Source: a virus
Length of the DNA: 34,016 nucleotides
IMG/VR virus record: IMGVR_UViG_3300051212_000027
Location: 1 to 34,016 of that record
Direction: 5' to 3' (one strand)
Shown: positions 1-34,016 of the stretch, piece after piece
How positions within the stretch are numbered: position 1 is the stretch's first letter
Layout of the letters: each line of letters begins with the position of its first letter
Made by a program: the position numbers and the translations under genes
Notes under the pieces: generated by a model
What the model was told of the DNA's origin: nothing
What the model saw: only the letters and a program-made list of their open reading frames with translations
The model's database searches: none

Positions 1-118
1 TGCCATTCACGCTTCCCCGCTATACGCTGCGTGTCTAGAGGCTGGCTGCCCCGGTCTAGATTTAAGCCCTGTCTGCGCGTGGTTTCCCCGACCAGATGAG
101 CCGAGGCGTATAGGTAGG
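1..118. other. No recognisable gene
   Basis: No tRNA, repeat array or attachment site is seen. One frame encodes PFTLPRYTLRV and then stops at 36-38; this could be the last residues of a gene lying to the left, but it is too short to judge. Two TCTAGA palindromes lie exactly 21 bases apart (34-39, 55-60). Confidence 0.3.
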
Positions 119-146
119 TTGACAAGTCCATTAACAGGACTAAACT
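119..146 (+). promoter_or_regulatory. Promoter with palindromic operator in its spacer
   Basis: A perfect -35 TTGACA (119-124) is followed after 16 bases by TAAACT (141-146). The spacer contains the inverted repeat AGTCC-N7-GGACT (125-141), so a bound dimer would block polymerase directly. No coding region begins downstream before the terminator at 199-227, so the expected transcript is short. The promoter is read from sequence only; no start site is known. Confidence 0.5.
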
Positions 147-152
147 ACATCT

Positions 153-227
153 ACGCCGACTTGCAACCTCAGCGTAATGCCAGTCCCCCGGCAGCGTCAA
201 GCCCCCTTCACGGGGGCTTTTCGTTTT
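153..227 (+). ncRNA. Candidate short untranslated RNA
   Basis: The span runs from the predicted start of the promoter at 119-146 to the T-rich end of the terminator at 199-227, about 75 nt. It has no start codon with a ribosome site. It can fold a small hairpin near 178-193 (TGCC/GGCA with a C-rich loop) plus the terminator hairpin. It may be a regulatory RNA like those in the immunity regions of lambdoid phages. Alternatively, the terminator may simply end a gene lying left of the window. Confidence 0.3.
199..227 (+). terminator. Rho-independent terminator, rightward
   Basis: An eight-base-pair stem AAGCCCCC/GGGGGCTT with a five-base loop (TTCAC) is followed by TTCGTTTT. The T tract lies on the + side only, so it stops rightward transcription. 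The leftward exit is GC-rich and would not work well for the Cro-like gene. Confidence 0.8.
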
Positions 228-235
228 AGCGTCCA

Positions 236-403
236 TTAACGTCCATTTGGCGCTTTGACCAGCCCAGCCTTGTACTGCCACACCCTCTGCTGAGGGATCG
301 CGCCGTTGCGTATCCAACGGGATACAGCTGGGGGTTTGACGCCAAACGCCCGTGCGATACCGCTCGGGGAACCAAACTTCTTCAATGCTGATTTGATGTC
401 CAT
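236..403 (-). CDS. Cro-like / YdaS-like helix-turn-helix repressor
   Basis: A 55-residue DNA-binding protein that probably represses the divergent early promoters. The sequence shows a compact helix-turn-helix: KFGSPSGIARAFGV (about residues 9-22) followed by a recognition helix PPAVSRWIRNG (24-34). This is the layout of Cro and YdaS-type proteins (ALxxFGS..xvAraLGv....vSxW). The start is ATG at 403. No Shine-Dalgarno precedes it, and a -10 element lies six bases upstream, so the mRNA is probably leaderless, as for lambda cI from PRM. It is divergent from the early operon that begins at 500. No CI-type repressor is seen in the window. The family call is firm; the exact regulatory role is inferred. 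Confidence 0.8.
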   Translation of the reverse strand: MDIKSALKKFGSPSGIARAFGVKPPAVSRWIRNGAIPQQRVWQYKAGLVKAPNGR

Positions 404-409
404 GCAAAA

Positions 410-438
410 ATATTAACACAGGGTGTTGACATAGCCAA
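410..438 (-). promoter_or_regulatory. Leftward promoter for the Cro-like gene (leaderless)
   Basis: On the minus strand TTGGCT (433-438) and TAATAT (410-415) are 17 bases apart. The expected start falls at or next to the ATG at 403. The inverted repeat AACAC-AGG-GTGTT (415-427) occupies the spacer and touches the rightward -35, so one operator could control both directions. Confidence 0.45.
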
Positions 439-454
439 TAACCTTGGTTAACCT
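426..454 (+). promoter_or_regulatory. Rightward early promoter
   Basis: TTGACA (426-431), 17 bases, then TAACCT (449-454). The -10 lies inside the perfect palindrome GGTTAACC (446-453). The preceding AACCTTGGTTA (440-450) recurs with one change at the second early promoter. A second TTGACA at 463-468 has no convincing -10. The promoter would drive the gene at 500. Confidence 0.5.
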
Positions 455-499
455 ATCCCTCGTTGACAAACACAACGCATCCACAGATAGGAGCAATAC

Positions 500-835
500 A
501 TGAAAATTCTTCCAGAAACATTCGTTCCAGCAAAAGCTGACGAAAGCGAAGTTGGTTCGCTTTGGGCAACTACAATAGACGGCATGGTAGATGTTGAATT
601 TGAAAACAACACGTACCGCGCATATGCCGCTCGCATTAGTGACGGCAGAATCCAAGTTCTAGGATTCGTTGGCAAATATCCAAACAGCAAAAAGGTGTGG
701 CGCGTTAACGTAACGTTTGAAAACGGAACTACTAAAATTCGCGTGAATTACTACCGCCGCCAACCGAATCACAATAAATTAAAAGTTTTTTATTCGCCAA
801 AAAATTATTTTTTGGGAATGTTGACTCACAGTTAA
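500..835 (+). CDS. Unknown early protein, 111 aa
   Basis: First gene of the rightward early operon, transcribed from the promoter at 426-454. The start ATG at 500 follows AGGAG with a normal spacing. I do not recognise the family. The protein is soluble, rich in aromatic residues and asparagine, with a basic C-terminal third (KIRVNYYRRQPNHNKLK) that could contact nucleic acid. Its DNA is visibly more AT-rich than the recombination genes that follow, especially near the 3' end. That suggests a recently acquired accessory gene, possibly acting against host functions. Its last codons contain the -35 of the next promoter. Confidence 0.7.
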   Translation: MKILPETFVPAKADESEVGSLWATTIDGMVDVEFENNTYRAYAARISDGRIQVLGFVGKYPNSKKVWRVNVTFENGTTKIRVNYYRRQPNHNKLKVFYSPKNYFLGMLTHS

Positions 836-848
836 CTTTGGTTACAAT
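821..848 (+). promoter_or_regulatory. Second early promoter
   Basis: TTGACT (821-826), 16 bases, TACAAT (843-848). The -35 lies in the last codons of the upstream gene and the stop codon (833-835) is in the spacer. AACTTTGGTTA (834-844) matches AACCTTGGTTA at 440-450 at nearly the same offset from the -35, suggesting a shared regulator. Confidence 0.6.
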
Positions 849-874
849 AAAACCTACTTAAAGGAGCAACAGAT

Positions 875-1153
875 ATGCCTCGCAAAGACACATTCCACGG
901 TTTCGGTACGTTCTACGCCCTCGGCAACAAGTTTGAGGTGCGCGTGGAGTACACGCAGGATTTAGATGGCGGCATCATCCTTGAGGCTGCCGACCTAATC
1001 GGCATTTTCTTGGACAACGACAAAGTTGCCGCATCCCTCAACCACGACATCAAGCTAGACATTTGTGAACTCGGTGCAGATGCCATCTTTGAGCTTGAAG
1101 AAATCGCCACCAACGATGCGCTGATGAACGGCCCGTATGGGGAGGATTACTAA
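875..1153 (+). CDS. Unknown acidic early protein, 92 aa
   Basis: A small acidic protein with 19 Asp/Glu against 6 Lys/Arg. The ATG at 875 is preceded by AAAGGAG. No known domain is recognised. The acidic middle and C-terminal part (residues about 47-92) could be a protein-interaction or DNA-mimic surface, but nothing proves this. It has its own promoter (821-848). Its stop codon TAA (1151-1153) overlaps the ATG of the next tiny gene, so the two are probably translationally coupled. Confidence 0.7.
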   Translation: MPRKDTFHGFGTFYALGNKFEVRVEYTQDLDGGIILEAADLIGIFLDNDKVAASLNHDIKLDICELGADAIFELEEIATNDALMNGPYGEDY

Positions 1154-1275
1154 TGAGCCGCTGGTTACCGCAAGCCATCCTCATTGTGGCGCTATACGCC
1201 ATAGCAGCGATCAACGACCCGTGCGGCGACGGTGGCTGCACCCCAGCAGAGGAGCGCATCAGTCATGGACGATGA
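1153..1275 (+). CDS. Tiny membrane protein, 40 aa
   Basis: The ATG at 1153 shares a base with the stop of the preceding gene (TAATG) and lies behind GGGGAGGA. Residues about 5-20 (LPQAILIVALYAIAAI) form a single hydrophobic segment. A short tail with two cysteines (DPCGDGGC) follows. The N-terminal SRW and hydrophobic core suggest an inner-membrane peptide or signal anchor. The family is unknown. Such small genes are common between early phage genes. Confidence 0.5.
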   Translation: MSRWLPQAILIVALYAIAAINDPCGDGGCTPAEERISHGR

Positions 1276-1393
1276 CGATATGACTTGGTGGCATCACCAA
1301 GACCAACTGATGCAAGAACTGGAAGAACAAGAACGCATAGAAGCCTGCAACAAGGCATTAGCAGAACTGAAGGAGCAAGAAGATGCAGAGTGA
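1265..1393 (+). CDS. Tiny coiled-coil-like protein, 42 aa
   Basis: The ATG at 1265 lies in another frame inside the end of the preceding 40-aa gene; the ORF ends inside the start of the ERF gene at 1383. The protein begins MDDDDM and continues as a charged, Glu/Gln-rich helix (residues about 12-42), likely a coiled coil. A recognisable GGAG (1251-1254) lies upstream. The family is unknown. Overlap with both neighbours fits a coupled operon, but its small size keeps confidence moderate. Confidence 0.45.
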   Translation: MDDDDMTWWHHQDQLMQELEEQERIEACNKALAELKEQEDAE

Positions 1394-2036
1394 AACCATA
1401 GGCGCATTGGCCGCCGCGTTAAGCAAAGCCCAAGCCGACATCACGGGTGCGCTGAAAGACAGCAGCAACCCGTTCTTTAAGTCCAAGTACGCTGACCTCG
1501 CGTCATGCTGGGACGCTTGCCGTAAGCAGTTAGCGGCAAACAATTTGTGCGTAATTCAGACCACAGACCTTGATGACCTTACTAACCAAACGGTGCTAAA
1601 AACGATTCTTGCTCACTCGTCTGGTGAGTGGGTTAAAAGCATTACGCCGATCCTGACTAAAGACAACAGTCCACAAGCACAAGGCTCTGGCATCACCTAT
1701 GCCCGCCGCTACGCATTAGCAGCGATTGTGGGGCTTGCACAGGTGGACGATGACGCAGAGGCAGCCCAAGGCCGTAAGGGCTTTACGAACGATCCTAGGG
1801 GCGATATGGGCAAGGAGGTTGACCCCGCCAAGCGTGACTCGTTCGTTAAGCAGTTTCGCGCAGCGTTTGACCTAGACGCCGAGGAGAAGGACATCGCGCT
1901 GGCGGTGTTGGCCGTTCACGAACAAATCAACGCTGACCATGACCTATACATCGCTGTCGCTGACGGCATGACGGCCAAGGAACGGTCAGCCATCAAGAAG
2001 TACATTCAAATAGCAAAGGAGCAGAACCGTGCCTGA
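1383..2036 (+). CDS. erf: ERF-family single-strand annealing recombinase
   Basis: Anneals complementary single-stranded DNA in phage recombination and genome circularisation. The 217 aa match the ERF superfamily. The N-terminal signature NPFFKSKYADLAS (residues 29-41) and the later QAQGSGITYARRYAL (about 98-112), followed by an acidic DDDAEAA stretch, are both hallmarks. The C-terminal part is variable and helical, as usual. The start ATG follows AAGGAG. It leads a recombination block with the SSB-like, nuclease, NinB and DUF1364 genes. The family assignment is confident. Confidence 0.93.
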   Translation: MQSETIGALAAALSKAQADITGALKDSSNPFFKSKYADLASCWDACRKQLAANNLCVIQTTDLDDLTNQTVLKTILAHSSGEWVKSITPILTKDNSPQAQGSGITYARRYALAAIVGLAQVDDDAEAAQGRKGFTNDPRGDMGKEVDPAKRDSFVKQFRAAFDLDAEEKDIALAVLAVHEQINADHDLYIAVADGMTAKERSAIKKYIQIAKEQNRA

Positions 2037-2313
2037 TTACGACCCGAACATGAAAGGCGTCCTGTTTAAGAACAACAAGGACGGCAACGAGAAGCGCCCT
2101 GACTACCGTGGTTCGGCGGTGATCAACAACGTGGACTACAACCTGTCAGCTTGGATCAAGTCAAGCCAAAAGACGGGTGACAAGTACATGAGCATTAAGA
2201 TTGAGCCAAAGGGTGAGGGTAAGTTGTCACGGCAGGGCGAACCACAGCGCCAACCGACCAAGAAGCCAGAAGTCACCGAAACTAATTGGCACGACCTTGA
2301 TACACCCTTCTGA
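2029..2313 (+). CDS. Probable single-stranded DNA-binding protein
   Basis: A 94-aa protein starting at GTG 2029, overlapping the ERF end by 8 bases with AAGGAG upstream. The N-terminal half (GVLFKNNKDGNEKRPDYRG, NVDYNLSAWIK, KYMSIKIEP) resembles small OB-fold-like or DUF736-like phage proteins. The middle is a flexible basic and polar linker. The C-terminus NWHDLDTPF looks like the acidic, Phe-ending tip by which SSB proteins recruit partners (DDDIPF in E. coli). Position directly after ERF supports a role in recombination. The SSB call is inference from tail and context. Confidence 0.6.
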   Translation: MPDYDPNMKGVLFKNNKDGNEKRPDYRGSAVINNVDYNLSAWIKSSQKTGDKYMSIKIEPKGEGKLSRQGEPQRQPTKKPEVTETNWHDLDTPF

Positions 2314-2767
2314 TTTTGAGGCAAGGTTTAGGGCAAGTCGCCCGGCAGAGATTGTCGTGGCGACTTATCTCCTCAACATCGGCCATACCGTGACGCTGCC
2401 CAAACGGCGCATGGCAAAAGACTTTGCCGACCGGGCAGAGTTTGCCGATAAAGGCGACATATACGCATCGGGCAAGCGCATAGAGGTAAAGCACATCAAG
2501 CACGATTTTGCGTATCAGGCGTGGCCGTTTGAGACGGCTGCTATCTGCGCCAAGAAGTCGTTTGATGCTGCCGATCCTCGCCCTGACTACTACTACATCG
2601 TCAACGCCAGCATGACCGTAGCGGCGCTGGTGGACGTTAAGACGACGTTTCCCGATTGGCGTGTGCAGAAAATTGTGGATCGTGAGCGTGGATACGACTA
2701 CGACGTTTATGCCGTGACGCCCGAATATCTTGGCTGGCGGTACATAGACTTTGAGGAACGGCTATGA
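2297..2767 (+). CDS. Putative PD-(D/E)XK nuclease
   Basis: About 156 aa. From a TTG at 2297, the residues E18, D54 (KGDIYA), E63 and K65 (RIEVKH) form the pattern expected of a PD-(D/E)XK nuclease core, where Asp and the ExK pair bind metal. This fits a resolvase or exonuclease partner of ERF. No ATG exists near the start. TTG 2297 is chosen because it lies in the coupling overlap with the SSB-like stop, but no clear ribosome site is visible; an upstream TTG at 2201 would overlap the SSB-like gene by over 100 bases. The nuclease role is inferred from motifs, not from overall similarity. Confidence 0.55.
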   Translation: MIHPSDFEARFRASRPAEIVVATYLLNIGHTVTLPKRRMAKDFADRAEFADKGDIYASGKRIEVKHIKHDFAYQAWPFETAAICAKKSFDAADPRPDYYYIVNASMTVAALVDVKTTFPDWRVQKIVDRERGYDYDVYAVTPEYLGWRYIDFEERL

Positions 2768-3432
2768 AGGTATTTATCGGCTGGGATAGCCGCGAGGATA
2801 TTGCGTATCAGGTTTGCCGTAAAAGCATCCTCAAGCACTCCAGCGTAGAGGTGGACATCCAGCCCATCGTGCAGTCAAAACTTCGGGAGCGTGGACTTTA
2901 CTGGCGAGAGGCTGATCCGCTGTCGTCCACGGAGTTTTCTTTTACTCGCTTTCTGACCCCATACCTCGCCGGTTACGACGGCTGGGCGGTATTTGTAGAC
3001 TGCGATTTTCTTTTCAGGGGGGACATTGCGGGACTGTTGGACTACGCCGACGGGGCAAAAGCCTGCTTTCTTGTAAAGCACGACTACAGGCCTATTGAAA
3101 CCGTCAAGATGGACAACAAAGCGCAGCATCAATATCCACGAAAGAACTGGTCATCTTTCATGTTTATCAACTGCGGCCACAGCCAAGTCAAGGCTCTTAC
3201 ACCCGAGGTGGTAAACCGCGAGACGGGGATGTACTTGCATCGTTTTAATTGGCTCACCGATGACGTAATCGGGGAGTTGCCGATTACATGGAATTACCTT
3301 GAAGGCTGGCATACCCGCGACCAATGCCCGAACCCGATTGCCGTGCATTTCACCCGTGGTGGCCCGTGGTTTGCCGACTACATAGATGTGGAATACGGCG
3401 AGGAGTGGATGCGTGAAGCGCATATTTCCTAA
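2764..3432 (+). CDS. GT8-like glycosyltransferase
   Basis: A 222-aa cytoplasmic enzyme predicted to transfer a sugar from a nucleotide-sugar donor. The N-terminus MKVFIGWDSRED is typical of phage glycosyltransferases of this group. The metal-binding DxD motif is DCD at residues 79-81 (FVDCDFLF). Later there are conserved blocks FMFINCGH and AVHFTRGGPWF, the latter resembling the C-terminal His motif of GT-A transferases. The ATG overlaps the stop of the nuclease candidate by four bases. Its place inside a recombination operon is unusual; the acceptor is unknown. Confidence 0.8.
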   Translation: MKVFIGWDSREDIAYQVCRKSILKHSSVEVDIQPIVQSKLRERGLYWREADPLSSTEFSFTRFLTPYLAGYDGWAVFVDCDFLFRGDIAGLLDYADGAKACFLVKHDYRPIETVKMDNKAQHQYPRKNWSSFMFINCGHSQVKALTPEVVNRETGMYLHRFNWLTDDVIGELPITWNYLEGWHTRDQCPNPIAVHFTRGGPWFADYIDVEYGEEWMREAHIS

Positions 3433-3820
3433 AGGCACCACACCCGAGCAGTTAGCCGTAGCTGCTGCCCGTATGGTGCAGGGCTTATCGCCTGACCGTG
3501 CTTGGTGCATAGAGGTGCTGGAGTGGAAGCGCCCGCGCACCGATCAACAAAACCGCTTTCTTTGGGGCGTGTGTTATCCAGCGATCCTAGAAGGCGGTGG
3601 CGAAACGCTGGCCGGTTGGACGCGAGATGACATACACGAATATATGTTGGGCGAATGGGGAGGTTGGGAGACGCTAGAAGGCTTTGGCCGCAAGCGTATG
3701 CGCCCGATCAAACGCTCCAGCAAACTCAACAAACAGGAATTCAGCGATTATCTGCTGTTCCTAGAAACACGCTGCGCTGACATGGGTATTGTGATACCGG
3801 AGCCTGTATATGCTGCGTAA
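3413..3820 (+). CDS. ninB: NinB-family recombination protein
   Basis: A 135-aa homologue of lambda NinB (Orf), which binds single-stranded DNA and works with ERF- or Bet-type recombinases. Supporting features are EVLEWKRPRTDQQNRFLWGVCYPAI, with the NinB hallmark R(T/S)xxQNRxlw, plus HEYMLGEWGG and the C-terminal FSDYLLFLETRCADMGI helix. The GTG at 3413 is preferred because GAGGAG lies about eight bases upstream and the protein then begins MKRIFPKG. It overlaps the glycosyltransferase end by 20 bases. Confidence 0.87.
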   Translation: MKRIFPKGTTPEQLAVAAARMVQGLSPDRAWCIEVLEWKRPRTDQQNRFLWGVCYPAILEGGGETLAGWTRDDIHEYMLGEWGGWETLEGFGRKRMRPIKRSSKLNKQEFSDYLLFLETRCADMGIVIPEPVYAA

Positions 3821-4094
3821 GGCCGCCAAAGACCGAGGCTGTACGGTACGCATACCGGGCGTGTGCAACTTCAACAGCGCCACCACCGTGCTTGCTCACA
3901 TCCGTTTAACGGGCGTCAGCGGCATGGGCATGAAATCACCCGATTTGCTTGGTGCGTGGGCGTGTAGCGCCTGTCACGACGAAATAGACGGCAGAACACA
4001 CAAAAGCGGCATGACCCGCGATGAGTTACGCCTAGCGCATTATGACGGCATGGCGCGAACCATCGTGCAACTAGAGAAAGAGGGGCTGATATGA
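3810..4094 (+). CDS. DUF1364 family, putative HNH-like nuclease
   Basis: A 94-aa protein of the lambdoid nin-region type DUF1364, annotated as a putative nuclease. It shows CTVRIPGVC (about residues 11-19), LAHIRLTGVSGMGMKSPD and AWACSACHDEIDGR with Cys and His residues spaced as in zinc-supported HNH folds. The ATG at 3810 overlaps the ninB end by 11 bases, with GGAG just upstream. The adjacency NinB-DUF1364 is common in temperate phages. Enzyme activity is inferred from the family only. Confidence 0.83.
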   Translation: MLRKAAKDRGCTVRIPGVCNFNSATTVLAHIRLTGVSGMGMKSPDLLGAWACSACHDEIDGRTHKSGMTRDELRLAHYDGMARTIVQLEKEGLI

Positions 4095-4309
4095 CACAAG
4101 AACAGATAATTTTGTTGGCGCGAGAAGCGTTATCACACAATCCGGGTTATGGCGTTTGGACGCTATCCACGCCGCATTTAGAAATAATTGTGAACACGGC
4201 AATAAAAATTGAGCGAGAAGCGTGCGCCAAAATCGCTGAAGCCTACGAGCCGCGCTGTGATACTTGCCCAAGCGGAGTTGCGAACGCCATCCGTGCGAGG
4301 GGCGTATGA
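4091..4309 (+). CDS. Conserved small phage protein, 72 aa
   Basis: A helical protein of a type frequent in phage early regions, ending with EREACAKIAEAYEP, a CDTCP pair of cysteines and VANAIRARG. The block IEREACAKIAE...AIRARG is widespread in phages of Proteobacteria, but no function is known to me. It is coupled by a four-base overlap to the DUF1364 gene upstream and to the next gene downstream. Confidence 0.7.
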   Translation: MTQEQIILLAREALSHNPGYGVWTLSTPHLEIIVNTAIKIEREACAKIAEAYEPRCDTCPSGVANAIRARGV

Positions 4310-4857
4310 GTTTCTGGGTAGATACGCCGTACACCACGGCCTACGTCCGTAACGAGTTCTTGTACGACCAACAGAAAGGCCACGGAGAATTTACCGAGGT
4401 AACCGTGTTCGGGTTCCGAGGCGAACCGATGCGCGTGCCGATGTTTCAACTTATGACGGCGCAGGGGGCGCAATGGGCGCGTATCCCTATCCATGCCCTA
4501 TGCAGCAAGCCCTGCCCCGCTATGAGCCTCCAGATTGCTTGCTGGTGGGATTCTTTTAGCCGGTTTTGCGAGGTGCGTGAGGTGCAGTTTTTGCGTAACC
4601 ACCGCGTCAAGGCTATTGGGCGTGATGGCGTGCAGCGCCCCGGTGTGTATCTTTTTACCGTGTTTTGGGCTAATGGTGGGTGGAGTGAAGTACCCGATCA
4701 GAGCAAGGATCATCACATTATTGCGTTAGACGATGGGCAATGGATTGCGTACCCCAACAACAGGCTGTTGTGGTGTGACCCGTCTTGGATTGGCGGGGAT
4801 GTTCCGAGGGATTGGAAATCCCCGTCAATGTCTTACAGCGTGGAGGCATTACCGTGA
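4306..4857 (+). CDS. Conserved hypothetical protein, 183 aa
   Basis: The start ATG at 4306 overlaps the preceding stop (ATGA) with GAGGGG upstream, so it is preferred over an in-frame start at 4264. No domain is recognised. The protein is rich in Trp and Phe (CWWDSFSRFCEV, FWANGGWSEV, WIAYPNNRLLWCDPSW) and contains several Cys residues, consistent with a compact soluble fold. It probably belongs to the same early transcript as ninB. Confidence 0.65.
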   Translation: MSFWVDTPYTTAYVRNEFLYDQQKGHGEFTEVTVFGFRGEPMRVPMFQLMTAQGAQWARIPIHALCSKPCPAMSLQIACWWDSFSRFCEVREVQFLRNHRVKAIGRDGVQRPGVYLFTVFWANGGWSEVPDQSKDHHIIALDDGQWIAYPNNRLLWCDPSWIGGDVPRDWKSPSMSYSVEALP

Positions 4858-4967
4858 GATGGATCATTGACCTATTTCGCAGGCTACAGATTAACCGTGA
4901 CCGTGAATGGCGTTATGTGCCAGCCCCTAATTGGCGCTGCTCCCGAGGAGGGCGAGATATATGGTGA
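4854..4967 (+). CDS. Tiny basic protein, 37 aa
   Basis: Starts at GTG 4854, overlapping the previous stop (GTGA), with TGGAGG about eight bases upstream. The product is Arg- and Trp-rich (MRWIIDLFRRL at the N-terminus could be an amphipathic helix). An in-frame ATG at 4785 would give 60 aa but has no comparable ribosome site. The function is unknown; it is small but well supported by spacing and ribosome site. Confidence 0.5.
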   Translation: MRWIIDLFRRLQINRDREWRYVPAPNWRCSRGGRDIW

Positions 4968-5191
4968 AACGATGCGAACTGACAGGCTCGCTGATAGATG
5001 ACTTATCCCCACCGGGGGCGTGGAAGGAGGAGCTAGAGCGTATCCCTTGGGGGTACGGTCAGAAGCAGGGTGATAGGCTTTCTAATGCGTTTGTAGCGAT
5101 GCGGCGCATGGGGCTACACGATGAGGCATCGTTGCTGGAGTTAGAGATTAAAACGCTCCGCAACGAAATAGAGTATTTGCTTAACCGTTAA
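4961..5191 (+). CDS. Small unknown protein, last gene of early operon
   Basis: A 76-aa protein starting at ATG 4961 behind GAGGAGGG. It is helical, with a C-terminal heptad-like segment EASLLELEIKTLRNEIEYLL (residues 54-73) suggesting coiled-coil oligomerisation. No family is recognised. It overlaps the preceding gene by 7 bases. Its stop codon (5189-5191) overlaps the stop of the oppositely oriented lysozyme gene, and no terminator separates the two operons. Confidence 0.65.
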   Translation: MVKRCELTGSLIDDLSPPGAWKEELERIPWGYGQKQGDRLSNAFVAMRRMGLHDEASLLELEIKTLRNEIEYLLNR

Positions 5192-5663
5192 GGTACAGCG
5201 CCCGCTCATCCTGACGCCGCTTTACAAGGCCGGGTAACACTCGGCCACCGGCTTTTGTCCACTTCATAAACTCGTCGGCGGCTTCTTCAAACTCGCCACG
5301 GTTGGTTTTCATGCGTAGGCTGGAGCGTTGCAGGTTCCCAAGACCGACGTTGAAGGCAAAACTCACCAATGCGTCAAACCGGCCTTGATGACCAACAGCA
5401 GCAGGGCAAAGTCGGGCCACGCCGCGCTCAAACCGGCCAAGGTCTTGAGCAAGGATAGCGTCCACCTCTCCCATAGTGAGGCTGCGATCCCAGCCATCGG
5501 GTATCGGTAAGGTGCGCCGTTCCTCATATTTCACCGCCGCGTGTGAGGGGTCTATAACGTGGCCGACCCCGACCGTCCATAACAACGCAGGACACCGATA
5601 AGGGCGTGTTCTGACGCCCTCATGGTGTTTGATCATGTTGATCGCAGCAGGGCTAACCTTCAC
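5181..5663 (-). CDS. GH24 lysozyme (endolysin)
   Basis: A 160-aa muramidase that cuts the peptidoglycan glycan strand at lysis. Catalytic signature: E15 in KHHEG, C24, T30 followed by VGVGH, i.e. E-x8-C-x5-T. T4-type lysozymes use E-x8-(D/C)-x5-T, so Cys replaces the usual Asp. Further blocks are QGRFDALVSFAFNVG and PGLVKRRQDERALYL, both typical. No signal peptide or SAR segment is visible, so release should need the holins upstream. The start ATG overlaps the stop of the holin gene by four bases. It is the last gene of the late operon. Confidence 0.93.
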   Translation of the reverse strand: MKVSPAAINMIKHHEGVRTRPYRCPALLWTVGVGHVIDPSHAAVKYEERRTLPIPDGWDRSLTMGEVDAILAQDLGRFERGVARLCPAAVGHQGRFDALVSFAFNVGLGNLQRSSLRMKTNRGEFEEAADEFMKWTKAGGRVLPGLVKRRQDERALYLNG

Positions 5664-6145
5664 TTCTTGCCGAAAGCCTGCGTGCCAAACCAGAACGCAA
5701 TAATGCTGCTCAAAATCAGCATCTCGTCGTCAGAAAAGACTTCAGCCATTGCAGCAGCAAACGGCACACCCGTGTTGTAGGCATACCAGACGCCTGCGAT
5801 GTTGATGGCGACTAATTCCAGCACAAAGATGTAGGTCACAACCGGGCGCACCGAGGCACGCAGGTTGATCATCCATTGGCTTGCGCCTTTGCCAATCTCA
5901 ACGTCGTGGCTATACAGCGCCTGACGTTCCTCGGCAGCCGTTTGCGTTTGGATTTGCTCCAGTTTGATTTCTTCAACCCGTGCTTGTGCGATAAACCCAC
6001 GTTCTGCGAGGGCTAGTTCACGCTCTTTCTGCGCGGCGACAAGGGCTAACTCATGCTTCTTGTCTTGACGGTCTTGGAAGATTTGCAGAATCTTGGGCAA
6101 ACCGCCTGCGAGGAACGACAGAAACGTGCTAACCATCGTCATCAT
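5660..6145 (-). CDS. Holin-like membrane protein (3TM holin type)
   Basis: 161 aa. An N-terminal short hydrophobic stretch (FLSFLAGGLPKIL) is followed by a long charged coiled coil (about residues 25-78). Then come two membrane spans (VRPVVTYIFVLELVAINIAG and the last ~25 residues LILSSIIAFWFGTQAF). The ending FWFGTQAFGKK and the segment ASVRPVVTY resemble holins of the three-TM gene-transfer-agent type. It would permeabilise the inner membrane so that lysozyme can exit. The first ATG (6145) overlaps the preceding stop (ATGA). Confidence 0.75.
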   Translation of the reverse strand: MMTMVSTFLSFLAGGLPKILQIFQDRQDKKHELALVAAQKERELALAERGFIAQARVEEIKLEQIQTQTAAEERQALYSHDVEIGKGASQWMINLRASVRPVVTYIFVLELVAINIAGVWYAYNTGVPFAAAMAEVFSDDEMLILSSIIAFWFGTQAFGKK

Positions 6146-6555
6146 TTGGAAGCCCTCACAACGTCGTCGCCCTTGGTGACGGTGACATGATCGCCTTCAA
6201 CGTCCACGCGCATCGGCTGCTCTTTGCGATCCAGCCGGTCTAGTTTGGCGATGAGTTCCTTAATCACTTCAAACTCGGGCTTTTCTTCCTTCTCCACCGT
6301 GCCTGCGATATTGGCAAGCATGGAGATAAGAGCGGTCAGCGAGGCACCGAGTAGCCCCATCACAGCAGCGATCTTTTCCGAATCCAGCGCAAGGCTAGAT
6401 AACACACCGATGACCACGATGGCCGTGATGTATTTTAGCCCGTCCTTGCCGATGGCCTTACCGGCTACGTCTTTGGCAGACGACTGTGCCTCAAGCCGTT
6501 GCAACTCAGCCTGTATCTGCACCTTCAGCAACTGGATGTCGGTGGGTTCAGTCAT
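6142..6555 (-). CDS. Two-TM membrane protein of lysis cassette
   Basis: 137 aa. Two hydrophobic segments (about residues 40-58 ITAIVVIGVLSSLALDS and 64-84 VMGLLGASLTALISMLANI) lie between a helical N-terminus and an acidic C-terminal domain ending EGDHVTVTKGDD. Location between two other small membrane proteins and the holin suggests a holin partner or antiholin. I cannot assign a family. It is linked by four-base overlaps on both sides. Confidence 0.65.
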   Translation of the reverse strand: MTEPTDIQLLKVQIQAELQRLEAQSSAKDVAGKAIGKDGLKYITAIVVIGVLSSLALDSEKIAAVMGLLGASLTALISMLANIAGTVEKEEKPEFEVIKELIAKLDRLDRKEQPMRVDVEGDHVTVTKGDDVVRASK

Positions 6556-6746
6556 TTCTGAACAGCCTCAAGAAGCAAAACAGCCATGCTGCCGAGTGCG
6601 CCAAGCAAAATCAAAATGATTGCGCCACCGATCTTTAACATCAGTTGTTCAAGGCGCTTGAGCCGAGCGTGGATGGCCTCGTACCGTACTGTGCAAACAT
6701 CAATGTGGCTGGTGACGGTCACTTCTAGCTCTTGGACTGATGTCAC
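6552..6746 (-). CDS. XhlA-like single-TM lysis accessory protein
   Basis: 64 aa. An N-terminal charged helix (EAIHARLKRLEQLML, residues about 23-37) is followed by one membrane span (IGGAIILILLGALGSMAVLLL). This matches the layout of XhlA/haemolysin-type proteins that assist holins. The similarity is architectural rather than by clear sequence identity. It overlaps its neighbours by four bases, continuing the coupled lysis cluster. Confidence 0.6.
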   Translation of the reverse strand: MTSVQELEVTVTSHIDVCTVRYEAIHARLKRLEQLMLKIGGAIILILLGALGSMAVLLLEAVQK

Positions 6747-7126
6747 GGCATACCCTCAACTGCGACCCACGACAACGTGGCTTCATCCCAACGGTACATC
6801 TTGGGCGGTTCACCCGTACCGGCATCCGATGGCATCGGAACCGGAGCCTGCCATTGGGCGTTTTCGTCCAACACCCATGACGGATACGGCTGCGGCGCTA
6901 CAAAAGCGTCAATGTCAGCGCGGTAGGTGTAGCCGATACCCGCGTAGTTTTTGCGGATGTTGCCGTGATAACTGGTTTGCTTCCAGTTACCGCCAAGCAA
7001 CTTCTGGCAGAACGCCACGCCAATGCTCTCCACCTCTGTGCCGTTGGCGTCAGAGGTGTCGGAGTTGGCTACGACGATGACCCGCAGCACAACATTGTTT
7101 GAGTCAAGTTCAGCAAAATGAGCCAT
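6743..7126 (-). CDS. Conserved phage protein, marine-phage type
   Basis: 127 aa beginning MAHFAELDSNNVVLRVIVV, with QTSYHGNIRKNYAGIGYTYR in the middle, then DAFVAPQPYPSWVLDE and a Trp-containing end. The pattern is that of a small protein very common in marine and freshwater phages near tail-fibre genes. Its function is unknown, but it is assumed to be a virion or fibre-associated protein. It sits between the oxygenase and the lysis cassette, with a 4-base gap upstream. Confidence 0.75.
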   Translation of the reverse strand: MAHFAELDSNNVVLRVIVVANSDTSDANGTEVESIGVAFCQKLLGGNWKQTSYHGNIRKNYAGIGYTYRADIDAFVAPQPYPSWVLDENAQWQAPVPMPSDAGTGEPPKMYRWDEATLSWVAVEGMP

Positions 7127-7130
7127 TGTC

Positions 7131-7733
7131 TTACTCCTTCAAATGCAATGCGGTCAGGCTGCTTTCGTCTCCAACGTAGCCAACCGGGAAAGTGTTAAAC
7201 GCAAGGGAAACGCGATCATCGCCCTGCACGGTTTCTACCATGTGCGTCAGGCTTGACGGAAACAGCATCAAATCGCCAGCGCCAACCTCAAACCACCACG
7301 AATCGCTGTTGTAAAGGTTGTAGTTGTCGGTCGGCAGTTTGATCTGCTGATAGCCGTCTTTGTAAAAGTAAATCTTGTCACGCTCACGGGCAGCCTTAAG
7401 GTACAGCACCCCAGACACAAACGAGTTCGGATGCGCGTGTTTGTGATGGTATTGACCGGCTTTGGTGTAGTTCAGCCACGATTGCGTTAGGCGCAGCGTA
7501 ACGTCGTGTTTTGGCGCATAGATAGAGCGCAGATACTCGTTGACGCTGGCCTCGGCAAACGCCTTGAGGCTTGCCATCGTGTCGTGACGCAGCACATAGC
7601 GGTCATCGCTCGTCGTGTTGCCCATGTTGCTATGCGTCGGCTGCTCGTCCACAAACGCCATTTCCTCGGCGGTGTAATCCCGTCCAAGTTCAAACTTGGC
7701 GACAGCCGTAGGAAAGAGGTTGTATGTAATCAC
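7131..7733 (-). CDS. 2OG-Fe(II) oxygenase-like protein
   Basis: 200 aa resembling the TIGR02466/2OG-FeII_Oxy_5 family. Candidate iron ligands are in HHKHAHPNSFVSGVLYL (H99, H101) and H164 (FPSSLTHMVE). R174 in DDRVSLAFNTFP would bind 2-oxoglutarate. The conserved SGVLYL and FPSSLTH blocks fit the double-stranded beta-helix fold. The target is unknown; similar genes occur beside fibre genes in many phages. It overlaps the upstream small gene by four bases. Confidence 0.8.
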   Translation of the reverse strand: MITYNLFPTAVAKFELGRDYTAEEMAFVDEQPTHSNMGNTTSDDRYVLRHDTMASLKAFAEASVNEYLRSIYAPKHDVTLRLTQSWLNYTKAGQYHHKHAHPNSFVSGVLYLKAARERDKIYFYKDGYQQIKLPTDNYNLYNSDSWWFEVGAGDLMLFPSSLTHMVETVQGDDRVSLAFNTFPVGYVGDESSLTALHLKE

Positions 7734-7978
7734 GCAACCGCCTTTTCAATCTGGGCAACGTAGTCATCAAACGCAGCCTGTTGCTCGGGCAACAGGATCG
7801 TCGGCACCGCGTCCTCAAGTTCTTTGATTTTTTCAATTGTAAACATGATTTCGTCCCATGACGGCTTGGGGCGCGGATCTTCCCAGCGGGTGATCTCGCG
7901 GTTGCTGATTTCCCACTTTGCGCCGGGGCGAAGCAAGTGCATCGCCGTATCAATGCCCATGAGTTGATAGGTTTTCAT
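7730..7978 (-). CDS. Small fibre-associated protein, 82 aa
   Basis: Begins MKTYQLMGIDTAMHLLRPGAKWEISNREITRWEDP. This type (AxxLLRPGAxWxxxxxxxxxW) is often found directly after fibre genes in phages and may help fibre assembly. The C-terminal half is helical. It is coupled by four-base overlaps with both the Gly-rich fibre gene and the oxygenase. The assembly role is inferred from position. Confidence 0.6.
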   Translation of the reverse strand: MKTYQLMGIDTAMHLLRPGAKWEISNREITRWEDPRPKPSWDEIMFTIEKIKELEDAVPTILLPEQQAAFDDYVAQIEKAVA

Positions 7979-10330
7979 GTGAAGTTGACCTTTACAATGA
8001 CCACGCCAGAGCCGCCAGAAGCCCCAGCAGCACCAGAACCGCCACCACCACCACCGCCTGTGTTAGCGGTTCCATTGCCAGCGCCAGCGCCACCGCCAAC
8101 GCCGCCATTGCCACCACCGCCCGTACCGCCAGTTCCAGCCGTACCGGGGGAATTTACAGAACCGCCACCACCGCCAGCGTAGGTTACAGATGAGCCAGAA
8201 ATAGATGACGCAGTTCCTGCGCCGCCGTTGCCTCCGTTACCGGGGGCATTTTGCCCAACTGCGCTTGCGCCGCCTCCGCCGCCGCCACCATAATCTGCTC
8301 CCGGCGCACCAGAGCCGCCGTTATTGCCTTGAGATGGGCTTACGCTTGGGGTGTTGCCTGCCCCGCCCGGTCGGCTTGGCAATGTGCCGCCACCTCCACC
8401 AGAACCGCCTGCTGCGCCAGCGGTTGATCCATTTCCACCACCGCCACCGCCCGCGCTAGTAATAGTGCTAAACGAGGAATTGCCGCCATTAGATGCGGCG
8501 GGAGTTCCATTTCCACCCGCGCCGCCTGCGCCAACCGTAATGGTGTATTCCGTGCCAGCGGTGATGCTAAATCCCGTACCTGTGCGGAACCCACCCGCGC
8601 CGCCACCGCCGCCGTTGTTGACGCCGGGGTTAGCACCACCTCCACCACCCCCCGCAACAACGAGGTAGTCAACGCTCACCGCACCCGCTGGTGCAGTCCA
8701 CTTCTGCGATGACTTGAAGGTGAAGATTGAGGCAGAGCCGATGTCGTACTTGAGGATGACGATGCCGGAGCCGCCTGCGCCAGAGGTTACGCCGGTTGTA
8801 TCGGTATTGTTTCTTGCGCCACCGCCACCACCTCCGGTGTTAGCCGTGCCGTTGGTTGCGTTATTGGTCGTAATAGCACCAGCGCCACCACCACCCGCGC
8901 CACCGCTTCCTGCGGTTCCATACTCTGAACATCCACCGCCGCCGCCTGCATACGTTACAGAGCCACCGGAAATCGCTGACGCAGTCCCCGCGCCGCCATT
9001 ACCGCCCGCATTTGGTGATGAGGTTCCAGCGCCGCCAACAGCGCCAGCCCCACCGCCTCCACCACTATTGGTTTCTGGGCCGGGATTACCGGCGCCGCCG
9101 TTGTTGCCCTGACTTGGGCTAGTTGAAGGCGTATTGCCGCTGCCTCCGGCTTTTCCTGCCCACGATCCACCGCCACCAGAACCGCCATTATTTCCTACGG
9201 TTCCGGTGCTACCAACATAAGCGCCGCCACCACCGCCGCCCGTGGAAGTAATGGTGCTGAACACAGAGTCACTACCATTGTTTCCAACGACGCCGGGAGA
9301 ATTACCCGATACAGAAGCGCCACCAGCACCGACTGTAATCGTGTAGTCGGTGCCAGCCGTTACCGACAAGCCTGTGCCAGTTCTAAATCCACCAGCACCG
9401 CCGCCACCACCAATACGCGCAGCGCCGCTGCCGCCGCCCGCGACGACAAGGTACTCCACCGCGCTAACACCGCTCGGGCAAGTCCATGTGCCGCTAGAAG
9501 TAAACGTGGCTACGACAGATTGGACGGGGACAGAGTATTTGAGGATGACAATGCCAGAGCCGCCTGCGCCGCCAGTAGCGCCGCCGCCTCCACCGCCACC
9601 GCCAGTATTAACAGTTCCAGCAGTTCCTGTGCCAGTTATTACGCCACCACCGCCACCACCCGTGCCGCCTGTACCAGCAACACCGGGAGAAAAAGAGCCA
9701 CCGCCGCCACCGCCAGCATAAGTTACAGACGAACCCGAGATGGATGACGCCGTACCATTACCGCCATTGCCAGCGGTTGAACCTGTGGCATTTCCGCCTA
9801 CCGCTCCTGCTCCGCCACCACCGCCGCCAACATAATTTCCGGCAGACGCTAAAGCCGTTCCGCCATTATTTCCTTGGGATGGAGAAGTGCTTGGGGTATT
9901 GCCTGCGCCACCAGAAGCGGTTGGTGATGTGTTATTGTAATTTGATCCGCCACCACCTGATCCGCCAGCAAGACCGTTTACCGTAAACGTGGAATTACTA
10001 AATAAACTTGCGCCACCACCACCGCCAGCGGAAGTGATAGTGCTGAATGTGGAATCATTACCATTCGTTCCATTTGGATATGGCGCTACTGATGTGCCGC
10101 CATTTCCGCCGCCACCAACTGTAATCGTATAATTTGTTCCTGCGGTGACGGAAAAACCTGTTCCGGTGCGGAAACCGCCAGCACCGCCCCCGCCACCGGG
10201 AGCATCGCCGCCACCGCCGCCACCACCCGCGACGACAAGATATTCAACCTGCGTCACGCCGGTCGGGGCAGTCCAGTTACCCGATGCGGTGAAAATCTTG
10301 TATTCGGTAAACCCGCCCGCCGCAACTCTA
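7975..10330 (-). repeat. Three imperfect ~0.8-kb coding repeats
   Basis: The Gly-rich gene contains three tandem copies of the same domain. The WTxPxG/YLVVAGGG units lie near 10285, 9480 and 8690. On the + strand this reads as C-rich GCCACCACC-type repeats and open frames rich in proline. The similarity is at protein level with divergence in the middle, so it reflects ancient duplication rather than a recent one. Confidence 0.75.
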
Positions 10331-10362
10331 GCGGCGAGGAGCAACTGCATGATGCCGCTCAT
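7975..10362 (-). CDS. Glycine-rich adhesin / tail fibre with three tandem domains
   Basis: 795 aa, probably a receptor-binding fibre tip. It consists of three repeats of about 260 residues (roughly 20-282, 283-541, 542-795). Each opens with a WT(A/C)PxGxxxV(E/D)YLVVAGGG module and continues through GFRTGTG, a T(I)TVG(A/G)GG core and long runs of glycine, ending GSG(I/V)VI. Gly-rich sheets of polyglycine-II helices are known from phage adhesin tips such as S16 gp38, so a similar fold is plausible. No S74 or other chaperone is visible. The start ATG 10362 has a weak ribosome site; 10350 is an alternative. Confidence 0.8.
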   Translation of the reverse strand: MSGIMQLLLAARVAAGGFTEYKIFTASGNWTAPTGVTQVEYLVVAGGGGGGGDAPGGGGGAGGFRTGTGFSVTAGTNYTITVGGGGNGGTSVAPYPNGTNGNDSTFSTITSAGGGGGASLFSNSTFTVNGLAGGSGGGGSNYNNTSPTASGGAGNTPSTSPSQGNNGGTALASAGNYVGGGGGGAGAVGGNATGSTAGNGGNGTASSISGSSVTYAGGGGGGSFSPGVAGTGGTGGGGGGVITGTGTAGTVNTGGGGGGGGATGGAGGSGIVILKYSVPVQSVVATFTSSGTWTCPSGVSAVEYLVVAGGGSGAARIGGGGGAGGFRTGTGLSVTAGTDYTITVGAGGASVSGNSPGVVGNNGSDSVFSTITSTGGGGGGAYVGSTGTVGNNGGSGGGGSWAGKAGGSGNTPSTSPSQGNNGGAGNPGPETNSGGGGGAGAVGGAGTSSPNAGGNGGAGTASAISGGSVTYAGGGGGCSEYGTAGSGGAGGGGAGAITTNNATNGTANTGGGGGGARNNTDTTGVTSGAGGSGIVILKYDIGSASIFTFKSSQKWTAPAGAVSVDYLVVAGGGGGGANPGVNNGGGGGAGGFRTGTGFSITAGTEYTITVGAGGAGGNGTPAASNGGNSSFSTITSAGGGGGGNGSTAGAAGGSGGGGGTLPSRPGGAGNTPSVSPSQGNNGGSGAPGADYGGGGGGGASAVGQNAPGNGGNGGAGTASSISGSSVTYAGGGGGSVNSPGTAGTGGTGGGGNGGVGGGAGAGNGTANTGGGGGGGSGAAGASGGSGVVIVKVNFT

Positions 10363-10366
10363 GGCT

Positions 10367-11167
10367 TTAGCTCACGTTGCCAGAGATAACGCACACCGTA
10401 CCCGACAGAAACAAAATTGTCGCCACCCCTCTAGTTGCAAGCGTAACGGTTGCTTTGTCTGCGTCCGTACCGCCGATGTAAGCCGTTGTGATTGTGCAAG
10501 TGATTGTGACATTGCCCGTGGTGTTGTTGAACACCGACACCACATCACCTAATGCAAACGTAGCGTCAGGAATGGTCACCGAGCCGCCGGTTCCAACTTC
10601 AATGAACTCACCAACGTCGCCGGTAGCCAGCGTGTACGAGGTGGTCTTGGCCGATCCCGAGCGCGGAATGTTGCGGTAGCCGACAGGGTTAGTGCCATCT
10701 ACGGTGCAGTTTGCGAGGCTGCCGGTGCTAGTTCCCGTGCCGCCGTTGGCAACCGGAAGTACACCTGTTGCGCCCGAGGTAAGGTTAACCGTGCCGAGGG
10801 TCTGCTTAAGCGAACCGTTGGTGTCAAACGTGCCGTCCGTTGTCCAAGTGTCGCCTACGTTCAACGTGACCTTGGCGATAGTTCGCAGGGTGCTGTTGTT
10901 GTTGTAGGAGATGGTCAGCGTGACGGCTGCCGTGTCCTTGTTCTCAATGGTGATGGTCTTAACGACGCGGCGCGTGCTAGAAGCAGGGGCAGCTACCAGC
11001 GTGACCGCAGACGTACCGTTTAGCGCACCGTCTGATGCGCCCTCGGTAAACGCCGATCCCGTGTCATCGGCCCATGCCGCCGTGAAATCGGGGTTGGTTG
11101 TGGCCGCCGCGCCTGACATGGCGACCTCAATGGATTTCGTCGTTGCATCAAGGATTAAAAGTGCCAT
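10367..11167 (-). CDS. Fibre or tail-associated structural protein, 266 aa
   Basis: Beta-rich, Thr/Gly/Val-rich virion protein. The N-terminal half contains a globular domain (RRVVKTITIENKDTAAVTLTISYNN, with TLRTIAKVTLNVGDTW), then the common fibre linker TGVLPVANGGTGTSTG (about residues 134-149), then a beta-rich C-terminal domain (SYTLATGDVGEFIEV...VFNNTTGNVTIT). The ANGGTG linker is shared by many phage fibres and is consistent with a trimeric fibre component. ATG 11167 follows TTGAGGTAAAAAC. Confidence 0.72.
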   Translation of the reverse strand: MALLILDATTKSIEVAMSGAAATTNPDFTAAWADDTGSAFTEGASDGALNGTSAVTLVAAPASSTRRVVKTITIENKDTAAVTLTISYNNNSTLRTIAKVTLNVGDTWTTDGTFDTNGSLKQTLGTVNLTSGATGVLPVANGGTGTSTGSLANCTVDGTNPVGYRNIPRSGSAKTTSYTLATGDVGEFIEVGTGGSVTIPDATFALGDVVSVFNNTTGNVTITCTITTAYIGGTDADKATVTLATRGVATILFLSGTVCVISGNVS

Positions 11168-11176
11168 GTTTTTACC

Positions 11177-13093
11177 TCAAGAGATAAACCAAGCGTAAGC
11201 ATTGGAGCCACCGCCCCCACCGCCGCCAGATTGTGCGACCCAAGACAAGTTTCCTGATCCGTTGGTTTGCAACACATACCCATTGATGCCATCGGCATTG
11301 GGCCAAGTATACGTTGCAGAGCCTGCTGATGTTTGAGCGATAAAGCCGACGTATCCAGAGGATGCGCCGATAAAGCGCATCGCTGCCACGTTTGCCGAGG
11401 CGATGGATGCGTTGGTTGCGGTCAGCGTGGAAACTGCCGCTGTACCGATGTTGGCCGAGCCGATAGATACCGAGGCAATCGTGCTGATCACCGCCGTGCC
11501 AATGTTGGCCGAGGCGATACTCGCCCCCGTTGCCGTCAACGCCGCGACATTGGCCGATGCGATGCTCGCTCCGGTGACCTGTGCGTTACCGAGGTTGGCA
11601 GAGGCGATGCTGGCCGACGTAGAGGTGAGGTTGGTCACCGTGCCGGTTGTAAAGAGCGCCACCGCACCGTTGATGGACGCTGCCGAGGCTGCCGTGACAT
11701 CCAACCGCCCCGCATTGGCAGAGGCGATAGACGCCCCTGTGGCGGTGAGCGTGGTGATAACAGCCGTGCCGACGTTGGCCGAGGTAACCGACGCGCCTGT
11801 AGCACGCAAGTCGGTGATGTTGGCAACCCCAACATTGGCCGAGGCGACCGATACGCCGGTCAGCGTCAGCGCCGTGATGTTGGCCGTGCCAAGGTTAGCC
11901 GAGGCAATGCTGGCGTTTGTGGATGTGAGGTTGGTGACCGTGCCGGTAGTGACAACAGCCACACCTGCGTTGATGGAGGCAGCCGATACGCCCGTGGCGT
12001 CCAATCGGGTAACCGCTGCGGTGCCGACGTTAGCCGATGCGACCGAGGCTCCCGTGGCTGTCAAGGTCGTGATGACCGCTGTGCCGACATTAGCAGAGGT
12101 GACCGAGGCTCCCGCTGCACGCAAGTCCGTGACATTGGCTACACCAAAGTTAGCCGACGCCACCGACACGCCCGAAAGCGTAAGGTTGGTGATGTTGGCG
12201 TTGGTCAGGTTGGCCGATGCGATAGATGCGCTAGTGGCCGACAGGTCGGTAACTGTCGCCGTCGTTAGCAGCGCCACGCCCGCATTAACCGACGCAATAG
12301 AGGCTGCGGTGGAGGTGAGGTTAGTCACCGTACCTGTGGAAATAACCGCCGTGCCGACGTTTGCGGAGGTAATAGAGGCGCTGGTAGCACGCAGATCTGT
12401 AACCGCTGCCACCGCTGCGTTCATGGAGGCAGTAGATACGGTTGGCAGGTCGGATCGTCCAACCACAGCCAGCGTACCGCCCACCACCAACGTAGAGCCT
12501 ACGCTGACGTTCGCCTGCAACGTCGTGTTGCCGGTAACCGTCAGGGTGCCGTTGATCGTCGTGTTGCCAAACGAGTTGGCGGCGTTAATCATCTGGAACC
12601 GCGTGCCGTCGTAGACGACCATCACGATTTCGCCAGATTGGATGTCACCCGCGATTAGCGCCGTGCTGCCGTCTCGCGTGACTGCTTTTGCGCCAAGGCT
12701 GTTGATGTTAAGCGTGACAGCGCCGGTATTGGTGCCAGCGGCTACCCAATAGAACATCTGGCCTGCTTCATACGCCGCAAGGACGGGCGAGAGCGTGCCG
12801 GTAACGGTATCAGCACCGCTGACCGAAATCAGTTTGACCGAGGTGGACTGTACTTGTGAGAGGTTAGCGGCGTCGGACGCCAGCGTACCTACCGCAAGGC
12901 CCGTGATCTTGTTGCTGCCCATCGGGATGTTAGCCGTGGGCGTGGATTGACCGTCCTTGGTGATGCAGTTGGTCAAGCCGGTGGCAAGGTCAGCCGTCAG
13001 AGCGTTGAAAACGGTTGACGAAATAACCGTGTTGGCAACGACCGGCTGGCCTGCCGAATTGATGACAAATACGCCGCTGCCGTTAAAGCTCAT
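11177..13093 (-). CDS. Repeat-rich tail fibre protein, 638 aa
   Basis: The N-terminal ~220 residues resemble fibre attachment domains (PMGSNKITGLAVGTLASDAANLSQVQ, typical of phage tail fibres, then a beta-sandwich with MFYWVAAGTNTGAVTLNI). Residues about 225-572 form a long repeat array (see the repeat entry) likely folding as a beta-helix or trimeric shaft. The end has a short beta domain (YTWPNADGINGYVLQTNGSGNLSW) and a poly-Gly hinge before NAYAWFIS. The first-domain signature is shared with podovirus fibres. The start ATG overlaps the preceding stop by four bases. Confidence 0.83.
   Translation of the reverse strand: MSFNGSGVFVINSAGQPVVANTVISSTVFNALTADLATGLTNCITKDGQSTPTANIPMGSNKITGLAVGTLASDAANLSQVQSTSVKLISVSGADTVTGTLSPVLAAYEAGQMFYWVAAGTNTGAVTLNINSLGAKAVTRDGSTALIAGDIQSGEIVMVVYDGTRFQMINAANSFGNTTINGTLTVTGNTTLQANVSVGSTLVVGGTLAVVGRSDLPTVSTASMNAAVAAVTDLRATSASITSANVGTAVISTGTVTNLTSTAASIASVNAGVALLTTATVTDLSATSASIASANLTNANITNLTLSGVSVASANFGVANVTDLRAAGASVTSANVGTAVITTLTATGASVASANVGTAAVTRLDATGVSAASINAGVAVVTTGTVTNLTSTNASIASANLGTANITALTLTGVSVASANVGVANITDLRATGASVTSANVGTAVITTLTATGASIASANAGRLDVTAASAASINGAVALFTTGTVTNLTSTSASIASANLGNAQVTGASIASANVAALTATGASIASANIGTAVISTIASVSIGSANIGTAAVSTLTATNASIASANVAAMRFIGASSGYVGFIAQTSAGSATYTWPNADGINGYVLQTNGSGNLSWVAQSGGGGGGGSNAYAWFIS
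11375..12425 (-). repeat. Array of 45/60/75-bp coding repeats
   Basis: Encodes about 17 units of pattern (I/V)ASAN(V/L)GTAVITTLTATGAS. Most units are 20 residues; others are 15 or 25 residues, so lengths step by five, with one 18-residue exception (IASANIGTAVISTIASVS). On the + strand it appears as repeated GTTGGCCGAGGCGAT-like motifs. It is coding, not a CRISPR array. Confidence 0.8.
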
Positions 13094-14739
13094 TGTGCTG
13101 CCCTCTTCTTCCGCTCTTCATCCATCTCCTGCAAGCGAGACAGTTGCAGAGCTAACTGTTGCGTGTAAACGGGGTCAAGGTCGCGGCCTGCCGCAATGGC
13201 GCGTTTAGTGGTATCAACCACCATACGCATTGACGGGTCTTTGGCGGCTAACTTTTCGCCGTAATCGGATAACAACTTTGCGAGGCGTTTCGGCCCACTT
13301 GCTACTTGGCCCGCTAAATACGTTGCCTCGCCAACGGCTCTTGGGCTGGTTAAACCAAACCCAACCATTGTTGACGGTTCTAGCATTGCGCCGGGGAAAT
13401 TTTGCAGAAGGTTGCCGACAGCACCTGCACCGCTTAATTGACCTGACAGCCCACGAGGCAGTTTTGCGCTCATGGCTTGACCCGCCAATCTTGGAAACAG
13501 GGTTTCTGCCCCTGCTCCCACCAATTCCTCGCCCAACGCAAGGCGCTGCCCATAATTGGTGTTGGCGTTGTTACGCAAAATTGACTGCAACTTGCGAAGC
13601 GTTGTGTCGGCTGTTGCGCGATCAGAAATAGACAACGATTTTTCAAGTTCTTGCAGCAAATCGCTGGCCTGTTCGTAGTCGCCCATGACGCGCATATAGT
13701 CAGGCGCTTGGTTAGCAACTACCCCACGCACGGCCTTGTACATTTGATCGGCGATAATCCGCTCTGGCGTGTTTGGTTGATAGCCTTTTGCTTGGTTGTA
13801 AATTTTTTGCTTTAACTTGTCCAAGCCTTCTGGCGTATGAAAATCCGCAGGGTCAAGTTTTTCCCAACCCGAAATAATTTCATCCATCTTGGCAACGGCA
13901 TCAACCGCAGGCTCGTTAAGTGTTTGCGGTGCGCCAAGCCCTGACCGACCACGGAATTGACCAATTTGCTTGATTTGATCAAATGCTGCACGAATTGGAG
14001 CCATGTCAAGAATGGTTGCGTCTTGAGAAACGCCCGACATTCCTGATTTGTATTCTGCTGACCGTTGCTGACGCAAAGTGTCTACTGCTTGCTCGGCCTC
14101 ATTGACGACCGCGCTAACAGGCTCACGTTCACGCATTTGGGCAACAAACGCTTGGCCTTGTTTGCCGCCTTCATAACCGGCTTTTGCGGCTTCTTCTACA
14201 GCGCGAATTCCGGTGCCGGTTGTAAAGCCAAGGATACCAGCACCAACCTTACCCGTACCTTTTACGGTTTTTGCGGCAACATTTAGCGGGTCAACGGTGC
14301 GCCCCGTTGCTTCTAACACTTTGCCAATTTTTGCAGCGCGACCGGGCAACTTTGCTACTACCGTACCGCCGCCCGTTAATAAACCGGCGACATCTGATGC
14401 CATTCCCACGGGATCGGTGGCAAATGTCTGCATGGCGTTGTTAACGCCGCCGTAACGGTTAGCAAAGTACTCACCGACTTGATTGGCAAGCGTTGGGTCG
14501 GCGTCTGTAATGCCAGCTTTCCCGAGAACGCTGCTACCAAGGTTAACAACTGCTTTTGCCGTCTCTACGGGCGCAACGATAGGTTGCACAACGTCACGCG
14601 CAAATTGCGCTGCGCTGGCAGGCGCGTTGAAAAAAGCCTGCGTTAGCATTGATCCAGTTGAAATATCAGGCGGTTGCGTTTCTCGCTCTTTGCGCCGTTT
14701 CAGCATTGAGGCTTTGGCTTGTTCTGGAGTTAGCGCCAT
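13090..14739 (-). CDS. Putative internal/ejection protein, 549 aa
   Basis: Large, Ala-rich and helical, with no enzyme motif recognised. Hydrophobic glycine-containing stretches (PVGMASDVAGLLTGGGTVVAK around residues 110-130; VGAGILGFTTGTGI) separate long helices. This organisation fits podovirus ejection proteins that leave the head to build a DNA channel. The C-terminus is basic (EERKKRAAQ). Position between the other two putative ejection genes and the fibres supports the role. Function is inferred only from context and composition. Confidence 0.6.
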   Translation of the reverse strand: MALTPEQAKASMLKRRKERETQPPDISTGSMLTQAFFNAPASAAQFARDVVQPIVAPVETAKAVVNLGSSVLGKAGITDADPTLANQVGEYFANRYGGVNNAMQTFATDPVGMASDVAGLLTGGGTVVAKLPGRAAKIGKVLEATGRTVDPLNVAAKTVKGTGKVGAGILGFTTGTGIRAVEEAAKAGYEGGKQGQAFVAQMREREPVSAVVNEAEQAVDTLRQQRSAEYKSGMSGVSQDATILDMAPIRAAFDQIKQIGQFRGRSGLGAPQTLNEPAVDAVAKMDEIISGWEKLDPADFHTPEGLDKLKQKIYNQAKGYQPNTPERIIADQMYKAVRGVVANQAPDYMRVMGDYEQASDLLQELEKSLSISDRATADTTLRKLQSILRNNANTNYGQRLALGEELVGAGAETLFPRLAGQAMSAKLPRGLSGQLSGAGAVGNLLQNFPGAMLEPSTMVGFGLTSPRAVGEATYLAGQVASGPKRLAKLLSDYGEKLAAKDPSMRMVVDTTKRAIAAGRDLDPVYTQQLALQLSRLQEMDEERKKRAAQ

Positions 14740-16127
14740 GCTGCACGCTCCTCTTCAGTTGCCGCGTCCCAATCTGCTTGCGTCAAACCAGCGGCTTTTG
14801 CCTTGGCTGGAATTGATGACGCTCGCCAATCCCGACCCTTCAACGGCGTAATGTCGTATTCAAACAACTCGTCATTTGTTGCGGATTGTTTTTCAAGCAA
14901 ATCGGCAATGGAATTGACTTGACCAGCGATAGTTTCTCGGGACGCTGGGTTGAACAACTGCGTAAGGCTTTGCGGATTTCGCAGCGTATCCTCAATAAAC
15001 GGCAATTCGCCGGGGTTGAGAACGCCCGTGTTTTGCAGCACACGAACCGCGCCAAGCGCCAATTTGTACTTAGACGACAATCTGCCTGCCGCCTCGCCGT
15101 ACAGACTTGCCTCTTTTGGAGTGTTTTGCAGTTCTTTTGCAAATTCGCCAATAGAGTCATAAGCGTTTTGCAACTGGATTCTAGTTTCACGGTGCTTACG
15201 GCGATCTACCTTGTCATCGCCGGTCATGCTTGGTGGCTTGTTTACAAATGCGGGTTTTCCGACTGCTTGACTGCGAGGGGTCAAAATCGGTTTACCGTTG
15301 ACATCCACCATTACTAGAGATTCTGGGCCACGGCTTGCGGCAGCGATTCTGCTTTGCTGTTCAACGTAACCGGGGATGTCCTCCCATTTTTTGGTTTCGT
15401 AGTTATAAAATTTGCCGCCTGTGACTGTGGGGGCTTTTTGCTCTGATTTTTCAATCGCATCCAACTTGCTGATGTCGCCCGTGCGAATGGCATCAGCCAC
15501 GCTTGCAGGCGTGAACTTGCTTGGGTCAATGTCGCCAATCTTGAGGTTGGCCGTCTTGGGCATTGTCGCCTCGTACTGCGACATGGCGAATTGCTGCACC
15601 ATCGGGTTGCCGCTTTCAAAGCCTTCCAACGCTCGCGCACGCTTCTGCGCTGCTGTCAGCGGGCCGCCAACTTGCATCTGCATCGGTTGGCTAAAGTCAA
15701 GTTGCCCGTTTGCGCCCATCGCAGGCATCAAACGCTGGTTTGGCGCTGCCACGGCGCTCGGCGGCGTATACGACACGCGGCCATCCTCAACCATCGGCAT
15801 TGGCGCTTCCATTGCGGCAAGTTGCGCCATGTTGACGTTACGTTGCTCGGGGTCAAACGAGCGGATGTAGTCCACCACTTCGGTGCGACCCGCTTTCTCT
15901 GCGGCGGCCTTGGCTTCTTCAGCCTGACGACCTGCGCGGGCGGTCATAAAACTCTGCAATGCCTTCACTAGCGGCGCAGCCTTGGGGATCGGCGCTGCGT
16001 TACCTTCCATCGGCTCGTACTGTTGCTGTGCAAGGGCTTCTGCCAGCATCGCACGCCGACGCGCCTCCTCTAACTGGCGCTCGTATTCAGTCGGTGCGCG
16101 GAAGGTTTGCGTGTACTTAACTGGCAT
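14730..16127 (-). CDS. Putative internal/ejection protein, 465 aa
   Basis: Helical protein with Gln/Glu/Ala-rich N-terminus (YERQLEEARRRAMLAEALAQQQYE, about residues 16-39), a disordered Pro/Met middle and a helical C-terminal region with DRRKHRETRIQLQNAYDSI and ALGAVRVLQNTGVLNPGELPFI. The latter resembles segments of phage head-lumen or DNA-transfer proteins. ATG 16127 is preferred over the TTG six bases upstream because AGAGGGG lies at a normal distance. It overlaps neighbours at both ends. The function is inferred from position. Confidence 0.6.
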   Translation of the reverse strand: MPVKYTQTFRAPTEYERQLEEARRRAMLAEALAQQQYEPMEGNAAPIPKAAPLVKALQSFMTARAGRQAEEAKAAAEKAGRTEVVDYIRSFDPEQRNVNMAQLAAMEAPMPMVEDGRVSYTPPSAVAAPNQRLMPAMGANGQLDFSQPMQMQVGGPLTAAQKRARALEGFESGNPMVQQFAMSQYEATMPKTANLKIGDIDPSKFTPASVADAIRTGDISKLDAIEKSEQKAPTVTGGKFYNYETKKWEDIPGYVEQQSRIAAASRGPESLVMVDVNGKPILTPRSQAVGKPAFVNKPPSMTGDDKVDRRKHRETRIQLQNAYDSIGEFAKELQNTPKEASLYGEAAGRLSSKYKLALGAVRVLQNTGVLNPGELPFIEDTLRNPQSLTQLFNPASRETIAGQVNSIADLLEKQSATNDELFEYDITPLKGRDWRASSIPAKAKAAGLTQADWDAATEEERAAWR

Positions 16128-16509
16128 TTTCAAAGTCCCCTCTGTATGAGCCTCCCTGCGGCGTTGTCATACCTGCGGGAGCGGGCATACGCGGGCGCTG
16201 CATCATGCCGCCCACCTGTGGAGAGCGTGCCATGCGCGGCGGCCCCATCTGCGGGCTGCCCATGCCGCTCATCGGTGGGCCGTAACCCATCGGACGACCG
16301 CCCTGCATAGCCTGCGGTGGGCCGTTAAAGTTCATGGCCTGCGGCGGCACACCGGGGTTGGTGTTAGGCGTAGCGCCCGAGTACATCAGGTTAGGCTGCG
16401 GGACGTTCCGCATATTGTTGCCGGGGCTGTTGAGCGACAGATTCCGCTCCTGCATTGCCAGCATACGCGCCATCTGCTGCGGCTTTCGGTCAGGGGTAAA
16501 TCCGTTCAT
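16117..16509 (-). CDS. Low-complexity Pro/Gly/Met-rich protein, 130 aa
   Basis: Beginning MNGFTPDRKPQQMARMLAMQERNLSL and then almost entirely repeats of GPP, PMG, PQM and RMP. The composition predicts a disordered protein. It sits between the S74-tailed protein and the ejection candidates, overlapping the next start by 11 bases. A GAGG ribosome site precedes ATG 16509. It may be an internal scaffold or DNA-translocation component, but nothing in the sequence proves that. Confidence 0.6.
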   Translation of the reverse strand: MNGFTPDRKPQQMARMLAMQERNLSLNSPGNNMRNVPQPNLMYSGATPNTNPGVPPQAMNFNGPPQAMQGGRPMGYGPPMSGMGSPQMGPPRMARSPQVGGMMQRPRMPAPAGMTTPQGGSYRGDFENAS

Positions 16510-16518
16510 GTGATGTCC

Positions 16519-18939
16519 TCAAAGAAGCCCGTAGTTGACCATCTTGTAGCCATCGGAACGGGTTACGACCGCCTCCGGTAGCACCGTCTCTACTTCATCA
16601 GCCATAACGCCGCGTTGACGCTCGCCGTTGATGTCGTACTCGTATACGCCAATGCCAAGCGGGTGAGTGCCGACGCGCACGATGTTGGACTTCAACCGAC
16701 GATCTGACGTAAACAATCCCGCTACGCCGAGCGGGCCGCCTGCTGCCGTACCAACAGCTCCAGCAAGGCTGCCGAGCAATCCCATGCCCGCGTTATAAGA
16801 GCCAACTTGGTTCTGGTAATTGCGTTGTGCGAAATCGCCCGCTGCCTGACCCGCTTGGAACAACGGAGCAGGAGCCACGGTAACGCCGCTGTAGCCTTGG
16901 AACTGCGGCACGTTGACCTGACCGCCTGACAACAACGCGCTGATCTCGTTGACCGGGATGCTGCGAATGGCGGCCTGCTGGGCAAGTGCCTGCTGAATCG
17001 CGGTGTTGCGGAACTGCTGTTGGGCGATGTTCTGTTGGAACTGCTGCTGTTGTGCGGCGTTTGCGGCAGCCTGACGCGCCAACTCTTGCTGGTAAGCCTG
17101 TGCCTGCGCCTCGTTGTAGAACCCTGCGGCTCCCTGCGCCTGACCAACCTGTTGCGCTTGGCGGGCAAGGTTTGCTTGCTGCGCGGCGACCTGCTGCTGG
17201 AAGTTTTGTGCAGCGGCTTGGTTTTGCATCTGCTGTTGCGTAGCGCCCTGCTGAAAAATCTGCTGCAACGCCTCGTTTTGCAGTCGCGCTTGGTCAAACG
17301 TCGTCTGGTAGTTCTGCGCCAACGCCTGATTTGCAAGCTCTTGCGCCGACTGACCCATGCCAAACTGCTGCAACAATCCTTCGCGGTTAAAACCGGCTGC
17401 GCCGAGGGCTTGCTGATAGTTTTGACCAATAGCCGCGTTTTGCGCCTGTTGTGCCGCCAACGCTTGCTCAAAATTCTGGCCGATGGCCTGATTTTGCATC
17501 TGCTGTGCGGCTTGACCCTGTGCAAAGTTCTGCGCGATGGCTTGGTTAGCGGCTTCTTGCGCTTGCTGTTGCGTGCCGAACGATGCCAGTTGCGCCTCGC
17601 GGCCAAACTCACCGGCCTGCAAACGTTGCTGGAACGCTTGCTGCTGCGCTTGGTTTTGCGCGGCCTGCGTTGCCAACGACTGCTGGAGGTTTTGCCCCAA
17701 GCCCGTGTTGTAAAGCTGCGCCTGCTCCATGCCTGCACCAAAGCCCGATAGCGCGGCTTGGTTGGCAAACATAGCGCGGGATTGCTGCTCACTAAACGCC
17801 TGCTGACGAGCGGCTTGATCAAGGCTGATGCCCTGCGCTGCGGCCTGCAACAGAAGGTCGTTTTCCTTCTGCATCTGCGCCGACATGGCCGAGTTGTACG
17901 CTTCACCACCCGGTCGCAGACCTTGGTTGATGAGTTGCGTCTGAAGTTGCTGACGCTCGCCTTGCAACTGCGGTGACAAACGCGACAGCAATGCCGTCTG
18001 CGCCGTCATGCCAGCGTTTACCGGCCCCTGCGGCAAGTTGGCAATGTCAATCTCGCTTTGTAACTGCGGGCCGCCCACAAACTGCTGTGCGTAGCCAAAT
18101 TGGCCTTGAGCGGGGCCACCAGCCACACCGCCAATGCCTGACAGGTCAAGCCCTTGCAGGTTTAGCCCTTGCGGGCCAGCCCCTGCCATGCCGTACAAAC
18201 CACCTGACGGGCCGCCTTGTGCGGTTCCAAACGCTTGCCCACTTGGGGCGCTTTGTGAGTAGAACTGGCTTGCGTCTAACTGCCCGAGGTTAGTCGGTGC
18301 AGCGGGGCCAGCCCCTGCCATACCAAAATACTGGTTTTGCGCGGTGCTTGCGCCTTGCACCGGAAGGTTGACCGTCGCCTGCTGGCCTGCGGTGACTTGC
18401 CCCGGCAATTCTCCTTGACCGTAAGTTGCGGTTGGAGCGTAAAGCCCTTGCGGTGCGCTTTGAATTGCGCCCGATGAGCCGATGTCGTAACCAAGGCTCG
18501 GCAGGTTTTGCGGGCTAAATGCCGACGCGATGCCAAGGTTGCCGAGTCCTTGTGCGGCGCCCGATGCCGCTTGCGACATATACAACTGCGCCAGTTCTTG
18601 CTGCCGCAGCGCAGCTTCCGCGTTCGGGTTAATTGTTTGCCGAACGGTCGGCTGTTCAATAAACGTCGTAAATTGATCTTGGCTTGGAGCCTCGCCAGCG
18701 TATTCGGGGCCGTATTGGGCAATGCGATCTTGATAAGCTTGCAACGCTTGGTTGTAAGCGTCGGTGTCTACGGTCGGGGTTTTCTGCCAAGTCACCGTCT
18801 GCGACCCGGTGGGGCCGTAGATGTTGGGATTGGACATATATGCCGACTGCTTGGCAGCGGCCAAATTCGCCTCACCCTGCTTGATGGCTAGGGTGGTGTA
18901 ATCAGGCGCTGGCGGCGGTGCTGGTGATTTTTTGCCCAT
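16519..18939 (-). CDS. Gln-rich virion protein with S74-type chaperone tail
   Basis: 806 aa. The N-terminus MGKKSPAPPPAPDYTTLAIKQGEANLAAAKQ belongs to a family common in podoviruses. The middle (about residues 330-660) is Gln/Ala-rich repeats such as QNQAIGQNFEQALAAQQAQ, a helical rod. The last 62 residues (from S745) form an S74-like intramolecular chaperone: SDRRLKSNIV contains the Ser-Lys pair (S745, K750) that in this family acts in self-cleavage, then YEYDINGERQRGVMADEV and PEAVVTRSDGYKMVNY. The domain stops at MVNYGLL, which is shorter than most. It starts inside the GNAT gene (38-bp overlap). Confidence 0.75.
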   Translation of the reverse strand: MGKKSPAPPPAPDYTTLAIKQGEANLAAAKQSAYMSNPNIYGPTGSQTVTWQKTPTVDTDAYNQALQAYQDRIAQYGPEYAGEAPSQDQFTTFIEQPTVRQTINPNAEAALRQQELAQLYMSQAASGAAQGLGNLGIASAFSPQNLPSLGYDIGSSGAIQSAPQGLYAPTATYGQGELPGQVTAGQQATVNLPVQGASTAQNQYFGMAGAGPAAPTNLGQLDASQFYSQSAPSGQAFGTAQGGPSGGLYGMAGAGPQGLNLQGLDLSGIGGVAGGPAQGQFGYAQQFVGGPQLQSEIDIANLPQGPVNAGMTAQTALLSRLSPQLQGERQQLQTQLINQGLRPGGEAYNSAMSAQMQKENDLLLQAAAQGISLDQAARQQAFSEQQSRAMFANQAALSGFGAGMEQAQLYNTGLGQNLQQSLATQAAQNQAQQQAFQQRLQAGEFGREAQLASFGTQQQAQEAANQAIAQNFAQGQAAQQMQNQAIGQNFEQALAAQQAQNAAIGQNYQQALGAAGFNREGLLQQFGMGQSAQELANQALAQNYQTTFDQARLQNEALQQIFQQGATQQQMQNQAAAQNFQQQVAAQQANLARQAQQVGQAQGAAGFYNEAQAQAYQQELARQAAANAAQQQQFQQNIAQQQFRNTAIQQALAQQAAIRSIPVNEISALLSGGQVNVPQFQGYSGVTVAPAPLFQAGQAAGDFAQRNYQNQVGSYNAGMGLLGSLAGAVGTAAGGPLGVAGLFTSDRRLKSNIVRVGTHPLGIGVYEYDINGERQRGVMADEVETVLPEAVVTRSDGYKMVNYGLL

Positions 18940-19342
18940 ACCTCGGCTCCAAGAAACGACACCTGTCTGGTGTCTGCGTCATAAAAACAATGTCTCCGTC
19001 AGGTGCGCCGTCTTTGATACGCGCTTCCTCCGAAAACCCCATTTTCGTGACCAGTTTCAGCGCCCGGGTATGGTTGCTGGAAATCGGCCCTATTATCTTA
19101 TCAACATTTGCGACGTTATAGGGATAGTCATACACAGCGGCTAGGTATGCCGGTGTAACTTGATCCCAAGTGATGTGGCAAACGACTGACCTGCCGTTCC
19201 ACATCTCGTAAACCGTACCGGCGACAAGCTCGCCGTCTCGCTCAAGCCCAATGGCAACCGAGCGGTCGGGGTTGTAAGCCCCGTCTGTGCGTGACATTAC
19301 CCAATGGCCCACATGGGGGCCGCTGACTATATTCCAGCCCAT
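18902..19342 (-). CDS. GNAT-like acetyltransferase
   Basis: 146 aa. The central strands and the block KIIGPISSNHTRALKLVTKMGFSEEARIKD (about residues 82-111) match the acetyl-CoA binding part and the 'N..a....ekmGF' signature of the GNAT fold. The end GDIVFMTQTPDRCRFL is also typical. Phage GNAT genes beside tail genes probably modify a virion or host protein; the substrate is unknown. It overlaps the nozzle candidate by 16 bases and the S74-tailed gene by 38. The start ATG 19342 has a weak ribosome site. Confidence 0.7.
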   Translation of the reverse strand: MGWNIVSGPHVGHWVMSRTDGAYNPDRSVAIGLERDGELVAGTVYEMWNGRSVVCHITWDQVTPAYLAAVYDYPYNVANVDKIIGPISSNHTRALKLVTKMGFSEEARIKDGAPDGDIVFMTQTPDRCRFLEPRYGQKITSTAASA

Positions 19343-20901
19343 CCGAGTTGATACACCACATCAGTTGATGCCCACTCAAGCGATACGTTCTTGCTGCTGC
19401 TGTTAAAAATAATGCCGCCGCAATAACCCACACCGCTTAAACCTACGACCGTGTTGCTCGCAATCGTGTTGCTGCCCCAAATGGCCTGATCCCATAGACC
19501 AACGTCCCACAAACCATAGTTGGTGCCGACAAACGACAGCGCACCGAGGAAGTCATCGGTCTGAAAATCCACCGCAATACCCACGCCAATAGTCGGCTGA
19601 CCGTTGGAGTAGGTGGTTGTGCGGCCACGGGTGAAGTATTTGATGACGCCACGGGTGTCAAAGTAGTTGAACGCCTGTAGTGCCTTGCTATTGATGGCCT
19701 GACCATTGTCGTTGTAGCCCGCCGAGCCGGTTCCGGTCGTCCAAGCCTTTGCAACGTAACCATCAGCGCCGTAATACGGCTCATCGTTAAGCGATGACCA
19801 GCAGTTTGCGTACCAGCCGGTAAACCGGCACCACGCTTTCGTGATGTTATTCATCACAAACTGCACTTGCGAGTTTGACGCAACGGGAATGTTGACGATA
19901 AGAGCGTTGTTTAGCGGGTGATACAGCATCCCCCAGCCAAAATTGTTCTTGTATGTCTTGGCGGCAACGGCAAACGCACCCTGAATCTTGTCCGATAGCG
20001 CCACATTGGGGTCAAGGCGTGACGATTGCAGCGCCGATGCCATCGGGATTAAGCCGTCAAGCGTCAAAACCAGCAAATCACCGCCGTATTTCAGCAAGCA
20101 ACGCTTGGAAATTGGCGCACCGATGATCCAAACGCCGATTAGCGCCCATGTGGAGGCGCTAGAGGGATCGGTTCCGCGATAAACGATGACCTCGCCTTGA
20201 TCGGTGACAAAAACAAGGTTGTCGTCAACGCCGTAGCCTGCGTCAATCGTCCACGACGCCATGGATACAATGCTGCCGCCCAGATGCGCGACCGACGACA
20301 GGTCAAGCGCGTTGGCCGCACCGCCAACAGATGCTGTCGGCAAATACCATGCTTTTAACGTGTCCTTTTGAATAAACCACATCCTGTTTTTGAACAGGGT
20401 GGGCGAGGTAAGCGTGGTGGTGGTGACGCCCGTAATGGCAGGCGTGGATGCGCCGTCAATGGCCGTCCACGCTGATCCGTCGTAAAGGCGTGGTTTATCC
20501 ACACCGTTTGCGGCGTACAGATAACTGCCGCCTGCGGTCGTAATGTTGGTGTATTCCCAGCGGCTGTTAGACAGCCCTGATACGACTGCGGCACCCACCG
20601 GGCCTGCCGATGTAACGTCAAAGATGCTCCCGCCTACGATGGCAAACAGTTTGTCTGTCGTGCCTGCGCTGTAGGTCATCAGCGTTTCAATCTGGCCGGT
20701 CATGCCCGTGGCGTGTTTGTCGTAGCCACCGCGCAACGTCACGCTGCTGACGCCGGGGAACAAGTTGTCTAACGTGACCGCATCCGTGGGAGCCATGTTG
20801 GCAAGCGCGTCGCGTGCGTTCCAACCACCCACAGGGGCGGGGAGGGACGCCACATTGGCTTGTGTGCGCTGGATGAGACGGCGGCGAGTGGGCGAAGCCA
20901 T
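19327..20901 (-). CDS. Tail nozzle/hub candidate, 524 aa
   Basis: Beta-rich large protein following the adaptor gene, the place of P22 gp10-like tail nozzle genes. The N-terminal PVGGWNARDALANMAPTDAVTLDNLFPGVSSVTLRGGY and LFAIVGGSIFDVTSAG are typical of this class of short-tail proteins. Several Trp/Gly-rich beta repeats follow. No enzymatic domain is visible. It would connect the adaptor ring to the distal tail. The assignment rests on the N-terminal pattern and order; identity to P22 gp10 itself is low by eye. Confidence 0.7.
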   Translation of the reverse strand: MASPTRRRLIQRTQANVASLPAPVGGWNARDALANMAPTDAVTLDNLFPGVSSVTLRGGYDKHATGMTGQIETLMTYSAGTTDKLFAIVGGSIFDVTSAGPVGAAVVSGLSNSRWEYTNITTAGGSYLYAANGVDKPRLYDGSAWTAIDGASTPAITGVTTTTLTSPTLFKNRMWFIQKDTLKAWYLPTASVGGAANALDLSSVAHLGGSIVSMASWTIDAGYGVDDNLVFVTDQGEVIVYRGTDPSSASTWALIGVWIIGAPISKRCLLKYGGDLLVLTLDGLIPMASALQSSRLDPNVALSDKIQGAFAVAAKTYKNNFGWGMLYHPLNNALIVNIPVASNSQVQFVMNNITKAWCRFTGWYANCWSSLNDEPYYGADGYVAKAWTTGTGSAGYNDNGQAINSKALQAFNYFDTRGVIKYFTRGRTTTYSNGQPTIGVGIAVDFQTDDFLGALSFVGTNYGLWDVGLWDQAIWGSNTIASNTVVGLSGVGYCGGIIFNSSSKNVSLEWASTDVVYQLGWAGI

Positions 20902-21813
20902 TTAGTTGTTGCCCGTGCCGTAGCCAGAGTCGGGGATATTGTCGTATCCAATGAGAACGGTTCCCGGTCGTGGTGCAAACGAGAGGTTTGCGGCTGCCGT
21001 ATCCTGCGCCACCGCTGTTTCTAGCTCCATCAGGAAGTCCCGATACAGCGCGGTGGTGTCAAAGCCCTTGGCCTCAAAGTACTTGAGCTTGGTCATCAAC
21101 ACCATAACGCGATCTGGATAGATGCAGGTGTCGTTGTCAGCGGTAAAACTGTTTTGCACCAAGCCGGTCGGGCTATACGCCCAGCCTTTGCTGCGGTACT
21201 CAAAGCCGAGCAACTCGCCCGCGTTCATGCCCGGCCAAATCTGGAAATACTGACCGAGCAGACGCCAACGGATACGGGGGCCGGTGCTGATGTAGCCCGA
21301 TAACAGCCATTCCCATTGCTGCGGCGACTCGGGGCCGAGCATTTCCCAACGCTTGCTCTTATCCCAATGCGTGCGATTGACCGTGCTGTAATAGTCAGCA
21401 GGCATGGAATATTTCACCTTCTGGAAGATGACCTGCCCGCCGACCTGTGTTTCGGTGACCTGATAGTTGAGCGCAACCGAGGTGGGGCCAACGGATGTGA
21501 TGTAAGTCGCATTGGGAATACCCACGCCCTGCACCTGATACGTCGTATCCAGCCCTGTTGTAGAGGCAAGGCCGGTGATCGCGGCCACGCCGTTGACCCA
21601 ATCGCCCGTAGCGGTCGTCGCCTCGGTGTAAAAAGTATGCTGGCGCGTCAGTTCACGCCAATCAGCACGACGAAGCAACTCATAGCCTGCTGCGTTCATC
21701 AACGCCAACAACTGCACGGTTTCTTGGCTGGCGTTACCAGCCACCGTGTTTGGCGTGGGGATGCCTAACTCATTCGTGCATTGCTGAATGAGTTGAATCA
21801 TCGTGCTGCCCAT
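20902..21813 (-). CDS. Head-tail adaptor candidate, 303 aa
   Basis: Begins MGSTMIQLIQQCTNELGIPTPN and continues SQETVQLLALMNAAGYELLRRADWRELTRQH. That helical N-terminus with a Trp/Arg motif is typical of gp4/T7-gp11-like adaptors. A beta-rich middle (KVKYSMPADYYSTVNRTHW) and a C-terminal helix (YRDFLMELETAVAQDTAAANLSFAPRPG) follow, both common in such proteins. The ATG at 21813 follows GGAGG. It is located between an AT-hook protein and the nozzle candidate. Confidence 0.72.
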   Translation of the reverse strand: MGSTMIQLIQQCTNELGIPTPNTVAGNASQETVQLLALMNAAGYELLRRADWRELTRQHTFYTEATTATGDWVNGVAAITGLASTTGLDTTYQVQGVGIPNATYITSVGPTSVALNYQVTETQVGGQVIFQKVKYSMPADYYSTVNRTHWDKSKRWEMLGPESPQQWEWLLSGYISTGPRIRWRLLGQYFQIWPGMNAGELLGFEYRSKGWAYSPTGLVQNSFTADNDTCIYPDRVMVLMTKLKYFEAKGFDTTALYRDFLMELETAVAQDTAAANLSFAPRPGTVLIGYDNIPDSGYGTGNN

Positions 21814-21814
21814 A

Positions 21815-22363
21815 CTATGCCTCCGCTAAAGCCTCTTTCGGCGGGCGGCCACGACGAGGTTTATCCTCCATCAGAGCCGCCATCTGTGCTTGCAACTCGG
21901 CTAACTGGCGCTTGGTGTCCTCAAGTTCTGCGCTGCTTTCAGCGCGGTTCTTGCGGTTCAGGTACAGTTTTGCCCGCTCACGCAGGCCGACCCCACCCAT
22001 GCCAATGCGCTGTAGTTGCGCGTCCGACGCCAGAGCCAACTGCTCTACCGTCACAAACTTCAAAATGACCAGTTCTGCGATCTGGTCGCGTGTAATTTCC
22101 TCGGGAGCGTCCTTGTGCCACTCCGACAGCGGGGTGCCGATCTCTGCGGCTACGCCATCGCTCTGTTGCGTCTGAAAGTACAACCATTGACGCGGGAACC
22201 GTGCTTTATGGTCATCGCGTGCAGGCTGGTCAATGATGTTGGTTTTATCGCCGGGGGCCATGATGCGGCAGTAGGTTTTGCCTTTACCGGGGCCATCGTC
22301 CTTAACGTAAAACTCAACGTGCAACTGTGCGTCAGCGTTAGAAACATCGCTATCTAGTGGCAT
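21815..22363 (-). CDS. Conserved phage protein with C-terminal AT-hook
   Basis: 182 aa from ATG 22363, chosen because AGGAGCAAGGACA precedes it; a longer reading would overlap the upstream gene. The body (LHVEFYVKDDGPGKGKTYCRIMAPGDKTNIIDQPARDDH) belongs to a conserved phage family of unknown role. A coiled-coil (RAESSAELEDTKRQLAELQAQMAALM) follows. The end RRGRPPK (residues 170-176) is an AT-hook-like DNA-binding motif. The protein may touch packaged or entering DNA near the portal. The role is inference. Confidence 0.65.
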   Translation of the reverse strand: MPLDSDVSNADAQLHVEFYVKDDGPGKGKTYCRIMAPGDKTNIIDQPARDDHKARFPRQWLYFQTQQSDGVAAEIGTPLSEWHKDAPEEITRDQIAELVILKFVTVEQLALASDAQLQRIGMGGVGLRERAKLYLNRKNRAESSAELEDTKRQLAELQAQMAALMEDKPRRGRPPKEALAEA

Positions 22364-22383
22364 TGTCCTTGCTCCTGTGGGGA

Positions 22384-23211
22384 TTACAGGTTGTTGACCT
22401 GTGTGACGGTACAAATGACCGAGGGAATCGCAGGCCATACGCTTGTGGCGCTGGCTGCGTGCAGTATAACTTCCGTGTCATCCGTCGCCCACATCAACTC
22501 AACATAGTTGGTGGGTTCTAACTGAATGACAAAATTCCATGCCGCCACCGTTTCTGCGGCTGTGCCTTGTATGGCCACCTTGCTCGCGGTATTTGGCACA
22601 TTGGTGCCGTTTTTGCGTAGCCAAATATGGATGGTTCCCGTTGCACCCGACTTTTTGTCTAGCTGCGCCGAAAACTGAATGTTGTATACGCCTTGTTCGT
22701 CTACAACGAGACGCGAGGTAGGCGAGCCAATGCTGACACCGTTAGCCGCGTCCGTCGTGTTGAACGTCATGGCGTAGGCAGTATTGATGGACGCTGCTTC
22801 TTGCGTGGTCGTGTCGCTAAACGCACCGTAATGCAGAATCGGCACCGAGCGACCAAAGCCTTGCAGTTCTTCCCATAGCGTGTTGCTCACGGCATAAAAC
22901 AGAGCCGAACAATCGGGGTTGACCGTGCCAGAGCCTGCGCTGTTGATGCTGCTATTGGCGTCGTATGGGTAAACCTTAAGCGCATTTGCCCCGCCGTTAC
23001 GCACGATGATGGTTTCGCCCATCTCGGTCTGCGGCAGCTTAACGCCTGCACCCGATCCGGTCGTGGTGACGTTGTTGTAGACGTAGGTCAATTGCGTGGC
23101 ATCGCCTGCCGAGGTGCCAGCAGCCGTCACCGCAGCGTTACCGTCTCCGCAAATAGATACCGTGGAGAGTTGGTTAACGCCCGATCCCAATACTCGGGAG
23201 GGGATTGCCAT
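22384..23211 (-). CDS. Beta-rich virion protein with C1q-like C-terminal domain
   Basis: 275 aa. The N-terminal half (GDGNAAVTAAGTSAGDATQL, then MGETIIVRNGGANALKVYPYDANSSINSAGSG) is a beta-rich surface-like module. The C-terminal half (GVYNIQFSAQLDKKSGATGTIHIWLRKNGTNVPNT...VIQLEPTNYVELMWATDD) resembles a jelly-roll domain often found in phage head-decoration or fibre proteins. The start ATG overlaps the preceding stop (TAATG). Likely a capsid or tail surface protein; the exact location is unknown. Confidence 0.68.
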   Translation of the reverse strand: MAIPSRVLGSGVNQLSTVSICGDGNAAVTAAGTSAGDATQLTYVYNNVTTTGSGAGVKLPQTEMGETIIVRNGGANALKVYPYDANSSINSAGSGTVNPDCSALFYAVSNTLWEELQGFGRSVPILHYGAFSDTTTQEAASINTAYAMTFNTTDAANGVSIGSPTSRLVVDEQGVYNIQFSAQLDKKSGATGTIHIWLRKNGTNVPNTASKVAIQGTAAETVAAWNFVIQLEPTNYVELMWATDDTEVILHAASATSVWPAIPSVICTVTQVNNL

Positions 23212-23987
23212 TAGGCTGCCATCGCGCGTTCGCGCCTGACACGCAGAATCTCTGCAATCAGACCGGGGCCGTGAGCCTCAATGTTGACATCGCCCATGAC
23301 CTCGTAAATTTTCTGGAACTCATTGGCTTGCTGGGCCATAGCAAGGTTGCAGTTGAACTTCTTGCCGGTCGGGCCGCCTACCCAGATGTCTATGGTTTGG
23401 CCTGCCTTGTCGCCGGTGAACCGCTTTACGCCGTCAGCACGGTTGCAGGAGTCATAGCCGTATAGCGTGAAATGTCGGAATCCGAGGATGTAGCCGATGT
23501 TGATGGCTCGCAATCCTGATGTGGTGCCGCCGCCAATAGCAAGTTTTCCGGGGCCGATAGCCTGCATCTCTGGGCCTTCTGCCCATGAGTGCCACAGCAG
23601 CACCTTATGATCTTTGAGGTAATCAAACGTCTTCGGTGGGCAGCGTGACGAGGGCATATACACCGTGTGCTTGTTCAGCCGCTGTATGCCGCTTGTACGG
23701 TCACGCGGGTCAAGGTTGACCCACAGGTCGGGGTTGACCCCGTTCTCCACCAGAAAGTCGTGTGCGGCCTTGATAGCCACAATCGGGCGACCGGCTCGGC
23801 GGTGCGCCTTAATCTCGTCAATGTAATTGGGCATAGACCACCCGCTCGCCACCAACACCATGTTGCCATCGTGCTTGATGGGAGCGAGGGTCAGTTCTGG
23901 TAAACCACGGCCAAGCGCCGAGCGGATATTGGAACAAAGTTCCTCTGCCGTACCCGCCGCTTGAACCGTGATTTCCAGAGGTTGCAT
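23211..23987 (-). CDS. DUF115/MptE-like protein
   Basis: 258 aa. Blocks MVLVASGWSMPNYIDEI (Rossmann-type start near residue 48), PIVAIKAAHDFLVENGVNPDLWVNLDPRD, GGGTTSGLRAINIGYILGFRHFTLYGYDSC and KKFNCNLAMAQQANEF match the DUF115 family. That family includes archaeal MptE pyrophosphokinase and the Maf flagellin glycosylation proteins. In phages such genes are seen near capsid genes; a role in sugar transfer or surface modification is plausible but not shown. Its ATG lies 2 bases after the upstream stop, with no strong ribosome site, so coupling is likely. Confidence 0.78.
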   Translation of the reverse strand: MQPLEITVQAAGTAEELCSNIRSALGRGLPELTLAPIKHDGNMVLVASGWSMPNYIDEIKAHRRAGRPIVAIKAAHDFLVENGVNPDLWVNLDPRDRTSGIQRLNKHTVYMPSSRCPPKTFDYLKDHKVLLWHSWAEGPEMQAIGPGKLAIGGGTTSGLRAINIGYILGFRHFTLYGYDSCNRADGVKRFTGDKAGQTIDIWVGGPTGKKFNCNLAMAQQANEFQKIYEVMGDVNIEAHGPGLIAEILRVRRERAMAA

Positions 23988-23989
23988 CG

Positions 23990-24466
23990 TTAGAAGCCCA
24001 CGACGCCCGTCGCAACGTGCGGGTAGCCCGCAACGCAGGTCAGAGCGGTAGCACCCGACGCCGTGGTAAGGGCAACGATGCCCTCCACCAGACCGCCGGT
24101 TACCGTGGCGTCATCCAACGTTCCCGCCGTGGCCGTCGTAAAGAGCGGCACAGCCGGGAGGCACGATGCGGCAAGGTTCACAACCGGCTTACCGCCGATC
24201 TGCACCCAACCGTAGGAACCCGACGCAATGGAAGCCTGTGCAAAGCCGATGACTTTGCTGTTGGCCGAATTGGTCGTGGTCAACGGGACAACGGTGTTGT
24301 CGCCCTTCACGGACACCGCCATGTAAGTGCTAACGGTTGACGCCGCCTGCACATACACAGCCTGACCGCCGTCATCCAAGTTCACGGTCGTGCCGGTCTT
24401 GAACGAAGGGGAAGTGTCGGTGTAGGTCAGAGCAACGCCGATCAGATTACTCGTAGAAATAGCCAT
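23990..24466 (-). CDS. Head decoration protein candidate, 158 aa
   Basis: Small Ala/Thr/Val/Gly-rich beta protein immediately downstream of the major capsid gene. The segments LTYTDTSPSFKTGTTVNLDDGGQAVYVQAAS and GSYGWVQIGGKPVVNL are typical of capsid decoration proteins found after the capsid gene in many phages. The ribosome site AGGAGTAACG precedes ATG 24466. The decoration role is inferred from position and size. Confidence 0.65.
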   Translation of the reverse strand: MAISTSNLIGVALTYTDTSPSFKTGTTVNLDDGGQAVYVQAASTVSTYMAVSVKGDNTVVPLTTTNSANSKVIGFAQASIASGSYGWVQIGGKPVVNLAASCLPAVPLFTTATAGTLDDATVTGGLVEGIVALTTASGATALTCVAGYPHVATGVVGF

Positions 24467-24480
24467 GTTGCGTTACTCCT

Positions 24481-25500
24481 TTAGTCAATCAACACGCCTT
24501 GGAACTGACTACCCGAGCAGGTCAAATTGCCGGCCCAGCCAATCAATTTCACAATGGCATCTTGGTTAACGGCCTGTCGCTCGCCGCCAATCGGCACAAA
24601 GTTACGATCTTTGTGCGGACGGAAGTGCAGGTACTTGGTGTTGAGGAACCACATATGGTTCGCGTTGCCCGAGCCGCTGTTATACGACGAGGAACCGATA
24701 CCACCGTCCAGCACAACGTCAGACGCCATGCCAGCGCCGTAGTACTTGAGCGAAGCAAAGCCCGCGCCCGCCAAGCCAGAACCTGACTCGGTGATACGCT
24801 GGATGGCCTGCAACGACTGCAAGTAGTAACGGTAGTAGTTGTTGTCAGCAACGATCAGGTCAGGCTTGTCGGTGCCACGAACGAGCTGGACAGCAAGAGC
24901 GTCCATGTAGCCCTGAATCGTGGTGGACGACACAACGCCCGAGCCGCTGACCGACGCATCAAACACCTTGGACTGCCAGAACGACCAAACAGCGCGGTTG
25001 ATGCCGCCGTAGGTGCCGGTAGTCGGGTCATCGGGAACAGCCGCAGCAAGACCCGTGAGGTTCTTACCCGCGTTGCCCGTGCCGTCGCCGTACAGGTCGC
25101 CCGAGATGCGGTTAGCAAGCTGGGCTTCCGCAACTTCCATGCGACCGTCAAGAAGGTCAATGATGGCCTCCTTGCCCGAGTTCTGGATCATCTCCAGACC
25201 CGAAATGGTCACGGCAGAAGCGTACTGCGTGATGCTGAACTGCGCCGACGAAATCGGGCTGTTCTGGCCGACGTTCAACACCTCGTATCCCGAGTAGGAA
25301 TTCGTGTTGTTGGTGGTCGGATCGTTGTACATGATTTCTTGCAAAATCACGTTACCGCCCGAGAACGTCTTGACGTTCCCGCGCTCCTTGAGGCGACGAA
25401 GCAACGCGTTGTTGTTCGTCACGTTGTCAGCGAGTTCACCGCTACGGCTCTGAATAGTCGTGGCAATGATGTCGCTGATGCTTGAGTTGGCAAATGCCAT
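24481..25500 (-). CDS. Major capsid protein
   Basis: 339 aa. Beginning MAFANSSISDIIATTIQSRSGELADNVTNNNALLRRLKERGNVKTFSGG and continuing VILQEIMYND, SAQFSITQYASAVTISGLEMIQNSGKEAIIDLLDGRMEVAEAQLANRISGDLYGDGTG. The N-arm, long spine-like helix and later GIGSSSYNSGSGNANHMWFLNTKYLHFRPHKD are typical of HK97-fold capsid proteins of short-tailed phages. A strong ribosome site AGGAGTAATCAA precedes the ATG. It is located between scaffold candidate and decoration candidate. Confidence 0.88.
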   Translation of the reverse strand: MAFANSSISDIIATTIQSRSGELADNVTNNNALLRRLKERGNVKTFSGGNVILQEIMYNDPTTNNTNSYSGYEVLNVGQNSPISSAQFSITQYASAVTISGLEMIQNSGKEAIIDLLDGRMEVAEAQLANRISGDLYGDGTGNAGKNLTGLAAAVPDDPTTGTYGGINRAVWSFWQSKVFDASVSGSGVVSSTTIQGYMDALAVQLVRGTDKPDLIVADNNYYRYYLQSLQAIQRITESGSGLAGAGFASLKYYGAGMASDVVLDGGIGSSSYNSGSGNANHMWFLNTKYLHFRPHKDRNFVPIGGERQAVNQDAIVKLIGWAGNLTCSGSQFQGVLID

Positions 25501-25523
25501 TTGATTACTCCTTCATCAGTTAA

Positions 25524-26531
25524 TTACAAACGCGACTCTGTTTCGGAAAATGCTTCCTCTAGGAGTGCGCGACGATTTGCCGCCTTGGGAGCCGTGTTCA
25601 CGCCGGGTGTGGCGCTTCTGACACTCACCGCTGCTGCTCTGGCCGCTTTCGCAGCCTTATTGGCCTCTTTGGCTTGCTTGGCAGCGATTTCGGCCTGTTG
25701 GGCCTTGCTCACCTGCTCAAACAAGTTAGGGTCAAGTCTGATGGCCTTCTCATAGGCTTCATCCAACGTCTGCGCCATTCCACTCTGTAGGAGTTGGATC
25801 ATCGCCGGTCGGACGTCCTCAAAATGCTCGGCCTTCAAACTAAATTGGTTGATCTCGTTCAGCAGGGTCTGGTTTTCCACCATCTCCTGCTGTTGTTTCC
25901 AGCCCATGACCTCGCCACGGACTTTGTTCAATTCGTTTTGCAACTGCCACACCATCGGGTCAACCGATTGCGGTGCTGCCTGACCCTGTTGGGCAGGCTG
26001 GCCTTGCATTGCACCAAGGTTGATGCCGTAGGACTGCGCCAGTTGATAGAAATACTGCAACTTGGCTTGCGGGTCGCTGTTACGCAGTTTGTGGTCGGCG
26101 TCCATCAACGCAGCCACAGCCTTGTCAGGCGTTAGCCCCAACCCCTGTATCGTTTGCATATACGGGGAGATGGCTTCCTGCATCGCATCGGCAAATTGCG
26201 CCTTGGAGAGCAGCGGTTCCACGCCCGCACGCATCTGCTCCTCACGCTGCCATGCGTATTCCTGCATCTTGGGGTCGGCTCTCTGCCAAACCTCGTGATA
26301 ATCCTTTTTCCACGACGCCGGCGGACGCTTCCAGACGGGCGGTTCTTCCTCCACCTGCGGTTCTTCAGCGGGTTCTGCTGCTTTCGGCGTAGCAAAACGC
26401 CCCTTGCCGTCACGGGCAACGGGTTCTATCGGTTCGCCACGCTCTGCCGCTTCTAAACTCTGCTCAAGAATCGCTCGGCGGTCTACGACATCAGCCTGTG
26501 GGGCTTCATCTCGTTTAATCTGCTCGTCCAC
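25524..26531 (-). CDS. Scaffold-like protein, 335 aa
   Basis: Starts at GTG 26531 behind GGAGAGG; a longer reading would overlap the upstream gene. The first ~75 residues are acidic and disordered, with a basic GKGRFATPK strip. Then come helical segments (PPASWKKDYHEVWQRADPKMQEYAWQREEQMRAGVEPL), a Gln-rich linker, and a long C-terminal Ala/Lys coiled coil (AQQAEIAAKQAKEANKAAKAARAAAV). The 'PPASWK..hxxW..adPk.Qey' block is characteristic of phage scaffold-type proteins next to capsid genes. It should help capsid assembly and then leave. Confidence 0.75.
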   Translation of the reverse strand: MDEQIKRDEAPQADVVDRRAILEQSLEAAERGEPIEPVARDGKGRFATPKAAEPAEEPQVEEEPPVWKRPPASWKKDYHEVWQRADPKMQEYAWQREEQMRAGVEPLLSKAQFADAMQEAISPYMQTIQGLGLTPDKAVAALMDADHKLRNSDPQAKLQYFYQLAQSYGINLGAMQGQPAQQGQAAPQSVDPMVWQLQNELNKVRGEVMGWKQQQEMVENQTLLNEINQFSLKAEHFEDVRPAMIQLLQSGMAQTLDEAYEKAIRLDPNLFEQVSKAQQAEIAAKQAKEANKAAKAARAAAVSVRSATPGVNTAPKAANRRALLEEAFSETESRL

Positions 26532-26532
26532 G

Positions 26533-26880
26533 TTAGCCTCTCCTGTGGGGATTGGTGAAATTGGCTTGTTGGCGCAGGTCGCGCAGTATGCGATCTGCTT
26601 GCTCATTGGTCAGTCGGGTGTTGACCATGTGCTTAATGCGCTCAAGGCGCGTGTCTACCGGCTTTTCGCGCCGAACGTGCTTGCTCGGGTCTTCATTGCC
26701 GACCTCAATGCAGTTGTTGGCCTTGAGGTGGCGTCGGTGTTCCGAGCGTGAGGTGACCATTTTGCCGTCAATCATGCTTTTGTACGGCACGATGTCGGGC
26801 ATGACGTAGTGATAACGCCCCTTGGCGTCCCTCTTACGCTCTACAAACTCGCCGTCTATGAAAACGTAGGTGCGTTTCAT
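26533..26880 (-). CDS. Conserved small phage protein beside portal, 115 aa
   Basis: Basic protein with MKRTYVFIDGEFVERKRD, YHYVMPDIVPYKSMIDGKMVTSRSEHRRHLKANNCIEVGNE and a C-terminal helix (DTRLERIKHMVNTRLTNEQADRILRDL). It belongs to a conserved family found between portal and scaffold genes in many short-tailed phages; the function is unknown to me. Linked by a four-base overlap to the portal gene. Confidence 0.7.
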   Translation of the reverse strand: MKRTYVFIDGEFVERKRDAKGRYHYVMPDIVPYKSMIDGKMVTSRSEHRRHLKANNCIEVGNEDPSKHVRREKPVDTRLERIKHMVNTRLTNEQADRILRDLRQQANFTNPHRRG

Positions 26881-28898
26881 TGCTCAAATGAGGGTGTTGG
26901 CATGGTTTTGCCCATCTGCGCGATGATGAGCTTGGTCTGGGCGTCAAGGTCAGCCTTGTAACGGTCAGCAGCCTGCTTCTGTTGCAGTTCTGCCGCCTTC
27001 AAGCGTGCCTCAAAGTCCATCTTCTGCTGCTCCATCGCCATCTTGGCTTGGTTACGCAGTTGTTCCATTTGCATCTCATGCTGCAACTTGGCTTGCGTGA
27101 GCGCAGATTCCATCTGCATCTTGGACGCTTCCATTTGACCCTTGGCCTGCAACTCGGCTTGCTTGCCTTGCTGCTCACCATCAGGCTGCTGTTGGGCGGC
27201 GGCCTGCTGCAACTGCTGCAACGTGGAATCAATCTGCCCCTCAATCGGTCGTGCGGCCTTAAACGCCTGCATACCAAAGCGCAGCAACTCCATCATCATC
27301 GGCACCATCTGCGGGCTGGCCTGCCCGACCGGCAGGGCTTGTGCAAGGAAGCCACCAAATGCCTGCAAAAACTGCATACGGTCTTGCTTCATCTGGTTCT
27401 CGTCCAGCATCACAAGGCTGTCAGCAGCAATGTCCACGCGGAAGTTACGCAGCGGCTTGTCTTTCAGCAGTTCCAGCGCCTGCGGGATCAACTGTTGATC
27501 CGCTGGCGACATCTGCCCCGCAGCGGCGTAGGCAAGGATCGTCTCGGGCTGGTAATGGCGGCACATAACCTGTGCTTTAAGGCGTATCAATTCAGAGGCG
27601 TAGAGGGCTACGTCCTCCTGCATGGAACGCAGTCTCAATCCCGCGTATTGCCCTTTGATTTGTTGCGCCGTTGCAGTCTCCGACGCGAAGGATGTCCCAC
27701 GGATGATGTCCGAGATACCCGTGATTTCGTAGATTTGGGACTTGATGTCCTCTCTTGCTCGGTAACAGTTGAGGAGGGCGTTGGCGAGCGTGTCCAGCGG
27801 GAGAAGGTCAATGCTGCCTTTAAGGCCGCCTTTCTCGCTGAAAGCCATCCACTTATCAACTGGAATAAGCGCATTGTTGTCGCCCTCCGTCATGAGCCGT
27901 TGCAGCGCAGGCTGGCTGGCGTCGTACACGCCACGCACACGCAGCGCCTTCACCAAACCATCAATGCGGTCAGACAGGATGTCCAACTCCATTGCCTGAT
28001 CTTGGTACAGCAGGAAATCAGGCACCGGCACCAGCGTGTCGCTAGTCGTCGTGGCAAAGAGCGGTTTCGGGCAAGGGAAGAATCCCTCAAGGCCGAGCGG
28101 ATCATCACGAACGTCAATAATCTGCGGCATCCCCTTGCAGAACCAGTAAACCTTCTGGGTTTCCTTGTCCCACAGTTCACAAATCTTGGCACGGTTGTAA
28201 GTGCGCTTGGCCTCGTTGTAAGCGTTCAGCGGCTCTGGGCCTTGGTCTAGCGGAATCTTCCGCGCCATCTCGTCGCCAAACCGCTCTGCCAGCGCCTCGC
28301 GGCTCATGTACACCCAGCGCCATACGCAGGTGACTTCTTCCCATGTGCGAGCCTGTGAGTGGCCGAAATCACGCCAATGGACGTAATCGGTCGGGGCGCA
28401 CTCGTACTCAATCTGCTCTAGGTTAGGCGGCGCACCCTCACCCTGTTCAATGTTAGAGGTGATGGATACGCCATCGTCCTCAATGCCGATGGGAGCAACG
28501 TGCGGCTCATAGCGCACCCATGCCGTGCCACGCCCACCGAGAAAGCGATCCTCCACGCTGTAGGACATGGTGGAGCGAAAATCGGGGTAATGCTCAATCT
28601 CAAAGTCAATGGCCCGTTCAAGGAGCAAACCCGCCACGCGGCCTACCGGGTCATTGTCACCAAACCGGCGCGATACGTCGGCTTTCGGGAGCTTGGCGTA
28701 GACGGCAGGCTTTAGCGTCTGGACGTTTGACCAAAGGATGTTAAAGCGAGCGGCCTCGTTGCCACCCTGCCCACGGCTATCGTCGCGGTAACGCTTAACG
28801 ATCTTCTTGGTACGGGCCTGCCATTTGGCAAACTCGTTGTCGTACTGCGCGATAGTACGGAGATACTTTTCCAGTTCCGGTTGCAGTACGCCTTCCAT
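26877..28898 (-). CDS. Portal protein
   Basis: About 673 aa from ATG 28898. The N-terminal part has EVxxRYRDDSRG-like and NILWSNVQTLKPAVYAKLPKADVSRRFGD, followed by long helices with VEDRFLGGRGTAWVRYEPH and WRDFGHSQARTWEEVTCVWRWVYMSREAL, all hallmarks of podovirus portal proteins. The C-terminal ~130 residues are Gln/Ala/Met-rich (QAELQAKGQMEASKMQMESALTQ), a coiled-coil barrel as in P22-type portals. It forms the dodecameric DNA gate. It lies two bases after the preceding stop. Confidence 0.9.
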   Translation of the reverse strand: MEGVLQPELEKYLRTIAQYDNEFAKWQARTKKIVKRYRDDSRGQGGNEAARFNILWSNVQTLKPAVYAKLPKADVSRRFGDNDPVGRVAGLLLERAIDFEIEHYPDFRSTMSYSVEDRFLGGRGTAWVRYEPHVAPIGIEDDGVSITSNIEQGEGAPPNLEQIEYECAPTDYVHWRDFGHSQARTWEEVTCVWRWVYMSREALAERFGDEMARKIPLDQGPEPLNAYNEAKRTYNRAKICELWDKETQKVYWFCKGMPQIIDVRDDPLGLEGFFPCPKPLFATTTSDTLVPVPDFLLYQDQAMELDILSDRIDGLVKALRVRGVYDASQPALQRLMTEGDNNALIPVDKWMAFSEKGGLKGSIDLLPLDTLANALLNCYRAREDIKSQIYEITGISDIIRGTSFASETATAQQIKGQYAGLRLRSMQEDVALYASELIRLKAQVMCRHYQPETILAYAAAGQMSPADQQLIPQALELLKDKPLRNFRVDIAADSLVMLDENQMKQDRMQFLQAFGGFLAQALPVGQASPQMVPMMMELLRFGMQAFKAARPIEGQIDSTLQQLQQAAAQQQPDGEQQGKQAELQAKGQMEASKMQMESALTQAKLQHEMQMEQLRNQAKMAMEQQKMDFEARLKAAELQQKQAADRYKADLDAQTKLIIAQMGKTMPTPSFEQ

Positions 28899-28900
28899 GA

Positions 28901-29203
28901 TCAGGCCGTGAAGAATCCGACAGCCATAACCGCAAGCCCTGCGCCGGTCGTGATCGCCCACGGGCCGGTAGCCGAGGCGGCGTTGACTTCAATGCTGTAG
29001 ACGCCGACCGGGGTGTTGGCAGCCATCGTCAGGACGGTCGTGCTGCCGTCCAAAACGCTTAACGTGCTGCTGCCGGTCGTCGTGACCGTAACCACGATGC
29101 GATGAAGGTAGTCACCCACGGCACCTGTGCCACCGAGTACCTGTGCGGTCTGCGAGGCGGCTACTGTCTCGTAGGGGTAACGATTCGGGCTGACAATGCT
29201 CAT
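28901..29203 (-). CDS. Small beta-rich virion protein, 100 aa
   Basis: ATG 29203 has an upstream GGAGAGCAAGGA and overlaps the terminase stop by four bases (ATGA). The sequence begins MSIVSPNRYPYETVAASQTAQVLGGTGAVGDYLHRIVVTVTTTGSSTLSVLDGSTTVL. It is Thr/Val/Gly-rich and beta-structured, resembling small virion proteins commonly placed between terminase and portal genes. Its location in the particle is unknown. Confidence 0.65.
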   Translation of the reverse strand: MSIVSPNRYPYETVAASQTAQVLGGTGAVGDYLHRIVVTVTTTGSSTLSVLDGSTTVLTMAANTPVGVYSIEVNAASATGPWAITTGAGLAVMAVGFFTA

Positions 29204-30540
29204 ATCCTTGCTCTCCTTGTCGTCGTGCGGTCGTGAACCGCCCACATATCGTTCAACGTGACTGTGTTCTGCGGCCCCACCATCAGCGGCTTGACCTCTG
29301 GCGCTGGGGGCTTGTCAGCGACTTCACTCCATGATACCGCAACCATTCTAAATGCGTCACTAGGGTGTGATGTCCAATCGTGGCGCGGTGACTGACGATA
29401 GGCTTTCTTGTCCTCGTCGTATTCGCGTTGGTATTGGCGTAACGCCTCAATGCCATCGCTGCACTTGGTCGCATCAAACCACACGCGCGGCAGCATCATG
29501 CGAACCGCTTGGATGCCTGACTGCACACCGATGTCGGGGACAACGGCAAGTTTGGCGATGTCCAGTTGCGCGGCAAGTTGTTCCACGATACTGCGCCCGG
29601 TCTGTAAGCTTTTTGCCCGAGCGTCGTGCGGTAGGTAGTGCTTGGCATAGCGGTACGGCTTGTTGCGTACCACATCAGCAATAGTATGGATGTCCTCGCC
29701 CGAGACGGCGTAAAAGTCTATAACGCGCACCTCACCACGGGCGACCTGATAAAACCAAATGGCCGTGTCGTCGCGGAAACCCAAGTCCCAACCCGTATAC
29801 ACAGGCAGATTTGGGTCGTATGGCACGCTGGTGATGCGGCCCTGATCCTGCGCTTCTCGCATTTCTTTTCCAAAAAAAGCGCCGAGGATTGCCGCTTCAA
29901 ATGAGCATTCGTACTCCTGTAAGTACTGATCCTCGGCCAACTGCGCTTTTGCGGCGGCTAGCTCTGTCGCCGGGAGAAGCCCGCTGGTTGACGCGGGTAA
30001 GCGCAACAGGAACCACTCGCTAGGGAGACGAGTGGCGGTATCGTAAATTTCCCAGAACTGGTTTTTGCCTTTCGGTGTACCGCCAAAAACGCACCAGCCC
30101 TGTTTGTCCGACAAAGACGCTCTCAACACGTTCCCGAATACGCTCGGCTTAAAATCACCGTACTCGTCAAGGTATAGCCCCGAGAATCCAAGACCGCGCA
30201 TAGCGTCGGCATTGTCGGCACCAAACAGGCGTATCTGACTTCCGTTGATGAGCGTAATAGTCAGTTCTTGCTCGTTGATGGACTGCACGATGGGGTGTGC
30301 GCCGTCCTTGAAGTACTGCCATGCCACGGCCTTTGCTTGACTGCGGTAGGGGGCGACGTAGCCGAACAACCCGTAAGGCTGCTGATACATCGCAGCAGCA
30401 CGAATCATGTCGTTGACGGCGGCGACCGTCTTACCTGCGCGGCGGTGTGCGACAAGGCAAGCCCAGCGTTTAGTGCGCTCATGGAACGGCATGAACGCCT
30501 TGCGTGGGCGGTAGGGCAGAATTATTCGGGAGCCATCCAT
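29200..30540 (-). CDS. terL: Terminase large subunit
   Basis: 446-aa packaging motor. Walker A is HRRAGKT at residues 32-38; Walker B is LYLDEYGD with D125 and E126. A coupling motif GGTPKGKNQFWE (about 163-174) follows. The C-terminal RNase H-like nuclease shows YTGWDLGFRDD (about 241-251) and HPSDAFRM near residue 400. These features are diagnostic. Start ATG 30540 overlaps the preceding small gene by 19 bases. It docks on the portal and drives DNA into the head. Confidence 0.95.
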   Translation of the reverse strand: MDGSRIILPYRPRKAFMPFHERTKRWACLVAHRRAGKTVAAVNDMIRAAAMYQQPYGLFGYVAPYRSQAKAVAWQYFKDGAHPIVQSINEQELTITLINGSQIRLFGADNADAMRGLGFSGLYLDEYGDFKPSVFGNVLRASLSDKQGWCVFGGTPKGKNQFWEIYDTATRLPSEWFLLRLPASTSGLLPATELAAAKAQLAEDQYLQEYECSFEAAILGAFFGKEMREAQDQGRITSVPYDPNLPVYTGWDLGFRDDTAIWFYQVARGEVRVIDFYAVSGEDIHTIADVVRNKPYRYAKHYLPHDARAKSLQTGRSIVEQLAAQLDIAKLAVVPDIGVQSGIQAVRMMLPRVWFDATKCSDGIEALRQYQREYDEDKKAYRQSPRHDWTSHPSDAFRMVAVSWSEVADKPPAPEVKPLMVGPQNTVTLNDMWAVHDRTTTRRARI

Positions 30541-30761
30541 CCGATCTGTACCTTGACCGGGCCGTTGTTCTCGCCTGTAACCTCTTGCCGCGCCAAGTCA
30601 GGCGCTACCTTCTTGAGCAGTATTTCGGCTGCCTTGATCTGCGTAGGCGACATTTCGGCCTCGCCCATAGCGTGTTCGTGAAGCCGCGAGACAAGGTGTG
30701 TGGCCTTGATGCGTAACTTCCACTCGTCTCGCAAGGTCGTATGTATTTTCCGTGCTGCCAT
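30522..30761 (-). CDS. Small terminase subunit candidate, 79 aa
   Basis: Short helical protein directly before terL. It contains RLHEHAMGEAEMSPTQIKAAEILLKKVAPDL, a pattern common in small phage proteins described as TerS-like. It is shorter than usual TerS and could be only its DNA-binding part. The start ATG 30761 has no Shine-Dalgarno; a small inverted repeat occupies that place. A late promoter candidate lies upstream (30791-30819). Confidence 0.6.
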   Translation of the reverse strand: MAARKIHTTLRDEWKLRIKATHLVSRLHEHAMGEAEMSPTQIKAAEILLKKVAPDLARQEVTGENNGPVKVQIGWMAPE

Positions 30762-30764
30762 GTC

Positions 30765-30819
30765 GTTGTTTTAACACAACATTTAGAAAGATACTATTTC
30801 CGATTGATTAGCTCATCAA
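30765..30819 (-). promoter_or_regulatory. Candidate late promoter with palindrome before terS
   Basis: Minus-strand TTGATG (30814-30819), 17 bases, TAGTAT (30791-30796). The predicted leader contains the inverted repeat GTTGT-N6-ACAAC (30765-30780) just before the terS candidate ATG. The palindrome has no following T tract, so it is more likely an operator or a translation-blocking hairpin than a terminator. Confidence 0.4.
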
Positions 30820-31897
30820 GCGGCACATCGTATGACTTGAACGGATACGTTTGCCGCCGCTGTTCTTTTGTCATGCCAAGCCGTGACTGAACTGCCCGTG
30901 CTTCTGCTTCCCCTGCAAGGCGTTTGTACTGCTCCCGAGGGTCAGCCATTGTCTCAATGCGCTTCAGTTCATAAATCATGTCGCGGATTTCTGGGTCAGC
31001 GAGCGTTTCCGGCTTTGCCCTTTCAAACCCGCTAATGATGAATTCGCCATCTCGGTGACGATCTGCCGCCATTTGCCCAATTTTGCGGCGCAAACGGTTA
31101 ATTGTTTCTTCCCGCTCACCCGCTGACATGATTTTGAATTGATCTGGGTTGCCGCCTCGGGCAAACCCTTCCTTGGCCTGTACCGCGTGTTGCAGTTCGT
31201 GCGCCAACACCGATTTGATTTCTGGCCGATTGCGCCCCGTCACACCGATTTCTGGGTCAAGCCCAAATGTTTCCCTCGTGGCTGGCACTCGCTCTTGGAA
31301 ATATCCGGTTTCTGGCACATCAGGCTTCACGCGCATGGTGGTTAGCGTTTCTTCCATGATGTCGGGATACGCTGCCCGCATTGACGGATTAAACACCGCT
31401 TCGTTGACGTTGTAAGCGCGTGACCGCCCTCCCGGTAATCCATACCCCGGCTTGAACGCCATTTCGTCAGGTATTTCTTGACGTAATTGGTTATCGGTTC
31501 CGCGATATGTCCCGGTTTCGCGCCAAATAGTTTCTGGGTCTATACCAGACGCTTCCATTTCCTCGGCACGTTTTGCGGCGGCAGCGTCCCATGTCTTTGC
31601 CGATTTACCGATAAAGATTTTCTGCATTGTCGGGTCGTATTGCTTTAACGCCCCTGCAAGTCGCCCAAGTGGCAACGCGGAAGCAGCGGCCATTGCCATG
31701 CCAGCTTCGTCATCGGCTCGGCGGGCGCGCTCAAAGTCACGGGCAGCGAGGGCTTGGCCTACGCCGGGGATAAAACTACCGCCCATCTCTAGCGCCATGT
31801 CCACGGCGTCAGACTCTTTGGGCTGGTCTAGGCTCGTCAGGCGCTTTGCCTTCTCGTCAACGTAGGCGAGTGCAGCGGCAAGGCGTTTGCGGTTCAT
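30794..31897 (-). CDS. Zincin-like metallopeptidase (LPD23-like)
   Basis: 367 aa. Residues 233-237 are HELQH, in the context SVLAHELQHAVQAKEGFARGGNP, a zinc HExxH motif of gluzincin type. The later LAGEAEAR (327-334) offers the third ligand. The surrounding blocks (ETFGLDPEIGV, RLGMTKEQRR) resemble the LPD23 metallopeptidase domain described in large polyvalent proteins. The N-terminal 85 residues are helical and glycine-rich (GGSFIPGVGQALAARDFERARR), suggesting a virion-targeting or membrane-associated arm. It is located just upstream of the terminase genes. Substrate is unknown; it could process capsid or an ejected or host protein. Confidence 0.75.
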   Translation of the reverse strand: MNRKRLAAALAYVDEKAKRLTSLDQPKESDAVDMALEMGGSFIPGVGQALAARDFERARRADDEAGMAMAAASALPLGRLAGALKQYDPTMQKIFIGKSAKTWDAAAAKRAEEMEASGIDPETIWRETGTYRGTDNQLRQEIPDEMAFKPGYGLPGGRSRAYNVNEAVFNPSMRAAYPDIMEETLTTMRVKPDVPETGYFQERVPATRETFGLDPEIGVTGRNRPEIKSVLAHELQHAVQAKEGFARGGNPDQFKIMSAGEREETINRLRRKIGQMAADRHRDGEFIISGFERAKPETLADPEIRDMIYELKRIETMADPREQYKRLAGEAEARAVQSRLGMTKEQRRQTYPFKSYDVPLDELINRK

Positions 31898-32184
31898 GCC
31901 TTGTTCCTGCTGCTGATGGCTTTGGCCTTGGCTCGGGCGTCCTCCTTGCTAGAGGCTCCCCATGCTTTAAGTGCCAGCGCAAGGCGTGTGGGCTTACCGT
32001 CCTTTGCCATCGGCCCCGGCATATTGCCCATCCGTGCGAGGAAAGAGGCTCGGCGTGGATTGTCACCCGATTTGACCGGCGGCTTAAGGGTTCCCCCCGT
32101 CTCACGCTTGTAGCTGGCGCGACCCTTGGCGTTCAGCCCGCCTTTAGGGTTTTTGCCTTCGCTGCGAGTCCACGCGGCGGTCAT
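31894..32184 (-). CDS. DUF6321-like basic protein, 96 aa
   Basis: A basic, Gly/Lys/Ser-rich protein with the conserved motif TRSEGKNPKGGLNAKGRASYKRE, GDNPRRASFLARMGNMPGPM and PTRLALALKAWGASS. It belongs to a small family widespread in phages of aquatic bacteria (DUF6321-like). It is joined by four-base overlaps to neighbours on both sides. Function unknown; a nucleic-acid-binding or virion role is possible from its charge. Confidence 0.75.
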   Translation of the reverse strand: MTAAWTRSEGKNPKGGLNAKGRASYKRETGGTLKPPVKSGDNPRRASFLARMGNMPGPMAKDGKPTRLALALKAWGASSKEDARAKAKAISSRNKA

Positions 32185-32339
32185 TTGTTTTCTTTCTTGG
32201 CCGTCTTGGCGCTTTCGCGGAACGCCTTGGCGGTCGGTGCGCCGGGGTCACCGGGCTTACGCATCTTTTCGCCCGAACCAGCCTTGATGCGCTCCTGCTT
32301 TGCCAGAATGTTGGCGTAGAGTCCCGGTTTACGGTTCAT
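32181..32339 (-). CDS. Small conserved basic protein, 52 aa
   Basis: Starts at ATG 32339 and overlaps its neighbours by four bases each side. The protein contains KPGLYANILAKQERIKAGSGE and KMRKPGDPGAPTAKAFRES, a pattern I recognise from small proteins conserved in cyanophages and other aquatic phages. Highly basic; function unknown. The block of three small genes (31894-32704) seems to travel together. Confidence 0.72.
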   Translation of the reverse strand: MNRKPGLYANILAKQERIKAGSGEKMRKPGDPGAPTAKAFRESAKTAKKENK

Positions 32340-32704
32340 TTAAAACGCTCCAGCTTGTAAACCAATGCGCTGATCTCGCCCACGATCTCGTCAATGATGT
32401 TCTGTAAGTCGGTGTCTTTCGGCAAATCGCCTCGGATGCCCTTCACAAACGTCAGCAGACTGTTGGCGTACTCGGCGGCGTCCTTCTGTACCTTAAACCC
32501 ATCTGGGTAGTCGGTCAGCGGGATGATGCCGTAATGGCCCTGATACGCCTCGGCGTACTTATCGGCCAACTCCACGATGTTCTCGTAGTAATGGCCGAGT
32601 GCCTTGTGAGCGGCGTAACTTGCCGTCTGCAAATGCAGAAAATGCGTTGCCGTTGCCGAATGCAACAACACGCCAACAAATTCTGCCGCGTCTTTGTGGG
32701 ACAT
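32336..32704 (-). CDS. DUF5856-like helical protein, 122 aa
   Basis: Helical protein with LLHSATATHFLHLQTASYAAHKALGHYYENIVELADKYAEAYQGHYG, a four-helix-bundle pattern rich in His and Glu reminiscent of ferritin-like or Dps-like proteins. It resembles phage DUF5856 members. Whether it binds metal is not known. The start ATG 32704 has a GGGAGG site and a weak promoter candidate upstream. Confidence 0.6.
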   Translation of the reverse strand: MSHKDAAEFVGVLLHSATATHFLHLQTASYAAHKALGHYYENIVELADKYAEAYQGHYGIIPLTDYPDGFKVQKDAAEYANSLLTFVKGIRGDLPKDTDLQNIIDEIVGEISALVYKLERFK

Positions 32705-32720
32705 AGAGCCTCCCGTGGTG

Positions 32721-32749
32721 AGGGTATTTTAACGCTATTGGTTCGTCAA
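32721..32749 (-). promoter_or_regulatory. Weak leftward promoter candidate
   Basis: Minus-strand TTGACG (32744-32749) and TACCCT (32721-32726) spaced by 17 bases, overlapping the end of the methyltransferase gene. The -10 match is poor; TAAAAT inside the spacer is an alternative. It would allow the late genes to be transcribed separately from the methyltransferase. Confidence 0.3.
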
Positions 32750-33367
32750 CTGCACTAATCCGTGCGGCAGGATCAGCGCTAGCGTGCTTTCGTCAGGGAT
32801 ACCGTGCCGCTCCAATACCTCACGCTCTGGCGGGTACACGAGCATCGCACCGTGGTAGGTGAATTTCATGGCGTTTGCCACGCCCTTTTCTATGCCCTCA
32901 AAGTCATCTAGCGCCACGATGCTTTGCGAGTGCAGCAGGCGGCCAATATGCCCAAGGTCATCGGGTTCCAGCCGACCGTCAAGGAATAGCAGGTCAATGG
33001 CGGGCTGGAGCTTGGCGAACATATCGGTGCTGCTCGTCATCGGGTACTGGTTCACCTTAAACGGCAGTTTCACATCGTTGCTGTAGTCGCAGGTGTGTAC
33101 TTCCGCACCGCCCGACACCAAAGCAAGTGTGGATTTGCCGATGTAAGTGCCGACTTCGGCAACACGCTTCGGCTTATACGCCTGCACCACGGCATAGAGG
33201 CACCAGAACGTCGCAAAACTCACGCTACCGGTCGGTTTAGCGGTAGCACGCAGCGCATCCAGCATATTCAGTTGCTCCACCCACGGCGCTTTCGGGTGGC
33301 TTACGACGTTTTCTAGCAGCGTTTCCCAAATAATTCGGCTAGTGCGTTTTCTGTTCAAATTAACCAT
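32735..33367 (-). CDS. Class I SAM-dependent methyltransferase
   Basis: 210 aa. Motif I is RVAEVGTYIGKSTLAL (about residues 68-83), followed by an acidic loop (VHTCDYSND) and a motif-IV-like region LLFLDGRL and IVALDDFEG. The fold is that of small-molecule or sugar O-methyltransferases associated with phage and cell-surface clusters. It stands next to a glycosyltransferase transcribed in the opposite direction, suggesting a shared role in modifying glycans. Start ATG 33367 has AGGAG nine bases upstream. Confidence 0.78.
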   Translation of the reverse strand: MVNLNRKRTSRIIWETLLENVVSHPKAPWVEQLNMLDALRATAKPTGSVSFATFWCLYAVVQAYKPKRVAEVGTYIGKSTLALVSGGAEVHTCDYSNDVKLPFKVNQYPMTSSTDMFAKLQPAIDLLFLDGRLEPDDLGHIGRLLHSQSIVALDDFEGIEKGVANAMKFTYHGAMLVYPPEREVLERHGIPDESTLALILPHGLVQLTNQ

Positions 33368-33381
33368 GTTAGATTTCTCCT

Positions 33382-34016
33382 ATGTCAACCTTTGTGTTTT
33401 TCCATGTCGGCGCAGACATTTCCCAGCCGACTGCAATGGTGGCGTCCCTTCGTAAGCACAATCCGGGCGCTGAAATCATCCAAGTTACCGACAAGGACAC
33501 CCCGACCATACCGGGTGTGACTTGGGCGCACCCCACCGAGGGCAACCCCGAGTACCTGATGCTGTGGCGAACCCGAGCGTTTGCCGCGCTGCAACTTGCC
33601 CAACCAGCCCTCTACATGGACACCGATATGCTGGTGCGTCGTCCCCTGCATCCCGAGTTGTTGCTCGGCGATGCGGTCATTGCCGTGACGCGCCGATCCT
33701 TTATGCGTGAAGCGATCTTTAACGCCAAACAACGCGGTCAGGATTACTCGGAACACGCCAATAAAACGCTGGATGCCGTGTATCCCTATATCGGCTGCTG
33801 CACCATCACCCCTGACGGGTTTGCGTGGGAGCAGTTGGCCGAGATGTACGACCGGCTGGAACCTAAATACAAAACTTGGTACGGCGACCAAGAGGTGCTG
33901 CGGGAATACGTCAACCGCTTGCCGCCCTTTGTCGTCGCGCATCTGCCTGAACATCAATACGCCTGCCTTCCCGAGCATTTTGGCGAGCATCCGAACCCCG
34001 TCATCGCGCATTACAA
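33382..34016 (+). CDS. Glycosyltransferase, 3' end beyond window (partial)
   Basis: The first 211 codons of a rightward gene. It begins MSTFVFFHVGADISQPTAM, has a DxD motif DTD at residues 80-82 (ALYMDTDMLV), then YIGCCTITPDGFAWEQLAEMYDRLEPKYKTWYGDQEVL, typical of GT-A transferases related to the early glycosyltransferase at 2764. An in-frame stop at 33370-33372 fixes the start at ATG 33382. No Shine-Dalgarno is visible. The gene is divergent from the methyltransferase with only 14 bases between the two starts. Confidence 0.78.
   Translation, partial: MSTFVFFHVGADISQPTAMVASLRKHNPGAEIIQVTDKDTPTIPGVTWAHPTEGNPEYLMLWRTRAFAALQLAQPALYMDTDMLVRRPLHPELLLGDAVIAVTRRSFMREAIFNAKQRGQDYSEHANKTLDAVYPYIGCCTITPDGFAWEQLAEMYDRLEPKYKTWYGDQEVLREYVNRLPPFVVAHLPEHQYACLPEHFGEHPNPVIAHY

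Follow-up and report, generated by a model that had tools for sequence, protein, structure and literature searches.

Why would a phage carry a gene for a putative zinc metallopeptidase immediately before the genes that package its DNA? The question arises from IMG/VR virus record IMGVR_UViG_3300051212_000027, whose 34,016 bases we analysed as a whole (the window), and in which a first-pass annotation had drawn attention to a zincin-like protein beside the terminase genes.

The gene and its genomic setting

The gene is a single ORF on the minus strand, a strand that the first-pass annotation had not given, and its start codon (ATG) shares bases with the stop codon (TGA) of the DUF6321 gene before it. 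The main features of the locus are as follows.

30794..31897, minus strand: putative effector gene (arm, LPD23 and zincin), 367 aa, ATG at 31897
31862..31897, minus strand: N-terminal tag, codons 1-12 (MNRKRLAAALAY), where DNA homology with L010, L198 and L204 stops (31861-31863); tag common to other proteins
31616..31897, minus strand: conserved N-terminal arm, about residues 1-94 (tag included), from arm comparisons among relatives
31457..31618, minus strand: LPD23 (PF18838) subdomain, residues 94-147, from a Pfam match
31187..31201, minus strand: HELQH, residues 233-237, from sequence, conservation and model
30902..30910, minus strand: E330-A-E332, candidate third zinc ligand in helix 328-338, from alignment and model
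30797..31615, minus strand: exchangeable C-terminal cassette (here LPD23 plus zincin, residues 95-367); homology with differently ended relatives stops at 31671 or 31632 and resumes at 30798 or 30593
30522..30761, minus strand: small-terminase-like (TerS-like) ORF, 79 aa, by position; 5' part replaced in many relatives, boundary 30593
29200..30540, minus strand: large terminase (TerL), from an annotation search
31894..32184, minus strand: DUF6321 protein, ATGA overlap with the putative effector gene

In the direction of transcription the order is DUF5856, DUF6321, the putative effector gene, the 79-aa ORF, TerL, a small ORF, portal, another small ORF, a 360-aa ORF at the usual place of the scaffold and the major head protein. 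The placement directly before the terminase genes, as originally described, is thus confirmed, with the 79-aa ORF regarded as TerS-like by its position and size; it had no PHROGs match. In a TerL comparison, the closest annotated matches come from Rhodoferax phage P26218 (45% identity) and from Pelagibacter podophages, HTVC010P among them (39%), and the annotation of the six TerL relatives inspected contains no arm-type gene directly upstream of TerS/TerL. DUF6321 precedes the putative effector gene in some phages and sits between TerL and portal in others. Elsewhere, the window encodes an ERF-family recombinase (1383-2036) and a 2OG-Fe(II) oxygenase-like protein (7131-7733); a promoter and terminator scan returned fewer sites than shuffled sequences did.

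A probable metallopeptidase site under purifying selection

The 367-aa protein consists of a helical arm (about residues 1-93), LPD23 (94-147) and a zincin-like domain. The LPD23 context that had been proposed is well founded (Pfam E 1e-12, 48.1 bits vs a cut-off of 27). So is the proposed active site, HELQH at 233-237 with E330 and E332 (located within ..RLAGEAEARAVQ..): H233, E234, Q236, H237, Y324, G329, E330, E332 and R339 are invariant in a 62-row alignment. HE.QH is present in 61/61 and GE.[ED]AR in 58/61 distinct complete stand-alone zincin ORFs (no longer than 600 aa, not truncated by a contig end, at least 200 profile positions), a set found with a profile that contains the motif. The position of E332 is Asp in EBPR podovirus 3, which lies outside the 62 rows, and E330 is therefore the better candidate for the third ligand.

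In an AlphaFold2 model built from the 62 rows (mean pLDDT 77), residues from about 92 on mostly exceed 80, and HELQH lies in helix 224-243, E330 and E332 in helix 328-338. The arm scores 36-57 per block of ten; its helices (3-21, 29-37, 47-60 and 64-74) agree at low confidence with the helical N-terminus described from the sequence. Foldseek found no PDB match at E <= 0.001, and a PDB sequence search matched the zincin only at E >= 0.37 and the arm not at all. VIA-align gave weak structural rows, all at Z <= 5.6, including 6zxj_H (Z 3.5, 109 residues, rmsd 4.7) and 8s5f_D, an HExxH oxygenase domain (Z 4.1, 122 residues, rmsd 5.0). A search of viral structures returned 16 matches at E <= 0.001, and among the best are several labelled 'large polyvalent protein associated domain'. 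Profile matches of the zincin to M91 (E 0.017) and XopG/HopH (E 0.029) are below cut-off and not significant. From its sequence and the model, the site is probably of the zincin metallopeptidase type, with zinc binding predicted.

Comparison of the zincin part with four close relatives gave dN/dS values of 0.018 (L001), 0.024 (L002), 0.014 (L003, for which dS is already 1.8) and 0.031 (L010); seven further comparisons were synonymously saturated (dS >2 or inestimable) and not used. By these ratios the zincin domain is under strong purifying selection, and together with the motif kept in every ORF of the set they rule out a degraded remnant, one of the two cases that would have undone the original interpretation.

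The C-terminal half is exchanged among relatives

Most contigs compared here are fragments of uncultured phages. Searching with the whole protein yielded 48 loci, of which 22 match both halves, 25 match the N-terminal part only and one (L010) matches residues 94-367 only. A scan with the arm gave 102 relatives, of which 80 were kept. In 111 loci there are 112 arm ORFs (duplicate contigs counted); 57 of them are distinct from the arm on, and one of these is truncated by a contig end. Single linkage at E 1e-4 sorts the other 56, distinct complete proteins with this arm (arm 1), into eight C-terminal classes with 21 (ART-like), 18 (zincin), 9, 2, 2, 2, 1 and 1 members. We call the largest class ART-like on the strength of Pfam ART-PolyVal and motif likeness: L044 scores above the cut-off (E 4.7e-10), L028 (E 0.013) and L354 (1.7e-4) below it, and a relative in phage phiGT1 just below it (E 1e-6). 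Representatives scanned from the other classes had no significant Pfam match, and profile comparison of the zincin with the ART, C2 and HDYFGH domains gave E 0.15-0.55. A structure model of the class C2 protein reached a mean pLDDT of only 38.7 and was set aside. The arm itself had no Pfam or PHROG match and none in the phage database at E 10; in genome_contigs its scan matched 228 stretches and 0 relatives. Two proteins of the arm-1 type, L434 and L449, have a P-loop motif (GGTGAGKS) behind the arm, in a domain that we take to be reminiscent of zeta-toxin-like kinases.

The locus is constant across these colinear, uncultured phages, with TerL lying 179-1278 nt downstream in 51/57 distinct arm-1 proteins; the remaining six are on three contigs that end within 1 kb and three that have no recognisable TerL. 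At the DNA level, L029 is 94.0% identical to the window up to 31671 (codon 76) and 95.0% identical from 30593 on, inside TerS, with no alignment between. Homology with L024 breaks at 31632, and that with L025 and L028 resumes at 30798, in the codon that precedes the stop. L025 and L028 have an ART-like C-terminus and yet the same TerS as the window, at 100% and 99% protein identity. Exchange is also seen on the other side: in L010, L198 and L204, whose arm is a different one, homology ends at 31861-31863, just past codon 12, and L010 carries a zincin with dN 0.010 to that of the window, joined to an arm unrelated to the window's (dN 0.775). The C-terminal half is thus a cassette swapped for unrelated domains among near-identical phages.

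At least two forms of the TerS-like protein exist. They end alike (PKLARQE..TG..GP) but have unrelated N-terminal parts, and in many relatives the 5' part of the gene is swapped together with the putative effector.

Unrelated arms draw on the same pool of domains

Other arms were found with the same C-terminal domains. The following profile-based counts are of distinct proteins of at most 700 aa from all loci collected by then.

Arm 1: zincin 20, ART 19, ART2 2, ART3 2, C2 9, C3 2, C4 2, C6 1, C7 1, none 1
Arm 2: zincin 7, ART 21, none 1
Arm 3: zincin 4, ART 3
Arm 3b: HDYFGH 12
Arm 4: zincin 20, ART 7, C2 16, HDYFGH 1, L309-type 14, none 8
Arms 5, 6 and 7: zincin 7, 3 and 8 (found through the zincin, hence uninformative on swapping)
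No arm recognised: zincin 25, ART 2, HDYFGH 5

Arm 1 has no profile similarity to arms 2, 3 and 4 (E 0.027-0.3). A partial relationship links arms 2 and 3 (E 1.5e-6), and arm 4 comes from another podovirus lineage. Two INPHARED records with arm 4, ctnlZ23 (with a zincin) and ct2t2046 (with another domain), have different C-termini, both before TerS/TerL. Unrelated arms in two podovirus lineages thus draw on one domain pool. Assembly chimeras are an unlikely cause of the swaps, as the same junctions recur in contigs from different metagenomes (for example L029/L030, L031/L032/L033, L036/L037 and L041/L042/L043) and the two arm-4 records, described as complete and circular genomes, differ likewise.

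Stand-alone LPD23-zincins adjoin TerS/TerL or portal in several lineages; one of them, gp3 of EBPR podovirus 3, lies before TerL and has an N-terminus of its own kind. The view that a zincin upstream of terminase is atypical therefore holds insofar as the protein is unlike an ordinary prohead protease, but not for the placement itself, which recurs.

Two further domains deserve mention. A C-terminal domain of arm-4 proteins, typified by L309:1081-2706, occurs in 14 distinct proteins and has no Pfam match at E 0.1. The HDYFGH-motif domain is C-terminal in tagged proteins encoded just before a zincin or ART gene (L140:747-2168 and L229:4782-6245); it has relatives in 200 phage records, mostly of Mycobacterium phages, and Pfam offers no clear name for it.

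A short N-terminal peptide common to otherwise unrelated proteins

The first ~12 residues are common to proteins that are otherwise unrelated. The pattern [LIVY]A[AEV][AVS]L.[YW] was derived from these proteins, in which its presence is uninformative. Outside them it is rare: the 10,408 distinct ORFs scanned contain 109 matches, none of them beyond residue 60. Outside the arm-1 and zincin sets there are 38 matches, four on spurious-looking ORFs and the rest in arm-2, arm-3 and arm-3b proteins. A score matrix trained on 18 arm-1 tags only and applied to 5,052 other ORFs gave one outlier at 37.0, the next best being 10.7. The outlier is a 142-aa gene (L127:1124-1552) directly upstream of an arm-1 zincin gene. 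Scores above 10.7 were obtained for 27/28 arm-2, 6/7 arm-3, 5/12 arm-3b and 4/8 arm-7 proteins, and for 0/11, 0/7 and 0/3 proteins with arms 4, 5 and 6. A scan with the 24-residue tag found 66 loci, and among the 22 proteins inspected from it, that of L396 (L396:2501-2908, 136 aa) carries the tag on a third body, before TerS/TerL; the bodies of the L127 and L396 proteins are unrelated to the arm. In L012-L014 and L140 two such genes stand in tandem. Between a tagged gene and TerS, L067 (1161-1790), L110 (1457-2068) and L396 (3032-3703) have a gene that, by its motif, we presume to be GIY-YIG endonuclease-like.

The conservation of the tag could partly reflect a recombination joint rather than a sorting signal. 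Arm-7 genes, however, lie directly before portal in L138, L148 and L178, so that hitchhiking on the left flank alone is insufficient to explain their tag. A further reading, which we put forward tentatively and as a single whole that is more doubtful than not, is that the tag (R-x-R-[LIV]-A-A-A-L-x-Y, within the first 10-24 residues) may be a portable capsid-loading signal widespread in uncultured podoviruses; that anything behind it may be packed and injected, with protease, ADP-ribosyltransferase, P-loop kinase-like and unknown enzymes exchanged as cassettes at one locus; and that these apparently virulent phages may thereby have a polymorphic effector system that is carried in the virion and does not depend on MuF. 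In phage T4, a capsid-targeting sequence, a short N-terminal peptide, is common to different internal proteins. Its sequence is not known to be related to that of the tag, for which packaging and cleavage would be predictions.

A putative virion-borne effector and its alternatives

On balance, we consider it probable that the gene is one variant of an exchangeable, injected polymorphic effector, which would most plausibly be virion cargo. A lineage-specific N-terminal tag and helical arm would be kept while the C-terminal enzyme changes. The likeliest mechanism is homologous recombination in the conserved flanks, the arm or tag on the left and the gene end or TerS on the right. The protein would be made late, together with the packaging and head proteins, would be taken up into the procapsid most likely through its N-terminus and would leave the capsid with the DNA. 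In the new host, the zincin variant may cleave a host protein as a zinc metallopeptidase, with H233, H237 and one Glu of 330/332 as predicted ligands and E234 as the predicted base, and sister variants would probably ADP-ribosylate. Domain relatives occur in very large proteins of podophages F116 and AF; in AF the neighbours are annotated as internal virion proteins A and B. An ART relative, phiGT1_5 (QLB38217.1), is encoded between portal and scaffold among the head genes of phiGT1, a lytic phage. With the late-operon position, these relatives fit a role as virion cargo, and packaging has been predicted for such domains in the accessible text of earlier papers (PMC5512222; PMC9503650). Of the roles offered by the first-pass annotation, injection with the DNA or action as an effector is the best, at the strength that we infer here for injection and host targeting. 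Gap ORFs behind the putative effector gene in 10 loci included no consistent candidate for an immunity partner.

The main rival is an effector that stays unpackaged and acts late in the dying cell, in host takeover, lysis timing or the exclusion of other phages. The late-operon position fits this equally, and competing phages could drive the diversity, but the domain relatives sit in very large proteins beside annotated internal virion proteins and a cytosolic protein needs no portable N-terminal tag; we hold it to be unlikely, though a serious contender. The swaps might also be a by-product of diversifying selection on TerS, which has been suggested as such a focus in other phages (at least in the accessible text of PMC10386132), the linked gene being carried along. 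That many swaps take in the 5' part of TerS, with the boundary at 30593, and that TerS has at least two forms would agree with this; L025 and L028, however, combine the window's TerS with an ART-like C-terminus, and linkage leaves unexplained why the same enzyme kinds appear in frame on several arms. We regard this origin as improbable.

The remaining alternatives concern the enzyme itself. A domain with HExxH that is no peptidase, such as a metal-dependent oxygenase, would be in keeping with the row 8s5f_D; the invariant E234 and the Glu in the following helix, however, fit gluzincins, and the profile matches, none significant, are to metallopeptidases, which makes this very improbable. A prohead maturation or processing protease is suggested by the adjoining packaging genes, and processing roles for zincins have been proposed (in the accessible text of PMC5512222). 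The zincin, however, is found in 5/19 long related records and missing from 14/19, including ones of 36,549, 36,514 and 35,909 bases and the 29-kb L029 with nearly the same head genes, the records being possibly incomplete. An essential prohead protease is therefore strongly disfavoured, and we reject it as scarcely credible.

Comparison with known systems

The virion-borne effector that we favour would work like the MuF polymorphic toxins, with a different N-terminal module. MuF toxins are encoded in the packaging module of phages and combine a conserved N-terminal part with a variable C-terminal enzyme, their delivery with the DNA having been proposed; the arm-1 proteins share the location in the packaging module and this architecture, and metallopeptidases and ADP-ribosyltransferases, frequent among MuF toxins, have zincin and ART-like counterparts on arm 1 (accessible text of PMC5576092). 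Two of their defining features, however, fail here. Pfam scans of the 367-aa protein and of ten arm or related proteins found no MuF domain (MuF3 and MuF4 were outside the scan), and the MuF gene lies after portal, whereas the arm-1 gene lies upstream of TerL in 51/57 cases and its relatives before portal. In addition, according to the accessible text of PMC5576092, MuF toxins occur only in temperate phages, whereas these genomes are of podovirus type, with a PF00589 integrase, the one family sought, in 0/17 records that may be fragments (control 14/14). The general layout of polymorphic toxins, a conserved N-terminal module with non-homologous C-terminal domains, is found here too.

Polyvalent proteins contain LPD23, zincin and ART-PolyVal domains, and the accessible text of PMC5512222 predicts packaging and injection for phage members and mentions solo LPDs near structural genes. 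The comparison with them, which the first-pass annotation had proposed, holds for LPD23 and for the HExxH and Glu helices but not for the multi-domain chain: polyvalent proteins have 2-15 domains per chain (PMC5512222), whereas here one enzyme domain in 367 aa is exchanged between phages. ARTs are often near terminase and portal genes and likely packaged, but exchange on a common arm and a common N-terminal tag are not described for them in the accessible text of PMC9503650. Metallopeptidase effectors of the M91 and HopH types match the HExxH region weakly, below curated cut-offs, with no family membership. We found no earlier description of the C-terminal exchange in the open-licence PMC literature.

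These phages, environmental podoviruses with unstudied internal proteins, may thus have a second, MuF-independent route for carrying interchangeable enzymes. Near-identical phages that differ by a swap are natural controls for the effect of each enzyme on the host, and the tag, if functional, would be a small address label for loading proteins into the phage head.
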